A DNA stretch of 64,000 nucleotides from Desulfovibrio desulfuricans (GTDB lineage: Bacteria > Desulfobacterota > Desulfovibrionia > Desulfovibrionales > Desulfovibrionaceae), in assembly GCF_004801255.1 (NCBI RefSeq), contig NZ_CP036295.1, forward strand, positions 62,001 through 126,000, written 5' to 3'. The notes below the pieces were generated by a model that saw nothing but the letters and a program-made list of their open reading frames with translations, was not told where the DNA came from and did no database searches. A program made the translations under genes and the position numbers. Of this stretch, positions 1 through 64,000 are shown in pieces (position 1 is the first letter of the stretch; the number at the start of each line of letters is the position of its first letter).

Positions 1-1040
1 GCCTCGGTGATGATGCCGTCCACGCCTTCCTTCTGCATGCCGGGCAGGCCGCCCAGAACCTTGTTGGTCACGTCCTTGCCAAGGCCGGGCAGGCGTATCT
101 CGTCGCCGCGCAGGTGCACCACGTTGCGCACGCCGCCGCTCACGTCCTTGACCACAAAAACGGCGGTTTCGTCGGGCAGAATCTTGTGGCGGGGGTGGTT
201 TTCGCGCTCGACGGTGATTATTTCGCCCGTAGGGGTAACCATGCGCCACCACAGCAGGTTGTCGAGGGTGGTGCCGTATTCGAAGGCGCTGGGGCCGCCT
301 GCGTTTTCAGAGACGTTGCCGCCGATGGTCGAGGCCTGTTTGGAGGCCGGGTCGACGGAAAAAAGCGCGCCCTTGGCGTCCACCGCATTGATGACAGCCT
401 GCGTGATGACCCCCGCCTGACAGGTGACGGTCATGGCTTCAAGGTCGACGGGGCCTATGCGCGTAAGGCGCGTAAGGCTGACAATGACCGTGCGCTTGCG
501 CGCGGGCACAGCGCCGCCGGTCATGCCCGAGCCGCCGCCGCGCGGGATAAGCGCAAACTTCATGTCGTTGGCAAGCTTGACCAGCTCGGCCACCTGCTCG
601 GTATTGTCTGGCTCGACGACCAGCAGCGGCAGTTCCATGCGCAGGTCTGTGGCGTCGGTGGCCGATTCGACCATGGCGGCAGGGTTGGTGAGGATGCACT
701 CATCGGGCAGGATGCGGTGCAGCGCGTCCACCAGTTTGGTGCGAAAGGCCGTCTCGGCCTCGTGGGCCGACCAGAACATGGTAAGGCCTTCGCTGATGGC
801 GGTGGCGTAGTAGTGCGCCAGCGAAACCGATTCCTTGTCAAAGCTCTCGCGCACGCTGGTGCGCACGGTTTCCGCATTGATAAAGGGGTTGTAGGCCACC
901 AGAAAAAGCTCTTCGGCTATGGCGATGGCCAGGCTGCGGACAGATTCGGGCCATTCTGCGAAGTCGTCGATGTTGATACGCAGAATCCTGTTCACCACAT
1001 AGTCAGGAGAAATGGAGATATGCGGACCCTTGTGGGGCAT
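1..1040 (-). CDS. FAD-linked oxidase (D-lactate dehydrogenase/GlcD-like), N-terminal part
   Basis: The reading frame opens at an ATG at 1040 (GAGG about 9 bases upstream) and stays open to the window edge, so about 346 residues are visible and the 3' end is missing. After a 130-residue leader with no recognised domain comes a typical FAD_binding_4 (PCMH-type) domain: a PRGGGSGMTGG flavin loop near residue 180, then a STIGGNVSENAGG motif. This fold is known from D-lactate dehydrogenases and glycolate oxidase subunits, which oxidise 2-hydroxy acids with FAD. The long leader resembles the large FAD/iron-sulfur oxidoreductases of Desulfovibrio, in which a C-terminal Fe-S module follows, but that part lies outside the window. 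The substrate is therefore inferred; oxidation of lactate or a related hydroxy acid fits the lifestyle. Confidence 0.8.
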   Translation of the reverse strand, partial: MPHKGPHISISPDYVVNRILRINIDDFAEWPESVRSLAIAIAEELFLVAYNPFINAETVRTSVRESFDKESVSLAHYYATAISEGLTMFWSAHEAETAFRTKLVDALHRILPDECILTNPAAMVESATDATDLRMELPLLVVEPDNTEQVAELVKLANDMKFALIPRGGGSGMTGGAVPARKRTVIVSLTRLTRIGPVDLEAMTVTCQAGVITQAVINAVDAKGALFSVDPASKQASTIGGNVSENAGGPSAFEYGTTLDNLLWWRMVTPTGEIITVERENHPRHKILPDETAVFVVKDVSGGVRNVVHLRGDEIRLPGLGKDVTNKVLGGLPGMQKEGVDGIITE

Positions 1041-1506
1041 GACGTTCTACCTCATGAAGCTCTTGCGGCGTTGCCGCCGGTCAAATCCAATGAAGACAGG
1101 GCGGGTATGCGCAACCCGTCGCCGTTTGTGCCCCGCATCTTGCCGTAACCCTCACCTGCCATGCGTTGCGCCGCCAATAGCCAACCATGCCGAACCGAAG
1201 CCCGTATTTGTGCGGGGTCGGGCGGCATGGTAAATGGGTAACAGCTCGCGCGCTTGTCAGGCCGCAGGCGGCTGGCAATTTTTAAAACCACCGGGTACGC
1301 CGATGGTCTCTTGCGCGGGGAAGCCTTTTATCTACGTTCTATATGGGCGGTTGGCAAGTGCGCAGGGCAGGCCCCGCGCCACGATCAGGCCAGTAATACG
1401 CGATAACAGGAATAGTAGTCTTTGACATTTGGCGGGCTGTGGATATTCTCTGCCTGACGGCAGGCCCCCTTGGGAGTTTCCGCTTTTATCTACGGAGTTA
1501 TCTTTG
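1041..1506. other. Divergent intergenic region
   Basis: This 466-base gap separates the divergent FAD oxidase and membrane-protein genes. Apart from the promoter candidate at 1422-1449, no RNA gene, repeat or convincing small gene was seen. The short open frames in it lack ribosome binding sites. Confidence 0.5.
1422..1449 (+). promoter_or_regulatory. Sigma-70-like promoter candidate
   Basis: A perfect TTGACA at 1422-1427 is followed after 16 bases by TATTCT at 1444-1449. It points toward the membrane-protein gene starting at 1507. Confidence 0.4.
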
Positions 1507-2397
1507 ATGTTTATTGTAAAATTACAGCCTATTACGGATGTTTTTGACTGGCTGCATTCTGCCTGGGAGCGGGCCACAACCCAGCGGAGGGTGGCCCTGT
1601 GCATCCTGTGGGTATACTTGCTCTCGCTGCTTGGGGTGGAGCTGAACAGGCTGAGCATTTTTCCGCCCTGGTTGGCGGCAATCACGCCGCGCAGCCATTT
1701 TTATGCGATCCATCTGGCATTTACGTTGATTCTCGGGCTTGAGGTCATGAGCCTCATCTTGGTGATACCCAGTTCACTTTCGCAATCCATGGGCAAGCAG
1801 TTTGAAATTCTCACCCTCATACTGTTGCGCAACGCTTTTAAGGAGCTGGCCCACCTGCCCGAACCCGTGAGCGTGGTCAACGACCTGTTGCCGGTTCTCA
1901 ACATTGCGGTTTCCGGGGCGGGAGCGCTGGCCGTGTATCTGTGCCTGGGGCTGTACAAGCGTATTGCCAGGCAGCATCTGCACTTTATCGCCTCCGCCGA
2001 TCTGCGCATGCGCTATGTCATGAGCAAAAAAATGCTGGCGCTGGCCTTGTTCGGCATTTTTCTTTTCACGGGCCTCAGGGATCTTGTCCTTTTTGTGCAA
2101 ACCGGCGAGGAACATAATTTTTTTGAGACGCTCTACACGGTGCTGATTTTTGCCGATATTGCCATGGTGCTCATAGCGCAGCGGTACATGCCCGCCTTTC
2201 ATGCGGTGTTTCGCAATTCCGGCTTTGTTATCGGCACATTGCTCATGCGGCTGGCCCTTTCGGCCACGCCGCTGTGGAGCCCGGCCATCGGTATTTTTGC
2301 CGCCGTGTTTGTGCTGGCCGTAACCTGGGGAACCAACTATTTTACGCCCCTGCACCAGCAGGGCTACTGCGTGCGCGAGGTCGAATCCACCGACTGA
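1507..2397 (+). CDS. Conserved-looking polytopic membrane protein of unknown function
   Basis: This 296-residue protein was given the ATG at 1507 because TACGGAGT lies just upstream; the frame is open further 5' without another ribosome binding site. About six or seven hydrophobic segments are visible, with short charged loops. The first lies around residues 30-50; others are near 65-88, 130-150, 175-195, 210-225 and 245-275. No transporter signature, metal motif or catalytic motif is recognised. It is transcribed alone: a promoter candidate lies upstream and a strong terminator just downstream. Function is unknown. Confidence 0.75.
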   Translation: MFIVKLQPITDVFDWLHSAWERATTQRRVALCILWVYLLSLLGVELNRLSIFPPWLAAITPRSHFYAIHLAFTLILGLEVMSLILVIPSSLSQSMGKQFEILTLILLRNAFKELAHLPEPVSVVNDLLPVLNIAVSGAGALAVYLCLGLYKRIARQHLHFIASADLRMRYVMSKKMLALALFGIFLFTGLRDLVLFVQTGEEHNFFETLYTVLIFADIAMVLIAQRYMPAFHAVFRNSGFVIGTLLMRLALSATPLWSPAIGIFAAVFVLAVTWGTNYFTPLHQQGYCVREVESTD

Positions 2398-2433
2398 GCC
2401 TGCCGGGCTAGCTGAACTAAAGCAGACATTGGG

Positions 2434-2475
2434 CCGCACCGGCATGGCGCTTTTTACGCCCCGGTGCGGTTTTTT
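2434..2475 (+). terminator. Rho-independent terminator
   Basis: CCGCACCGG (2434-2442) pairs perfectly with CCGGTGCGG (2461-2469), followed by six T. It ends the membrane-protein transcript. Confidence 0.8.
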
Positions 2476-2660
2476 GCGCGCATTGCCAGCTCGTGCGGCG
2501 TGCCAGGCGAGTGGCCGCGTATGAATCGGCGAAATGCCCGCCCGCGCGGCGTCGCGCGCAAGCGCAAGCGCTGCTGCGGCCGTGCGTGGTAAAATATATC
2601 TGTCTACGCCTGCAGTTTTTTTATGCTGTTTGCGGTTCTGCGCCGGAATTGCCTTGATCA

Positions 2661-2700
2661 ATAAAAACGTCCCGCACTGCAAGGCAGCGCGGGACGTTTT
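2661..2700 (-). terminator. Rho-independent terminator of cydAB
   Basis: AAAACGTCCCGC (2664-2675) pairs with GCGGGACGTTTT (2689-2700). Read on the minus strand, the stem is followed by a T-run just after the cydB stop codon. Confidence 0.75.
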
Positions 2701-2722
2701 GTCAATCAACCGGCAGAGCAGG

Positions 2723-3748
2723 CTAGTAGGCGTGCTCGTCCTTGAGGTCGTCGTTGGTGACCGGCGCGGAGAATGTCTTGTACAGCCAGAACTGGTAGGC
2801 AAGCACAATGGGAACCATCACCAGGGCCACGCCCAGCATGATCTTGAGGGTCAGCTGGCTCGAAGCGCCGTTGAAGGCGGTGACAGTGGCGGCAGGATCA
2901 ATGGAAGAAATGATCATGCCGGGGAACATGCCCGCCACGCCAAAGAAGGTAACTCCCAGGATGAACAAGGCGCTGCAGGCCCAGGCCAGCCAGAGCTTGC
3001 CCGCGCCAAGCATGACGCGCGCGCCCACAAGGCCGGCCAGAGCCAGCAAAGGCAGAGCAAACAGCACTGGCGAGGCAAAAAAGTTGGCGTAGAGCTTGGT
3101 GTAGATGCCCGTAAGCACCAGAAACACCACCAGCAGCAACAGCATGAGGGGCCACAGGAAGGTAGCCGAAGCCACAGCGCGGGTCTGCAGGCTGCCTGTG
3201 CTCTTGATGGCCAGCCACAGCGAGCCGTGCAGCAAAAACATGCAGAGAAAGAACACGCCGCCCGCAAGGCCGTAAATGCTCAGCAGGCCAAGCAGGTTGC
3301 CGTGGTACACGCCCCTGGCGTCAACAGGAATGCCCATAAACAGGTTGGCAAAGGCAACGCCGAGCAGCACGCAGGGCACAAGGTTGGAGATAAAGTGCAC
3401 GCAGTCCCACAGGGCGCGCCAGCTGTCGTGCTCGACCTTGTTGCGAAACTCAAAGGAAACAGCCCGGAAAATAAGGGCAAAAAGCAGCAGCAGCAGGGGC
3501 GCGTACAGCGCGCTGAACATGACCGCATAGGCCTTGGGAAAAGCCGCAAAGGTCACGCCGCCGGCGGAAATAAGCCACACTTCGTTACCGTCCCAGAAGG
3601 GCCCGGCAGCATTGTACATGATGCGGCGCTCAGACTCGTTTTTGCCCAAAAAGGGCAGCAAAGCGCCAAGGCCAAGGTCAAAGCCGTCCAGAACAAAGTA
3701 CACGGCCCACAACAGCGCCCACAGCACAAACCAGATGGTTTCCAACAT
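2723..3748 (-). CDS. cydB: Cytochrome bd ubiquinol oxidase subunit II
   Basis: The 341-residue protein is the second subunit of the quinol-oxidising bd-type terminal oxidase in the cytoplasmic membrane, which reduces O2 to water without pumping protons. The N-terminus has the family pattern WFVLWALLWAVYFVLDGFDLG, here broken only by family variation, and the FWDGNEVWL motif follows near residues 51-59. About eight or nine membrane segments are visible and the length fits CydB. Its ATG lies 2 bases past the cydA stop, with a GGAGG inside the cydA end, so the two subunits are coupled. In a strict anaerobe the oxidase probably serves oxygen removal. Regulation may involve the dyad upstream of cydA. 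Confidence 0.95.
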   Translation of the reverse strand: MLETIWFVLWALLWAVYFVLDGFDLGLGALLPFLGKNESERRIMYNAAGPFWDGNEVWLISAGGVTFAAFPKAYAVMFSALYAPLLLLLFALIFRAVSFEFRNKVEHDSWRALWDCVHFISNLVPCVLLGVAFANLFMGIPVDARGVYHGNLLGLLSIYGLAGGVFFLCMFLLHGSLWLAIKSTGSLQTRAVASATFLWPLMLLLLVVFLVLTGIYTKLYANFFASPVLFALPLLALAGLVGARVMLGAGKLWLAWACSALFILGVTFFGVAGMFPGMIISSIDPAATVTAFNGASSQLTLKIMLGVALVMVPIVLAYQFWLYKTFSAPVTNDDLKDEHAY

Positions 3749-3750
3749 GG

Positions 3751-5067
3751 CTATACCTCCTGGGCGTCGGGGCCCTTGATGGCGTATTTACGCAGCAAGT
3801 AAATGTCCAGCAGGCCCAGCAGTGAATACACCACAATAAAACCGCCAAGCGAAATGGCGATATTCTCTGCGGGTACCGGCGATACCGCGTCGGAAGTGCG
3901 CATGAGACCGTAGACAATCCAGGGCTGACGGCCAATTTCGGCCACTGCCCAGCCCAGCATGATGGCAATGTAGGGCAGGGGAATGTTCCATACCAACGCC
4001 TTGAGCAGCAGCGGGCAGGGTTCGTCCTTTTTGCGCTGCAAAAAGGCGCCAACCGCCAGCAGCACAAATATTCCCGCCATGGCGATCATGCCGCGGAAGC
4101 TCAGGAAGGTGGGCATAACCGGGGGTCGGTCTTCCTTGGCAAAGTCTTTGAGGCCCTTCACTTCGGCATCGGCGTTGCCATAGGCAATCCAGCTCAGCAT
4201 GCCGGGCAGGCCAATGGCCTGCACCTTGTTGCCCTCGTTGGCTTCATCGGGCCAGGCCAGCAGGTAGAAGGGCACGTTGCGCCCCGTTTCCCAGTGCGAT
4301 TCAAGCGCAGCCAGCTTGGTAGGCTGCACCTGGGCCACGGTTTTGCCCTGCTGGTCGCCAGACAGGCCCAGCAGCAGCACAAGCGCCAGCGTAAACCCAG
4401 CGGACATCTTGAACGATGCGCGGAAAAATTCCACGTTGCTCTTGCGCAGCAGGTGCCAGGCCGAAACGCCCAGCACAAAAAAACCGCCAAGCGCCCACGA
4501 TGCCAGCACTGTGTGGGCGTACATGCCCCAGGCGTAACCGTTGGTCACCACCTGCCAGAAGTTGGCAAGTTCGGCGCGCCCCATGGTTTCATTGATGGTA
4601 TAACCCACGGGGTTCTGCATAAAGCCGTTGGCAAGGATGATCCAGAGCGCGGAAAGGTTGCCCGCAAAGGCCACAATGTAGATGGACGCGAGGTGCATTT
4701 TTTTGCTGACCCGCTTCCAGCCAAAGTGCCAGACGGCAAGAAATGTGGATTCCAGAAAAAAGGCCACCGTGGCTTCAATGGCCAGCAGTGAACCAAAAAT
4801 ATCGCCCACGTACTCCGAGTAGCGCGACCAGTTTGTGCCAAACTGAAATTCCAGCGTGATGCCAGTCACCACGCCCAGGGTAAAGTTGATGAGAAAAAGT
4901 TTTCCCCAGAATTTGGCTTGTTTTTTCCAGAATTCGTCACCGGTGCGGACATATCGGGTTTCCATCCATGCAAGAATGATGGAAAGACCGAGCGTGAGCG
5001 GCACGAATATGAAATGGAAAAAAACGGCCACAGCGAATTGCAAACGCGAAAGCATTACAGCGTCCAT
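3751..5067 (-). CDS. cydA: Cytochrome bd ubiquinol oxidase subunit I
   Basis: CydA carries hemes b558, b595 and d and the quinol-oxidation site. The start at 5067 is chosen because AAGGAGG (5074-5080) stands at ideal distance; an upstream in-frame ATG has no such site. The 438-residue protein opens with the heme-binding helix (His18, equivalent of E. coli His19). The Q-loop starts with GDQQGKTVAQVQPTKLAA and is followed by an LESHWET segment. It lacks the long Q-loop insertion of the E. coli enzyme, so it is the short-Q-loop type usual in Desulfovibrio and Gram-positives. It is first in a two-gene operon with cydB and is divergent from htpG. Confidence 0.95.
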   Translation of the reverse strand: MDAVMLSRLQFAVAVFFHFIFVPLTLGLSIILAWMETRYVRTGDEFWKKQAKFWGKLFLINFTLGVVTGITLEFQFGTNWSRYSEYVGDIFGSLLAIEATVAFFLESTFLAVWHFGWKRVSKKMHLASIYIVAFAGNLSALWIILANGFMQNPVGYTINETMGRAELANFWQVVTNGYAWGMYAHTVLASWALGGFFVLGVSAWHLLRKSNVEFFRASFKMSAGFTLALVLLLGLSGDQQGKTVAQVQPTKLAALESHWETGRNVPFYLLAWPDEANEGNKVQAIGLPGMLSWIAYGNADAEVKGLKDFAKEDRPPVMPTFLSFRGMIAMAGIFVLLAVGAFLQRKKDEPCPLLLKALVWNIPLPYIAIMLGWAVAEIGRQPWIVYGLMRTSDAVSPVPAENIAISLGGFIVVYSLLGLLDIYLLRKYAIKGPDAQEV

Positions 5068-5195
5068 GCAGGCCCTCCTTGAATATCCTTCAGGCGAGAT
5101 AGCTTTTTTCCCATCAAATGGCAAGTAGTTACGAATATCGTTTTACCTCGCATTCCTTTAATGGCGCGGGTATTATTATTTATCCCCCTTATTTT

Positions 5196-5210
5196 TGAAA
5201 TATGATTTCA
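5196..5210. promoter_or_regulatory. 15-bp perfect dyad between cydA and htpG (operator candidate)
   Basis: TGAAAT-ATG-ATTTCA is a perfect 6-base inverted repeat with a 3-base spacer, set in very AT-rich sequence about 130 bases upstream of cydA and 155 upstream of htpG. The cognate regulator is not known. Confidence 0.4.
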
Positions 5211-5307
5211 TATTTTTGGGCCAAAATTTTACCGCCGCAGCCAGTCTTTCTGCTGCGTTGCGGCAAAGTCCACGCAAAAAACAGGTGCTTTTTTTACGTG
5301 CCTCCCC

Positions 5308-5335
5308 TTGAAAATTCGGTAAGGGATATTATTTT
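5308..5335 (+). promoter_or_regulatory. htpG promoter candidate
   Basis: TTGAAA (5308-5313), within CTTGAAA that also matches the heat-shock sigma-32 minus-35 consensus, is followed after 16 bases by TATTTT (5330-5335). No good sigma-32 minus-10 (CCCCAT-type) is present, so the sigma factor is open. Confidence 0.35.
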
Positions 5336-5364
5336 AAACCATATCGTTTTTCAGGAGGTTTGTC

Positions 5365-7344
5365 ATGGCAGAGGCTGGTAATAATTCCCGCCAATTCCGC
5401 GCTGAGGTGCGCAAGGTCCTGCATATCCTCACCAATTCACTCTACACTAATCGCGAAATTTTTTTGCGGGAACTTGTTTCCAACGCATCGGACGCGCTGG
5501 ATAAATTGCGTTATCGCATGAACCGGGGCGAGAGCCCGAGCTTGCATGATCTTCCGCTCGAAATCAGCATCACCCTGGACAAGGACGCCAAGGTGCTGAC
5601 CATTGCCGATACAGGCGTTGGCATGACCGCAGACGAGCTGGCCGAAAACCTGGGCACCATCGCCCGGTCCGGTTCGGAACAGTTTTTGGCGGACGTGGCT
5701 GCGGACAATGCCGCCAAGGCAACAGACCCAGCAGCCGAAGCCGCACCTGGTGAAGAAGGCGCGGATGCCCGGCCCGCGGATGCAGCCAACATCATCGGAC
5801 GCTTTGGCGTGGGCTTTTATTCCGTCTTTATGGTGGCCAGCAAGGTCGAGGTTACCTCGCGTCCGGCTTTTGGCGACAACGCCGAAGCCAGCGTGTGGGT
5901 GAGCGACGGCCTGGGCACGTTTACCATTGACCCCGCCACTGGCGACGCCCCCAGGCGCGGTACGGTCATCAAGGCCTGGCTCAAGGACGACGCCGCCGAG
6001 TTTGCAGAAAAATTCCGCGTGGAATCGGTCATCCGCAAGCACTCGGCCTTTGTGCCCTTTCCCGTGCTGGTGGACGGCGAGCGCGTAAACACCCAACCCG
6101 CCCTGTGGCGCGAGCCCAAGTTTTCGGTCACCAAGGAGCAGTACGACTCCTTTTACAAGGCGCTGACGTATGACGCCAAGGATCCGCTGGATACCTTGCA
6201 TCTTTCGGTGGACGCGCCCGTGCAGTTTAACGCCCTGCTGTTCACGCCCGATTCGGCGCAGGACTTTTTTGGCGCTGACCGTGAATACTGGGGGCTTGAT
6301 CTCTATGCCCGGCGCGTGCTGATCCAGCACCGCAACAAGGAGCTTGTGCCGGAGTATCTGGCCTTCCTTAAGGGCGTGGTGGACACCGAAGACCTGCCGC
6401 TGAACATCTCGCGCGAAACGCTGCAGGAAAACGTGGTGCTGCGCAAGATCAGCCAGGTACTGGTAAAGCAGGCCCTTGGGCATCTTGAAAAGCTGGCTGG
6501 CAACGACGCGGAAAAGTACAGCCGCTTCTGGCAGCTGCACGGCAAGGTCTTCAAGCTGGGCTACCACGATTACGCCAACCGCGAGCGCATCTGCGCCCTG
6601 TTGCGTTTTAACTCCTCGGCGCTGGCAGACGCAGATGCGCTCACGAGCCTTGACGAGTACATGGCCCGCGCCCCCGAGACGCAAAAGATCATCTGGTACG
6701 TGGCCGCGCCCAACCGCGAGGCCGCCCGCCTCAACCCGCACATGGAGCGCTTCCGGCGCAAGGGTGTGGAGGTGCTGTGGCTCTACGAGCCGGTTGACGA
6801 ATTTGTCATGGACAGCCTTGCCAAGTACAAGGACTGGGAATTCAAGTCGGTGGAAACAGCGGCGGACGACGCCCTGAAGGATTTTGCCGACAAGGAGCAG
6901 CCGGAACACGAAGCGGCAGCGCCGCTTTCGGAAGACGATACGGCGAGCTTTGACGCCCTGTTGGCAAAAATGAAAGAGATTCTGGGAGAAAAGGTCACCG
7001 ACGTGCGTGTGTCGCATCGCCTGGCCGACAGCCCGGCTGTGCTGGTTTCGCCCGACGGGGGCATGTCCTCTTCCATGGAAAAACTGCTCAAGGTCATGCA
7101 GAAGGACGACTCCATCCCCGTAAAAGTGCTGGAGGTCAACCGCGACCACCCGCTGCTGCGCAGCATGCTGCGCATCTTTAAGGCCGACGCCGACGACAGG
7201 ATCCTTGCCGACATGACGGGCTGCCTGTTTGACTCCAGCCTGCTGCTGGACGGTTACCTCAAGGACCCGCAGGCGCTGGCCGCACGCACGGGCAAACTGC
7301 TTGAGGAAGCCGCCGCCTGGTATACGGAAGTGCGCAAGATATAG
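5365..7344 (+). CDS. htpG: Chaperone HtpG (Hsp90 family)
   Basis: This 659-residue cytosolic ATP-dependent chaperone helps fold and remodel client proteins. AGGAGG (5353-5358) fixes the start. The GHKL ATP-binding motifs are in order: [14 protein letters not shown] (35-47), DTGVGM (82-87), GTIARSG (97-103) and GRFGVGFYS (145-153). Middle-domain motifs such as DLPLNISRE follow, then a C-terminal dimerisation domain. Odd feature: the ATP-lid segment between RSG and GRFG is 41 residues long, about 22 more than in E. coli HtpG, with an Ala/Glu/Asp-rich insertion near residues 112-140. The usual GQFG is GRFG. The gene stands alone, with its own promoter candidate and a strong terminator. Confidence 0.96.
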
Positions 7345-7392
7345 TTGGCGGGGCGCCCCAGCTGGGTGTACCGGCCATGGCCAGAATACAAA

Positions 7393-7432
7393 CGGCCCCT
7401 GTGATCGCTCACGGGGGCCGCTTTATTTTTTA
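7393..7432 (+). terminator. Rho-independent terminator of htpG
   Basis: CGGCCCCTGTGA (7393-7404) and TCACGGGGGCCG (7409-7420) form a 12-pair stem with one mismatch, followed by a T-rich tract. Confidence 0.75.
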
Positions 7433-7449
7433 TCTGTGCAAGCCGGGGG

Positions 7450-8160
7450 TTAGTACACCACGCTGTACGACATGACCTCGGGCCTGTGGAAGAAAAACTC
7501 TACCCGCCGGTTCATGGCGCGGCTTTGTTCGTCAATGCCGGGCTTGAGGGGGCGGGTGTCGCCGTAGCTTACAGCGCGCATGCGCGTGGGCTTGATGCCC
7601 TTGTTGGCGAGATAGTGCACCATGGCCGAGGCGCGCGCGCCGGAAAGCTCCCACGCAGAGGCAAAAGGCGGCCTGGCCTCGGACGAATCCGCATGTCCCC
7701 GCACCACGAGGTACAGGTTATACTCGTTCATGAGTTTGAGCACCGCTTCGAGCACTTTTGTGCCCTCGGGCAGCAGGTCGATGCTGCCGGGCTTGAACAT
7801 GACGTCCGAGTTGACGCGCAGCTGCACGCCCACGTCGTCGGCGCTGATGCCCGACGAATTTTGCGGCACGGCGTCAGCCATGAGCATCTGCTTGATTTTT
7901 TGCGCGATGGCGTAGTGCGACTTTTCAACCTCGTTGATCTTGAGGTCGCGCGCGTCGATCTTGTCCGTATTCTGGATAAACGGATTGTTGGAAATGGGGG
8001 ATGTGGAACTGGAATCGAAGTTTCTGTCGCCGCTAAAATAGGCGGCAAGACCCGCCTTGGTATCCGGCGGAACCATGCTGAGGATCCACAGCAGAAGAAA
8101 GAAGGCCATCATGGCCGTAACAAAGTCGGCATAGGCCACTTTCCATGCGCCGCCGCCCAT
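7450..8160 (-). CDS. motB: Flagellar stator protein MotB
   Basis: MotB anchors the ion-conducting stator to peptidoglycan. The start at 8160 (MGGGAWKVAYADF...) is chosen for GAAAGGAG just upstream and because it gives the normal MotB N-terminus; the longer frame does not. Of 236 residues, the N-terminal helix carries the essential ion-binding Asp12 in YADFVTAMMAF. A plug/linker follows, then an OmpA-like peptidoglycan-binding domain (about 110-230) with RGHADSSE and ELSGARA motifs. It lies 173 bases downstream of motA on the same strand, so the two are probably one operon. Confidence 0.93.
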   Translation of the reverse strand: MGGGAWKVAYADFVTAMMAFFLLLWILSMVPPDTKAGLAAYFSGDRNFDSSSTSPISNNPFIQNTDKIDARDLKINEVEKSHYAIAQKIKQMLMADAVPQNSSGISADDVGVQLRVNSDVMFKPGSIDLLPEGTKVLEAVLKLMNEYNLYLVVRGHADSSEARPPFASAWELSGARASAMVHYLANKGIKPTRMRAVSYGDTRPLKPGIDEQSRAMNRRVEFFFHRPEVMSYSVVY

Positions 8161-8333
8161 AGGCTTTCTCCTTTCTGTAGTATTTTGCGCCGGGCCGTGC
8201 TCATACTGCCGGGGCCAGCAAAAGCTGGCCTTCAGCGCCCTTGCCTCCAATCCATATCAGGTTTTTGCGCAAGGGCAAAATATCAGCACGTTCACGCCCC
8301 CGCCGGGGGGGCAGCCAGCCCCGCATGGGCCTG

Positions 8334-9182
8334 TTAGCCGCTCTTGAGGCGTTCTTCCATTTCGGCAAACGAAGGCCGGAAGGGATAGGGTATGGCCCTG
8401 CGTCCGTATTCAACGGCGATAAGCGGGGTAGAGCCGCGAATAGCCGCCGCCACGGCTTCCTTGATGGAGTTGAAATAAAAATGTTCTTCAGCCACATAGT
8501 TTTCAAGCTTTGCGCCCATGGGGCCAAAGAGGCCATAGCAGGCAAGAATACCAAAAAACGTGCCTACAAGTGCTGCCGCGATGTAGTGGCCCAGAACTTC
8601 CGGCGGTTCGTTGATCTTGCCCATGGCAAGCACGACGCCCAGCACGCAGGCCACAATACCCATGCCCGGCAGCGATTCGGCCATGTGCGATACGGCATGC
8701 GCCGGCAAGATGCCTTCTTCGCGCATGGTCTCGATATCCACGTCCATAAGGCTGTCAATGTCGGCGGGGTCGCCGGTGGTCAGGTACACGCGCAACGTGT
8801 CGCCCACAAAGTTGACCACTGTGGCGTCTTTGGAAATGTTGGGATACTTGCTGAAAATGGGGCTGGATTCGGGCTTTTCCACATCGCTTTCAATACTGAT
8901 GACGCCTTCGCGGTGCATCTTGGAAAAAAGCGCGTAAAGCAGGGCCAGCGTTTCGAGGTAGTGTCCCTTGCTGGAACCCGGGTCGGCAAAGAGGTGCTTG
9001 AGGCTTTTGACAACCAGGCCAAAGGTGTACTTGGTCTGCGAACCAAAAAAAGCCCCAAGACCGCAACCCAGAATGATGATGAACTCGGCGGGCTGAAAAA
9101 GAACGCCCCAGTCGCCGTGGGCCATGGTGTAGCCCGTGCCGACAGAAGCCGCAACAATGACCAGTCCTATAAGTAAGTACAT
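8334..9182 (-). CDS. motA: Flagellar stator protein MotA
   Basis: The 282-residue MotA/PomA protein forms the ion channel with MotB and transmits torque to the rotor. Membrane segments are visible at residues 1-20, 32-50, 168-190 and 200-220. The LPGMGIVACVLGVVLAMG helix carries the proline of the conserved channel region. The cytoplasmic loop between the second and third helices, which contacts the rotor protein FliG, is of normal size. The gene precedes motB. No sigma-28 site was found upstream. Whether the channel carries H+ or Na+ cannot be told from the sequence. Confidence 0.93.
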   Translation of the reverse strand: MYLLIGLVIVAASVGTGYTMAHGDWGVLFQPAEFIIILGCGLGAFFGSQTKYTFGLVVKSLKHLFADPGSSKGHYLETLALLYALFSKMHREGVISIESDVEKPESSPIFSKYPNISKDATVVNFVGDTLRVYLTTGDPADIDSLMDVDIETMREEGILPAHAVSHMAESLPGMGIVACVLGVVLAMGKINEPPEVLGHYIAAALVGTFFGILACYGLFGPMGAKLENYVAEEHFYFNSIKEAVAAAIRGSTPLIAVEYGRRAIPYPFRPSFAEMEERLKSG

Positions 9183-9456
9183 ACCGCCGCCTGTTCTCTC
9201 AATGCTGTCCGTGTCGTTCGGTCACCTGCCAGGGGCGTCGCCGCCCTGAAAAAACGCGTACTAGCCCGATGAACGGGATTTCGTACCCATAAATCACGTG
9301 CGCATGTCGTCGCACTGTCAGGCCTTCTTGTATGCTTAACGCCCGCAATGCTAATAGCTTTAGCCCAAGGCGCTGAAAAGGCAAGCCCTGGTTCAAATTC
9401 GCTGGCTCCGCGATGTTGCGGACAGCCTGTTCATGGGGCTGCCCGTTTGCCGGGCG

Positions 9457-11487
9457 TTACTTGCCCAAAATGCCGCGCAACAGGCCGCCCGCGCCCTTGG
9501 TCGCGTCCTTGGTGACGCCTCCGGCCTGTTTGCCCGTGTTTACCAGCGTGCCGGGCAGACTTTTGGCCATATCCAGGGCAAATTTGGGGTCAACGCCGTA
9601 CGAAATGTCACTCAAAGGTCCCTTAGCCGTCACAGGTATGGTCAGCCCTAGGGTCTTGATGTCCATTGCGGCGTCGAGGTGCTGCCTGGGCAGGCTGATG
9701 CGGGCCTTGCCAAGGGCGTTGAGGCTGGGCGAGGTCACGGTTATGGGCGCTGCGTTTATTTCGCCGTCCTTGGCCGTAAAGGGCGCGCGGGCCAGATCAA
9801 ACCGGTCGGGCAGGGGGCCGCCCTTGCCCGCGAGCATGGGCAGGCTTTTTGAAAGCTCGGCCATGGCGGGCACGTGCAGCTGGCGTATTTCAACCAGCCC
9901 TCGCCCGGCGAGGCTTTGCCGCATGTCTGCCGCTGAGCCGCAGCCCATGGTCAGGTCCGCGTCGAACAGGGCTGTACCGTCCACCATACGGCTCTTGCCA
10001 AGGGCCACCATAAGCGGGCCAAGTTCCACATCGGCGGCATGGGCCTTGACGGCGCAGGTCTGCGCGGCCATGTCCATGCTGCCCGTGGCCTTGACGGCTC
10101 CGCCGCTGCCAAGGCTGGCCGTCAGCGAGGTCAGGTTGTAGCGGCCTTTTTCGCCCTTGAGGGCCAGTATAATGTCCTTGACCTGCAGGCCGTCCTTGCT
10201 GATGCCGCCCACCTTGGCGCGGATGTCCAGGGCGGGCATCTTGCGCATTGCCGCAGCATCTGGTTTGGCGGTGCGTTTGGCGTGGGCCGGGCCGCCGTCG
10301 CTGGCTTGGGCCTTGGCCTCCGCACCCTTGGCGGGAGCCTCGGGGGCAGGCAGATAGGGGTCGAGATTGATCATGCCCGCCTGTACGTCCGCTGTTATGC
10401 CCATAGGGGCATCAGCAGGCAGGTCGAGGCGCAGCCCGCCGCGCAGGGCAATATCGTCCAGCTGCAGCTGCATCTGGCTGAAGTTGAGGGCATCGGACGT
10501 GTAACGCAGCATGGTTCTGAACCGCAACTCGTCCTTGCCTGCGACGGCCTTGATTTTTTGGCCCGCCAGCGCCGCCAGCTTGTGGGGCGAGCCTTCGATC
10601 TCCAGTGAGCCGTTAAACGACGGCGCGCCAAGGGCCGCCTCGCCGGAAATGTTCAGACGCGCCTGCGGCATGTTGAGCACGGCCTTGTTCAGCTGCAGGT
10701 GCAGGTCGCTGAGCCGTAGCGAACCCTCGCAGGTCAGCTGCAGAGGGCCTGCCTCCTTGGGCAGCAACCCTGTCAGTGGGGTGACGGTCAGCGCGGTCTG
10801 CCGAAAAAGCAGCTGCGGCGGCGCGTAGCGCAGACGGGATGAAAAGGCCAGCGTTCCTGTCATGCTGCCAGCCTCAGACGCGGCGGCGGTTTTGCCGCCA
10901 AGGACAAAGGTAAAGTCGCACTGCACCACGGCCTCTTGCCCCACGCGCAGGTTTTCGACCGAAAGATTCACGTCGTTGATGCTCAGGGTCTGGCCGCTAG
11001 CGGCCATATAGACAACCGAACCCTGGCGCAGGACCAGGCGTTTCAGTTCAATGGGCAGGGCTACGGGTTCCGCGCCGGCCTTGGGCGCGTTTTCGGCGGC
11101 GGGCTGGTCGGTTTTGGGCGAGCCGGCGGCGACGGATTTGCCCTCGCGCACTTCGATGGCAGGGCTGTCCAACCGGATTTCGCGCACAACCACATTGCCC
11201 GCCAGCAGCGGGCTGAGTTCCAGCTGGGCCATGCCGCTCTTGACCGCGATGGACACGCCCTGTCCGTCGCTTGCATTGCCCCAGTGAGCTTGACCAAAGT
11301 GGACGCCAGGGGGGAAAAAGGAAATTCCGGGCGGGGTGTCGAACTGCAGGGGCTGGCCTGTGGCTTTGGCCGTGGCGTCAGCGATCTGCCGCACCACAAA
11401 GCCCGTGTCCACGCGACTGACCAGAACAAACGCCGCCCCTGCCAGCAGGGCAATGCCGCCCATAATCCATAAAAAAACACGCTTCAT
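9457..11487 (-). CDS. AsmA family protein
   Basis: This 676-residue protein begins with a single membrane anchor (residues 5-27), then a long predicted beta-rich periplasmic stretch typical of AsmA/TamB-like proteins. The C-terminal AsmA_2-like region near 430-620 includes GSMDM and ISYGVDP-type repeats. Such proteins are thought to form bridge-like lipid-transport grooves between inner and outer membrane. A low-complexity Ala/Lys/Gly segment (about 395-425) is probably a linker. A GGAG stands 8 bases before the ATG. It is transcribed away from cobQ with no obvious operon partner. The exact cargo is unknown. Confidence 0.85.
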   Translation of the reverse strand: MKRVFLWIMGGIALLAGAAFVLVSRVDTGFVVRQIADATAKATGQPLQFDTPPGISFFPPGVHFGQAHWGNASDGQGVSIAVKSGMAQLELSPLLAGNVVVREIRLDSPAIEVREGKSVAAGSPKTDQPAAENAPKAGAEPVALPIELKRLVLRQGSVVYMAASGQTLSINDVNLSVENLRVGQEAVVQCDFTFVLGGKTAAASEAGSMTGTLAFSSRLRYAPPQLLFRQTALTVTPLTGLLPKEAGPLQLTCEGSLRLSDLHLQLNKAVLNMPQARLNISGEAALGAPSFNGSLEIEGSPHKLAALAGQKIKAVAGKDELRFRTMLRYTSDALNFSQMQLQLDDIALRGGLRLDLPADAPMGITADVQAGMINLDPYLPAPEAPAKGAEAKAQASDGGPAHAKRTAKPDAAAMRKMPALDIRAKVGGISKDGLQVKDIILALKGEKGRYNLTSLTASLGSGGAVKATGSMDMAAQTCAVKAHAADVELGPLMVALGKSRMVDGTALFDADLTMGCGSAADMRQSLAGRGLVEIRQLHVPAMAELSKSLPMLAGKGGPLPDRFDLARAPFTAKDGEINAAPITVTSPSLNALGKARISLPRQHLDAAMDIKTLGLTIPVTAKGPLSDISYGVDPKFALDMAKSLPGTLVNTGKQAGGVTKDATKGAGGLLRGILGK

Positions 11488-11753
11488 TGAAACTCCGCAG
11501 GCGTCGCGCGGCCAGAAGGCCGCGTTAGCCGTCCGTGCCTTGTGGGCAGCGGGGTATGGATATGACCACTGTTTCTCTTATACGAAAAGCCCGCGAGCAG
11601 CGCAAGGCGAAGAAAAGGCGGGTTTGTTGCTGTGCATCCCTGTGCGGTCGTAGTTGCGGTCAGCCCTTGCAATCCATATATTGCCAAAAAAAGACGCATA
11701 ATGCTCGGCGCTCCATACGGCCTGGGCCGCAGGTGCAGGGAGGACGTATCAAC

Positions 11754-13391
11754 ATGGCGGGCAAAACCATCCAGACAACAACCAGGCGGGGGGGCGGCGC
11801 GCCCTCGGCCCTGCCACCAGCCCTGATGGTTCAGGGAACCTGCTCCAATGCAGGCAAAAGCCTGCTCGCGGCCGCCCTGTGCCGTCTGCTGGCCCGGCGC
11901 GGCCTGCGCGTGGCGCCCTTCAAGGCGCAAAACATGGCCCTCAACTCCTTTGTCACCAGCGACGGCAAGGAAATGGGACGCGCCCAGGTGCTGCAGGCGG
12001 CGGCCTGCGGTCTTGCCCCCGACGTGCGCATGAACCCGGTTTTGCTCAAGCCCACATCCAACACCGGCTCGCAGGTCATCGTGCTGGGGCAGCCCGTGGG
12101 GCAGATGCGCGTGGGCGAGTACCTGCGCTATAAACCCACGGCCTGGCAGCATGTGCGCCAGGCGTATCGCAGCCTGTCGGCGGGCATGGACGTCATGGTG
12201 CTTGAGGGGGCAGGCAGCCCGGCGGAGATCAACCTCAAGGCGCACGACATCGTCAACATGCGCATGGCCCGTTATGCCAGGGCGCACGTGGCGCTGGTGG
12301 CCGACATCGATCGCGGCGGCGCCTTTGCCGCGCTGGCGGGAACCATGGCCCTGCTCACCCGCGCTGAAAGGGCGCGGGTGGGAGGATTTATTCTCAACAA
12401 ATTCCGGGGCGACGCAAGCCTGCTGGATCCGGCCCTGACCATGCTGCAAAAGCGCACAGGCAAACCCTTTTGGGGGGTGGTGCCCATGCTGGAAGACCTG
12501 CGCCTGCCCGAAGAAGATTCGGTCAGCCTCAAGGAAGGGCTGACGCCGGGCCTGCACTCGGGCGCGGCAGACGGTACGGCAGACGTGCTGGATATTGTCG
12601 TGCCCGACCTGCCGCATCTGAGCAACGCCACCGACCTTGACGCTCTGCGCGACGAACCAGGGGTGCGGCTGCGCATTGCGCGCAACGCCGACCAGTGGGG
12701 CGCGCCGCATGCGGTTATCCTGCCGGGAAGCCGCAATACCGTAGACGATCTGCGCTTTTTGCGGCGCACAGGTCTGGCGGCCTGCGTGCTTGATTTTGCC
12801 GACCAGTGCCTGCGGCACGGGCGCGGCGCGCTGGTGGGCGTTTGCGGGGGCCTGCAGATGCTGGGGGCGGAAATCGTCGATCCCCTGGGGCTTGAAGAAG
12901 GCGGCCGCGAGGCGGGGCTTGGTCTGCTGCCGCTCGGCACAAGCCTGCAGGCGGCCAAGCGGCTGTGCCGCTCAAACGGGTGGGCGCAGGCATGCCTGAC
13001 CGGGCAGGGGCGGCAACAGGTCTGGGGTTACGAAATTCACCATGGGCAGACCTCGCCTGTGACCACTGTGGCCCGCCAGCGTCCCGACGGCCTGGCGCAA
13101 TGGGCGTGCGCCCCAGTGCAGGTGGTAATGGCGGACAGCGAGGGGCAGCCTCTGGGCTGGGGCTTGTGCGATGCGCGGGGCCGCGCCCGGGTGTGGGGCA
13201 GTTATCTGCACGGGCTTTTTGACGCGGATGCCTTTCGCCACGCGTTTTTACAGGGCCTGCGGCACGAGGCCGGTCTGCCGTCCGGACCGAAGACCGTGTA
13301 CAGCCTTGGCCCGGAGCTGGACAGGCTGGCGGACGCTGTGGAGTCGGCGCTGGACATGCCCGCCATACTCAGGCTGATGGGGCTGGACTGA
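11754..13391 (+). CDS. cobQ: Cobyric acid synthase (glutamine-hydrolysing)
   Basis: CobQ/CbiP amidates side chains b, d, e and g of adenosyl-cobyrinic a,c-diamide in cobalamin synthesis. The start at 11754 follows GGGAGGA at 11738; the longer frame is rejected because it lacks a site and gives a basic unrelated leader. The 545-residue protein opens with a P-loop-like GTCSNAGKS (28-36) of the dethiobiotin-synthetase-like domain. It ends with a class-I glutamine amidotransferase domain: nucleophile Cys364 in GVCGGLQML and the catalytic His486 in SYLHGLF. No cobalamin riboswitch was seen in the 266 bases upstream. It converges tail to tail with the DMT transporter. Confidence 0.94.
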
Positions 13392-13407
13392 AGCCTGGGC
13401 CCGCCAG

Positions 13408-14331
13408 CTAGCTCGCGGGGTTTGCCGCAGCCTTGCCCCGCCACTGGCTCAGCAGTACGCCGAGCACTATGAGGGCAGCCCCGCCGTATTGGGCGGGGAG
13501 CAGTTTTTCGTCCAGCAGGGCAATGCCGAACAGCAGGGCAAAAACAGGGATAAGGTTGGTGTAGGCGGCGGCCCGCCCGGCGTTAAGGCGCTTGACGCCA
13601 AAATTGTACAGGCCGTATCCGGCAAAGGTAACGATGCCGCCAAGATAGAGCAGACAGGCCCAGGGCGCCCAGGCGGGAAAGGTTCTGCCAAGGCTGACAA
13701 GCGCGGCGGATTCAGGAATGGTCGCGGCCAGCAGGCAAAAAAAGACCATGCCCACAAAGGCCTGCACGGCCGTGATGCACAGTGCGCTGTACTGGGCCGA
13801 AAGGTGGCGGGCCAGCACGGTGTACCCGGCGGCGCAACACATGGCGACGCCTTCAAGGATGTTGCCCAGCAGGGGGTTGGCCGCTTTTTCGTCCGGCACG
13901 GCGGTCAGGGTCAGCCAGGTGACGCCGCATACCGCCAGCAAAAAACCCAGCCACATGCGCAGGCCGGCGTGTTCGCGCAGCGTGGCAAAGGCGGTTACGG
14001 CCACCAGCAGCGGCAGCATGGAAGTGATCATGCCTGCCTGCGAGGCGGTGGTAAGCCGCAGGGCGTTGGTTTCAAAAAGAAAAAAAAGACAGGGTTCGCA
14101 CAGGGCCATGAGCGTGAGCGTGCCCAGATGCCCGTGCGTTTTCAGTTCGCGCCACAGCCTCGGCCATAGGGGCAAAAAAACAATGCAGGCCACGAGCATG
14201 CGCCCTGCCATGGTTTGCAGGGGGCTCAGGGTGGTCAGGGCAATGCGCAGCACGACAAAGGTGGACCCCCAAAAAGCCATGGCGGTCAGCAGTGCCAGAT
14301 GGGGCAGCAGATTGGGAGCGGTGGGGGGCAT
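13408..14331 (-). CDS. DMT superfamily (EamA) transporter
   Basis: This 307-residue inner-membrane protein has ten predicted helices forming two tandem EamA domains (about 10-145 and 155-297). Typical features include AFWGSTFVVLR in helix 1 and a LNAGRAAAYTNLIPVFALLFG signature near residue 258. Relatives export amino acids or other metabolites, but the substrate cannot be inferred. It is monocistronic, convergent with cobQ and divergent from the hybrid kinase. Confidence 0.85.
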   Translation of the reverse strand: MPPTAPNLLPHLALLTAMAFWGSTFVVLRIALTTLSPLQTMAGRMLVACIVFLPLWPRLWRELKTHGHLGTLTLMALCEPCLFFLFETNALRLTTASQAGMITSMLPLLVAVTAFATLREHAGLRMWLGFLLAVCGVTWLTLTAVPDEKAANPLLGNILEGVAMCCAAGYTVLARHLSAQYSALCITAVQAFVGMVFFCLLAATIPESAALVSLGRTFPAWAPWACLLYLGGIVTFAGYGLYNFGVKRLNAGRAAAYTNLIPVFALLFGIALLDEKLLPAQYGGAALIVLGVLLSQWRGKAAANPAS

Positions 14332-14494
14332 GGCGGTTTTTCGGTTTCTCCAGACTGGTCGCGGATGATTTTTGCTGCAGCCTATGGTAAGAAGCCCAAT
14401 ACTTCAAGGTTCAGCTGTACCAGTTGATTGCGCGGGGCATTGCCTGACGGTTTGCGGTTTGGCGGAGGCAACATTGCCTGCGGGAGCACGAAGC

Positions 14495-17296
14495 ATGAGC
14501 ATCAAAACCATCATCAAAACTTCCAATCTCGCGCAGTTGCTGCTTCTTTTGCTGCTGGGGCTTTGCCTTGTATCCTTTGGGCGCGGGCTGCACGAAAGCA
14601 GGCGGACGCTCGAAAACTATTACAGGCTCGATTCCCTGCTGGTGGATGTGGAAACCAACACCCGCCAGAGCTATGAAGAAGCCAATGCCTTCATGTTTAC
14701 CGGCAGTCCTGAAAGGTACGCCAACTGGCAGATACTGAGCCAGGCCAGAGCGGGGGCGCAGCAGGATTCCGCCATGCACGGCGTGTCTTTTGAGGACACG
14801 GCGCGCAATCTCAACCTGTCCACGAGCCTGCAGGTGCAGGTGCAGTCGCTGCTTGCCCGGCGCAAACACCTGGACAATCTGCTGGATACCGCCGTCAGCA
14901 TGGCCGTGGGCAGCAGCGGCCCCCCGCACTGGGACAGGGACAGCCTTGATTTGCGCGGCGCGCAAAACTGGGCCGACAGGGTAAACCTGGACAGCGAGGT
15001 GCAGCAGATGCTGTTCAGCGCCCAGACCCTGCGCGAGGTGCAGTACCGCAGTTTTCTCGACCAGGTAAGCATGCAGGAAGAGCCGCTCGTGCAGATGGTC
15101 TGGGCCATGGGTATCGCCTTGCTGGCCCTGGCCGCCAGCGCGCTTGCCAACATCTATATTTTTCAAAAAAGGGTTGCGCAGCCGCTGGACGAGGTCAGCC
15201 TGTACGCCGAGGGCGTGGCTGCGGGCGAGGATCCCCAGCCGGTCAAGCTCAGATACAGGGACGAGCTTTCGGGCATGTTTGGCTCGCTGCAGCGCATGAA
15301 GGGAACCCTGTTTACGCGTATACGCGAGCTCAAGGAGGCCGAACGCTGGGCGCGTAAAAGCAAGCAGCAGGCCGTGCTTGCCCGGGCGCAGGCCCTGACC
15401 TCGCTGGAGCTTGCCCAAAAGGCCTCGCATGTGCAGGAAGACTTTTTGCGGCGTATGAGCCACGAAATACGCACGCCCCTCAACGCCATTATCGGCATGA
15501 GCTATCTCAGCCTGCAGACGGGCCTCAGCGGCGTGCAGCGCGATTACATGTCGCAGATCAACACGTCCGGCAGCGTGCTGCTGGACATGGTCAACCGCAT
15601 CCTCGATTTTTCCAGCGTCAACGAGGGCTTGCTGCGGCGTGAAAGCCGCGCTTTTCTGCTGCCCCGGCTGCTGGAGCTGCTGCGGCAAAGTGTTGCGGGC
15701 AGCGCCCTTGATAAGCATCTGGAACTCCATTTTACCCTTGATTCTGACGTGCCCAAAGTTATAGAGGGCGACGAGCGCCATCTTGAAGAAGCGCTGCGCA
15801 TCCTTTTGGACAACGCGGTCAAGTACACCCGCACGGGTTCTGTGGAGTGCAGCGTGCAATACGCGCGCGACGGCGGGCAGGACGATGCCTGCCGCCTGCT
15901 TTTTGTGGTGGCGGACACCGGTCCCGGCATGGATTCGACCCTTAAGGAAAAACTTTTTGAGCCCTTTGCTCTGGGCGACGAATCGATGACCCGCTCGACC
16001 AGCGGCCTCGGCCTCGGGCTGGCGCTGGCCCGTCAGCTGGTCAACCTGCTGGGCGGCGAGCTGTCTGTGGCAAGCTCGCTGGGCAAGGGCAGCCGCTTTT
16101 TCTTTGAGCTTTCGTTTGGCCGGGTGCAACATGGCGAAGCGCCGGAATCCCTCTCCGCCCAGGAGGAGGCGCTCGCCGCCGTAGAGAGCATTTTTACCCC
16201 CGCCGATGTGCAGCAGCAGACCGTGCTGGTAGTGGAAGACAACGACATCAACGCCCAGATCGCCAGCGAGCTGCTTGCTCAGGCCCGGCTGGCAGTGCGT
16301 GTGGCCTCCAATGGCCTGGCGGCGGTGGAAGAAGTGCGCCGTGGAGGCGTTGACCTGGTGCTCATGGACGTGCAGATGCCGGTGATGGACGGCCTCGAAG
16401 CCACTACGCGCATACGCGAACTGGGCTATACGCCGGAGATTCTGCCGATTTTGGCCATGACGGCGCATGCCGACGCAGCCTCGCGCATGGACGGAAAAAA
16501 TGTGGGGATGAACGACTACCTCACCAAGCCGGTGGATCCGGCAGCCCTGTACGCGGCGCTTGAAAAATGGCTGCCGGGCGGGCTTGAATTCAACCCGCTG
16601 ACCCAGGGCGGCGTCCCATGCGTGGCAACGGTGGAGGAGAGCGCAGGGCAGGGGCTGGACGTTATGCGTTCAGCGGATGCCGCCGTGGCTGAGCCGGAGG
16701 GGCTGGCCGTCAACGTGGAGGCGGGGCTTGCCACCGTGGGCGGCAACCGCGACCTGTACCGCGAGCTTTTGCTGCGTTTTGTCGACCACTATGGCGAAAG
16801 CGCCAGAGAGCTGCGCGGGATGCTGGCCTGCGGCGACTTGCGGGGAGCGGCGCGGCTGGCGCATACGGTCAAGGGCGTTGCCGCCAATCTGGGCGTGGAG
16901 CGCGTCTGCCGCCTCACGCGGCGCATGGAAAGCTCCCTGCCGCTGAACCCGCCCGGCGAAAGCCTGATGGATGAATTTGAAAAGAGCATGGATGAAGTGC
17001 TCATGCGCGTACGTTGCCTTGAGGGCGCAAACGCCATGACCACCACCGGCACGCTGCACCTGGACGGCGAGCACCGCGAGGCCCTGACGGCCCTGATGGC
17101 GGAGCTGCCGGAACTGATGGAAGTTGACTGGGGCAATGCGGAAAGCACGCTGGAAAGCTTTGTGCCCTTTGTGGACGGCACGCCGTATGCGGAAGATCTG
17201 GCCGCCATCCTTGCTTCGGTAAAGGACTTTGACAACGGGGCGTTGCAGGGGCAGGCGGCCGCCCTGCAAATCCGCCTGCTGGGTGATCGAGCGTGA
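14495..17296 (+). CDS. Hybrid sensor histidine kinase with receiver and HPt domains
   Basis: The start at 14495 follows GGGAG at 14482. The 933-residue protein has: TM1 (about 12-29); a helical periplasmic sensor (30-195); TM2 (200-222) and a HAMP-like linker; HisKA with phospho-acceptor His323 in MSHEIRTPLNAI; HATPase_c with N-box Asn440 and DTGPGM (474-479); a receiver with Asp625 in VLMDVQMPVMDG and Lys678 in YLTKPVD; an HPt domain with His790 in AHTVKGVAANLG; and a C-terminal tail of about 100 residues (830-933) not assigned to a family. It can run a full His-Asp-His relay, so a separate response regulator should exist elsewhere. Its stop codon overlaps the start of the next gene, a glycosyltransferase. 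The signal sensed is unknown. Confidence 0.9.
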   Translation: MSIKTIIKTSNLAQLLLLLLLGLCLVSFGRGLHESRRTLENYYRLDSLLVDVETNTRQSYEEANAFMFTGSPERYANWQILSQARAGAQQDSAMHGVSFEDTARNLNLSTSLQVQVQSLLARRKHLDNLLDTAVSMAVGSSGPPHWDRDSLDLRGAQNWADRVNLDSEVQQMLFSAQTLREVQYRSFLDQVSMQEEPLVQMVWAMGIALLALAASALANIYIFQKRVAQPLDEVSLYAEGVAAGEDPQPVKLRYRDELSGMFGSLQRMKGTLFTRIRELKEAERWARKSKQQAVLARAQALTSLELAQKASHVQEDFLRRMSHEIRTPLNAIIGMSYLSLQTGLSGVQRDYMSQINTSGSVLLDMVNRILDFSSVNEGLLRRESRAFLLPRLLELLRQSVAGSALDKHLELHFTLDSDVPKVIEGDERHLEEALRILLDNAVKYTRTGSVECSVQYARDGGQDDACRLLFVVADTGPGMDSTLKEKLFEPFALGDESMTRSTSGLGLGLALARQLVNLLGGELSVASSLGKGSRFFFELSFGRVQHGEAPESLSAQEEALAAVESIFTPADVQQQTVLVVEDNDINAQIASELLAQARLAVRVASNGLAAVEEVRRGGVDLVLMDVQMPVMDGLEATTRIRELGYTPEILPILAMTAHADAASRMDGKNVGMNDYLTKPVDPAALYAALEKWLPGGLEFNPLTQGGVPCVATVEESAGQGLDVMRSADAAVAEPEGLAVNVEAGLATVGGNRDLYRELLLRFVDHYGESARELRGMLACGDLRGAARLAHTVKGVAANLGVERVCRLTRRMESSLPLNPPGESLMDEFEKSMDEVLMRVRCLEGANAMTTTGTLHLDGEHREALTALMAELPELMEVDWGNAESTLESFVPFVDGTPYAEDLAAILASVKDFDNGALQGQAAALQIRLLGDRA

Positions 17297-18117
17297 AAAC
17301 CGTATTTTGCCTCGACGACAAGATCCAGTACCTGACGCTGCTCAAGGTGGCTGTGCGCTCCCTGCGCGCGGTGCAGGGCAGCGAAGCCCCCTGCCTGTGC
17401 GTGTATGCGGGCAGCGACGCGGCCCTGCTGGCCGAGCTTGAGGCCGAGAACATCCCCGTGGCGCGGTATGCTCCGCGTCTTGACCCCAGCGGCTTTACCC
17501 CGTTGGGGCAGGCCTGCGCCGGGTGTTTTCTCAAGCTCGAGCTGGCGCTTGTGCCCGAGCTTGCGCAGGACGACCGCGTGCTTTACTGCGATACGGACGT
17601 GCTGTTTTACCGTCCGCTTGATGAACTTTTTGCGCAGCAGCCGACGTATGTGGGCATGGCCAGGGAATACACGGCGCCCTTTTTTCACCAGTACCAGCAG
17701 CTGTCGTACGAATACAGGGGCGCCAGCTACACGGTGCCCCTGCCGTTCCCCATCTGGACATATTCGAGCGGCGTGGCCCTGTTTAATCTGGACAGGCTGC
17801 GCAAGCGCGATTTTATCGGGCACTTCATGGCCTTTTGCAAAGAGAACGAATCTCGCATCGGCAACCTTGACCAGTCGCTGATCAATTATTTTTTCGGCAA
17901 GCGCATCACCCGGCTGGACGACTGCTGGAACTGCCCGCCGTACCGGGAGGAATGCAGGGATGCGGCACGGATAGTGCATTTTCACGGGCCAAAACCATGG
18001 GAGCACAACAGGCCCGAGCTGGCCGACCTGCGCATCAACCATTACCCCTACATGCGTGAGCGCTGGATGGAATACCTGACCTCGCAGGAGCGTGCGCTTG
18101 TGCAGAGCTGGGCCTGA
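17293..18117 (+). CDS. Glycosyltransferase family 8-like protein
   Basis: The GTG start at 17293 overlaps the upstream kinase stop by four bases (GTGA), so the two are translationally coupled. The 274-residue protein has the GT-A DxD motif in VLYCDTDVLF (Asp100 and Asp102), expected to bind Mn2+ and the nucleotide sugar. A GVALFN motif follows near 160-165, then NLDQSLIN and a late HFHGPKPW segment, all typical of family 8 transferases (galactosyl/glucosyl transfer from UDP-sugars). No signal peptide or membrane segment is present, so it acts in the cytoplasm. Acceptor unknown. Confidence 0.82.
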   Translation: MKTVFCLDDKIQYLTLLKVAVRSLRAVQGSEAPCLCVYAGSDAALLAELEAENIPVARYAPRLDPSGFTPLGQACAGCFLKLELALVPELAQDDRVLYCDTDVLFYRPLDELFAQQPTYVGMAREYTAPFFHQYQQLSYEYRGASYTVPLPFPIWTYSSGVALFNLDRLRKRDFIGHFMAFCKENESRIGNLDQSLINYFFGKRITRLDDCWNCPPYREECRDAARIVHFHGPKPWEHNRPELADLRINHYPYMRERWMEYLTSQERALVQSWA

Positions 18118-18179
18118 AACCGGTGTTGCGTCAGGATGCGCGGCCAGCCGGGTGGACGGTCTGGATTTGTTCTGACCTC

Positions 18180-18206
18180 TGAAGTATTTTGCGCATTGAC
18201 CGATAA
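18180..18206 (+). promoter_or_regulatory. Sigma-28 (FliA)-like flagellar class 3 promoter
   Basis: TGAA (18180-18183), 15 bases, then ACCGATAA (18199-18206) matches the consensus TAAA-N15-GCCGATAA with one mismatch in each box. It lies 125 bases upstream of cheW, a gene class commonly driven by this sigma factor. Confidence 0.6.
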
Positions 18207-18331
18207 GAATGAAAACCGGGCCTTAAAAAACCCAATTAACGCAGTCGGCAACGGCGCGTAACAGGCCTGGCCGCAGCGGTTGCGGCGGTTCAAGGGCCGA
18301 AAACGCCCGCTTATACCATGGAGGCCATCCC

Positions 18332-18841
18332 ATGACGGATACAATGGACGCGGCGCAAGCGCCGAGGCTGGAGGCGCAGGACTCTGACCAGGAACACGAC
18401 GGCGACCTGCTCCAGCTCGTCACCTTTCGCATTGGCGAAGAAGAATTCGGGGTTGATATCCTTTCTGTTCAGGAAATCATCCGGCTCATGCAGATTACCA
18501 TGGTGCCCCATGCCGCAGCGTTTATCGAAGGCGTCATCAACCTGCGCGGCAAGGTTATTCCCGTCATCAACATGCGCACCCGGTTCAGCCTGCCTGCGGT
18601 GGAGCATGACGCCAACACGCGCATTGTGGTGATGGAATTCAACCAGAAGATCGTGGGTTTTCTGGTTGACGGCGTGTCCGAAGTGCTGCGCATCCCCGTC
18701 TCAACCGTCGAACCCGCGCCCCCGGTAGTGTGCGGCATCGGCTCGGAGTACATACGCGGGGTGGGCAAGCTCGAAGACCGACTGCTCATTCTGCTTGACC
18801 TCGACACGTTATTGAGCGACATGAACGCCGATGCGGGTTAG
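18332..18841 (+). CDS. cheW: Chemotaxis coupling protein CheW
   Basis: CheW links chemoreceptors to the kinase CheA. The 169-residue protein has an acidic N-terminal extension of about 25 residues, then a single CheW domain. That domain runs from LLQLVTFRIGEEEFGVDI through NLRGKVIPVINMR (about 69-81) to a final EDRLLILLDLDTLL strand. GGAGG (18320-18324) precedes the ATG. No CheA or receptor gene is adjacent. The gene stands behind a sigma-28-like promoter and is followed at 157 bases by sugar-modification genes on the same strand. Confidence 0.94.
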   Translation: MTDTMDAAQAPRLEAQDSDQEHDGDLLQLVTFRIGEEEFGVDILSVQEIIRLMQITMVPHAAAFIEGVINLRGKVIPVINMRTRFSLPAVEHDANTRIVVMEFNQKIVGFLVDGVSEVLRIPVSTVEPAPPVVCGIGSEYIRGVGKLEDRLLILLDLDTLLSDMNADAG

Positions 18842-18998
18842 CATGGCGGCCAGGCGCGCACACCTGAATCTGCACGGACGGCGGGTCTGTTGAAGCCCGG
18901 CTGCCTGCGCTTTTTTGAGTGAACGACGCGCAGCCTGAAGCCAAAGCCAGCCGGAGCGGCCCAGCCGCTACGGTCATGCCGCCGCAGCAGGAGGCCTT

Positions 18999-20138
18999 AT
19001 GTCCATGCGTCTTTCCCGTTCCATTGTGGGTGAAGCAGAAGCCCGCGCAGTCAGCCGCGTCATCACTGAAGATGGCTACCTCGGCATGGGCAACGAGGTG
19101 CGCCTTTTTGAAGAAGAAGTGGCGCGCTACATTGGCGTCAAGCCCAGTCAGGTTATCACGGTCAATACGGGCACAGCGGCCCTGCATCTGGCTGTGGACG
19201 CCGTTGCCGCGCAGTGCCGCGTAGACGGCAAACCCGAAGTCCTCGTTCCATCGCTTACCTTTGTGGCGTCTTTTCAGGCCATCGCCGCCGCAGGCTGCGT
19301 GCCTGTGGCCTGCGATGTGCTGGCAGAAACCGGCACCATTGATCTTGCCGATGCCGAGCGCCGCGTGACCCCCCGCACCATTGCCATCATGCCAGTGCAC
19401 TATGCCAGCAACCCCTGGCATCTCGATGCCGTGTACAGTTTTGCCCGCGACAGGGGCCTGCGCGTTGTGGAAGACGCCGCCCATGCCTTTGGCTGCAAAA
19501 GCCACGGGCGCATGATCGGCAGCTTTGGCGACATGGTCTGCTTCAGCTTTGACGGCATAAAAAATATCACCTGCGGCGAAGGCGGCTGTCTGGTGGCCTT
19601 TGACGAAGAGGCCGGGCAGCTGGCTTCGGACGCCCGCCTGCTCTCTGTGGCCAACGATGCGCAAAAGCGCTTTACGGGCGGGCGCTCGTGGGATCCGGAC
19701 GTCAAGCGGCAGGGCTGGCGCTACCATATGAGCAACATCATGGCCGCCATTGGCCGCGTACAGCTTGGACGCCTTGAGGCGGAATTCATACCGGCCAGGC
19801 GGGCGCTTACAGCCATTTATGAAGAACGGCTCGCCGGGGTGGACGGTCTGGCGTTGCTGGCCACTGACCCGCAGGATTTTGTTGTGCGCCACATCATGCC
19901 CGTGCGTGTGCTTGACGGCCGCAAGGACGCGGTCAAGGAATTTTTGGCCGCGCGGGACATCCCCACCGGCGTGCACTACAAGCCCAACCACCTGTTGAGC
20001 TGCTTTGGCGGGGGAGCCCAGTCGCTGCCCGTAACAGAGCAGCTCTATGCCGAGCTGGTAACCCTGCCCCTGCACCCCGGCCTCAGCGTCGAAGATGTGG
20101 AGAGCGTGTGCGAAGCGCTTGTTGCGGCACTGAAGTAA
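18999..20138 (+). CDS. DegT/DnrJ/EryC1/StrS family sugar aminotransferase
   Basis: This PLP enzyme of 379 residues belongs to the family that aminates keto-deoxy nucleotide sugars. The PLP-lysine is Lys188 in SFDGIKNITCGEGG. Asp159 in VVEDAAHAFG contacts the cofactor ring nitrogen, and NTGTAALHLA (56-65) binds the phosphate. GGAGG stands 5 bases before the first of two close ATGs; the first is used. The gene is followed by a GtrA protein and a family 2 glycosyltransferase, so it probably makes an amino sugar for a surface glycan or flagellin. Exact sugar unknown. Confidence 0.88.
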   Translation: MSMRLSRSIVGEAEARAVSRVITEDGYLGMGNEVRLFEEEVARYIGVKPSQVITVNTGTAALHLAVDAVAAQCRVDGKPEVLVPSLTFVASFQAIAAAGCVPVACDVLAETGTIDLADAERRVTPRTIAIMPVHYASNPWHLDAVYSFARDRGLRVVEDAAHAFGCKSHGRMIGSFGDMVCFSFDGIKNITCGEGGCLVAFDEEAGQLASDARLLSVANDAQKRFTGGRSWDPDVKRQGWRYHMSNIMAAIGRVQLGRLEAEFIPARRALTAIYEERLAGVDGLALLATDPQDFVVRHIMPVRVLDGRKDAVKEFLAARDIPTGVHYKPNHLLSCFGGGAQSLPVTEQLYAELVTLPLHPGLSVEDVESVCEALVAALK

Positions 20139-20162
20139 CCGCATCCGCAAGGGTGGCCCGCC

Positions 20163-20699
20163 GTGGCTAGCGGCTGGCAAAGACTGCCTGGCTGCTCCCG
20201 GCTTGCGGCGCTGGCGCGCGGGCTTTTGGCCCGGCGCTGGGTGCGCTTTGGCATTGTGGGCGGCGCGGCTTCGGCGAGCTACTTTTTGCTGGGGTTGCTG
20301 TTTGTCAACGTGCTGCAGCTACCTACGCTGGCGGGCAATGCCCTGGCCTTTGCGCTCAGTTTTATCGTATCCTATCTTGGGCAATGCCTGTGGACGTTCC
20401 GCGCGGCGGATGCGGGCGCGGGCATTGCCACCCACCGCTCCATGCTGCCGCGCTATGCGGCTACCCAGGCCGTGGGCCTGGGTCTGAATTCAGCCATTAT
20501 CTGGCTGCTCATGCAAATGGGCGTCCCCTATGCCTGGGCCATGCCCATAGCCGTATTGCTTGTGCCGGTTATGGTCTATATGCTGTGCAAAGTCTGGGTA
20601 TTCAAAAAGCAGGCGTCGTTTGCCCCGGTCGGAGCAAGGCAGACGCCTCCGCAACCTTCGGCCGACTCCGGCCCTGCCCGCAACAAGGATAACGCATGA
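20163..20699 (+). CDS. GtrA family membrane protein
   Basis: The GTG at 20163 starts a 178-residue protein with four predicted membrane helices (about 25-48, 55-75, 96-118, 122-145). The characteristic FGIVGGAASASYFLL and FIVSYLGQCLWTFR signatures are present, and it ends in a Pro-rich hydrophilic tail. GtrA-like proteins are thought to flip or present polyprenyl-phosphate-linked sugars for O-antigen or wall modification. Its last codon overlaps the ATG of the downstream glycosyltransferase by four bases, a typical GtrA/GtrB-like pairing. The start is not certain, as no strong ribosome binding site is seen. Confidence 0.82.
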   Translation: MASGWQRLPGCSRLAALARGLLARRWVRFGIVGGAASASYFLLGLLFVNVLQLPTLAGNALAFALSFIVSYLGQCLWTFRAADAGAGIATHRSMLPRYAATQAVGLGLNSAIIWLLMQMGVPYAWAMPIAVLLVPVMVYMLCKVWVFKKQASFAPVGARQTPPQPSADSGPARNKDNA

Positions 20700-21670
20700 A
20701 TGCCCCAGCTGTTTCGGTTATCATGAACTGCCTGAACAGTTCCCGCGATCTGCGCGAAGCCATGGACAGCCTCATGGCCCAGACCTTTGCGGATTTTGAA
20801 GTCATTTTTTGGGACAATTGCTCCACTGACGGGAGCCCCGCCATTGCCCGGAGTTACGGCGACAGGGTGCGCTATTTTCGCGGCGAGACCATCGTGCCGC
20901 TGGGCGAGGGGCGCAACCTGGCGCTGGCCCAGGCGCGCGGGCGCTATCTGGCCTTTCTCGACTGCGACGACGTGTGGAAACCCACCAAGCTGGAGCGCCA
21001 GGTCGCCCTGTTTGAAGCCAACCCCCGCGTGGGGCTGGTATGCACCGATACGGAGATATTTGACGGCAGGCGGGTGCTCAAACGGCTGTTTGCCGAAACC
21101 TCGCCCGCAAGAGGCATGGCCTTTGCCGCGCTGATGCAGCGGCAGTGGATATCCATGTCGTCGGCCATGGTCAGCCGCGAGGCGCTGACGAGCCTTTCGG
21201 CGGATAAAATTCCCTCCGGGCAGGGCAGCAACGGGGGCTGGTTTGACCAGAGCCTCAACGTCTGCGAAGAGGCCGACGTTTTTTATCGCATTGCCCACGA
21301 CTGGGAGCTGGACTTTGTGGATGAGCCCCTGACCATGTGGCGGGTGCACGGCAACAACACCACGTTCAGAAAATTTGGGCAATTTGCCGATGAAACCCTG
21401 CGCATACTTGAAAAGCACCGGATGCTTTATCCCGGATATGATCAGGAATATTCGGAGCTTGTAGCAATGATGACCCGCAGGGCGGGTTTTCAGAAAGCAG
21501 TGGCGCTGTGGCGCGAGGGACACAACAGCGCCGCCCGCGAGGCTATAAAGCCCTGGCGGTACAGCGGGCTCAAGTTCAAGATTTTTTGGTGGGCCAGTTA
21601 CCTGCCTGGAGTTTTTTTTGACATGGCCGCCCGCCTCTATTTCGCTCTACCCGCCAATTTGCGACAATAG
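20696..21670 (+). CDS. Glycosyltransferase family 2
   Basis: The 324-residue protein opens with the GT-A Rossmann motif SVIMNCLNSSRDL. It has the nucleotide-sugar-binding DNCSTDGS (40-47) and the metal motif LDCDD (Asp89, Asp91). It lacks the C-terminal double membrane helix of GtrB-type enzymes, with only a weak hydrophobic stretch near residues 293-315. Coupled to the GtrA gene by an ATGA overlap, it probably transfers a sugar onto a lipid carrier or glycan. Donor and acceptor are unknown. Confidence 0.87.
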   Translation: MNAPAVSVIMNCLNSSRDLREAMDSLMAQTFADFEVIFWDNCSTDGSPAIARSYGDRVRYFRGETIVPLGEGRNLALAQARGRYLAFLDCDDVWKPTKLERQVALFEANPRVGLVCTDTEIFDGRRVLKRLFAETSPARGMAFAALMQRQWISMSSAMVSREALTSLSADKIPSGQGSNGGWFDQSLNVCEEADVFYRIAHDWELDFVDEPLTMWRVHGNNTTFRKFGQFADETLRILEKHRMLYPGYDQEYSELVAMMTRRAGFQKAVALWREGHNSAAREAIKPWRYSGLKFKIFWWASYLPGVFFDMAARLYFALPANLRQ

Positions 21671-21706
21671 CGCTAAGTTTTGTGTCGTCAATATAGGAAA
21701 AACGTG

Positions 21707-21733
21707 TTGTTTTTTTGGCTAAAAGATTATATT
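21707..21733 (+). promoter_or_regulatory. Weak promoter candidate for lactate permease
   Basis: TTGTTT (21707-21712), 15 bases, TATATT (21728-21733). It lies in the only AT-rich stretch between the glycosyltransferase and the permease; spacing is short. Confidence 0.25.
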
Positions 21734-21843
21734 CGCTCTCAATGGTCTTAGAGGGGGACAAGGTAGTATTACAGGGTCGCACGGAAGGGACTCCGCACTG
21801 CCATATGCCCCCTAGTAACACATAACAGTTGAGGGTCTGTTAT

Positions 21844-23517
21844 ATGGTTTGGACACAAGTGTATGATCCATTGGAAAAAATGCTGGGCTCTTCTGGTTAC
21901 CTCTTGTCTGCCCTAGTGGCAGCCATCCCCCTGTACATTCTCTTTTACATGCTGGCAGTAAAGCGGGCTGCCGGGCACAAAGCCGCTTTCTGCGGCACGC
22001 TCGCAGCTGTTTTGCTGGCTATTGTTGCCTGGCACATGCCTGTGGGTCTGGCTGTCAACGCTACAGTCAAAGGCGCTGCCTTCGGTCTGTTCCCCATCGT
22101 CTGGATTATCATCACCGCCGTTTGGATTTACAATATGACGGTGGAATCCGGTGAATTTGAGATCATCAAAAATTCACTGGCCAGCATGACGGATGACCGC
22201 CGCCTGCAGGCGATTTTCATCGCCTTCGCCTTCGGTTCCTTCATTGAAGGCACCGCCGGTTTCGGCACCCCTGTGGCCATCACCGCCGCCATGCTGGTGG
22301 GTCTTGGCTTTAATCCGCTTTACGCTGCTGGTATCTGTCTTATCGCCAACACCGCGCCCGTTGCCTTTGGCGCTATCGGCGTGCCGATCCTTGTGGCCGG
22401 CGCGGCCTCCGGTCTGCCCAACGCCAACGGTGAAGCCGTGCACCACATCAGCCAGATCGTGGGCCGCCAGCTTCCTTTCCTGTCCATAATCGTGCCTTGC
22501 TGGGTTTCCGTCACCATGTGCGGTTTCAAGCGTTCCCTTGAGGTGCTGCCCGCCCTGGTGGTTGCTGGCGTGTGCTTTGCCGGTACCCAGTTCTGGACTT
22601 CTAACCACCTTGGACCTTACCTGCCGGACATTTTGTCCGCCATGGTGACCATTATTGGTCTTATCCTTCTGCTGCGCGTCTGGAAGCCCAAGAACATCTT
22701 CCACTTCCCCGACGAAAAAGTGTCGGAAGGTCCAGTTAAGTCCAACTATCCCGGTGGTCAAGTTATTCGCGCCTGGATGCCTTACATCATTCTTGCCGCT
22801 CTTGTTACCGTTTGGGGCCTGCCTGACTTCAAGGCCGCGATGAAGCCTTTTGAAGGCTGGGCGCTGAACATTCCGTGGCCCGGTTTGCATGGCGCCATCG
22901 AAAAAATGCCCCCGCTCGTCAAGGCGGCCTCGGTATATGCGGCTACGTATAGCTTCAACTTCATCACCTCGGGCGGCACGGCCATCTTCATTGCTGGCGT
23001 TATTTCCGCCTTTGTGATGCCCGGGTATAACATCGGCCGCGGTTTTGCGTGCTTTGTGCGCACCATATTCCAGCTGCGTTACCCCATCGCGACCATCGCC
23101 ATGATTCTGGGCCTGGCCGAAATCATGAACGCCTCCGGCATGAGCGGTACGTTGGGTCTGGCCTTTACCATGACCGGCGCCCTGTACCCCTTCTTTGCTC
23201 CTCTGCTGGGCTGGTTGGGCGTGTTCCTGACCGGTTCGGACACTTCGTCCAACGCCCTGTTCGCCAACCTGCAGGCCACAACGGCCAACCAGGTGGGCGT
23301 GGACCCCTACCTGACCGTCGCCTCCAACTCTTCCGGCGGCGTTACGGGCAAGATGATTTCGCCCCAGTCCATCTCTGTGGCGACTTCGGCTACCGGTATG
23401 GTAGGCCAGGAAGGCAACCTCTTCCGCTTCACGGTCTTCCATTCTCTGGCCATGACCTTGGTTGTCTGCATTATCACCTTGCTTCAGGCGTACCCGCTTA
23501 AGTGGATGCTGCCGTAA
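21844..23517 (+). CDS. lldP: L-lactate permease (LctP family)
   Basis: This 557-residue polytopic transporter of the LctP family imports lactate (and often glycolate) by proton symport; lactate is the classic electron donor for Desulfovibrio. The ATG at 21844 is preferred because GAGGG precedes it; a TTG 15 bases earlier is in frame but sits on that site. About 13-14 hydrophobic helices are visible. Family motifs include GSFIEGTAGFGTPVAI (about 133-148), NTAPVAFGAIGVPI and a C-terminal GSDTSSNALF. Codon use is strongly biased, as for a highly expressed gene. It is monocistronic with a strong terminator. Confidence 0.95.
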   Translation: MVWTQVYDPLEKMLGSSGYLLSALVAAIPLYILFYMLAVKRAAGHKAAFCGTLAAVLLAIVAWHMPVGLAVNATVKGAAFGLFPIVWIIITAVWIYNMTVESGEFEIIKNSLASMTDDRRLQAIFIAFAFGSFIEGTAGFGTPVAITAAMLVGLGFNPLYAAGICLIANTAPVAFGAIGVPILVAGAASGLPNANGEAVHHISQIVGRQLPFLSIIVPCWVSVTMCGFKRSLEVLPALVVAGVCFAGTQFWTSNHLGPYLPDILSAMVTIIGLILLLRVWKPKNIFHFPDEKVSEGPVKSNYPGGQVIRAWMPYIILAALVTVWGLPDFKAAMKPFEGWALNIPWPGLHGAIEKMPPLVKAASVYAATYSFNFITSGGTAIFIAGVISAFVMPGYNIGRGFACFVRTIFQLRYPIATIAMILGLAEIMNASGMSGTLGLAFTMTGALYPFFAPLLGWLGVFLTGSDTSSNALFANLQATTANQVGVDPYLTVASNSSGGVTGKMISPQSISVATSATGMVGQEGNLFRFTVFHSLAMTLVVCIITLLQAYPLKWMLP

Positions 23518-23541
23518 ACGTGGTTTACCTTCCGTAATGCG

Positions 23542-23569
23542 ACGCCGCCCCGCAAGGGGCGGCGTTTTT
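23542..23569 (+). terminator. Rho-independent terminator of lactate permease
   Basis: ACGCCGCCCC-GCAA-GGGGCGGCGT is a perfect 10-pair stem with a tetraloop, followed by a T-run. Confidence 0.85.
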
Positions 23570-23708
23570 GCGTTTTTGCGGCGTATGCAGGGATAGGGCC
23601 CCGCGTCAAAACCGGTCTCTCGCAAGGCCTTGCCGGGCAAGCATTTTGGCCAGTCTTGCCAGCCGGGCTTGCGTGCTTTATGGTGCGCTGCAATGCTTGG
23701 AGGAGTAA

Positions 23709-25523
23709 ATGGATTCGCAGCAGGTCTCTTTTTCTACTATCATCAAATCGCTGGGCCTTGTGTTTGGCGATATCGGCACAAGCCCCATCTACACGCTGGC
23801 CGTCATATTTTTACTCACAGAACGCACGGAGGCCCATTTTATCGGCATTTTGTCGCTGATAATCTGGACCTTGCTGCTGCTTGTGACGGTGGGCTACGCG
23901 TGGCTCGCCATGAGCCTGAGCAAGGGCGGCGAGGGTGGAACCATTGTGCTGCTTTCCATTTTGCGGCCGCTGCTCAAATCGTCCAAAAAGCTCGGCGTTG
24001 CTTCGGTGCTGGCCTTTGTGGGCGTTTCGCTGCTCATCGGCGACGGGGTCATCACACCCGCCATTTCCATTCTCTCCGCCGTGGAAGGCCTGACCCTTGT
24101 GCCCGGACTGGAAGATACGTCCAAGGGCGTTATTGTGGGGCTGGCTCTGGCAATTACTGTAGTGCTGTTTGCCGTGCAGCGTAGGGGCAGCGGTGCTGTC
24201 TCCGTTGTTTTTGGACCTGTCATGGCCCTGTGGTTCGTGGTGCTGGCTTTTTCTGGCGGGGTCTCCATTGTGCAGACTCCGCAGGTGATCAAGGCCCTGA
24301 ACCCCTGGTACGCCATTGATTTTATGATCCACAACGGTCTGGTGAGCTTTTTTGTGCTTTCAGAGGTCATACTGTGCGCAACCGGCGGCGAGGCTCTGTA
24401 TGCGGATATGGGCCACATGGGGCGCAAGCCCATCATTGCCGCCTGGGGCATTGTGCTTTTGGCCCTGATTGCCAGCTACATGGGGCAGACTTCGTTTCTG
24501 ATTCGCAACCCCGGCGCGGAAAACGTGCTGTTTGAAATGATCAACAGCCAGGCGCACTATCTCTACGTCCCCTTTCTTGCGCTCAGCCTGATGGCGACAG
24601 TCATTGCCTCTCAGGCGCTCATCAGCGGGCTGTTTTCTATCATGTATCAGAGCATGGCCACCCATATCATGCCGCTGTTTAAGGTCGATTACACCTCCAA
24701 GGAGCTGCATTCGCAGATCTACATCAATTCGGTGAACTGGGGCCTGTTTATCGCGGTGGTGCTTGTGATCTGCGGCTTTGGCGAATCGCACAAGCTGGCT
24801 GCCGCCTATGGTCTGGCGGTTACGGGCACTATGACCATCACCGGTATTTTTATGGTGTGGATATTCCACCTGCAGGGCAGAAACTTTAAAGCCGTGATTG
24901 CGGCCTTTGTCTGCGCTCTTGATTTTGTCTATCTGCTGGCGAACTTCTATAAGTTCCCGCACGGCGGCTACTGGTCCATACTTATTTCGCTTATCCCGCT
25001 TTCGGTTATCCTTGTGTACACGCAGGGGCAGAAGGCCGCCTACCAGCGCATGCGCCCCATGGGCAAAGAGCAGTTTTTAAAGAAATTTGCCGAAGAAAAA
25101 GCCCAGGGACACACCATACGGGGCACTGCTATCTTTTTTTTGCGCAATCTGGACAAGGTTTCGCCCTACATTGTCAAAACCATGTTCAGCAACGGCATCA
25201 TTTATGAGCAAAACATCATGCTGTGCATGGCGCGTACCTATGAACCCACGGGCGTGATCTGGCGCTTTGCCGAAGACCCGGCGGAAGGTATCCGCGTTTT
25301 TGAAGTTTCCGCTGGCTATATGGAAGTTGTGGACATCGACCACATCATGTCCGAGGCGGGCATAAAGCCGCGAGTCATCTTTTACGGCGTGGAGGACATC
25401 CTCACCAGCTCCCCGCTGTGGCGTATTTACGCCCTGATCAAAAAGCTGGCCCCGTCGTTTGTGCAGTTTTACAAAATGCCGGTGCACGCCGTACACGGGG
25501 TCATCAGCAGAATTGACATGTAA
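23709..25523 (+). CDS. kup: Kup-type potassium transporter
   Basis: Kup proteins import K+ by proton symport. GGAGG five bases before the ATG fixes the start of this 604-residue protein. It opens with the family signature LGLVFGDIGTSPIYTL (15-30), continues with GGEGGTIVLLSIL and GDGVITPAISILSAVEG, and has about 12 membrane helices up to residue 440. A C-terminal cytoplasmic domain of about 160 residues follows. Length and motifs are normal. The small lipoprotein gene follows 35 bases downstream and is probably cotranscribed. Confidence 0.94.
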   Translation: MDSQQVSFSTIIKSLGLVFGDIGTSPIYTLAVIFLLTERTEAHFIGILSLIIWTLLLLVTVGYAWLAMSLSKGGEGGTIVLLSILRPLLKSSKKLGVASVLAFVGVSLLIGDGVITPAISILSAVEGLTLVPGLEDTSKGVIVGLALAITVVLFAVQRRGSGAVSVVFGPVMALWFVVLAFSGGVSIVQTPQVIKALNPWYAIDFMIHNGLVSFFVLSEVILCATGGEALYADMGHMGRKPIIAAWGIVLLALIASYMGQTSFLIRNPGAENVLFEMINSQAHYLYVPFLALSLMATVIASQALISGLFSIMYQSMATHIMPLFKVDYTSKELHSQIYINSVNWGLFIAVVLVICGFGESHKLAAAYGLAVTGTMTITGIFMVWIFHLQGRNFKAVIAAFVCALDFVYLLANFYKFPHGGYWSILISLIPLSVILVYTQGQKAAYQRMRPMGKEQFLKKFAEEKAQGHTIRGTAIFFLRNLDKVSPYIVKTMFSNGIIYEQNIMLCMARTYEPTGVIWRFAEDPAEGIRVFEVSAGYMEVVDIDHIMSEAGIKPRVIFYGVEDILTSSPLWRIYALIKKLAPSFVQFYKMPVHAVHGVISRIDM

Positions 25524-25558
25524 GGCCGCCGCCGTGCTGGGCAAAAGGAGGCCCCGGG

Positions 25559-25831
25559 ATGTACAATTACGCGCGCTTTGTCCGCCTGTTGCTGCTGTGC
25601 CTGACGGCTGGACTCTGGCTTGGGGGCTGTGCCCAGCAGCAACGGCAGCCTCTCTCGTTTGACGACCAGCAGGCGCTGGCTGCCAACAGGCAGTGCAGGG
25701 CCGAAGCCACGCAGATGAACAACGAGTGGCGCGGCGACACCAGTTATTTTCCCTGGCGATCCTATTACAATATGTGCATGCGGCGGTTTGAGATAAGCGA
25801 TGAACAGATGCGCAGACTCCGGCTGCCGTAA
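25559..25831 (+). CDS. Small lipoprotein of unknown function
   Basis: AAAAGGAGG (25544-25552) gives a strong ribosome binding site. The 90-residue product has a lipoprotein signal peptide (hydrophobic residues 10-20, lipobox LGGC with Cys24), so it should be lipid-anchored. The mature part is short and charged, with two further cysteines near residues 46 and 74 that could form a disulfide. No family recognised. It follows kup on the same strand. Confidence 0.75.
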   Translation: MYNYARFVRLLLLCLTAGLWLGGCAQQQRQPLSFDDQQALAANRQCRAEATQMNNEWRGDTSYFPWRSYYNMCMRRFEISDEQMRRLRLP

Positions 25832-26040
25832 ACGGCCGCGCCGTGCACGGCGGCTGGCAAATTGCCCGACGAGGCATGACGCTATCGGCTAGCGGTCAAC
25901 CGGGCGTCTCTGGCGGCGCTACAAGGCCTTTTTTAAATTTTACGGCTTCGTAGTAGTCGTTGCGGGAGATGACGCCGGGAAGGCCGTTTCTGCTCCAAAT
26001 TTGCCAATGTCTTGAAACGGGCAGGTACTGCTGCGCATAT

Positions 26041-26074
26041 AAAAAAAGGGTGACTTTTCAGTCACCCTTTTTTT
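26041..26074 (-). terminator. Bidirectional terminator downstream of lepA
   Basis: AAAAAAAGGGTGAC pairs perfectly with GTCACCCTTTTTTT around a 6-base loop. T-runs exist on both strands, and it lies 12 bases past the lepA stop. Confidence 0.85.
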
Positions 26075-26085
26075 GCATTCGCTGA

Positions 26086-27891
26086 TTATTCGTCCCCGAC
26101 TTTGAGCGCCGCCAAAAACGCTTCCTGCGGCAACTCGACGTTGCCCATGCGCTTCATGCGTTTTTTGCCTTCCTTCTGCTTTTCCAGCAGTTTGCGCTTA
26201 CGGGTGATGTCGCCGCCGTAGCACTTGGCCGTGACGTCCTTGCGGAAGGCCGAGACGGTCTCGCGGGCGATGATCTTTTGCCCGATGGCCGCCTGAATGG
26301 CCACCTGGAACAGCTGGCGCGGGATGCTGCGCTTGAGCTTGAGCGCCAGCCCGCGCCCGTAGGTGTAGGCGCGGTCGCGGTGCACAATGACCGCCAGGGC
26401 GTCAACGGTTTCGCCGTTGAGCATGATGTCGAGCCGCACGAGATCGGAGGCGCGGTAGTCCAGCGGGTGGTAGTCCATGGAGGCGTAGCCGCGCGTGGCC
26501 GACTTGAGCCGGTCAAAAAAGTCGTAAACAATTTCCGCAAACGGCAGCTCATAGGTCACGACAACGCGGTTGGTTGCCAGATAGTGCAGGTTTTTTTGCG
26601 TGCCGCGCTTTTCTTCGCACAGTTTCATGACATTGCCCACGTAGTCGTTGGGCACGTGGATGTCCATGGTTACGTATGGCTCGTACAGCTCCCGTACCTT
26701 GGTGGGGTCTGGCAGGTGGCTGGGGTTGTCGATGTCCATGCTTTTGCCGTCGTTGGTGTCCACCTTGTAGACCACCGAAGGCGCGGTGGCGATGAGGCTG
26801 ACCTCAAATTCGCGTTCCAGCCGCTCCTGAATGATCTCCATATGCAGCAGGCCCAAAAAGCCGCAGCGAAAGCCAAAACCCAGGGCCTGCGAGGTTTCCG
26901 GCTCAAATGAAAAGGCCGCGTCGTTGAGCTGCAGCTTTTCCAGAGCGGTTTTGAGGTTCTCGTACTCGTCGGATTCCGTGGGGTACAGACCGCAAAAAAC
27001 CATGGGCTTCACTTCGGTAAAGCCGGGCACGGGCGATGAGGCCGGGTTGTCTGCAAGGGTGATGGTGTCGCCCACGCGGGCGTCGCCCAGATCCTTGATG
27101 GAGCCGCACATAAAGCCCACCTCGCCCGTATGCAGCGCGTCGACGTCTGTGGCCTCGGGCGAAAAAACGCCCAGCCGCAGCACTTCATATTCCTTGCCCG
27201 TGCTCATGAGACGCACGATCTCGTTAAGCTTGATGGCCCCGTCCATAACACGGAAAAGAATCACCACGCCCTGATAGCTGTCGTACCAGGAGTCGAAAAT
27301 AAGCGCCTTGAGCGGAGCTTTTTCGTCGCCGTGGGGCGCTGGCAGGCGGTGCACAATGGCTTCTAGCACCGCGTCCACGCCCATGCCGGTTTTGGCGGAG
27401 ACGGGCAAGGCTCCTGCGCAGTCGAGACCGATGCTTTCTTCAATCTCGGCCTTGACGCGGTCCACTTCGGCGCTGGGCAGGTCGATCTTGTTGAGCACGG
27501 GGACGATTTCGTGGTCATGGTCAAGAGCGAGATACACGTTGGCCAGTGTCTGCGCCTCGACGCCCTGCGTGGCGTCTACCACCAGCAGCGCGCCTTCGCA
27601 GGCTGCCAGAGAGCGCGAGACTTCATAGTTGAAGTCCACATGGCCGGGCGTATCGATGAGGTTAAGCTCGTACACCTGCCCGTTTTGTGCGGTGTAGGGA
27701 ATGCGCACTGTCTGGGCCTTGATGGTGATGCCGCGCTCCCGTTCCAGATCCATTTTGTCTAGGTACTGCTGACGCGCCTCCCGCTTGCTGACAACCTGGG
27801 TCAGCTCAAGAATGCGGTCGGCCAGGGTGGATTTGCCATGGTCGATGTGGGCGATAATGCAAAAATTGCGGATATTTTCCTGCTTGGGCAT
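26086..27891 (-). CDS. lepA: Elongation factor 4 (back-translocating GTPase)
   Basis: LepA binds stalled ribosomes and acts in translation and ribosome biogenesis. From the second of two close ATGs (27891, better spaced from AGGA than the one at 27897) it is 601 residues. Motifs: G1 AHIDHGKST (15-23), the Switch I region with RERGIT, G3 DTPGHVDF, G4 NKID. The LepA-specific C-terminal domain ends in a Lys/Arg-rich tail ([17 protein letters not shown]), normal for the family. It is a single gene with its own terminator. Confidence 0.96.
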
Positions 27892-28003
27892 GGTCATGTC
27901 CTGGAAAACCGGATGGGGTTGGCGGCTGTTTTCCGCGTTGAACCTGAATCAATATCCAAGATTCGCGCGGAAGTCTATTTGCTGTTGGGTGGAACCCGTG
28001 CAG

Positions 28004-28378
28004 CTACCTGTCGGTGGTAATGGGCAAGGAGCAGAGAAAAAACAGATCGAACGTAATTTTCTTTTTGCGTATTTCAGTATAGCTTGGATCTTTGGTAGAA
28101 ACTTCTATTGATGATCTGTTGTCTTTACGTTGGTGAAAAACAGATGCCGGTGTGGATATGCTATTTGCTGGAATAAAAAATACAAGTAGTTTATTATTAC
28201 TATCGCTAAGAACAATAAAGAGGTCTTGCAAAAATTTTTTATTGTCAGGCGTCATCCACCAAACAGATTTACCCCTGTTTACATTAGCAAAAACTGTATT
28301 TTTAGGCGTGATTGCTAGCTCCAGGGAATGGGTCATGAGAAAACTGACGGCCCATTTTCTGTCTACATTCCCGTTCAT
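28004..28378 (-). CDS. AT-rich orphan gene, function unknown
   Basis: The frame encodes 124 residues from an ATG at 28378 preceded by GCGGAGG at good distance, which is the main support for a real gene. Base composition is markedly AT-richer than the flanking lepA and atpC genes, and codons such as AAA, ATA and TTA are frequent, which suggests recent acquisition. The protein is mixed hydrophobic and basic, with a KRK-type stretch around residues 103-106 and no signal peptide or known motif. It lies downstream of atpC on the same strand, after a terminator-like hairpin. The opposite strand also has an open frame but no ribosome binding site. Confidence 0.5.
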   Translation of the reverse strand: MNGNVDRKWAVSFLMTHSLELAITPKNTVFANVNRGKSVWWMTPDNKKFLQDLFIVLSDSNNKLLVFFIPANSISTPASVFHQRKDNRSSIEVSTKDPSYTEIRKKKITFDLFFLCSLPITTDR

Positions 28379-28401
28379 TGGAACCTCCGCAAGAAATAAG
28401 C

Positions 28402-28443
28402 AAAGCCGCAACAGCGCGGAAGCATTCCACGCGGCTGCGGCTC
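28402..28443 (-). terminator. Probable terminator of the atp operon
   Basis: GCCGCA (28405-28410) pairs with TGCGGC (28436-28441) and an inner CGCG pairs with CGCG. On the minus strand a T-rich tract follows. The stem is imperfect. Confidence 0.5.
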
Positions 28444-28465
28444 CACAAATCTGAAAATTGGTAGC

Positions 28466-28867
28466 TCAGCGAAGCTGGGCCAGCTGCAAACGCACAAGAG
28501 CGCGTTGCAGAGCGGCTTCAGCGCGGGTGATGTCCACCTTTTCGTCATGACTGGTAATGCGCTTTTCGGCGCGTTCCTTGGCAGCCATGGCACGGGCGGT
28601 GTCAATGCTGTCCGCCAGCTCTGCCGATTCGGCAAGCACGGTGAGCACATCGTTGTTCACATCGGCGAAACCGCCAGAGATGAAAACATGCTCATCCTTG
28701 CCGCCGGCGCGGTAGCGCAGGCCACCGATCTTCAGGGCGGAAAGCAGGGAAACGTGCTTGGGCAGCACGCCGAATTCGCCCTCAATGCCAGGGCAGACGG
28801 CCATTTCCACTTCGCCGCTTACCACGGTTTTGTCCGGCGTAACCACTTCAAGTTGCAGCGTGCCCAT
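28466..28867 (-). CDS. atpC: ATP synthase epsilon subunit
   Basis: AtpC is the central-stalk subunit of F1 that inhibits and couples the enzyme. The 133-residue protein has the beta-sandwich N-terminal domain (LQLEVVTPDKTVVSGEV, EGEFGVLPKH, FISGGFADV) and a helical C-terminal domain with ERAEKR and RAEAALQRALVRL. GAAGGAG precedes the ATG. It is the last gene of the atp operon and lies 94 bases after atpD. Confidence 0.95.
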   Translation of the reverse strand: MGTLQLEVVTPDKTVVSGEVEMAVCPGIEGEFGVLPKHVSLLSALKIGGLRYRAGGKDEHVFISGGFADVNNDVLTVLAESAELADSIDTARAMAAKERAEKRITSHDEKVDITRAEAALQRALVRLQLAQLR

Positions 28868-28961
28868 AGGTACTCCTTCGCTCCTGATATACGCAGATGG
28901 CCAGGTTTGGGTCGCGCCTGACCGGCGCGACCCATAACCTCAAAGCGTTGCGGTTAACGCC

Positions 28962-31278
<2,317 letters not shown>

Positions 31279-31304
31279 GCTTATCTCCCGTATGGAGGGG
31301 GCCC

Positions 31305-32813
<1,509 letters not shown>

Positions 32814-32816
32814 GTG

Positions 32817-33368
32817 CTATTCACCCCTCTTGAATGTCTCCCGAAGGATTCCCAACTGCGCGCGCAGACTTGCGTCCAGCACCCGGTCACCCATTTTGAG
32901 CACCATACCCCCTAGTATGTCTTTGTCCACGGCAAAGGTCAGCTCGATATCGGTTCCCGCCTTCTTTTGGAGGGTATCCTTGAGCTTAGACTGTTTGTCT
33001 GCGGAAAGTTGTACTGCGGTTATACATTGGCCGCGGATAATACCCTTGGCCTCGTCCAGCAGTTTGCCGTACCACGCTGCGATTCCTTTCAGAAAGGCAA
33101 GCCTTTCTTTATCTGCCAGCAGAAAGCAGAAATTGCGCATGGTGGTGTCGGCCTTAAGCTTGCCCAGCAGTTTGTCGAGAACTGCCTTTTTTTCTTCCAC
33201 GCCGATAACAGGGCTTTTCAGGGTAAGGTCAAGCCCAGGCGCAGTGGCAAGCAGCTTGCCAAGAGCTGCCAGGCATTCACCGTGCGAGCTCAGGGCTGCT
33301 TCCCCTTCCTTTTTGCCCAACGCGAATATTGCGTTGGCGTACCTGCGTGCAACCACGGTGTCGATCAA
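32817..33368 (-). CDS. atpH: ATP synthase delta subunit
   Basis: The 183-residue peripheral-stalk subunit joins F1 alpha to the b subunits. VARRYANAIFALG at the N-terminus and GGMVLKMGDRVLDASLRAQL at the C-terminus are family signatures. The start is a TTG at 33368 overlapping the atpF stop (TTGA), with AGGTGG at proper distance. A GTG four codons later is an alternative. Translational coupling to atpF is likely. Confidence 0.93.
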   Translation of the reverse strand: MIDTVVARRYANAIFALGKKEGEAALSSHGECLAALGKLLATAPGLDLTLKSPVIGVEEKKAVLDKLLGKLKADTTMRNFCFLLADKERLAFLKGIAAWYGKLLDEAKGIIRGQCITAVQLSADKQSKLKDTLQKKAGTDIELTFAVDKDILGGMVLKMGDRVLDASLRAQLGILRETFKRGE

Positions 33369-33946
33369 TGGAGCACCACCTTGTTAAGGGAGTTGGCGAT
33401 AAGCTTGTCGTGCTCGGCCGCGTTAAGCCTAGAGGCAAGGGCCTTCTCGGCGGCGTTCACGATTTCATCGGCAATGGAGGCGCGCACTTCAGCGAAGATG
33501 GCGCGGCCTTCATTTTCCGCCGTTAGGCGCGCCTGCTCCACAATCTGAGCGGCCTGGCGGTGAGCCTCTTCCACAATGCCCTGCTTGAGGGCTTCGGCCT
33601 GCTGGCGGCTTTCGGCCAAAATGGCCTCGCGCTCAACATTAAGGTTAGCAATGCGGGCTTCTACCGAAGCCAGCTGCTCCTTGGCCGTCTTGCGACGTTC
33701 GTCAAGATTGTCCAGGGCATTCTTGATGCCTTCGCGGCGGTTCTTAAAGAAACGCTTGGCCAGATCGCCGACGAAGTGCCAGAGGATGCCGGCAAAAATC
33801 ACGAAGTTGAGCACGCGCCAGCCGAAGTCGCCCCAACGCGGCGCTGCATGTCCCTCAGAAGCCATGGCTCCTGCAGGAATGGCCACCAGCGCGGCAAAGG
33901 CAATAACGAGCGGCAGGATAAACCCCGCGTGTTTCCATCTGCTCAA
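33365..33946 (-). CDS. atpF: ATP synthase b subunit
   Basis: The stalk subunit b. The start is taken as a TTG at 33946 because GAGGGGG lies six bases upstream and no ATG in frame gives a sensible N-terminus; this yields 193 residues. A hydrophobic signal-like stretch (about 9-27) precedes the main membrane anchor (about 44-60, VLNFVIFAGILWHFV). A long charged coiled coil follows to the end. The additional N-terminal hydrophobic segment is the odd point relative to the standard one-helix b. Confidence 0.88.
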   Translation of the reverse strand: MSRWKHAGFILPLVIAFAALVAIPAGAMASEGHAAPRWGDFGWRVLNFVIFAGILWHFVGDLAKRFFKNRREGIKNALDNLDERRKTAKEQLASVEARIANLNVEREAILAESRQQAEALKQGIVEEAHRQAAQIVEQARLTAENEGRAIFAEVRASIADEIVNAAEKALASRLNAAEHDKLIANSLNKVVLH

Positions 33947-34055
33947 AGCCCACCCCCTCTGTTCGATAATATGCCGATTCAAAACAGTTCCCAATGATGC
34001 CCGCAACGCGCAGCGCTGCGGAACGGCCCGCAAAGGCCTGAGTCAGCGCCGCTTG

Positions 34056-34475
34056 CTAGCTCTTGATCAGCCGGTCGGCAAGGCGGGAAGAAAATTCGCC
34101 CACCTGCTTGCGCAGCGCGTCAAGGGTTTCCGCAGCCTGTGCCTGCAGCGAGGCGCGGGTTTCAGCCAGAATGTTGCGGGCGCTCTGCTGTGCTTCGCCC
34201 ACCAGCTTCTGCTGTTCTACCACGCCAGCGGCGCGGCCGTCCTCACGGTTGCTGCCTGCGTCCTGACGGGCGCGGGCCAGTTCAGCCTCATAGTTGGTGA
34301 GCCGTTCGCCAGCCTGATACTCGAAAGAGCCGGCTTCTTCGGCCATGTCATCCATGACGCCGTTGCGCTTTTTGATGATTTCGCGGATGGGGCGAATCAG
34401 GAGGATGTTAAGCACGTAAATAGCGATAAAGAAATTCGCCAGCTGAAAAAGCAGGGTGACATTTAAGTCCAGCAT
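34056..34475 (-). CDS. ATP synthase b' subunit
   Basis: A second, diverged b-type stalk subunit of 139 residues. The start at 34475 (MLDLNVTLLFQ) has GGAGG eight bases upstream. A single membrane helix (about 5-28) with FIAIYVLNILLIRPI leads into a charged coiled coil. Organisms with b/b' pairs use a heterodimeric peripheral stalk. It is the first gene of the operon. The genes for a and c subunits (atpB, atpE) and atpI are absent from this window and must lie elsewhere. Confidence 0.92.
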   Translation of the reverse strand: MLDLNVTLLFQLANFFIAIYVLNILLIRPIREIIKKRNGVMDDMAEEAGSFEYQAGERLTNYEAELARARQDAGSNREDGRAAGVVEQQKLVGEAQQSARNILAETRASLQAQAAETLDALRKQVGEFSSRLADRLIKS

Positions 34476-34901
34476 GCCGCATCCTCCATATGAATTGCGG
34501 ATTGAAGGAGTTGAAAATACATAAAGCCCTTGCAACATAGCCCCTTGCCCCTGTTATGTCAAAGGGTATTGGTGACAAATTTCGCAAACTCCGCAATTTT
34601 TTTCCCGCGCGCGTTGTCACGGCTTTTGGGAGTCGAGGAAAATGCCGGCCTCGATGTTCGTCGGCGTGCACTGCATCGACCGCACAGGAAAAATGCGTTG
34701 GCGTTGGCTGTTTAAACAAACAAATAAAGAGCAGGGGCAACAATGGCGGCGCGTGAAGCAGCCAATTGTGTTGTAAGCTGCAATGCAATTACAGTGTTGC
34801 AGTGCTGGGGGCAGGGCAGAAGGGAATATGTGTTTGAGAAGAAAGACACAAAGCAATGCAAAATCTGATTTAACAGGTCTGCATTATTTCTGGTTTGCCA
34901 A
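34476..34901. other. Intergenic region upstream of the atp operon
   Basis: This 426-base stretch is AT-richer than its surroundings and must hold the atp promoter on the minus strand, but no box pair is convincing enough to mark. A CTGCAA...TTGCAG inverted repeat lies near 34780-34805. No gene or RNA recognised. Confidence 0.35.
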
Positions 34902-35975
34902 TCACACTATGATCGAATGGGCCGGGTCGTACCCGGCCTGGGCGAGCCACCGGGCGGCTTCTTCCGCCGCGCCGTGAGCCGTCAGGGCGTTGAGAATGCG
35001 GCAGCGGTCTGGCGGGGGCAGAGCGTCGCGCCCCCTGACGGGCACGCCCTGCACGGTGTTGCCGATCTTGCGCGGATCTATATCAACGTATGCCGCAGGC
35101 GCAACGCCCAGCCGCCACAGCGGGGCCAGGCGCTGGCGGGCTACCCGCCCCGCGCCGATTACCCATACGCGGGGATGAAAGGGATTGTTGCGCTCAAGCC
35201 AGCGGGCCAGCCAGACGGCCCGCAGGTTGTCGCAGGCCGCGCGTGCGTAGCGTTGGTCGGCACGGGTCGCACGGGTGGGGGTGTCGTTCCACACCAGCAT
35301 CCGCTGCGGCAGTTTGTCCATTACCGCGCCGCTGTCGAGCCAGCGCAGCCATATTTCCCAGTCTTCGGCAAAGTTGCCGTGGCGGTACGCGCCCCATTGA
35401 TCCACGCGCTGGCGGCGAAACATGACCGAAGGATGGCACACGGGCGTATCTCGAAAGCGGGCGCGGCTGATCTGCTCATGGCTCAAGAGGGAGTTCTGCC
35501 AGTCCACAAAGTGCGCAAAGCCGTACGCCGACTGCCGGTCGCCGCCAAAAGCCACGCAGGTGGCGGAAAGGTCAACGCGGGGATTGTCAAACAGGTGGGC
35601 CGTCTGCAGGGCCAGCCGCTGTGGATGCGCTGCATCGTCCGCGTCCATGCGCGCCATGTATGCGCCGCGAGCGGCGTCAAGCCCGGCGTTGAGCGCTGCC
35701 ACAATGCCGCCGTGGGGCAGGTGCAGGGAGCGCAAGCGGTGGCCCAGAAGGCGCGCCGAGCCCCAGTGCCGCAAAACCTGCCGGGTGTCGTCAGTGGAGC
35801 CGTCGTCGACGACAACGACTTCAAAATCCGGCAGGGGAGCGCTGGCGGCGGGCTGCTGGTCGAGTAGGCTTTGCAGGGCCGCAGGCAGGGTGTCTGCCGC
35901 GTTGTATGCGGGCAAAACCACAGATACCAGCGGCAGGGCCGGGGACCCTTGGCTCGTGCTCACAGCTTCGACCAT
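34902..35975 (-). CDS. Family 2 glycosyltransferase with C-terminal Rossmann-like domain
   Basis: From the ATG at 35975 the protein has 357 residues. Residues 15-230 are a GT-A glycosyltransferase: SVVLPAYNAADTL, VVVDDGSTDDT, metal motif MDADD (Asp111, Asp113), and a late NFAEDWEIWLR with the probable catalytic ED pair. Residues 268-357 form a separate unit starting VWVIGAGRVARQRL, a dinucleotide-binding GxGxxA fingerprint followed by YVDIDPRKIG. It looks like a small Rossmann domain of the kind found in sugar-modifying or sensor proteins. The fusion is unusual. No membrane segments. Downstream of shikimate kinase on the same strand; acceptor unknown. Confidence 0.82.
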   Translation of the reverse strand: MVEAVSTSQGSPALPLVSVVLPAYNAADTLPAALQSLLDQQPAASAPLPDFEVVVVDDGSTDDTRQVLRHWGSARLLGHRLRSLHLPHGGIVAALNAGLDAARGAYMARMDADDAAHPQRLALQTAHLFDNPRVDLSATCVAFGGDRQSAYGFAHFVDWQNSLLSHEQISRARFRDTPVCHPSVMFRRQRVDQWGAYRHGNFAEDWEIWLRWLDSGAVMDKLPQRMLVWNDTPTRATRADQRYARAACDNLRAVWLARWLERNNPFHPRVWVIGAGRVARQRLAPLWRLGVAPAAYVDIDPRKIGNTVQGVPVRGRDALPPPDRCRILNALTAHGAAEEAARWLAQAGYDPAHSIIV

Positions 35976-36030
35976 GCGCAATATTCAGGGCTGGCTGCGA
36001 CCGCTGGCGGGGCAAGGGCAGCGGTGCCGG

Positions 36031-36564
36031 TCATGCCTGGTCCGCGTGCGCGCGCCACAGCTGGGCAATGCGGCGGCAGATGGCCGAAAGCGGCCGTGAT
36101 GCGTCCACCACATGGTGGGCCGCCGCTTCGTACAATGCGCGGCGCTCGGCGAGCACCTGGTTGATTTCTTCCACAAGCCCCCGGCCCGTCAGCGAAGGCC
36201 GCTGGCTGCTGAGAGGGTTGCGTCCCAGACGCTCGGCCAGAACCTGCACCGGCGCGTCAAGAAAGACGACCATGCCGCGTTGGCGCATGAGCTGCCGGTT
36301 TGCCTCGGCCAGCACCATGCCGCCGCCGGTGGCTACCACGCAGCCGCCACGGTGGGCGTCGGCCACGTCGCGCAAGGCAGCGCTCTCGCGGGTGCGAAAG
36401 CCGGGCCAGCCCTCCTCGGCTACAATCTGGTCTACCGTGCGGCTCGCGCTGTCCAGCAGATGCTGGTCGGTATCGGCAAAAGGCAGATCAAGCTTTTTGG
36501 CCAGAGCCTTGCCGATGGTGGTCTTGCCCGAGGCTCGCGCGCCCACGAGAAAAAGAATGCTCAT
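36031..36564 (-). CDS. aroK: Shikimate kinase
   Basis: The enzyme phosphorylates shikimate in the path to chorismate. The 177-residue protein has P-loop GARASGKTT (8-16). The shikimate-binding Asp is in FADTDQHL, and the Arg in FRTRES and the GGG of ATGGGMVL (residues 79-86) are also present, as is the lid Arg in PLSSQRPSL. All key residues are present. Another pathway gene, aroC, is at the far end of the window. A GT2 gene follows it on the same strand. Whether it is the aroK or aroL type cannot be decided. Confidence 0.93.
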   Translation of the reverse strand: MSILFLVGARASGKTTIGKALAKKLDLPFADTDQHLLDSASRTVDQIVAEEGWPGFRTRESAALRDVADAHRGGCVVATGGGMVLAEANRQLMRQRGMVVFLDAPVQVLAERLGRNPLSSQRPSLTGRGLVEEINQVLAERRALYEAAAHHVVDASRPLSAICRRIAQLWRAHADQA

Positions 36565-36615
36565 CCTGCCCCCAGAGAGGATCAGCGCCGCAATGCTAGC
36601 AGCGCTGCAACGCGG

Positions 36616-37689
36616 TTAAAGAATGCGTACGCCGTCCTCTTCGACCAGCACCGTGTATTCCCAGCGGATGCCGCCCCACTGCGGGTAGTACAGCCCCGGT
36701 TCGACAGTCACGACCATGCCGGTCTCAAGCGCGCCCTCGGCCCGCGGCGAAAGGCTGGGCGCTTCATGGGTTTCAAGCCCCACGCCGTGCCCCAGGCCGT
36801 GGGTAAATGCTTTGGCCACGCCCGCCTTGGCAAAAACATCGTGCGCCAGGGCGTAGACCATGCGCAGGGGCATGCCGGGGCGCATGCCCTCGATGGCGGC
36901 AGTTTGCGCCTGCCGGGTGAGGTCGAGCGCACGGCGAAAGGCGTCGGTGGGCGCATCGCCGACCCAGAATGTGCGGGTCTGATCGGAGCAGTAGCAGCCC
37001 ACGCGGCAGCCCACGTCAACAAGCACCGGGCAGTTGTCGGTGACGGCGTCCGCGCCGGGTATTGCGTGGGGCAGGGCGGCGTTTTTGCCGACGGCCACAA
37101 TGTTTGCAAAGGCAAGCTCGGATGCGCCGTTTTCACGAAAAAACTTCTCGATCAGCCAGCTGATGTCGGCCTCGGTGCGGCCCGGCTCCAGCTGCCCCTC
37201 GACCCACTTCATGAGCTTGTGGTTGAGGGCGAATGATTTTTCAAGGGCGGCTATTTCGCTGGGTTCCTTGATGCGGCGCAGGCGCTCCACCATGCCGTCG
37301 GCCGCTTCGCAATACAGGCCGGAGCCTGCGGCGGCAAGGGCGCGTGCAAAGGCCAGGCTGACGCCCTGCGACTCAAGGCCGATGCGGCTGCCGCAACGGC
37401 GCAGCAGGCCGTGCAGCTCGCGGGCCGCGCTGCCGCCGTAGATAAAAATACGTTCCCGGTCCCAGATGCGGGAGGCGGCGTCAAGATAGCGGGCATCCGT
37501 AGCCAGCCAGTCGTGCCCGTCGGCGGCGATGACGAGCCTGCCTGCGCTTTCGTTAAACTGCGGGTCGTGCAGCTCAAAGCCGGAGAGATAAAACCTGTTG
37601 GCGGCCTGGCTGATCAGCATGGCGTCAAGGCCGCGAACGCGCATGGCGCGGCGCAGCTTTTCACGACGGGAGGCAAAAATGTCTGTCAT
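36616..37689 (-). CDS. M24 family metallopeptidase (Xaa-Pro aminopeptidase type)
   Basis: The start at 37689 has AGGAGA seven bases upstream; the longer open frame runs into the promoter region and is rejected. The 357-residue protein has a creatinase-type N-terminal domain (1-125) and a pita-bread catalytic domain. The metal ligands are visible: Asp in LVDVGCRVG, Asp in CSDQTRTF, His in HGLGHGVGLETHE, Glu in VTVEPGLY and Glu in RWEYTVLV. It removes N-terminal residues before proline in the cytoplasm. The gene is divergent from pyrK. Confidence 0.9.
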   Translation of the reverse strand: MTDIFASRREKLRRAMRVRGLDAMLISQAANRFYLSGFELHDPQFNESAGRLVIAADGHDWLATDARYLDAASRIWDRERIFIYGGSAARELHGLLRRCGSRIGLESQGVSLAFARALAAAGSGLYCEAADGMVERLRRIKEPSEIAALEKSFALNHKLMKWVEGQLEPGRTEADISWLIEKFFRENGASELAFANIVAVGKNAALPHAIPGADAVTDNCPVLVDVGCRVGCYCSDQTRTFWVGDAPTDAFRRALDLTRQAQTAAIEGMRPGMPLRMVYALAHDVFAKAGVAKAFTHGLGHGVGLETHEAPSLSPRAEGALETGMVVTVEPGLYYPQWGGIRWEYTVLVEEDGVRIL

Positions 37690-37791
37690 AAAAAAATCTC
37701 CTGAGCGCAGCATACCCGGCGCGGGCCCCAGTGAAAAGTTGAAAGTTGGCGATGTTGCGGGAGGGCGCGGTAGGAAAAGTTTGGCCTTGCG

Positions 37792-37820
37792 TTGGACAAC
37801 TGATACTTTTTTTGTATAGA
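37792..37820 (+). promoter_or_regulatory. pyrK promoter candidate
   Basis: TTGGAC (37792-37797), 17 bases, TATAGA (37815-37820) lies 66 bases before pyrK. A run of alternating TA (37874-37883) just before the gene could be a second minus-10. Confidence 0.4.
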
Positions 37821-37886
37821 TTAGCCATGAGGCTTTGCACCGCTGGTCAGTTGACCTAGAACCCAAGTAGGACTATATATATAGAC

Positions 37887-38696
37887 ATGTCACAATCAAC
37901 TTCTTGCGAACTTGACGTACTTGATCTGGTCCCCTTTGGCCAGACCGGCAATGAAAGTCGCTTTTTTGCGTTGCGCCTTTCACGCCCAGACTGGACACGG
38001 TGGCGGCCGGGTCAGTTTGTGATGGTGCGTCCGCGAAATTTTGGCCTGGATATTCCATGGGCCCGTCCGCTCGGCATCTGCCACATGACATCACGGCACA
38101 TGATCTGCTTCTTTCAGGTGCGCGGCAAGGGTACGCGCCGCATGGCGGAGCTGCGTTCGGGCGACAAGGTGCGCGTGTGGGGGCCGCTTGGCAACGGTTT
38201 TGCCGTCGAGCCCGAAACCCCGACGCTGCTGCTTGCGGGCGGCATGGGCATTGTGCCCTTTGTGGGCTACGTGAGCGAGCACCCGAAGCCCTGGAACATC
38301 TCCATGCTCTTTGGCCACCGCGAGCACATCAGCTGCTACCCGGTAGACAGCATCAACGAGCATGTGCCGCTGGACAGCCTGCGCGAGGCGGAATCGGGCG
38401 ATCTTGACGACTTTATATTTACCATCCAGGAGCGCATGAGCGAATACGCCGAGCAGAAGGGCCTTGTGCTCGCCTGCGGCCCCACGCCCTTTATGCGCAC
38501 AGTGCAGAAGTTTGCCGCCGAGCTTAACGTGCGCTGTCAGCTCTCGCTTGAAAACCGCATGGCCTGCGGCGTGGGCGCGTGCCTGGGCTGCGTGACAAAA
38601 ACCACAGAGGCCTGGCCGGTGGAAGAAAAGCGCGAAGGGCTGGTGCAGGTATGCAACCACGGTCCGGTGTTCTGGTCTGATCAGGTCGAACTGTAA
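37887..38696 (+). CDS. pyrK: Dihydroorotate dehydrogenase electron transfer subunit
   Basis: PyrK is the FAD and [2Fe-2S] subunit that lets class 1B PyrD reduce NAD+. The 269-residue protein has a ferredoxin-reductase-like FAD domain (RPLGIC near 60-65), an NAD domain (LLLAGGMGIVPF 115-126, CGPTPFM 198-204) and the cluster ligands Cys227, Cys232, Cys235 and Cys256 in the PyrK spacing. The AGGA before the ATG is 14 bases away, rather distant. pyrD follows at 171 bases. Confidence 0.93.
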   Translation: MSQSTSCELDVLDLVPFGQTGNESRFFALRLSRPDWTRWRPGQFVMVRPRNFGLDIPWARPLGICHMTSRHMICFFQVRGKGTRRMAELRSGDKVRVWGPLGNGFAVEPETPTLLLAGGMGIVPFVGYVSEHPKPWNISMLFGHREHISCYPVDSINEHVPLDSLREAESGDLDDFIFTIQERMSEYAEQKGLVLACGPTPFMRTVQKFAAELNVRCQLSLENRMACGVGACLGCVTKTTEAWPVEEKREGLVQVCNHGPVFWSDQVEL

Positions 38697-38867
38697 TCCG
38701 CCTGCGCTCAATCGATTTCAGAAACGACGCTTGACGCCAACACGCGGCAACCGTTGCGGCCATAGCGAGCCGCGCCGCCAACTGGCGGGCGCGTTCAGCC
38801 GTGTGCCAGTACTATCGGGCAAAGCCACGCATAAAATGCCGGATGCCGGCAATCTGGAGAATGCGGC

Positions 38868-39794
38868 ATGGATCTTTCTGTTACGCTCAAGGGGCAGACG
38901 CACGATCTGACCCTTAAGAACCCTGTGCTCACGGCTTCAGGCACGTTTGGCTACGGAATGGAATTTGCCACCTACGGCAACCTTGCGGCTTTGGGCGGCA
39001 TGGTGGTCAAGGGGCTCTCCCTGCTGCCGCGCCAGGGCAACGCCACGCCGCGCATTGTGGAAACCACGGCGGGCATGCTCAATGCCGTGGGCCTGCAAAA
39101 CGACGGCGTCGAAAAGTTCTGCACCGACAAGCTGCCACGTCTGCCCTGGCAGGAAACAGCCGTTATCGCCAACATCTACGCCGGTTCCGTCGAAGAATTT
39201 GCCGAGCTTGCAGCCCGCCTTAACGAAGAAGAAGGCGTGGCCGCGCTTGAGGTCAATGTTTCGTGCCCCAACGTCAAGGAGGGCGGCGTGCTTTTTGGGC
39301 AGGACCCCGTCCTTGCCGCTCAGGTAACAGCAGCCGTGCGCCGCGCCGCGCCGGGCAAGCACGTCATGGTCAAGCTTTCGCCCAACGTGACGGATATCGC
39401 CCTGATGGCCCGCAGCGTTGAAGACGCTGGCGCGGACAGCATCTCGTGCATCAACACCCTGCTGGGCATGGCGGTTGACCTGCAAAGCCGCAGGCCCTCG
39501 CTGGCCAATGTGGTGGGCGGGCTCTCCGGCCCGGCCATCAAGCCTGTGGCCCTGCGCTGCGTATGGCAGGTCGCCAGGGCTGTGGACATCCCCGTGGTGG
39601 GGGTTGGCGGCATCGCCACGGCTGAGGACGCGCTGGAATTTTTGCTGGTTGGCGCCAGCGCCGTGCAGGTGGGTACGGGCAACTTTATGCGGCCCGACTG
39701 CGCCTTTGTCCTGGTGGAGGAGCTTCCCGCTGTTTGCGAACGGCTGGGAATTGACGATATTGGCGCCTTTCGCGGCAGCCTGAATCTGGATTAA
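38868..39794 (+). CDS. pyrD: Dihydroorotate dehydrogenase, class 1B catalytic subunit
   Basis: PyrD oxidises dihydroorotate to orotate in pyrimidine synthesis, using FMN and passing electrons to PyrK. The 308-residue soluble protein has the FMN and substrate motifs: TASGTFGYG (22-30), AVGLQNDG and NVSCPNV with the catalytic Cys133 that marks class 1. GVGGIATAEDALEFLLVGAS near the C-terminus holds the FMN phosphate. GGAG precedes the ATG. It heads a tightly packed run with the next three genes. Confidence 0.96.
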   Translation: MDLSVTLKGQTHDLTLKNPVLTASGTFGYGMEFATYGNLAALGGMVVKGLSLLPRQGNATPRIVETTAGMLNAVGLQNDGVEKFCTDKLPRLPWQETAVIANIYAGSVEEFAELAARLNEEEGVAALEVNVSCPNVKEGGVLFGQDPVLAAQVTAAVRRAAPGKHVMVKLSPNVTDIALMARSVEDAGADSISCINTLLGMAVDLQSRRPSLANVVGGLSGPAIKPVALRCVWQVARAVDIPVVGVGGIATAEDALEFLLVGASAVQVGTGNFMRPDCAFVLVEELPAVCERLGIDDIGAFRGSLNLD

Positions 39795-39796
39795 CC

Positions 39797-40927
39797 ATGT
39801 CGCTTACCATCATCCCCGCCCGCTCCAAGCAGGAGTTTGCGCTGTTCATGGATCTGCCCTGGAGCCTCTATGAACGCGATTCCCTCTGGACGCCCGGTCT
39901 CAAAAGCCAGGATGCCGAGCTGCTTACTCCCGGTGAGCATCCCTTCTGGGAGAGCGCGCGGCGCGAACTTTTTCTGGCCATGCGCGACGGCCGCCCCGTT
40001 GGGCGCATCGCCGCCATTGTGGACGACAAATACAATGCCTACGCCAACGAAAAGTGCGGGGCGTTTGGCTTTTTTGAATGCGCCAACGATCAGGAAGCCG
40101 CCCACGCGCTGCTGGACGCGGCGCGCGACTGGCTGGCCGGGCAGGGCATGGCCTTTATGCGCGGGCCGTTGAATCCCTCGGCCAACTATACCTGCGGACT
40201 TCTGGTGGACGGCTTTGAGCATGCCCCCTCCATCATGATGCCCTGGAACCCGCCCTATTACGCCGAGCTGCTCGAGACCTGGCACTTGCGCAAAGAGCAG
40301 GACCTGTTTGCCTACCTTATCGAGCGCTCGCGCATTGCGCAGCCCGACTGGCTCAACGCGGAGGTGGCCCGCCTCAAGGCCGAGGGCCGCTTTACCTGCC
40401 GCACCTCAAGCAAGGCGACCCTGGCGGACGACATCCGCACCATGCTGGATCTGTACAAGATTTCGTGGGCCAAAAACTGGGGTTTTTCGCCCCTTTCGGA
40501 CGGCGAGGCAGAGCACCACGTCAAAGAGCTCAAGGGTGTTCTGGATCCCGAATTTTTTGTGCTGTTTTTCCACAACAACGAGCCAGCGGCGGGCATGGTG
40601 GCCCTGCCGGACATGGCCCCGCTGCTGCGGCGGCTCAACGGCAAGCTGGGCATATCGGCCCTGTGGCACTGGTGGCAGTCGCGGGCCGAGATCCGCGGCG
40701 GCTACCGCATTATCCTGTTCGGCATCCGTGAAGAATTCCGCCTTATGGGCCTGCCCTTGCTGCTGCTTGACTTTTTGCTGGAAAAAGCCCGCCAAAAGCC
40801 AGATTTTCAGTGGGTTGAAGGTTCGTGGGTGCTCGAAGACAACGTGCCCGTCAACGAACTGATTGAAGATTTTTCGGGTCAGCTCACCAAACGCTACCGT
40901 ATTTATCGCAGGGAGATACAGCCATGA
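39797..40927 (+). CDS. GNAT-like acyltransferase family protein
   Basis: This 376-residue protein starts 2 bases after pyrD and ends in a 4-base overlap with the next gene. The N-terminal half shows GNAT-type features: LFLAMRDGRPVGRIAAIVDDKYN (about 58-80), then FGFFECANDQEAAHALLDAARDWL and RGPLNPS. A second, related half follows, with FGIREEFRLMGLPLLLLDFLLEKA. Relatives are uncharacterised YghO-like N-acetyltransferases found widely in bacteria. Substrate unknown; it may work with the adjacent epimerase-like protein. Confidence 0.72.
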   Translation: MSLTIIPARSKQEFALFMDLPWSLYERDSLWTPGLKSQDAELLTPGEHPFWESARRELFLAMRDGRPVGRIAAIVDDKYNAYANEKCGAFGFFECANDQEAAHALLDAARDWLAGQGMAFMRGPLNPSANYTCGLLVDGFEHAPSIMMPWNPPYYAELLETWHLRKEQDLFAYLIERSRIAQPDWLNAEVARLKAEGRFTCRTSSKATLADDIRTMLDLYKISWAKNWGFSPLSDGEAEHHVKELKGVLDPEFFVLFFHNNEPAAGMVALPDMAPLLRRLNGKLGISALWHWWQSRAEIRGGYRIILFGIREEFRLMGLPLLLLDFLLEKARQKPDFQWVEGSWVLEDNVPVNELIEDFSGQLTKRYRIYRREIQP

Positions 40928-42024
40928 CCCCGGCGGCAGGCAACATCACGGCCCCGCATCTGGCGGGAAAAAAGGTGCTGCTTACGGGCGGCACCGGTTT
41001 TGTGGGCCGTCATCTGCTGCCGCAGCTGCTGGCGGCGGGGGCCGAGGTTACCTGCCTCACGCGGGCCGTATCGCGCACCGGGCATCTGCCTGCGGGCGTA
41101 GCTACGGTTCAGGCCGACCTGACCAGCGGTCAGGGGCTGGAAGAAGCCCTGCAGGGCAAGGATGTGGTCGTCCATATGGCGGCCCTGCTGTTTGGTCTGG
41201 GCTGGCAGGATTATTTGCGGGCCAACGCGCTGGCCGCCCGCAGCATGGCCGCAACTCTCGCGCGGTTGTCCGCCGGGGGCGGGCTGCCGGATACTTTTCG
41301 CTTTGTGCTGGTCTCGAGCCTTGCGGCGACAGGCCCCAGCGGCCTTGCCCCCGGTGTGGACGACGCCACGCCGCCCGCGCCGGTTTCGGCTTACGGCTGG
41401 TCAAAAATGCTTACAGAGCAGGTGCTTGGCCGCGCCCTTGGACAAAGCCTTGTAACCCTGCGCCCCCCCATCATTTACGGGTCGGGCGACAAGGGGTTGC
41501 TGCCGGTCTTCAAGGGCGTGCTGCGGGTCGGTACGGCTGTGAGCCCCGGTGCGGGGCGCGAGTTTTACGTCAGCGCCGTGCACGCCGACGATATGGCCCA
41601 GGCCGTGTTGTGCGCCTGCAGGCCCGAAGCTCGCGGGGTATATCACCTCAGCGACGGCGAGGCCTATACAATGGCGGAGTTTTGCCGCACCATGGGCGTC
41701 GCCATGGACAAGGTCATGGGCCAGACCTCTCGCAAGAGGGGAGCTGTGCGCATAGTGCGCATGCCCCTGCCGGTCATGGCGTGTACCGCCGGGCTTTCCA
41801 CGGCATTTGCCGTGGCGGCCGATGCCGTAGCCAACCGCCTGCTGGGCCATGGCCTGCGGCGCGCACCGGCGTGGAATCTGGACAAATACCGCGAGGCCCG
41901 TCAGGCGGGGTGGCTGTGCGACAACAGCCGCATCTGCAGCGAACTGGGCTTTGCGCCGCGCGTGAACCTTGAGGCGGGCATGACCGAAGCCATCGAGGGC
42001 TACCGTCGAGAGGGCTGGTTGTGA
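40924..42024 (+). CDS. NAD-dependent epimerase/dehydratase family protein
   Basis: The 366-residue extended short-chain dehydrogenase has the cofactor loop TGGTGFVG (21-28), a VSSLAATGP strand with the active serine region (130-138) and the catalytic Tyr157-x3-Lys161 (SAYGWSKM). Such enzymes act on nucleotide sugars or on sterol/flavonoid-like substrates; the exact one cannot be told. It overlaps the upstream GNAT gene (ATGA) and the downstream ABC-F gene (GTGA), so the three are one translational unit. Confidence 0.82.
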   Translation: MTPAAGNITAPHLAGKKVLLTGGTGFVGRHLLPQLLAAGAEVTCLTRAVSRTGHLPAGVATVQADLTSGQGLEEALQGKDVVVHMAALLFGLGWQDYLRANALAARSMAATLARLSAGGGLPDTFRFVLVSSLAATGPSGLAPGVDDATPPAPVSAYGWSKMLTEQVLGRALGQSLVTLRPPIIYGSGDKGLLPVFKGVLRVGTAVSPGAGREFYVSAVHADDMAQAVLCACRPEARGVYHLSDGEAYTMAEFCRTMGVAMDKVMGQTSRKRGAVRIVRMPLPVMACTAGLSTAFAVAADAVANRLLGHGLRRAPAWNLDKYREARQAGWLCDNSRICSELGFAPRVNLEAGMTEAIEGYRREGWL

Positions 42025-44033
42025 AGATCACCATACAGGAACTTTCCAAGGCATTTGGCGGCAGGGACATCCTCAGCAATTTTTCGCTGGAGGTGGACTC
42101 TGGCGTGCGGCTGTGCGTCTGCGGCCCCAACGGCACGGGCAAATCCACTCTGCTGCGTCTGCTGGCAGGTGTAGAAAGCCCCGACGGCGGCAGGGTCATC
42201 TTGCCGCGCGGCTGCCGCCTGGGCTTTGTGGAGCAGGAGTTTGCGGAACAGGTTCTGGATACGCCCCTGCTGACCTTTGTGCTGGACGTGCTGCACGACT
42301 GGAGCGACTTTTGGTCAGAGTGGGAGGAGGCCGCCGCCAGCAAGGACGAACCCCGGCTTACGGCCCTGATGCACCGTCAGGGCGAGCTTGAGGCGCTCTA
42401 CGGCTACAACCCCGAGCACAGGGCCAAGGCCGTGTTGTCTGGTCTGGGTTTTGCCGAAAGCAAATGGGGCCGTACCCTGCGCGAACTTTCGGGCGGCTGG
42501 CGCGAGCGCGCCAAGCTGGCCCGCGTGCTCACCGCCGGGGCCGACGTGCTGTTGCTGGACGAACCCACCAACCACCTGGATGTTGAAGCCGTGGAATGGC
42601 TCGAGTCGTTCCTTATGGACTTCAAGGGCGCGCTGGTTTTTGTGGCGCACGACCGCATGTTTATGGACAATGTGGGCACGCACGTGCTCTATCTGGGGCT
42701 GTCCAAGCCCGTGTTCCGCAAGGCGACCTATACGCAGTTTTTGACCCTGCAGGAAGAATACAACGCCCAGCGCGAGCGCGAGGCCCGCGCCCTCAGGGAA
42801 GACCTTGACCGCAAGATGGCCTTTGTGGAGCGGTTTCGTGCCAAGGCCACCAAGGCGCGGCAAGCCGGGTCGCGCCAAAAGATGGCCAAAAAGCTCGAAA
42901 AAGAGCTGGAAGACTACAGACCTGAGCCAAAGCGCAAAGATCTGAATTTCAGCTGGCCTGAAGCACCGCATTCCGAAAAAATCGTTCTGGCCGCCGCTGA
43001 TCTGGATTTTCGTTTTGACGACGGCAAAACCATGTGGCCACCGTTGACGTTTACCCTGTTTCGCGGGCAGCGGGTGGCGCTGGTAGGGCACAACGGCTGC
43101 GGCAAATCCACACTGCTCAAGCTGCTGGCAGGCACGCTTGAGCGCCGGGGCGGCAACCTGGTTACCGCCTCGCAGATGCGCATGGGCTACTACACCCAGC
43201 ACCAGATGGACACCCTGCGCAGCGACACCACCGTGCTCGGCGAGCTGCGCCGTCTTTCTGACCCGCACACCACTGAAGAAGAACTGATGAGCGTGCTCGG
43301 CCTCTTTTTGCTGGGGCAGGAATATTTTGAACGGCAGGTCAGCGCCCTTTCGGGCGGTGAAAAAAGCCGCCTTGTGCTGAGCTCGCTGTTTTTGAAGCGC
43401 TGCAACTTTTTGCTGCTGGACGAACCCACCAACCACCTTGACCTCGAAAGTCGCGAGGCTCTTGTCAGCGCGCTGCAAAAATTTACCGGCACGCTGCTCA
43501 TGGTGGCGCACGACCGCTGGCTGCTTTCGCAGGTGGGGGCTGAGGCCTGGGAGCTCAACGAAAAAGGGCTGACGGTGTTTCCGGACTTTACGTCCTACGA
43601 CGACAACCGTCGCGCCCGACTGAGCGGAGCCTTGGACGAGGCGCAGCCCGCAGTGCCGGGCGCTGGCGGGCAGGCAGGGGGGAGGGCCCGGCAGGCCGAT
43701 GCTCCTCTGGCCCAGCCGCTGTCGCGCGACGAGCAAAAACGCATCAAGCGCGAGCAGGCCGACAGACGCAACGCCCTGCACAAGGAACTGAAGCCCCTGC
43801 AGAGCCGCTACGAGGCGCTGGAAACGGAGCTTGCGGCGGTGCTTGACCAGCAGGGCACGGTAGAGGCGCAGCTGGCAGACCCCGACGTGTATGCAGATCA
43901 CGCGCATGCCGGCGAGCTGCTCAAGACGTTTGAGGCTTGCAAACAGCGCAGCGAAGCCATACTGGAAGAAATGACAGGGCTTGAAGAAAACATGGCGGCG
44001 GCGCGGGCCAGGTGGCACGTGGAGCAGGACTGA
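42021..44033 (+). CDS. ABC-F family ATPase
   Basis: A GTG at 42021 overlaps the upstream stop. The 670-residue protein has two ABC domains without membrane helices. The first has Walker A GPNGTGKST (35-43), signature LSGGW and LLLDEPTNHLD. The second has GHNGCGKST near 354, LSGGEKSRL and LLLDEPTNHLDLESREAL. An arginine/lysine-rich linker joins them, and a C-terminal coiled coil (about 570-670) follows an Ala/Gly-rich stretch. This layout is that of Uup/YheS-type translation factors acting at the ribosome. The first signature has Trp instead of Gln. Confidence 0.9.
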   Translation: MKITIQELSKAFGGRDILSNFSLEVDSGVRLCVCGPNGTGKSTLLRLLAGVESPDGGRVILPRGCRLGFVEQEFAEQVLDTPLLTFVLDVLHDWSDFWSEWEEAAASKDEPRLTALMHRQGELEALYGYNPEHRAKAVLSGLGFAESKWGRTLRELSGGWRERAKLARVLTAGADVLLLDEPTNHLDVEAVEWLESFLMDFKGALVFVAHDRMFMDNVGTHVLYLGLSKPVFRKATYTQFLTLQEEYNAQREREARALREDLDRKMAFVERFRAKATKARQAGSRQKMAKKLEKELEDYRPEPKRKDLNFSWPEAPHSEKIVLAAADLDFRFDDGKTMWPPLTFTLFRGQRVALVGHNGCGKSTLLKLLAGTLERRGGNLVTASQMRMGYYTQHQMDTLRSDTTVLGELRRLSDPHTTEEELMSVLGLFLLGQEYFERQVSALSGGEKSRLVLSSLFLKRCNFLLLDEPTNHLDLESREALVSALQKFTGTLLMVAHDRWLLSQVGAEAWELNEKGLTVFPDFTSYDDNRRARLSGALDEAQPAVPGAGGQAGGRARQADAPLAQPLSRDEQKRIKREQADRRNALHKELKPLQSRYEALETELAAVLDQQGTVEAQLADPDVYADHAHAGELLKTFEACKQRSEAILEEMTGLEENMAAARARWHVEQD

Positions 44034-44115
44034 TTGATCCGGCTTGCGGGCAGGGTCGTTTTACAATAGTTGGCAGCCATTCAGATTCGGGCCTGCGCCC
44101 GATGCGGAGTAATGC

Positions 44116-44523
44116 ATGCAGCATATAGAAGTAGCTGCCGGTATCATCTGGCGGGGCAAACGTTTTCTGGCCAGCCAGCGTCTCTGCGACAAGCCGCTGG
44201 AAGGGTACTGGGAGTTTCCCGGCGGCAAGCTCGAAGCTGGCGAAAGCCCCCTGGACGCCCTCAAGCGCGAGCTGGCCGAAGAGCTCGGCATAGGCGTGCG
44301 TCAGGCCGTGTTCTGGAAAAGCCTTGACCACGAATACACCGAGCGCGGCTTTGGCGTGCGCATCTACTTTTTTCATGTGACGGAATTTGCTGGCGAGCCC
44401 TGCGGCGCGGAGGGCCAGAACCTGCGCTGGGTCGAGCCGCAGGAGGCTTTCGCCCTTGGCTTTTTGCCCGCTGATGCCGTGGTGCTTGAAGAGCTTGTCT
44501 CCAGACAGCCCAGCATTGCCTGA
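44116..44523 (+). CDS. mutT: Nudix hydrolase (MutT-like)
   Basis: The 135-residue protein carries a perfect Nudix box: Gly37, Glu43, Arg51, Glu52, Glu55 and Glu56 in GGKLEAGESPLDALKRELAE followed by E. The flanking WEFPGGK and LRWVEPQEA are typical of MutT, which hydrolyses 8-oxo-dGTP to prevent mutation. Function by family; other nucleotide substrates are possible. It lies 82 bases after the ABC-F gene and is followed by a terminator. Confidence 0.88.
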   Translation: MQHIEVAAGIIWRGKRFLASQRLCDKPLEGYWEFPGGKLEAGESPLDALKRELAEELGIGVRQAVFWKSLDHEYTERGFGVRIYFFHVTEFAGEPCGAEGQNLRWVEPQEAFALGFLPADAVVLEELVSRQPSIA

Positions 44524-44571
44524 GGCCCCTTGCGACATGCCCGAAAAAAAAGCAAATTTGTTTTGTCAAGC

Positions 44572-44596
44572 AAGCCCGCCATGTGCGGGCTTTTTT
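44572..44596 (+). terminator. Rho-independent terminator
   Basis: AAGCCCGC (44572-44579) and GCGGGCTT (44585-44592), then a T-run; ends the pyrD to mutT segment. Confidence 0.85.
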
Positions 44597-44813
44597 ATGA
44601 CCCCAGGCTTCGTCCCGGACCAGCCCGGCTCTGGAAATGTTCCTCATAAAAAGCTAATTTGAAAAAAGAATTAGCGAATATCGGTTGCGCTACGGGGTCT
44701 GTCAGCCAATTGCAGGCTTCTGGCAGCAGCCTCTTGCGTCAATAGTCTACATGCCGCGCGGTCTGCCGGCTGCAGTACGCGCTCGCACAGTCAAACGTAA
44801 CGGCAGGTGATCC

Positions 44814-47800
44814 ATGCGCATAAAGCAGCTCTCATTTATCGTGTGCGCTGCCATTGTGGGCCTGTTTGTTCTGATCTCCTATATTACGTCCGAGGTTGTG
44901 GTGCTGCGCGGGGTGGATGCCATAGAAGGCAAAAGCTCCAGCGAAAAAATGAAACAGCTGCGCAACCACCTGCACGCCCAGCAAACCCAGTTGAGCCATA
45001 TTGCCGTGGACTGGGGCTGCTGGGACGACGCCTACCGCTTCATGCAGGATTCAAATGCAGAATTTATCGCCACAAATCTGCGGCAGCAGATGCTTGCCAA
45101 ACTCAACGTGTCGTCCATTGCCTATTACGGCAGCGACGCCGTGCACGCGACCATTGCCGTGGACTCCTCTGAAAACTGGGATTCCGGCCAGTCGGCGGAG
45201 GCGCAACGGCTTTTTGCGTTTTTGACCCGCAAGATCATGAGCGGTACGGACGAAGGGCTGATGGGTATTGTGATGATCAGCGGCGTGCCGCACATCATGG
45301 CGGCCCAAAAGATACGCGATACCGCAATGCTGCTGCCCTCCAACGGCGTAGTGTTTATGACGCGGGCCATGGATGCCGATTTTATTGAGGATGTCGAGCA
45401 TGATACGCTGCTGAATTTTAGCATCCTACCCGTGGAAGTGTTCAATAATGTGGGCATGCCTGCGGATGATGCGACCGGTTTTAAAACCGTGCGCGAAGAC
45501 GGCGCAGTCAACTCCTATTCAGTCGTGCGCGACGTGTTTGACTGCGCCGCCTTTTGCCTGAGGCTCGTAACGGACAGAGAGATTGCACAGCTCGGCAAGC
45601 GCATGTTTATGCAGAACTTTGTTCTTATCGTGATCACGGGCATGGGCATGCTTGTGGCCTTTCTGTATTTTGCCGAAAAGCAGATACTGCGGCGCATTCT
45701 CTCCATGCAGAAGCAGGCTCAGCACATCGAAAAAAGCAGCAAACCACTAAAAAAGATTGAAATTCAGGGAGATGACGAAATTTTTGATCTCTCCATGAAG
45801 ATCAACAGCATGATCGATGCGCTGCAGTCGAACGAAAAATTTTTGCAGCAAACGCTGGATACGCTTCAGGCGGGCGTTATCACCATAGATCCCCGGACGC
45901 AGAAGATCCGCAGCATCAACGCTTTTGCCCAACAGTTCATAGGCCTGCCCGCCGAGGATATTGTGGGCAGGCCCTGTCATGAGTTTATCTGCCCGCAGGG
46001 GGTTGAACGGTGCCCCATGGACAAGGGCAGCACCAAGACCGAGCTGCTGGCGGGCAAGCTGGTGTCTGCCGACGGTACGCAAAAAACTATCGTCAAATCC
46101 GTGCGGGCCATCCAGATGAACGGCGAGGAAATTTATCTGGAATCGTTTGTGGACATAACAGATCTGGAAACCACGCGACAGGAGCTGCAACGCACTGAAG
46201 AACGTTACAAAACCCTGTTTATGAACACGGGCACGGCTACGGCCGTTATCAGCAGTACCGGACTGATTTTTTTGACCAATACGGAATTTTCCAATCTTGT
46301 GGGTCTCCCCTCGGAGCAAATTGAGGGCAAGCTGTTTATCGGCCGTTTTTTGGACAAGGGCGGGTTTGGGCCCAAAAAGCTGTATGACGAGCAAGTACGC
46401 CATACTCGCGTAAAGTACGAGGCCGAGCTGCAGACGCACAGCGGCAAAACGGCCAATGTCCTCGTGACGCTGGCCAGGATACCCGACAGCGGGCTTTCGG
46501 TCATTTCGCTGCTGGATATTTCCGAACGCTCGGCCATGGAAAAAGAGCTGGCTTACAGGGCCAACCACGATCTGCTTACGGGGCTGGCCAACAAATCTCT
46601 GGCCGAGGAGCGACTGCTGAGCGCCCTGAAGGACGCCAGCGACGCCGGGGGCATGGTGGGGGTTCTGCTGGTGGATCTTGACCGCTTCAAGCAGGTCAAC
46701 GACAGCTTTGGGCACTCGCTGGGCGACAAGCTTTTGCGGCAGGCGGCCGAGCGTCTGACCTATCTTGCGCGGTGCGACGACTGCGTAGCCCGTACCGGCG
46801 GGGACGAATTTGTCATTGTGGCGGGCAAGGTGCACGACAGAAAGCAGATAGAAGCGCTGGCAAAAAATGTGCTGTGCGCGCTGAACCGCTGTTTTTATGT
46901 TGACGAATATTCCATCTATCTCAGCGCCAGTATCGGCATTGCCTGTTATCCCGACAACGGCGGCACCATGGAGTCGCTGTTGCAAAGCGCCGATCTTGCC
47001 ATGTACAGGGCCAAGGCCAAGGGCAAGAACACCTATGAATTCTTTACCGAAGACCTGACCGTAGCCGCCAACGACCGCATGGCCCTTGAGACGGAACTGT
47101 TCAGGGCCATGGACGCCGCTGTTTTTGAAGTGCACTACCAGCCCAAGATCAACATTGCCGACAGAACCCTTGAAGGCTGCGAGGCCCTGGTGCGCTGGAA
47201 GCGTGCCGACGGCAACTGGATATCGCCGTCGGTGTTCATCCCTCTTGCCGAAGAGACGGGCCTTGTGCGCCGGCTCGACATGTTTGTGCTGCGCCGGGCT
47301 TGCAGGCAGCAGCGCGAGTGGCTGGCCCAGGGCCTGGGCAATGTGCGGGTGGCGGTCAACATGTCGGGCCGCAGCATCGCGGCCGAAACCTTTGCGGACG
47401 ACGTGCTGGACTTGTTGAGGCGGGAGGACGTGCGGCCGGAGCATGTCGGCATCGAAATAACCGAGACGGCCTTTATGTCCAACATGGCCGAGGCGTCACG
47501 AGCCATCGCGGCCCTGAGCGAGCAAGGCGTGCGGATATATCTGGACGATTTTGGCACGGGCTATTCTTCGCTCCACTATCTGCACACTATGCCCATTGCC
47601 AGCCTCAAAATCGACAAGTCGTTCATCGACGGCATCAACGCGCCCGCCAACGCCTCCAACGAAATGGTCAAAACCGTGCTTACGCTGGCCTCGGGCCTTG
47701 GCATGTCCACCGTGGCCGAAGGCGTGGAAACGCGCGAACAGGCAGAATTTCTGGCGGAAAACGGCTGCAGGGTCATCCAGGGCTACCTGTTTTCGCCAGC

Positions 47801-47870
47801 GCTCAAGGGCAGCGACTTTGCGGCCTTTCTTATGGATTACCCGGCGCGGGTGGCGGCGGCCCTGGCATAA
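44814..47870 (+). CDS. CHASE4-PAS-PAS-GGDEF-EAL c-di-GMP signalling protein
   Basis: The 1018-residue membrane protein has TM1 (8-28), a periplasmic CHASE4 sensor with DWGCWDDAYRFM (66-77), TM2 (about 265-285) and a HAMP linker. Two PAS domains follow (about 345-455 and 465-580), then GGDEF (active site GGDEF near 660) and EAL (near 789). The first PAS holds CHEFICPQGVERCPMD, a three-cysteine cluster. The cyclase site is intact, and the RCDD inhibition site lies exactly five residues before GGDEF. The EAL domain keeps EALVRW, VNMSGRS, EITE, DDFGTG, KIDKSF and EGVE, so both c-di-GMP synthesis and breakdown look possible. It is monocistronic. Confidence 0.93.
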   Translation: MRIKQLSFIVCAAIVGLFVLISYITSEVVVLRGVDAIEGKSSSEKMKQLRNHLHAQQTQLSHIAVDWGCWDDAYRFMQDSNAEFIATNLRQQMLAKLNVSSIAYYGSDAVHATIAVDSSENWDSGQSAEAQRLFAFLTRKIMSGTDEGLMGIVMISGVPHIMAAQKIRDTAMLLPSNGVVFMTRAMDADFIEDVEHDTLLNFSILPVEVFNNVGMPADDATGFKTVREDGAVNSYSVVRDVFDCAAFCLRLVTDREIAQLGKRMFMQNFVLIVITGMGMLVAFLYFAEKQILRRILSMQKQAQHIEKSSKPLKKIEIQGDDEIFDLSMKINSMIDALQSNEKFLQQTLDTLQAGVITIDPRTQKIRSINAFAQQFIGLPAEDIVGRPCHEFICPQGVERCPMDKGSTKTELLAGKLVSADGTQKTIVKSVRAIQMNGEEIYLESFVDITDLETTRQELQRTEERYKTLFMNTGTATAVISSTGLIFLTNTEFSNLVGLPSEQIEGKLFIGRFLDKGGFGPKKLYDEQVRHTRVKYEAELQTHSGKTANVLVTLARIPDSGLSVISLLDISERSAMEKELAYRANHDLLTGLANKSLAEERLLSALKDASDAGGMVGVLLVDLDRFKQVNDSFGHSLGDKLLRQAAERLTYLARCDDCVARTGGDEFVIVAGKVHDRKQIEALAKNVLCALNRCFYVDEYSIYLSASIGIACYPDNGGTMESLLQSADLAMYRAKAKGKNTYEFFTEDLTVAANDRMALETELFRAMDAAVFEVHYQPKINIADRTLEGCEALVRWKRADGNWISPSVFIPLAEETGLVRRLDMFVLRRACRQQREWLAQGLGNVRVAVNMSGRSIAAETFADDVLDLLRREDVRPEHVGIEITETAFMSNMAEASRAIAALSEQGVRIYLDDFGTGYSSLHYLHTMPIASLKIDKSFIDGINAPANASNEMVKTVLTLASGLGMSTVAEGVETREQAEFLAENGCRVIQGYLFSPALKGSDFAAFLMDYPARVAAALA

Positions 47871-47894
47871 ACAGTTCTTGCCGTATTGGCCAAC

Positions 47895-47926
47895 AAAAGC
47901 CCCGTGAGACTTCTCACGGGGCTTTT
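47895..47926. terminator. Bidirectional terminator
   Basis: GCCCCGTGAG and CTCACGGGGC form a perfect 10-pair stem flanked by AAAA and TTTT. It serves the c-di-GMP gene and the convergent glycan operon. Confidence 0.85.
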
Positions 47927-47996
47927 GCTGCTGATAATTGCTGCGACGTGCCGTGCAGCGAGCGGTGCGGGCCATTGCCGCGCATCTACGTGCAGG

Positions 47997-49346
47997 TTAG
48001 CGCGCTCCCTTGGGAAACAGCACCACGCCCACGGTTTTGAAAACAATGTTGATGTCCAGCAGGATGGACATGTTCTTGATGTAGTACAGGTCGTACTCAA
48101 GCTTGCGGCGCGCGTCTTCCTCGGATGCGCCGTAGGGGTAGCACACCTGCGCCCAGCCTGTGAGGCCAGGCTTAACCGTGTGGCGCAGGCTGTAGTAGGG
48201 TATGGTGTCCTTGAGCTGGCGCACAAAGGCCATACGCTCGGGGCGGGGGCCGATAAAGCTCATGTCGCCCTTGAGGATGTTCCATATCTGGGGCAGCTCG
48301 TCTATGCGCACCTTGCGGATAAATTTGCCAAACGTGGTCACGCGGGCGTCATGGGCGCTGGCCCAGACCGCGCCGTTCTTTTCCGCATCGGCCCGCATGG
48401 AGCGGAATTTGTAAACGGTAAATTCCTTTTCAAACAGGCCCACGCGGTCCTGCTTGTAGATGACCGGGCCGGGCGATTCGAGCCGCACGATAATGGCCGT
48501 CAACAGCATGATGGGCGCTGCGGGTATGAGCAGCAGCAGCGAAATCAGCACGTCCAGCGCACGCTTGAGGCGGCGCAGCGACCCACGGGTGTTGAGCGAA
48601 AAGCCCTCGGTCTGCAGCAGCCACTCGTCGTTGATCTGCGAGAGCGGCAGGCGCTGCACCACATGCTCGTAAAAACTGCGTATATCCACCACCATGCTGC
48701 CGCGCAGTTTTGCTTCGAGCAGGTCGTGGGCAATGTCGTCGTCAATGGGGGCGTCGGGCAGCAGCAGAATCATGGTCGCCTGCTTTTCCTTGGCGATGTC
48801 CAGCGCCATAAAGGGCGCGCCAAGGCACGGCCCGGCGTCAGGCCCCTGGTCGCGTTCGCCCACGTAGCCCAGAATCTGGGCCTTGGGCAGGCCCTCGGCC
48901 AGCAGCTGGCGCACCTTGCCAGCGCGGTCTACGCCCACAAGCAGGATGCGCAGGGGGTGGGTGAGCCTTTCGGCATTGAGGTGGTATATCCAGCGCCAGC
49001 CCAGCGAAAAGCAGAGCGAAAGCAAAAAGAGCATGACCACGGTTTCGCGGTCAAACCGCCAGTGCTGAAAGGCGTAGGAAGCCGTTGCCGAAGAAATGAT
49101 GCCCAGCAGGCAGGCCACCAGCACCCGGCCCACGGTCTCTTTAAAATCCTCGTTGCCCACGCTGTAGGCATCAAGAATGTAAAAAAAGAGCATATAAAAA
49201 AAGATGGTAAAGAGCGTGGCGCCCGTATAGTCATGAAAAATGCTCAGATCCGGCTCGACCGTCAAAAAGCCGGAAATGCTGAGGGCAAGCAGAATGCAGA
49301 CGAGATCCAGCAACTGCAGAAGCGCCATGCGGTATGTACTTATCAT
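47997..49346 (-). CDS. Polyprenyl glycosylphosphotransferase (WbaP/ExoY-type)
   Basis: The 449-residue protein has four predicted N-terminal membrane helices (about 7-28, 40-60, 70-92, 100-118). A Rossmann-like middle region follows (LLVGVDRAGKVRQL), then a C-terminal bacterial sugar transferase domain anchored by a helix near 265-290. That domain shows YKFRSMR, RKVRIDELPQ, GDMSFIGPRPER and KPGLTGWAQ, the signature of enzymes that transfer sugar-1-phosphate to undecaprenyl phosphate to start a surface glycan. It overlaps the upstream GT4 gene by 4 bases. Confidence 0.93.
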   Translation of the reverse strand: MISTYRMALLQLLDLVCILLALSISGFLTVEPDLSIFHDYTGATLFTIFFYMLFFYILDAYSVGNEDFKETVGRVLVACLLGIISSATASYAFQHWRFDRETVVMLFLLSLCFSLGWRWIYHLNAERLTHPLRILLVGVDRAGKVRQLLAEGLPKAQILGYVGERDQGPDAGPCLGAPFMALDIAKEKQATMILLLPDAPIDDDIAHDLLEAKLRGSMVVDIRSFYEHVVQRLPLSQINDEWLLQTEGFSLNTRGSLRRLKRALDVLISLLLLIPAAPIMLLTAIIVRLESPGPVIYKQDRVGLFEKEFTVYKFRSMRADAEKNGAVWASAHDARVTTFGKFIRKVRIDELPQIWNILKGDMSFIGPRPERMAFVRQLKDTIPYYSLRHTVKPGLTGWAQVCYPYGASEEDARRKLEYDLYYIKNMSILLDINIVFKTVGVVLFPKGAR

Positions 49347-50500
49347 AGTGTGTCCTCAGTGGCGGGGACGTGCATGTCTTGAAGAATGCGCGCAGCCACT
49401 TTTTCGGCGTCAAATTCGTTCACGGCCATTTCGCGTCCGGACTGACCCATGCGGGCAATGTCTTGCGGACGGGTGATAAAGGCTTCCATGGCGCTGGCCA
49501 GAGCCTGCGGGTCGCGTACAGGCACAAGATACCCGTTGACGCCGTCGCGCACAACTTCGCGGCAGCCCGGCGCATCGGTAACCACGGCAGGCCGCCCCAT
49601 GCTCATTCCCTCCATGATGGAGGTGGGCGTACCCTCGCGCCACGAGGGCAGCACCAGCACATGGGCCGCGCCCACATAGGGGCGCACGTCGCGCGTTTCA
49701 CCAAGGTATTCGATGCCGCCCTGTTGCTGCCAGCTGCGCATCTGTTCCATGCTCACGCTGCCAAGGCCTTTTTCCGGCGGGCCAAGCACCTGAAAGCGGG
49801 CCTCGGGGTAGCGGGCCTTGAGCAGGCGCGCCGCCTCGGCGTATTCCGGCAGGCCCTTGGCCTCAAGCAGCCGCGCAACCAGCAGAAAAACCGGGGCTCC
49901 GTTCAGTTGTCCATCAGGGGAATAGTTGGGGAACGGGGTGGGGGCAAAGCGCCTGGTATCCACCCCTGTGCCGCGCGCCGTTAGCACGCGGGCGCTGGAG
50001 CCCAAAATGCCCGACTGGCGAAAAACCGCGATGTCGTCCTGGTTTTGAAAAAAAACGCCCTCAACCCCGGCAAGGGCCGTGGCGTAAAGCAGACGGCCCA
50101 GACGGTTGACGCATTTTTTCAAAAGAGTGTCGGCCTCAAAGGCGTAGCCAAGGCCCGTAATGGTTGCGTAGATGTGCGGCACCCGCGCCAGCTTTGCGGC
50201 CAGGCAACCGTATATGACGGGCTTGATGGTGGAGGCGAAAAGCAAATCGGGCTTTTCCTGCCTGAAAAGACAAAACAGTTCGCGGGCGGTGCGCAGGTCG
50301 CTCAGGGGGTTGAGCCCCTTGCGGTCCAGCGCGTAGTGGCGCAGGCGCGCTCCCTGTGCGGCCAGCGCCGCCTCGGCGTCGGCATCCCCCGCAGGAGCGC
50401 AGCAAATGACCTCATGCCCTGCCCGCCGCATGTGGCGAATCAGCACGCTCCAAAAATTGCTCATGGCTTTTGCCTGGTTGCCCAGAACAATGATCTTCAT
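49343..50500 (-). CDS. Family 4 glycosyltransferase
   Basis: The 385-residue GT-B enzyme has an N-terminal acceptor domain (MKIIVLGNQAKAMSNF, TITGLGYAF). Its C-terminal donor domain has FLLVARLLEAKG near 200, a VLPSWREGTPTSIMEGMSMGRPAVVTD segment with the EGTP and nucleotide-binding Glu, and GVNGYLVPVRD. It resembles PglA-like transferases that add the second sugar to a polyprenyl-linked acceptor. It is first in a two-gene operon with the phosphoglycosyltransferase. Confidence 0.9.
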   Translation of the reverse strand: MKIIVLGNQAKAMSNFWSVLIRHMRRAGHEVICCAPAGDADAEAALAAQGARLRHYALDRKGLNPLSDLRTARELFCLFRQEKPDLLFASTIKPVIYGCLAAKLARVPHIYATITGLGYAFEADTLLKKCVNRLGRLLYATALAGVEGVFFQNQDDIAVFRQSGILGSSARVLTARGTGVDTRRFAPTPFPNYSPDGQLNGAPVFLLVARLLEAKGLPEYAEAARLLKARYPEARFQVLGPPEKGLGSVSMEQMRSWQQQGGIEYLGETRDVRPYVGAAHVLVLPSWREGTPTSIMEGMSMGRPAVVTDAPGCREVVRDGVNGYLVPVRDPQALASAMEAFITRPQDIARMGQSGREMAVNEFDAEKVAARILQDMHVPATEDTL

Positions 50501-50536
50501 GCTTGGCGCTCTCCCTTGCCCCGCGCTGCCCTGCGG

Positions 50537-50580
50537 GCGTATGTCGCATACGCAAGCCTATAGCATCACAACGATGCTAT
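50537..50580. promoter_or_regulatory. Two adjacent dyads between divergent glycan genes
   Basis: GCGTATG-TCG-CATACGC (50537-50553) and ATAGCATC-ACAAC-GATGCTAT (50560-50580) are perfect inverted repeats in the 226-base divergent promoter region. They could be operators or leader hairpins. Confidence 0.35.
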
Positions 50581-50726
50581 GAAAAGGGGCAAGCCATGTG
50601 TGGGTATGCAGTGGCCCGCCAGAGCTCCGGCTTTACAGTCGCACCGCTACGGGGTAAAAGCGTTGTGGTTGTGACGCCCGGCAGAGAGCCGGGGCATACC
50701 GCAAATCTGAAAACAGGACGCAACAC

Positions 50727-51749
50727 ATGAGCGCGTATTCCGACCTTACCAAATCCATGACCGCCCAGCCTTCACGTTGGCTTGTTACCGGCGTGGCGGG
50801 CTTTATTGGCTCAAATTTGCTGGAACATCTTTTGAAACTTGGCCAGACCGTTGTGGGGCTGGACAACTTTCTCACCGGTTACCAGAAGAACCTGGACATG
50901 GTGCGCGACATCGTGGGGCCTGAAGCGTGGAGCCGGTTTACCTTTATTGAAGGCGATATCCGCGATATCGACACCTGCCGCGCCGCCTGCCAGGGTGTGC
51001 AGCACGTGCTGCACGAGGCCGCCCTTGGCTCTGTGCCGCGTTCCATCGACGATCCCCTGCTGTCCAACAGCTGCAATATTACCGGCTATCTGCACATGCT
51101 TGTGGCCGCGCGTGATGCGGGCGTAAAAAGCTTTGTGTACGCGGCGTCTTCCTCCACCTACGGCGATTCGCCCGAGTTGCCCAAGGTGGAAGACAAGATC
51201 GGCAACCCCCTGTCGCCCTACGCCGTCACCAAGTACGTGGACGAACTGTATGCCGACGTGTTCCACCGCTGCTACGGTTTTTCCAGCGTGGGCCTGCGCT
51301 ACTTCAACGTGTTCGGCCAGCGGCAGGATCCCTACGGGGCCTATGCGGCCGTCATCCCCCAGTGGTTTGCCAGCCTCATCAAGCAGGAAACCGTTTTTGT
51401 GAACGGCGACGGCGAGACCAGCCGCGATTTTTGCTACATCGACAACGTCGTGCAGGCCAATCTGCTGGCCAGTTTTGCCCAGGGCGACGCCGCCAACAAG
51501 GTTTACAACGTGGCCTTTGGCCAGCGTACGACCCTGAACGAGCTTTTTGACCTGATCAAGGAAGAAGTGGCCCGCCACAAGCCCGAGGTGCAGGGCGCGC
51601 AGTGCGTGCACCGCGACTTCCGCGCTGGCGACGTGCGCCATTCGCTTGCCGACATCAGCCGCGCCGCAAAGCTGCTGGGCTACGGCCCGCAGTTTGACGT
51701 GCGCCAGGGCCTGCGCCTGGCGGGCGACTGGTACGCCGCCAACCTGTAG
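50727..51749 (+). CDS. wbpP: UDP-N-acetylglucosamine 4-epimerase (WbpP/Gne type)
   Basis: The 340-residue extended short-chain dehydrogenase interconverts UDP-GlcNAc and UDP-GalNAc (or the uronic acid forms). It shows NAD loop TGVAGFIG (21-28), Ser/Ser/Thr at SSST (141-144), Tyr165 and Lys169 in SPYAVTKY, and [12 protein letters not shown] (99-110), a WbpP hallmark that E. coli GalE lacks. It is divergent from the GT4/phosphoglycosyltransferase pair and likely supplies their sugar. AGGAC precedes the ATG and a terminator follows. Confidence 0.87.
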
Positions 51750-51777
51750 CCGTCAGCTCTGCATCCCTGCAAATATG

Positions 51778-51802
51778 AAACCCCGCGCAAGCGGGGTTTT
51801 TT
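51778..51802 (+). terminator. Rho-independent terminator of wbpP
   Basis: AAACCCCGC-GCAA-GCGGGG followed by six T. Confidence 0.85.
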
Positions 51803-51916
51803 GCTGTCAAAGATCAGCATCGCGAGATGTTGCGAGAGTTCAGGCGTTGGATGTTCCTTTGAGTCGGTGGACGCTCCGCTGCCAGTTTAAACCATCCTCA
51901 CGCCGCTCATCTGTCC

Positions 51917-52621
51917 CTATTTGTCGCCCACAACAAACGCCCCAGGGTACATGCCGCGAAAAACTTCAAGCTGCTGCTGCGCGCCGAACGAATCGGGCCA
52001 CGGCCCTACCTGCACGTTCCACATGTTGTTGCTGCCGTAGACAAGCCGTCCTTGGTTGCCGCTCTGCGAAAGGATGCTGATGAGGTTGTCGGCGTTGATT
52101 CTGTCGGCAAAGGCCCCCACCTGCACGTAAAAAGCTCCCGTCAGGTCGCCGTCCTCCTGCATGCGCTCGACGCTGCCCATGCTCTGCACGCGCACTCGCG
52201 CCGTGCCGGGGCCGACAATGCTGAGTCGGTTGGCCGCAGCCCGCGAAAGATCAATGACGCGGTCGTCCACAAAGGGGCCGCGGTCGTTGATGCGCACGAT
52301 AATGGAGCGGCCGTTGCCCAGATGCGTAACGCGCACCCTTGTGCCCAGCGGCAAAATCTTGTGGGCTGCCGTCATGGCGTACTGGTTGTAGGTCTCGCCG
52401 TTGGCGGTGGTTCTGCCGTGGAAGCCGGGGCCGTACCATGAGGCCGTGCCTTCTTCCACAAAGCCGTTGGCCGACTTGAGGGGGTAGTAGGTCTTGCCGC
52501 GCACCGTGTAGGGGCGGCTGCCCGGCACCCCGCCCTTGTGCCAGGAGCGCGAGCCGCAGCCAGCGAGCAGGGCGGCGCAAAGCAGTGCTGTAAAAAAAAG
52601 CAGAAGTGGTCGCGCCGTCAT
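51917..52621 (-). CDS. rlpA: RlpA family septal ring lytic transglycosylase (lipoprotein)
   Basis: The ATG at 52621 overlaps the stop of the upstream gene (ATGA). The 234-residue product has a lipoprotein signal with lipobox LAGC near Cys22. A double-psi beta-barrel RlpA domain follows (ASWYGPGFHGRTTANGE, TRVRVTHLGNGRS, INDRGPF with the catalytic-type Asp, DLSRAAANRL), then a C-terminal SPOR domain (FYVQVGAFADRINADNL) that binds denuded septal peptidoglycan. RlpA cleaves naked glycan strands in daughter-cell separation. An alternative ATG at 52627 is two codons upstream. Confidence 0.92.
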   Translation of the reverse strand: MTARPLLLFFTALLCAALLAGCGSRSWHKGGVPGSRPYTVRGKTYYPLKSANGFVEEGTASWYGPGFHGRTTANGETYNQYAMTAAHKILPLGTRVRVTHLGNGRSIIVRINDRGPFVDDRVIDLSRAAANRLSIVGPGTARVRVQSMGSVERMQEDGDLTGAFYVQVGAFADRINADNLISILSQSGNQGRLVYGSNNMWNVQVGPWPDSFGAQQQLEVFRGMYPGAFVVGDK

Positions 52622-53616
52622 GCACATCCGCGGCCCTGGCCAGCCAGATAGGGCAGGCAGGGGAGGGAATTTTTTTTGCCGCAGGCAGCGCATACGCCAG
52701 TTCCTTCGCATTGCGCAGTGGATTCGCACTCAAGCTCGGCCAGCAGGGCAAGACCATCCCGCCCCAGTCTGCCGCTTTCTTTTGCCTTGGCAAGCAGGGC
52801 AAGCGCGGGCTCGTGGCGACCGGCATTCAAAAAATCCCGGGCGGCCATGAGGTAGAGCCGCTCCCTGTCGTTGCCAAAAAGCGAGGCCAGCAAGTGGTCG
52901 TAGTTGGGCCCAAAGACGCGGCGGGCAAAGTCCTCCTCGCTGGCGAGCCAGCGGGCAAGATGGGCATTGTACCGCTCGACGGCCAGATAGCTCGCCAGCA
53001 GGCGCAACCCGTGCCCCAGTACGTGCATGATGCGCGAGAGTTCGCGCGACGAGCTTTCGGAGGTCTGCCCGCCGAGGCCGCGCAGGGGGTTGTACATGTC
53101 TGCCGTAACGGCAGGGCTGCGCGAAATCTGGATAAGACGGTTGGCGTAGTGTTGCCCCTGAAAGGCGTCTTCCTTCAGCTTGCCGCATTCATGAAAGGCA
53201 TAGCCGATGCACCAGTCTATCAGGGCCTCAAGGGCTTTTTGCGCTCTCGCTCCGCCCGGCAGCACGCTGTCGGCATGGCGGCGCAGGGCGTTGATCTGCG
53301 CAAGCTCGGCCTCATTGCCGCTTTCTGCCGGCGGGTCTTCGAGCAGCGGCAGCTCCACGACGGGCATGCCGCCCGGCGCCATGGCCTCAATGCCTGGGCT
53401 GTTGCGGAACAGGTGGTGGGCGGTGTCTTTGAGCCGCCAAAAAACCCCCTTGCGCATGGCCTCGCCCAGGAGGTCGCGCAAGGCGGTGTACGAGACGGCC
53501 CCATCCACGTCAAAGCGGTGGCGCTGGTCGGCCAGCAGGCTGTAAACTGTGCAATAGTCGCGCACAAGATCGCGCACGAGAAAATCGCGGTTGGCCAGCA
53601 GCCAGCGTCCGTTCAC
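52618..53616 (-). CDS. Unknown protein with Cys-rich C-terminal tail
   Basis: GTG start at 53616 with AGGAGG seven bases upstream; it overlaps the stop of the preceding gene (GTGA) and its own stop overlaps rlpA. The 332-residue protein is soluble and mostly helical, with no family recognised. The last 37 residues contain six cysteines (297, 303, 309, 312, 320, 331), including CAAC and PCLPYL, which look like a small zinc or Fe-S site. Middle of a coupled three-gene operon with rlpA. Confidence 0.75.
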   Translation of the reverse strand: MNGRWLLANRDFLVRDLVRDYCTVYSLLADQRHRFDVDGAVSYTALRDLLGEAMRKGVFWRLKDTAHHLFRNSPGIEAMAPGGMPVVELPLLEDPPAESGNEAELAQINALRRHADSVLPGGARAQKALEALIDWCIGYAFHECGKLKEDAFQGQHYANRLIQISRSPAVTADMYNPLRGLGGQTSESSSRELSRIMHVLGHGLRLLASYLAVERYNAHLARWLASEEDFARRVFGPNYDHLLASLFGNDRERLYLMAARDFLNAGRHEPALALLAKAKESGRLGRDGLALLAELECESTAQCEGTGVCAACGKKNSLPCLPYLAGQGRGCA

Positions 53617-53882
53617 GCTTCGTCCTCCTGCAGCAGGGCGCGCGCTACGGCAATATCGTACAGCAGCGTGGGGTCTGCCTCGGGGTTGCGGTCTTGCTGA
53701 TACATGCGGGCAGCGCTGCGCACAATGGCCATGCTGAGCCAGGGGTGTCGCTCCCACACTTCGGGGTGGTCGCCCCGCCAGAGTCTAAACTCGACCTCGC
53801 CGTCCGGCCCGCGGCGTACGTAGACGCGCGACTGGGGGTTGCCCGCCTGCGGGTGGTAGTACAATCCAAGTTGGTCTTTCAT
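53613..53882 (-). CDS. Small conserved-type hypothetical protein
   Basis: The ATG at 53882 follows AAGGG at nine bases; upstream in-frame codons are rejected because the longer version runs into the AT-rich promoter region. The 89-residue product is charged and soluble (YVRRGPDGEVEFRLWRGDHPEVWE). No motif recognised. First gene of the operon ending with rlpA, divergent from dsrA. Confidence 0.6.
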   Translation of the reverse strand: MKDQLGLYYHPQAGNPQSRVYVRRGPDGEVEFRLWRGDHPEVWERHPWLSMAIVRSAARMYQQDRNPEADPTLLYDIAVARALLQEDEA

Positions 53883-54449
53883 TACTAATAGCCCTTGCTG
53901 GTCCGCAGCCAAAGCCGCGCGTTGGTGCGGTACGCCCGCACATGCCGATGTCAGCATACGCGCAAGCAGGCGGTTTGCCAAGGGCGGGAAATATTGTTGT
54001 GAAAAATTATACAATATTTAAGAAAAAAGTTGCTTTTTGCCCGAAAAAATTCCCCCCAGCTACCGCCTAAAGTAATGATTTTGCCATACTGTGTTCACGT
54101 GCATTGTGTCGCAAAGCCTTGAGCGACGGGTATTCACACTCCTTCTGTGTATATCGTGCCGCCCCGGTTGTCATTAGGTTGAAAATGGGCTAAGCAGTGA
54201 TTTGACCGCGTTGCGGCCTGACGGTCGGAGGCCCTTGCACGTCCGTTATCCGCGATCCCTTGGGGCGTCCCGATTTTGCGGGGCGTGCGTATGCTGGTTT
54301 GTCCTGCATGCGTGTGCTGGCGGGTAGTTTACCGCCACGCATGGGCAGCGATTTCGCGCCTATACCCCGGATTGCCGCACCGGATCGCCGCAGTTGACCG
54401 GCACGTCACGCGAACGCGTGATACAAACAAACCATGTGGAGGTATGGCA
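53883..54449. other. Divergent control region upstream of dsrA
   Basis: This 567-base stretch has an AT-rich block near 53990-54080 with the Rex-like palindrome, and a weak TTGTCA at 54168. No open frame with a ribosome binding site and no RNA gene were found. A long dsrA leader is possible. Confidence 0.5.
53997..54014. promoter_or_regulatory. Rex-like operator candidate
   Basis: TTGTGAA-AAAT-TATACAA: the left half is a perfect Rex half-site (TTGTGAA) and the right half matches TTCACAA in 5 of 7 positions. It sits between the rlpA operon and dsrAB. Confidence 0.35.
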
Positions 54450-55763
54450 ATGGCGAAACATGCAACCCCCTTGTTGGACCAGCTTGAAAGCGGCCCTTGG
54501 CCGAGCTTTGTGTCCGACATCAAACAGGAGGCGGTCTCTCGGGCCAAGAACCCCAAGGGTCTTGACTATCAGATCCCTGTGGACTGCCCCGAAGACCTTC
54601 TGGGTGTACTTGAGCTTTCCTACAACGAAAAGGAAACCCACTGGAAGCACGGCGGCATCGTGGGCGTGTTTGGTTACGGCGGTGGCGTTATCGGCCGTTA
54701 CTGCGACCAGCCCGAAATGTTCCCCGGCGTGGCCCACTTCCACACCATGCGTGTGGCTCAGCCTTCGGGCAAGTACTACCACAGCAAGTTCCTGCGCGAC
54801 CTGTGCGACATTTGGGACCTGCGTGGTTCCGGTCTGACCAACATGCACGGTTCCACCGGCGACATCGTGCTGCTTGGCACCCAGACCGCCCAGCTGGAAG
54901 AAATCTTCCACGAACTGACCCACACGATGAACGTCGACCTGGGTGGTTCCGGCTCCAACCTGCGTACGCCTGAAGCCTGTCTTGGCCAGTCGCGCTGCGA
55001 ATATGCCTGCTACAACACGCAGGGCATGTGCTACCAGCTGACCATGGACTATCAGGACGAACTGCACCGCCCCGCCTTCCCCTACAAGTTCAAGTTCAAG
55101 TTCGACGGTTGCCCCAACGGCTGCGTGTGCGCCATGGCGCGCTCTGACTTTGCCGTTGTCGGTACCTGGAAGGACGACATCAAGATCGACCAGGACGCCG
55201 TGAAGGGCTATGTGGGCGGCGAATTCGCCCCCAACGCCGGCGCTCACTCCGGTCGCGACTGGGGCAAGTTCGACATCCAGAAGGAAGTCGTTGACCTGTG
55301 CCCCTCCAAGTGCATGAAGTGGGACGGCTCCAAGCTTTCCATCAAGACCGCCGACTGCGTGCGCTGCATGCACTGCATCAACACCATGCCCCGCGCTCTG
55401 CACATCGGTGACGAACGCGGCGCGAGCATCCTCGTGGGCGCCAAGGCCCCCGTGGTGGACGGCGCCCAGATGGGTTCGCTGCTCGTGCCCTTCGTTTCCT
55501 GTGAAGCCCCTTACGACGACGTGAAAGAAGTCATCGAAAAGATTTGGGACTGGTGGATGGAAGAAGGCAAGAACCGCGAGCGCGTGGGTGAAACCATGAA
55601 GCGCCTGTCGTTCCAGAAGCTGCTGGAAGTCACCGACACTCCCGCCGCTGCCTACCATGTGAAGGAACCGCGTTCCAACCCGTACATCTTCTTCAAGGAA
55701 GAAGAAGTTCCCGGCGGTTGGACCCGCGACCTCGCTGCTTACCGCAAACGCCATCAACGCTAG
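54450..55763 (+). CDS. dsrA: Dissimilatory sulfite reductase alpha subunit
   Basis: DsrA with DsrB forms the alpha2beta2 siroheme enzyme that reduces sulfite in the cytoplasm, the last step of sulfate respiration. The second ATG (54450) is seven bases from GGAGG and is chosen over 54444. The 437-residue protein has siroheme-[4Fe-4S] ligands Cys177, Cys183, Cys221 and Cys225 and ferredoxin cysteines Cys284, Cys303, Cys306 and Cys309, the positions of the Desulfovibrio enzyme. Strong codon bias points to very high expression. First gene of dsrABD. Confidence 0.98.
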   Translation: MAKHATPLLDQLESGPWPSFVSDIKQEAVSRAKNPKGLDYQIPVDCPEDLLGVLELSYNEKETHWKHGGIVGVFGYGGGVIGRYCDQPEMFPGVAHFHTMRVAQPSGKYYHSKFLRDLCDIWDLRGSGLTNMHGSTGDIVLLGTQTAQLEEIFHELTHTMNVDLGGSGSNLRTPEACLGQSRCEYACYNTQGMCYQLTMDYQDELHRPAFPYKFKFKFDGCPNGCVCAMARSDFAVVGTWKDDIKIDQDAVKGYVGGEFAPNAGAHSGRDWGKFDIQKEVVDLCPSKCMKWDGSKLSIKTADCVRCMHCINTMPRALHIGDERGASILVGAKAPVVDGAQMGSLLVPFVSCEAPYDDVKEVIEKIWDWWMEEGKNRERVGETMKRLSFQKLLEVTDTPAAAYHVKEPRSNPYIFFKEEEVPGGWTRDLAAYRKRHQR

Positions 55764-55781
55764 TCAAAGGGGGAGAAGAAC

Positions 55782-56927
55782 ATGGCTTTTATTTCTTCCG
55801 GGTACAATCCCGCAAAACCGATGGAAGGCCGCATTACCGACATCGGACCCCATAAGTATAATGAATACTTTCCTCCGGTGGTCAAGAACAACTTCGGCAA
55901 GTGGCTCTATCACGAAATTCTTGAGCCCGGCGTGCTCGTGCACGTGGCCGAAAGCGGCGACAAGTGCTACACCGTCCGCGTGGGCGGCACCCGTACCATG
56001 TCCATCACTCACATCCGTGAGCTGTGCGACATCGCCGACAAGTACTGCGGCGGATACCTGCGCTGGACCACCCGTAACAACATCGAATTCATGGTCGACA
56101 GCGAAGCCGGCATGAAGGCCCTGCGCGACGACCTGAACAGCCGCAAGTTTGACGGCGGTTCGTTCAAGTTCCCCGTGGGCGGCACCGGCGCTGGCATCAG
56201 CAACATGGTGCACACCCAGGGTTGGGTGCACTGCCACACCCCCGCCACCGACGCCTCCGGCCCGGTCAAGGCCGTGATGGACGCCGTGTTTGAAGACTTC
56301 AAGTCCATGCGCCTGCCCGCCCCCGTGCGTATCGCGCTTGCTTGCTGCATCAACATGTGCGGCGCCGTGCACTGCTCGGACATCGGCCTTGTGGGTATCC
56401 ACCGCAAGCCCCCGATGGTCGACCACGAATGGGCTGACCAGCTGTGCGAAATTCCTCTGGCCGTGGCCGCCTGCCCCACAGCCGCTGTGCGTCCCACCAA
56501 GGTGGAACACAACGGCAACAAGGTGAACTCCATCGCCATCAAGGAAGACCGCTGCATGTACTGCGGCAACTGCTACACCATGTGCCCCGCGCTGCCCATC
56601 TCGGACGGCGAAGGCGACGGCGTTGCCATCATGGTTGGCGGCAAGGTTTCCAACCGCATCAGCATGCCCAAGTTCTCCAAGGTCGTTGTGGGTTACATCC
56701 CCAACGAACCGCCCCGTTGGCCTTCGTTGACCAAGATCGTGAAGCACATCGTTGAAGTGTACGCGGCCAACGCCAACAAGTACGAACGTCTGGGCGACTG
56801 GGCTGAACGCATCGGCTGGGAAACCTTCTTCAAGATGACCGGCCTTGAATTCACTCACCACCTTATCGACGACTTCCGTGATCCCGCCTACTACACTTGG
56901 CGGCAGAGCACGCAGTTCAAGTTCTAG
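55782..56927 (+). CDS. dsrB: Dissimilatory sulfite reductase beta subunit
   Basis: The 381-residue partner of DsrA carries the catalytic siroheme. Cluster cysteines are Cys151, Cys188, Cys189 and Cys193, and the ferredoxin domain has Cys231, Cys258, Cys261 and Cys264. GGGGAG precedes the ATG 18 bases after dsrA. Length, motifs and codon bias are normal for Desulfovibrio. Confidence 0.98.
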
Positions 56928-56984
56928 GCATATCTCGTTTTAACCCCGGCGGCGCATCCGCGCCGCCGGGACAGGAGAACCACC

Positions 56985-57221
56985 ATGGCTGACGACAAAG
57001 ACGTTGTTGTTGAATTTTTGAATAGCAAATCCGCGTCCAAGTCCAAGTTCTATTTCAAGGACTTCCTTGAATTGTTCCCCGATCGCGGTCCCCGCGACGT
57101 GAAGAAAGTTCTCACCAAGCTGGTGAACGAAGAAGTGCTGGAATTCTGGTCTTCCGGTTCCACCACCATGTACGGCCTGAAGGGCGCGGGCAAGCAGTCC
57201 GCCGCTGAAGGCGAAAATTAG
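56985..57221 (+). CDS. dsrD: Dissimilatory sulfite reductase-associated protein DsrD
   Basis: The 78-residue winged-helix protein is conserved in sulfate reducers and acts as an allosteric activator of DsrAB. AGGAG precedes the ATG 57 bases after dsrB. The sequence shows the helix-turn-helix-like core (FYFKDFLELFP, VKKVLTKLVNEE) and a strand with WSSGSTTMYGL. Third gene of the operon; the stem-loop element at 57268 follows. Confidence 0.95.
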   Translation: MADDKDVVVEFLNSKSASKSKFYFKDFLELFPDRGPRDVKKVLTKLVNEEVLEFWSSGSTTMYGLKGAGKQSAAEGEN

Positions 57222-57689
57222 TAGCGTAAGCACCGGCCCAGCGCCTGTTGCTTTGGGCTGCGCCAAAACGCGCTTTTTATTACGGTCGAGTACCTTGCGT
57301 ACACTCCCTGCATAAAAAGCGCGTCTTTGTTGTCGCTGCGGCAGGTACACGCCGATGCCTCCGGCACTTGCTGCCGGTTATGCTTGATTCACGTCGGGCC
57401 AGCAGGCCCCGGTCATGCCCGTACGGGCATGAGCATCCGCGAGGCGCGTCAGCCTTTGCGTGGTAGCTTCAGCAAGTTATGCCGCAACGCAAGTTGTGGC
57501 ATTTCTTGCTTTTGGGTGCTTGAGGGGTAATGCTTTGCCATGCCTGACGCAAAACGCGATTGCCTGGCGTCTGCGCTGGGCGGGTATGGCAGCATGCCGC
57601 GATGCGCCGCTACGCCTGCGCAGACGCAGATTTGCCGGGTCGGCATTACGAAGCGTCATCCATTTGGCCAAGACGCAGCAGGAGGCCGT
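57222..57689. other. Intergenic region after dsrD
   Basis: Holds the first copy of the conserved stem-loop element (57268-57324). The remaining sequence is GC-rich without a gene that has a ribosome binding site, until AGGAGG at 57680 before the AMMECR1 gene. Confidence 0.5.
57268..57324 (+). repeat. Conserved stem-loop element, copy 1
   Basis: ACGCGCTTTTTAT (57268-57280) and ATAAAAAGCGCGT (57312-57324) form a perfect 13-pair stem. The 31-base loop contains GTCGAGTACC...GCGTACACTCCCTGC, with an inner GAGTAC / GTAC-A-CTC helix. It lies 47 bases after dsrD and is followed by a T-rich stretch. Its loop is nearly identical to that of copy 2 at 59633. Confidence 0.7.
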
Positions 57690-58265
57690 ATGAGCACGTC
57701 GTTTACCCTGCCTGATGCAGAAAAAAAGTTTCTTTCACAGCAGGCCCGCACCTCCATTGAAGCGGAGTTGCTGGGAAAAAATGTTGCGGATATTCCTCGA
57801 CCGCCAGCGGCGGAATTTGCCCCGGGCAGCGCGCTGCACCGCAAGCTTGGGGCCTTTGTTACGTTGCACATCAGCGGCAATCTGCGTGGCTGCATAGGCA
57901 ATATTGTCGGGCGCGAACCGCTGTACGCCACAGTATGGCACATGGCCCAGGCTGCGGCCTTTGCCGATCCGCGTTTTCCCGCTCTGGGCCTGGCGGAGTG
58001 GCCGCGCGTCAACATGGAGATTTCCGTGCTGGATGAGCTGACGCCCTGCCCCGACGCGCAGGCAGTGGAAGTGGGCCGTCACGGGCTGGTGCTGCAGTAC
58101 GCCGGGCGCAGCGGCGTGTTTTTGCCTCAGGTTCCTGTGGAGCAGGGCTGGGACAGGCTGGCTTACCTGGACAACCTGTGCGGCAAGGCGGGCCTGCCCC
58201 CCGGTACGTGGAAACTGCCCGGCGCACAGCTCTTTTGGTACGAGGCCACGGTGTTCAAGGCCTAG
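57690..58265 (+). CDS. AMMECR1 domain protein (AmmeMemoRadiSam system protein A type)
   Basis: The ATG at 57690 follows AGGAGG by five bases; a longer frame from 57540 is rejected for lack of such a site. The 191-residue soluble protein is a full AMMECR1 domain with the invariant LRGCIG (65-70), HMAQAAAFADPRFP, EISVLDELTP, GLVLQ and FLPQVPVEQGWD motifs. In the AmmeMemoRadiSam system it partners with Memo and radical-SAM proteins, whose genes are not adjacent here. Exact role unknown. Confidence 0.88.
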   Translation: MSTSFTLPDAEKKFLSQQARTSIEAELLGKNVADIPRPPAAEFAPGSALHRKLGAFVTLHISGNLRGCIGNIVGREPLYATVWHMAQAAAFADPRFPALGLAEWPRVNMEISVLDELTPCPDAQAVEVGRHGLVLQYAGRSGVFLPQVPVEQGWDRLAYLDNLCGKAGLPPGTWKLPGAQLFWYEATVFKA

Positions 58266-58626
58266 CGTGCAGGCCATTGCAAACAAAAATATGCCCTACA
58301 CCTGCAACCATTGCTGGTATGGGCGCTTATTAAATGTCTTTCATTGTAAAACCAACGTCAAGAAGCATTTTATAAAGCTCAATGTGCGTTGTGTTGTCTA
58401 TGTTGTTGTTCTCGCAATTTTATTTTACCCCTTTTTTTACTTGTCTGGTTTCTTCGAAAAGCCCGGCAACGTAATTATGTTCGTAATCCTCTTCGCAGTT
58501 GAAGTGTGAATTTTACTTGGTCATGACCATTTTCCACTTAAGGCTAATAGTTAAAAACATTTGCTCTATATAAATTGTCGCTATTGGCTTTTTGACAAAT
58601 GCCTTGCTCTGGATTAGTTTACGTCA
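58266..58626. other. AT-rich stretch upstream of the FMN riboswitch
   Basis: AT-richer than the surrounding genes; holds only the possible small gene at 58291-58509 and presumably the ribB promoter. Confidence 0.4.
58291..58509 (+). CDS. Possible small membrane protein with N-terminal Cys motif
   Basis: A 72-residue frame starts MPYTCNHCWYGR, with a CxxC pair, then has one or two hydrophobic segments (about 33-50 and 60-72). The ribosome binding site is weak (no GGAG), and the frame is open further to a GTG at 58267. Low GC matches the local insert. It could be spurious. Confidence 0.33.
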   Translation: MPYTCNHCWYGRLLNVFHCKTNVKKHFIKLNVRCVVYVVVLAILFYPFFYLSGFFEKPGNVIMFVILFAVEV

Positions 58627-58767
58627 TTCTCAGGGCGGGGTGAGAGTCCCCACCGGCGGTGATGCGGCGGCCAGACGGCCCCGCCAGCCCGCGAGCGCCC
58701 AGTGTTTGGGGTCAGCAGATCCGGTGCGAATCCGGAGCCGACGGTTACAGTCCGGATGGAAGAGAAC
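58627..58767 (+). promoter_or_regulatory. FMN riboswitch (RFN element)
   Basis: The element starts TTCTCAGGGCGGGG, continues GAGAGTCCCCACCGGCGG, has GATCCGGTGCGAATCCGG and closes with GCCGACGGTTACAGTCCGGA and GAAGAGAA, the classic aptamer order. It precedes ribB by 118 bases. Confidence 0.95.
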
Positions 58768-58848
58768 GGTTTTATGCCGCGCGCAGCGGTGCGTCCTTTA
58801 TTTGAAGGCGCCCTTTGCCTTGCGGCCCGTCCACGCCCTGATGCACCA

Positions 58849-58880
58849 TCTCCCGGCCCGCGAGGCCGGAAACAGGAGAA
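58849..58880 (+). promoter_or_regulatory. Possible ribosome-binding-site sequestering hairpin of ribB
   Basis: CCGGCC (58853-58858) pairs with GGCCGG (58864-58869), and TCTC just before it can pair with GAGA (58876-58879) within the AGGAGA ribosome binding site. This suggests translational control by the upstream aptamer. Confidence 0.45.
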
Positions 58881-58884
58881 CGGA

Positions 58885-59556
58885 ATGCATCAGTCCTCAT
58901 TATCCCTTTCGTCATTCGGCACTTCTGAAGAGCGTGTGCGCGCTGCTCTGGCTTCGTTGAGCAAAGGCGGCGGCGTTTGCGTTGTGGATGACGAAAACCG
59001 GGAAAACGAAGGCGACCTCATTTTTAGCGCGCAGCACATCACCGTGCCGCAGATGGCCATGCTGATACGCCACTGCAGCGGCATTGTCTGCCTGTGCCTC
59101 ACCGACGAGCATGTGCAGCGGCTTGAGCTGCCCATGATGACGGAGCACAACACCAACACGCAGGGAACAGCCTTTACGGTCACCATTGAGGCGGCCACCG
59201 GCGTTACCACGGGTGTTTCCGCCGCTGACCGCGTGGCCACCATCAAGGCGGCCGCTGCGCCCTGCGCCAGACCTGCGGATTTGCGCCGCCCCGGTCATGT
59301 CTTCCCCCTGCGGGCGCGCCCCGGCGGCGTGCTTGAACGGCGCGGCCACACCGAGGCGACCGTTGATCTCATGCGTATGTCTGGTCTGGAGCCGTGCGGC
59401 GTGCTGTGCGAGCTGACTCTGGATGACGGCGAAATGGCCCGACTGCCCGAGGTGGCGGGCTTTGCCCGCGCCCACAACATGCCTTTGTGCAGTGTGGAGG
59501 ATATTGCGGCGTGGCGGTTGGCTATGGGTGATCTGCACCTCGCCGCCAGCGCATAA
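58885..59556 (+). CDS. ribB: 3,4-dihydroxy-2-butanone 4-phosphate synthase
   Basis: RibB turns ribulose 5-phosphate into the four-carbon unit of riboflavin. The ATG at 58885 has AGGAGA seven bases upstream; the longer frame would read through the riboswitch. The 223-residue monofunctional protein has the acidic loop [10 protein letters not shown] (35-44), [25 protein letters not shown] and GHTEATVDL motifs with all catalytic acids and the His. It resembles E. coli RibB closely and lacks the GTP cyclohydrolase II half common in fused enzymes. Control by the FMN riboswitch makes it responsive to flavin. Confidence 0.95.
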
Positions 59557-59632
59557 TTGATGGGCGCGCTGCAAGCGTCTTTTGCCGCGCGCGTCTTTTG
59601 CCCGCGCGTGTCTTTTGCCCGCTGACAGCGTC

Positions 59633-59697
59633 AAGCAGGGCTTTTTGCTCCAGTCGAGTACCATTGGCGTACACTCCCTGCGCAAAAAGCCCTGCTT
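59633..59697 (+). repeat. Conserved stem-loop element, copy 2
   Basis: AAGCAGGGCTTTTTGC (59633-59648) and GCAAAAAGCCCTGCTT (59682-59697) form a perfect 16-pair stem. The 33-base loop holds GTCGAGTACC...GGCGTACACTCCCTGC. It lies 77 bases after ribB and is followed by a short T-tract. GCTGAC (59621) and GTCAGC (59703) can extend the stem. Confidence 0.7.
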
Positions 59698-59801
59698 TTC
59701 TCGTCAGCGAACAAAATCCATCGCGCGGGAAGTCAAGGAGTCGGCTTTCTGGACGCAAAGCGACCCTTCCTCACAAGGCGCAGGAAGTCTGGTCTTCATG
59801 T

Positions 59802-59844
59802 AAAACAATAGCCCGGTTCATCATCTGAACCGGGCTATTGTTTT
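59802..59844. terminator. Bidirectional terminator, perfect 19-pair stem
   Basis: AAAACAATAGCCCGGTTCA pairs perfectly with its complement around a 5-base loop. T-runs exist on both strands; it separates ribB from the convergent acetyltransferase gene. Confidence 0.9.
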
Positions 59845-59860
59845 AATGGCGCTGTCGCGA

Positions 59861-60493
59861 TTAGCCGAAGTATTCGTGGGGAGACTCGAGGACTTGAGTA
59901 AAGAGCTTATAAAATTCAGCCAGATGTATTCCGTCAATGAAGCTGTGGAGCGCTTCGATTGACACGGTGATGTTGCCTGAGGAATCAATTTTGCCAAAAA
60001 GGAATCTGGGTACAGTGTCGACCCAAGGGTCTCCCCACGGGTTGGTTGCTGACAGTATGGGGATATCTGGCACGCAGCTAAAGTAGATTAGGCTCTGGGC
60101 GTCGCCGCCCTCGGGATAAAGGGTTGGGGCCTGGTCGGCAACCGTCCGTGCCGCGGTGATGTTGCTGCTGAATGCCGAAAATTTTTTATCAAATTTTGCG
60201 ACGCAATTGCAGTGCAGCGCTCTGCCCTTGGGGATGTAGGTAAACGCTGCATCAATGCTGTCAAATTCCGCAGGGCGCAGATTAACGATTCTTTGTCTGA
60301 AGCCAGCGACGCTATTGGCGGCGAGCATGGCGGCAAAATAGATGCAATCTGTAAATCTAAAGCCATGCTGCTTTTTTACTACGCATAATTGGGCAACATT
60401 TGCCGAAAAAGAAACACTGAAGCACGGATTTTTACGAGACTGAAAAAAATTAAAGTGTTCATTTCTTTCCCACGAATCATCAAGGTATTTCAT
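59861..60493 (-). CDS. Chloramphenicol acetyltransferase-like protein
   Basis: The 210-residue protein matches the CatA fold. The N-terminal segment is FSVSFSANVAQL. FTDCIYFAAMLAANSVAGFRQRI corresponds to the family helix before RxRI. The catalytic motif is HSFIDGIH (His183, Asp187; the family form is HHxxxDGxH, the first His here replaced by Leu). AGGA precedes the ATG. Base composition is clearly AT-richer than neighbouring genes, which suggests lateral transfer. Whether it inactivates chloramphenicol or acetylates something else cannot be told; many relatives are inactive toward the drug. Confidence 0.82.
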   Translation of the reverse strand: MKYLDDSWERNEHFNFFQSRKNPCFSVSFSANVAQLCVVKKQHGFRFTDCIYFAAMLAANSVAGFRQRIVNLRPAEFDSIDAAFTYIPKGRALHCNCVAKFDKKFSAFSSNITAARTVADQAPTLYPEGGDAQSLIYFSCVPDIPILSATNPWGDPWVDTVPRFLFGKIDSSGNITVSIEALHSFIDGIHLAEFYKLFTQVLESPHEYFG

Positions 60494-60638
60494 AATGAAT
60501 CCTGGTGCGTCGCTGTTTTTTTAAACAAGGATGCACATTGCCTGACATCTCAGGATAATCATTGCAGACTATCGGCTGCGGTCTGACGCTGGCACGGCTG
60601 CAAGTGTTGGGTAAATTCTTTTCAGGTGCTTAATATCG

Positions 60639-62879
60639 CTACTCAACCGGCGCGAGGCGTTGGGCCAGCCTGGTATAGCGCTTGCGGGTCTTGTTGTTGT
60701 TTACGGCCATTTTAAGGGCGCGGGATTCGCCCACGAGGATGACCAGCTGCTTGCCGCGCGTAACGCCCGTGTAGAGGAGGTTGCGCTGCAGCAGCACATA
60801 GTGCTGCATCATGATGGGTATGACCACGGCGGGGTATTCCGACCCCTGCGATTTATGGATGGAGATGGCGTAGGCGGGCGCTATTTCGTCCAGTTCGTCA
60901 AATTCGTAGGGCACGACGCGCTCGTCAAAGGTGATGCTGAGAGTGCGCTCGTGCACGTCCATAAAGCTGATGCGGCCCATGTCGCCGTTAAAAACGTCCT
61001 TGTCGTAGTTGTTGCGTATCTGCATGACCTTGTCGTGCAGGCGAAAGCAACGGTCGCCACGGCGCACTTCTATGCCGTGGGGGTTCAGGGCTTCCTGCAG
61101 GCAGGCGTTCATGCGGCCGGCGCCCACAGCGCCCTTGTGCATGGGCGTAAGCACCTGAATATCGTCTACGGGGTCAAGGTTGAAGCGGCGCGGAATGTGG
61201 TTGCGCACCAGGTCCACAATAAGCTCGGCGGCTTTTTCGGCGTCGTTCTGGTGGATAAAGTAAAAGTCCGAGAGCCGTTCCTTGCTCGATTCCAGCGAGG
61301 GAATTTCGCCCCGGTTGATGAGGTGGGCGTTGCAGATGATTTCGCTTTCCGCTGACTGGCGGAAGATTTCGGTCAGCTCGACAACGGGCACAACGCCGGA
61401 GCTGATGATGTCCGAAAGCACGTTGCCGGGGCCCACCGAGGGCAGCTGGTGCACGTCGCCCACGAGCACAAGGGTAGCGCCCAGCGGCACGGCCTTGAGC
61501 AGGTGGTAAAAAAGCAGGGTGTCCATCATGGAGGCTTCGTCCACCACCAGCAGGCCGCAGGCGAGGGGGTTGTCCTCGTTGCGGGCAAAGCCGTCTTCCT
61601 TGGGGCTGTATTCGAGCAGGCGGTGGATTGTGCGCGACTCGCGGCCCGATGTTTCGGACATGCGCTTGGCGGCGCGGCCTGTAGGCGCTGCCAGCAATAT
61701 GCGGGCGCGCACCTCGCCAAAAAGCTTGATGATGGCGTTGATGATGGTTGTCTTGCCCGTGCCGGGGCCGCCGGTAAGCACCATCAGCTTGCTGCGGGCG
61801 GCGGTGCGCACGGCTTCGAGTTGCTCGGGCGCGAGCGAGATGTTGAGCTCGCCCACCACCTTGTCCACCAGGGCGTCAGGCTTTTCAAAACGCACGGATT
61901 TGGGCGAGCGCAAAAGACGCTGGATGTAGAAAGCGGTCTTGGATTCGCAATGGTGGTAGCGGCGCAGGTAAACGCCCGTTTCGCCTGAGGCGTCGGGCAT
62001 GTCCAGCTCTTCGCGTACGATGCGCTCGTCGCTTTCAAGGGCCGCGAGGGCGTCCTCCACCAGGGCTTCGTCCACGCCCAGCTGAGCGCAGACGGCCTCG
62101 GTCAGTTCGGCCTGCGGCAGGTAGACGTTGCCGTCGTCGGTGGACTTTTGCAGCACGTAGAGCGTGCCCGCCTGAATGCGCAGGGGGTTGTCGTGCTCAA
62201 AACCGAGCTTGGCGGCGGCCGCGTCGGCGGTGACAAAGCCGATGCCGTGGATGTCCATGGCGAGGCGATAGGGGTTTTCGCGCACGATGGCGAGGGCCTC
62301 AGCCCCGTAGGCGCGATAGATGCGTACGGCGTAGGCCGGAGTAATGCCGTGGGGCTGCAAAAAGAGCAGCAGATCGCGCATGCCCCGGTGTTCCGCCCAC
62401 GAAGTGCGGATGCGGTCAAGGCTCTTGCTGCCTACGCCGCGTACCTTGAGCAGGCGTTCGGGCTCCTCGTCGAGGATGCGGATGGTGTCTGTGCCAAACG
62501 TTTCGACAATGCGTCCGGCCATCTCTTCGCCAACGCCCTTGATGAGCCCTGAGGCGAGATAAAGGCGAAGTCCCTCGCTGGTGGCGGGGAGAATTTCTTC
62601 GGAGTTCTGAAACTCGATCTGACGGCCAAACCGGGGGTTGTTGACCCAGCGCCCGGAAATTTTGAGCTGTACGCCAGCCTGGGGGCTGACCATATGCCCG
62701 ATGCACGAAACCGGGTCGCGCGGGCGGGTAAGGCCCGCGTTGCCGCCGCCGCTGCTGACGCTGGCGGGCAGTAGGCGCAGTACGGTGTAGCCGTTTTCTT
62801 CGTTGTGAAAAACGACGCGCTCAACAGTGCCTGTAAGTTCAACGGCGTCAGGATGCTGCAAAAGGGGCAGGTTGTTCAT
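60639..62879 (-). CDS. recD2: RecD2-type ATP-dependent DNA helicase
   Basis: The ATG at 62879 overlaps the stop of the upstream gene (ATGA). The 746-residue protein is a superfamily 1B 5'-3' helicase. It has an N-terminal OB-like domain (ELTGTVERVVF), tandem helix-hairpin-helix motifs (GLIKGVGEEMAGRIV, KVRGVGSKSLDRI) that mark RecD2 and are missing in RecBCD-type RecD, Walker A GGPGTGKT (370-377), VVDEASMMD and QVLTPMHKGAVG, and a C-terminal HKSQGSEYPAVV motif. It acts in DNA repair without RecBC. Confidence 0.94.
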   Translation of the reverse strand: MNNLPLLQHPDAVELTGTVERVVFHNEENGYTVLRLLPASVSSGGGNAGLTRPRDPVSCIGHMVSPQAGVQLKISGRWVNNPRFGRQIEFQNSEEILPATSEGLRLYLASGLIKGVGEEMAGRIVETFGTDTIRILDEEPERLLKVRGVGSKSLDRIRTSWAEHRGMRDLLLFLQPHGITPAYAVRIYRAYGAEALAIVRENPYRLAMDIHGIGFVTADAAAAKLGFEHDNPLRIQAGTLYVLQKSTDDGNVYLPQAELTEAVCAQLGVDEALVEDALAALESDERIVREELDMPDASGETGVYLRRYHHCESKTAFYIQRLLRSPKSVRFEKPDALVDKVVGELNISLAPEQLEAVRTAARSKLMVLTGGPGTGKTTIINAIIKLFGEVRARILLAAPTGRAAKRMSETSGRESRTIHRLLEYSPKEDGFARNEDNPLACGLLVVDEASMMDTLLFYHLLKAVPLGATLVLVGDVHQLPSVGPGNVLSDIISSGVVPVVELTEIFRQSAESEIICNAHLINRGEIPSLESSKERLSDFYFIHQNDAEKAAELIVDLVRNHIPRRFNLDPVDDIQVLTPMHKGAVGAGRMNACLQEALNPHGIEVRRGDRCFRLHDKVMQIRNNYDKDVFNGDMGRISFMDVHERTLSITFDERVVPYEFDELDEIAPAYAISIHKSQGSEYPAVVIPIMMQHYVLLQRNLLYTGVTRGKQLVILVGESRALKMAVNNNKTRKRYTRLAQRLAPVE

Positions 62880-63187
62880 GGGCGCGGATTGCTCTTGTTG
62901 GCGGGGCTTGCGGCGGCCTTGCGCTGGCGCGACCACCAGAACCAGTTGCACTGTTCGTACGGCAGCTGGGGGTTTTGGGCCTGGGCCACGGCGCAGCAAA
63001 ACACGTCCAGGCAGCATATATCAACGGCTTGCCCCTTGATGCGGCACAGGTCGTTGTACAGGGCCTGCGGGTCGCGGCGGGCCAGGTCGCGCACATCTGC
63101 AACCCCAAGCAGGCGCAGGTCTTCAAGTGTGGCCGGGCCTACGGAGCGCAGCGCGCCAAGCGGGCGGGCGTCCGTATTTTTGTTCAC
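62876..63187 (-). CDS. Cdd1-like helix-hairpin-helix protein
   Basis: GTG start at 63187 overlapping the aroC stop (GTGA), and a stop overlapping recD2. The 103-residue protein has a helix-hairpin-helix core (LRSVGPATLEDLRLLGVADVRDL), then DPQALYNDLCRIKGQAVD and a Cys-rich CCLDVFCCAV stretch. The overall pattern is that of the Cdd1 (pathogenicity locus / mitomycin resistance) family of small DNA-binding-like proteins. Function unproven; coupling with a repair helicase fits a DNA role. Confidence 0.8.
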   Translation of the reverse strand: MNKNTDARPLGALRSVGPATLEDLRLLGVADVRDLARRDPQALYNDLCRIKGQAVDICCLDVFCCAVAQAQNPQLPYEQCNWFWWSRQRKAAASPANKSNPRP

Positions 63188-64000
63188 AGGCCAAGCCCCA
63201 TGCGTTGCTGCAGCAGCAGGGCGTCGGCCAGCGCCAGGGCCGTCATGGCTTCCATCACCGGCACAACGCGCGGTATGGCCGCAAGGTCGTGCCGTCCGCC
63301 AATGAGTACGGAGGCTGCGTTGCCCTCTTTGTCCACGGTTTGCTGGGTGACGGCAATGGAGGCGATGGGTTTGACGGCGGCGTGCATGACAATGGTCTGC
63401 CCGCTGGAGATGCCGCCCAGTATGCCGCCCGCGTGGTTGGAGGCAAAGGCGGCCTTGCCGGGCTGCGGCGGATCTGCGGGCAGCAGCGGGTCGTTGTTTT
63501 GCGAGCCGTGCAGTTTGGCCGCGCCAAAGCCCTCGCCGACGGAAAATCCCTTGACCGCGCCAATGCTCATGATGGCGTGGGCCAGCACGGCCTCGAGCTT
63601 GTCAAAAACGGGTTCGCCAAGGCCTGCGGGCACATTGCGGGCCTCGATGCGCACAATGCCGCCCAGGGTGTCGCCAGCCTTGCGGGCGGCCAGCACCACC
63701 TGGTCCCACAGCTGGGGCATGGCCTCGGTTGCGGCGCAATAGGGGCGGTTGCGGGCGTTTTCCAGATCAAGGGAGGCCCAGTCCTGCACGGCTGTGCCGC
63801 CCAGCTCCACGCAGGCAGCCAGGATCTTTACGCCGCGCCGTTCAAGTATCTTGCGGGCAATAACGCCGCCAGCCACGCGGGCGGCGGTTTCGCGACCGGA
63901 GGAGCGGCCCCCGCCCCGGTGGTCCCGTATGCCGTTGTATTTCTGAAAATAGCCCCAGTCCGCATGCCCTGGGCGAAAGATTTCGGCCAGATTGCCGTAG
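63184..64000 (-). CDS. aroC: Chorismate synthase, C-terminal part
   Basis: The frame is open at the window edge, so about 272 C-terminal residues are seen and the 5' end is missing. Motifs: GHADWGYFQKYN, DHRGGGRSSGRETAARVAGG, the FMN-phosphate region VKGFSVGEGF, HAGGILGGISSGQ and GRHDLAAIPRVVPVMEAM. Chorismate synthase makes chorismate from EPSP with reduced FMN. The stop overlaps the Cdd1-like gene by 4 bases, placing aroC first in a coupled aroC / Cdd1-like / recD2 operon. Confidence 0.95.
   Translation of the reverse strand, partial: YGNLAEIFRPGHADWGYFQKYNGIRDHRGGGRSSGRETAARVAGGVIARKILERRGVKILAACVELGGTAVQDWASLDLENARNRPYCAATEAMPQLWDQVVLAARKAGDTLGGIVRIEARNVPAGLGEPVFDKLEAVLAHAIMSIGAVKGFSVGEGFGAAKLHGSQNNDPLLPADPPQPGKAAFASNHAGGILGGISSGQTIVMHAAVKPIASIAVTQQTVDKEGNAASVLIGGRHDLAAIPRVVPVMEAMTALALADALLLQQRMGLGL

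What the first reader, a model, noticed from the sequence alone, without database searches (positions are those of the whole stretch)
57268..59697. Two copies of a stem-loop element with nearly identical loop and covarying stem
Copies at 57268-57324 and 59633-59697 share the loop core GTCGAGTACC-TTG-CGTACACTCCCTGC and the GCTTTTT / AAAAAGC part of the stem. The outer arms differ in sequence (ACGCGC versus AAGCAGGGC) yet each copy pairs perfectly over 13 and 16 bases. An inner GAGTAC / GTAC-A-CTC helix is kept. Both lie on the plus strand 47-77 bases downstream of a gene (dsrD, ribB). An ordinary terminator would not keep its loop sequence, so this looks like a protein- or RNA-binding structured element, a 3' regulatory element, or a small mobile repeat.
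Basis: partly seen in the sequence, partly recalled or inferred. Interest (0 to 1): 0.7.

Follow-up and report, generated by a model that had tools for sequence, protein, structure and literature searches.

The report
ERIC-like mobile hairpins behind genes
Two odd hairpins behind a sulfite-reductase gene and a vitamin gene belong to a large family of small repeated hairpin elements that keep their shape while changing their letters, and they look like distant relatives of the ERIC repeats known from E. coli and its kin.

Summary
Each belongs to a hairpin of about 115-180 nt present 40 times in this genome. Models find it in 25 of 61 congeners, 89 of 297 genomes of the order and 61 of 297 of the phylum set. 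Stems covary strongly (93.6% of cells paired; 39-55% when slid) around constant internal loops. Of 96 copies in other genomes, 54 start within 40 nt of a co-oriented stop codon and 6 end that near an opposing one. In four single-contig genomes copies lean to the leading strand more than genes do. A recently spread form in one congener has terminal inverted repeats like those of a resident IS5-type IS. A covariance model of the family finds 5 of 11 enterobacterial ERICs; a model built only from ERICs gives 15 hits in DNA of this family of bacteria, all of them copies of this element, though not the two window copies. Verdict: hairpin MITE of an ERIC superfamily; not a terminator, not ERIC itself. 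Likely role, inferred: sense 3' UTR hairpin acting on the upstream mRNA.

The parts
57243..57355 (+). copy 1 of the hairpin element, in the dsrD 3' region (match of model R1, 73.6 bits)
   Evidence: copy 1 was in the training set of R1
57268..57324 (+). copy 1: c-stem 57268-57280 with 57312-57324, enclosing the conserved tip GGTCGAGTAC...GTACACTCCCTGC
59601..59729 (+). copy 2 of the element with its outer stem (59601-59608 with 59722-59729), in the ribB 3' region; model match 59611-59726, 99.2 bits
59620..59709 (+). copy 2: b-stem 59620-59626 with 59703-59709; conserved internal loop AGCGTC (59627-59632) opposite TTCTC (59698-59702)
59633..59697 (+). copy 2: c-stem 59633-59648 with 59682-59697 and conserved tip
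56985..57221 (+). dsrD, gene upstream of copy 1
58885..59556 (+). ribB (DHBP synthase), gene upstream of copy 2
57479..57502 (+). terminator-like hairpin ATGCCGCAAC...GTTGTGGCAT + TTCTTGCTTT, kept behind dsrD in other species; copy 1 lies between the stop codon and it
59802..59844 (.). long hairpin AAAACAATAGCCCGGTTCA...TGAACCGGGCTATTGTTTT, read by eye as a bidirectional terminator between ribB and the opposing gene; copy 2 lies before it
   Evidence: not flagged by the simple scan

Best explanation
The two stem-loops are copies of a non-autonomous, MITE-like hairpin element that is a distant relative of ERIC (a common ERIC superfamily). Anatomy: terminal inverted repeats next to a TA, a short b-stem, an internal loop GCGTC/TTCCTTG, a c-stem, a second internal loop GGTC/CACTCCC, and a tip helix with a bulged A. 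Stem letters are free as long as they pair; loop letters are kept. Copies that last sit right after stop codons in the sense of the upstream gene, ahead of the ordinary terminator, so they should be transcribed as a 3' UTR hairpin. Most likely working, inferred and not shown: (1) movement by transposases acting in trans on the ends, with insertion at TA, often the TA of a TAG/TAA stop codon; (2) as RNA, the sense hairpin with its two fixed loops changes the stability or processing of the upstream mRNA, as reported for ERIC in Yersinia (known to me through PMC2229807). Shown here: repeat nature, covariation, sense and strand bias, TIR + TA anatomy in one congener, two-way covariance-model match with ERIC. 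Inferred: transposase identity, transcription, RNA effect, what binds the loops.
For: 40 copies at E <= 4.5e-8 in the own genome; 25 of 61 genus genomes, 89 of 297 of the order, 61 of 297 and 44 of 198 genera of the phylum set. Covariation: 529 cells changed on both sides against 151 in shuffles and 57-81 when slid (A5, 80 distinct rows); repeated on 33 copies of which 24 come from outside the genus-level training set's family members (A6: 92.6% paired, 34-51% slid). Sense: 54 against 6 near stop codons, tandem 45 against 9, of 96 copies; own genome 18 of 21 sites behind a co-oriented gene or 5S rRNA, 1 not, 2 undecided. Mobility: 18 of 18 fetched G079 loci share an identical 115-base core in unrelated flanks with inverted ends TAGGGYCTGTTAAC..., like the ends of an 815-bp IS with DUF4096 and DDE_Tnp_1 domains. 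Presence/absence: element behind dsrD in 1 of 80 named loci besides the window. ERIC: R2 finds 5 of 11 ERIC copies and nothing else in 53,867 bases; R3, made only of ERICs, gives 14 + 1 hits in 313 kb + 800 kb, each of them a copy already found with R1 or R2, same strand.
Against: Neither window copy is hit by the ERIC model at E <= 0.1; 8 of the 14 hits come from two groups of near-identical copies. A phylum-wide scan with the ERIC model found only 3 of 297 genomes and missed the own genome, whose copies it finds when given the loci (only 12 candidates per genome were scored). ERIC primers are not conserved (best 14 and 13 of 22). No IS5-type (DUF4096) or Y1 transposase hit in the own genome, and no association with either in 61 genomes (14/25 v 19/36; 12/25 v 23/36). 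No TA-flanked end is evident in the two window copies. In the K-12 and Enterobacter metR-metE and Klebsiella ilvY-ilvC copies ERIC lies between divergent genes, not behind a stop codon. No expression data.
Confidence: 0.68

Rival explanations
1. The element works as single-stranded DNA: it moves or is recognised as a hairpin on the lagging-strand template, in the manner of IS200/IS605, RAYT/REP or attC. The internal loops are DNA recognition marks, and position behind genes is only where insertions are tolerated.
For: Copies lean to the leading-strand orientation beyond the genes: G000 19 of 20 sites v 121 of 275 genes; G165 42 of 57 v 137 of 264; G145 49 of 83 v 115 of 269; G079 77 of 111 v 137 of 274. 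Structure is kept while sequence drifts, as for hairpins read as single strands.
Against: Y1_Tnp is absent from the own genome and 8 further element-bearing genomes (G004, G007, G011, G017, G023, G026, G062, G068). The recent G079 form has TIRs and TA flanks like a DDE element. The 5'-side link to stop codons is stronger than the strand bias. Only 59 of 93 copies of G165 and 91 of 141 of G145 were listed and used.
Confidence: 0.2
2. Selection against unstable palindromes explains orientation: the strand with the weaker DNA hairpin is kept on the lagging-strand template, and the loops are kept because they break up a lethal perfect palindrome. No RNA function.
For: With DNA parameters the top strand folds less stably in 70 of 80 distinct copies.
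Against: Does not explain why the loop letters themselves, and the stop-codon position in gene sense, are conserved. Recent copies in G079 show about the same strand lean as the rest (15 of 23 v 69 of 97).
Confidence: 0.12
3. Plain intrinsic terminators that happen to share a loop.
For: Position behind genes; copy 2 has TTTT directly after its c-stem.
Against: The 3' side of the stem is followed by the conserved UUCCUUG, not a U tract, across A5; ordinary terminators follow further down and are conserved without the element; tandem arrays of up to four in the own genome.
Confidence: 0.04
4. The match with ERIC is convergence: two unrelated hairpin MITE families with similar loops.
For: Sequence identity is low and both are long hairpins with similar AT/GC layout; E-values come from shortened calibration.
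Against: The match is two-way, strand-correct and end-to-end, with no other hit in the same DNA at the thresholds used, and an intermediate tip (CGGTCACGTAC...GTACGCTCCC) exists in G165.
Confidence: 0.2

Closest known systems
ERIC / IRU / RU-1 (enterobacterial repetitive intergenic consensus)
   Same: Long single hairpin in intergenic DNA; same order of parts: b-stem, TGCG(T) loop opposite CCTT(CC), c-stem, GTC...TAC tip...GTA...CTCC; TA at the ends and TA duplication are reported for ERIC (PMC2229807, PMC2759123 passages); covarying stems on 11 copies; reciprocal covariance-model matches.
   Different: ERIC primer sites not conserved here; stems free in sequence and different in each lineage; ends differ between genomes; tandem arrays; host phylum differs; copies mostly behind stop codons in gene sense and biased to the leading strand.
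Other bacterial TA-flanked MITEs: Correia/NEMIS, RUP, YPAL
   Same: 100-200 bp, TIRs, TA, RNA hairpins (table of PMC2229807); NEMIS hairpins proposed as RNase III substrates (same paper).
   Different: No sequence or model match was tested here; they are described from single genera or families.
CGTC-tagged and GTAG-tagged REPs
   Same: Palindromes mostly downstream of genes; an unpaired CGTC 5' of a hairpin occurs here too (TGCGTCA).
   Different: CGTC-REPs have 8-9 bp stems, 4-5 b loops and a CCA tail (passages of PMC3733652); here c-stems are about 9-16 bp inside two further stems. 'Desulf' does not occur in that paper's main text.
IS5/IS427-type derived MITEs
   Same: The recent G079 form has ends like a resident IS with DUF4096 and DDE_Tnp_1 domains, flanked by TA. 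The label IS427 is recalled.
   Different: Other genomes carry the hairpin with other ends; no association with DUF4096 across 61 genomes.

Membership tests
ERIC (strict sense) | conserved core hit by primers ERIC1R and ERIC2 | tested here: not met
   best 14 and 13 of 22 in 82 copies, against 16-22 in 11 ERICs
ERIC superfamily (proposed) | covariance models find each other's copies, same strand and ends | tested here: met
   R2 on ERICs 5 of 11; R3 on family loci 14 + 1 hits, all family copies; but the window copies are not hit by R3, and the strict phylum scan with R3 gave 3 of 297
ERIC superfamily (proposed) | near full-length hairpin with conserved internal loops and covarying stems | tested here: met
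   this family; ERIC
ERIC / bacterial MITEs | terminal inverted repeats ending in TA, TA target duplication | tested here: inconclusive
   clear in the young G079 form (one of 18 loci, L145, lacks the TA); inverted ends next to TA seen by eye in many other copies; not evident in the two window copies; no empty site was aligned
ERIC | orientation-dependent effect on mRNA of neighbouring genes (Yersinia work) | not testable with these tools
   no expression data; statement from PMC2229807 passages
REP mobilised by RAYT (Y1_Tnp) | Y1_Tnp transposase in the genome | tested here: not met
   0 hits in G000 and in 8 further element-bearing genomes; 12 of 25 element-bearing v 23 of 36 other genomes
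CGTC-REP | 8-9 bp stem with CGTC tag and CCA tail | tested here: not met
   stems and tails in A5 against passages of PMC3733652
Intrinsic terminator | GC-rich hairpin directly followed by a U tract | tested here: not met
   conserved UUCCUUG after the c-stem; no terminator call at either copy, though that scan allows loops of 3-8 only
Rfam families | score above a family's gathering cut-off | tested here: not met
   only the FMN riboswitch in the window; nothing at the element in 20 loci
Correia/NEMIS, RUP, YPAL | sequence or model similarity | not tested
   no copies fetched

The most novel reading that the evidence does not exclude
ERIC is not an enterobacterial oddity but one local branch of an old, structure-defined hairpin element that spans at least two phyla: its stems evolve freely under pairing, two internal loops are kept as a recognition code for an unknown host factor, its ends are exchanged to borrow different transposases, and lasting copies are sorted into gene-sense, leading-strand 3' UTRs where they act as RNA.
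Probability: 0.45. Interest if true: 0.85.

Novelty: new variant of a known kind. Interest (0 to 1): 0.7.

Why it matters
ERIC has been known since 1990-91 and its origin, mover and function are open. A widespread family in sulfate reducers with far more sequence diversity supplies what ERIC lacks: covariation that fixes the structure, the parts that are constant (two loops), a recently moving form with matching IS ends, and orientation statistics that separate RNA from DNA hypotheses. It also gives a concrete annotation model for a repeat that, going by 61 of 297 genomes, is common in this phylum and has no Rfam entry.

Tried and rejected
RAYT/IS200 mobilisation: Y1_Tnp is absent from the own genome and does not track the element. 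IS5-type transposase as general mover: no association, kept only for the G079 form. Integron attC was considered because of the tandem arrays and dropped on inspection: the conserved part is the tip and inner loops, not the ends, and the spacers hold no called genes; no attC or integrase search was run. CGTC-REP: recalled as a lead, read in passages, does not fit. Phage or plasmid carriage: 1 viral contig with the exact core, no blastn match of copy 1 in phages or of L104 in plasmids. Empty-site alignment at dsrD failed because flanks of other species are not alignable by eye. Extending to other phyla by whole-genome scan was not possible. Printed priority: no paper linking ERIC or a named repeat to Desulfovibrio hairpins was seen in the listings of searches; the 8 papers and the 4 were seen as listings only (3696847 and others were read in passages); supplements of PMC2700814 and PMC3543383, which list multicopy sequences of Geobacter and Pelobacter, could not be read, and De Gregorio 2005 and Wilson and Sharp 2006 are not held, so a known link in subscription literature is not excluded. 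Rows dropped before counts: loci L066, L068-L072, L080, L081, L084, L085, L186, L201 (repeats of earlier loci, short loci or weak hits) and L148 (same flanks as L147) were left out and the pattern loci L001-L030 were not used; the 16 weakest of 120 G079 copies were left out and put back; one own-genome hit at E 0.137 is not counted.
Full report
Observation. The two stem-loops are at the stated places with the stated pairing and shared core. Pfam confirms dsrD and the ribB-type DHBP synthase upstream. Exact GTACACTCCCTGC occurs only at the two places in the window. No Rfam family matches them at gathering score; with relaxed thresholds only chance-level matches appear.

More copies. The pattern GAGTACN{2,10}GTACACTCCCTGC occurs 3 times in the own genome and in 8 of 61 relatives, all in the same genus, with 0 matches to the reversed control pattern in every genome. 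From 20 copies I built covariance model R1; 17 of 31 pairs had compensatory changes. R1 finds 40 copies at E <= 4.5e-8 in the own genome and copies in 25 of 61 genus genomes. From 82 copies I built R2. R2 finds copies in 89 of 297 genomes of the order, 19 of 55 genera, and in 61 of 297 genomes of a phylum-wide draw, 44 of 198 genera; these scans score at most 12 candidates per genome, so copy numbers there are floors.

Structure. On the 80 distinct rows of A5, 93.6% of pair cells are standard pairs; 29 of 31 pairs change on both sides in some row; 529 cells have such changes, against a mean of 151 in shuffles and 57-81 when partners are slid. A separate set of 33 matches (A6, from other genera and families, two of them antisense or secondary hits) gives 92.6% and 198 cells against 53 and 20-48. 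These alignments are fitted to the model, which favours pairing. Letters are constant in the unpaired parts: GCGUC(A) opposite UUCCUUG, and GGUC opposite CACUCCC around a GUAC tip. One own-genome subgroup has another tip, GCTCACGTAC...GTACGCTGCGC, and keeps GCGTC/CCTTG.

Place and orientation. In the own genome the copies form 21 sites; 17 follow a co-oriented protein gene and one a 5S rRNA, one does not, two (L095, L096) have no called gene upstream. Genes were called by my own codon-usage script, so small genes may be wrong. Of 96 copies in other genomes, 54 have a co-oriented stop codon within 40 nt of the model start and 6 an opposing stop within 40 nt of its end; between two genes of one direction 45 are in sense and 9 in antisense (p 1e-10 and 7e-7 by binomial test, without correction for relatedness). 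In many copies the element's end coincides with the stop codon (distances of 17-20 nt to the model start make up the peak). Eighteen recently spread copies in G079 show 5 sense and 5 antisense among tandem contexts (old against young, Fisher p 0.03), which suggests that insertion is not oriented and survival is; the numbers are small.

Terminators. At dsrD, 11 of 24 loci printed carry ATGCCGCAAC...GTTGTGGCAT(TTCTTG), the same hairpin as at 57479-57502 in the window. Copy 1 thus lies between the stop codon and the operon's own terminator. Copy 2 lies before a long hairpin at 59802-59844 that I read by eye as the ribB terminator.

Replication. In four single-contig genomes I set origin and terminus by GC skew alone (19 or 20 of 20 samples agree). 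Genes in the samples lean little or not to the leading strand, copies do: G000 19 of 20 sites v 121 of 275 genes, G165 42 of 57 v 137 of 264, G145 49 of 83 v 115 of 269, G079 67 of 98 v 137 of 274 (p 2e-6, 0.0013, 0.0037, 0.00035), and with all 120 G079 copies 77 of 111. For G165 and G145 only the copies listed could be used (59 of 93, 91 of 141). In G079 young copies lean about as much as the others (15 of 23 v 69 of 97, p 0.62). In 70 of 80 copies the top strand makes the weaker DNA hairpin, which is one possible cause.

Mobility. G079 has 120 copies, 23 of them with identical score; in all 18 fetched loci the 115-base core is identical while outer flanks differ, and the shared part ends in inverted repeats TAGGG(C/T)CTGTTAAC...GTTAACAG(A/G)CCCTA. 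The same genome has an 815-bp IS with related ends and two overlapping ORFs with DUF4096 and DDE_Tnp_1 domains. Other genomes carry other inverted ends (by eye). Neither DUF4096 nor Y1_Tnp tracks the element in 61 genomes, and both are absent from the own genome. The element is nearly absent from viral contigs (one contig), and not found by blastn in phages or plasmids.

ERIC. As a negative control I ran R2 on 50 kb of E. coli K-12. It gave one hit, 51.3 bits, E 2e-11, in the metR-metE region. The alignment keeps UCUUUU, UGCGU, CGGUC, the UAC/GUA tip, UCCC, CCUU and AAAAUCC in order. The sequence carries near-matches of both ERIC primers (16 and 17 of 22, primers as printed in PMC3696847). I then fetched ten more ERIC copies from enterobacterial plasmids by similarity to that one. 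R2 finds 5 of the 11 (the first one and 4 of the ten), and nothing else in 53,867 bases. Conversely, R3, built from the 11 ERICs alone, gives 14 hits at E <= 0.1 in 313,056 bases of family loci and 1 hit in 800,000 bases of sampled G000 and G165 DNA. All 15 are copies that R1 or R2 had found, on the same strand and with nearly the same ends. Against this: eight of the 14 are near-identical own-genome copies of two groups; the two window copies are not hit; and R3 run over 297 phylum genomes with the strict filter gives only 3 genomes and misses the own one, two of the three being genomes that R2 also marks. ERIC stems also covary (24 cells v 5 in shuffles). I take this as homology of the structured element, at lower certainty than the family itself.

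Known literature seen. PMC2229807 (first third and passages): bacterial MITEs with TIR and TA; ERIC RNA in Yersinia affects upstream transcripts, orientation matters. PMC2267715 (passages): ERIC families in E. coli, Y. pestis and V. cholerae, the last predicted not to fold. PMC2759123 (passages): TA ends and TA duplications of ERIC. PMC3733652 (abstract and passages): CGTC and GTAG REPs. PMC2700814 (passages and list of supplements), PMC3543383, PMC6006769, PMC12306157 (passages). None of what I saw describes this family or places ERIC outside the gamma-proteobacteria.

How it most likely works. Shown: a structure-constrained repeat, inserted and kept behind stop codons in sense, in front of terminators, in at least one lineage recently spread with transposon-like ends. 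Inferred: it is transcribed with the upstream gene; the long sense hairpin with two fixed loops is bound or cut and changes the life of that mRNA; antisense copies are lost because they do not offer this or do harm; movement relies on transposases that recognise whatever ends a lineage carries. The strand bias is not explained by this and leaves room for a DNA-level role.

Noticed in passing
window 58622-58771 +: FMN riboswitch upstream of ribB (Rfam RF00050, 110 bits).
   Followed up: no
window 59861-60493 -: Gene of the chloramphenicol acetyltransferase fold family (PF00302, 36.5 bits), convergent with ribB; next to a RecD2-type helicase gene at 60639-63017 -.
   Followed up: no
L007, L020, L026 (G007, G004): A second repeat, beginning GCTCCAGCCGTTGCGACGAAGGAAGC or alike, interrupts the hairpin or abuts it.
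   Followed up: no
L090, L091, L092, L093 (own genome): Tandem arrays of the element with fixed spacers, periods about 146, 355 and 386 bp, without called genes in the spacers.
   Followed up: partly
L094 (and likely L095, L096), own genome: Copies with the GCTCACGTAC...GTACGCTGCGC tip stand downstream of an rRNA operon (LSU and 5S in L094); the same copies are the best matches of the ERIC model.
   Followed up: partly
G007, G004, G062 copies (L010, L013, L015, L018, L022, L073): Near-identical copies in which one 10-bp stem segment is exchanged wholesale on both arms, always paired; template-switch repair inside the palindrome could do this.
   Followed up: no
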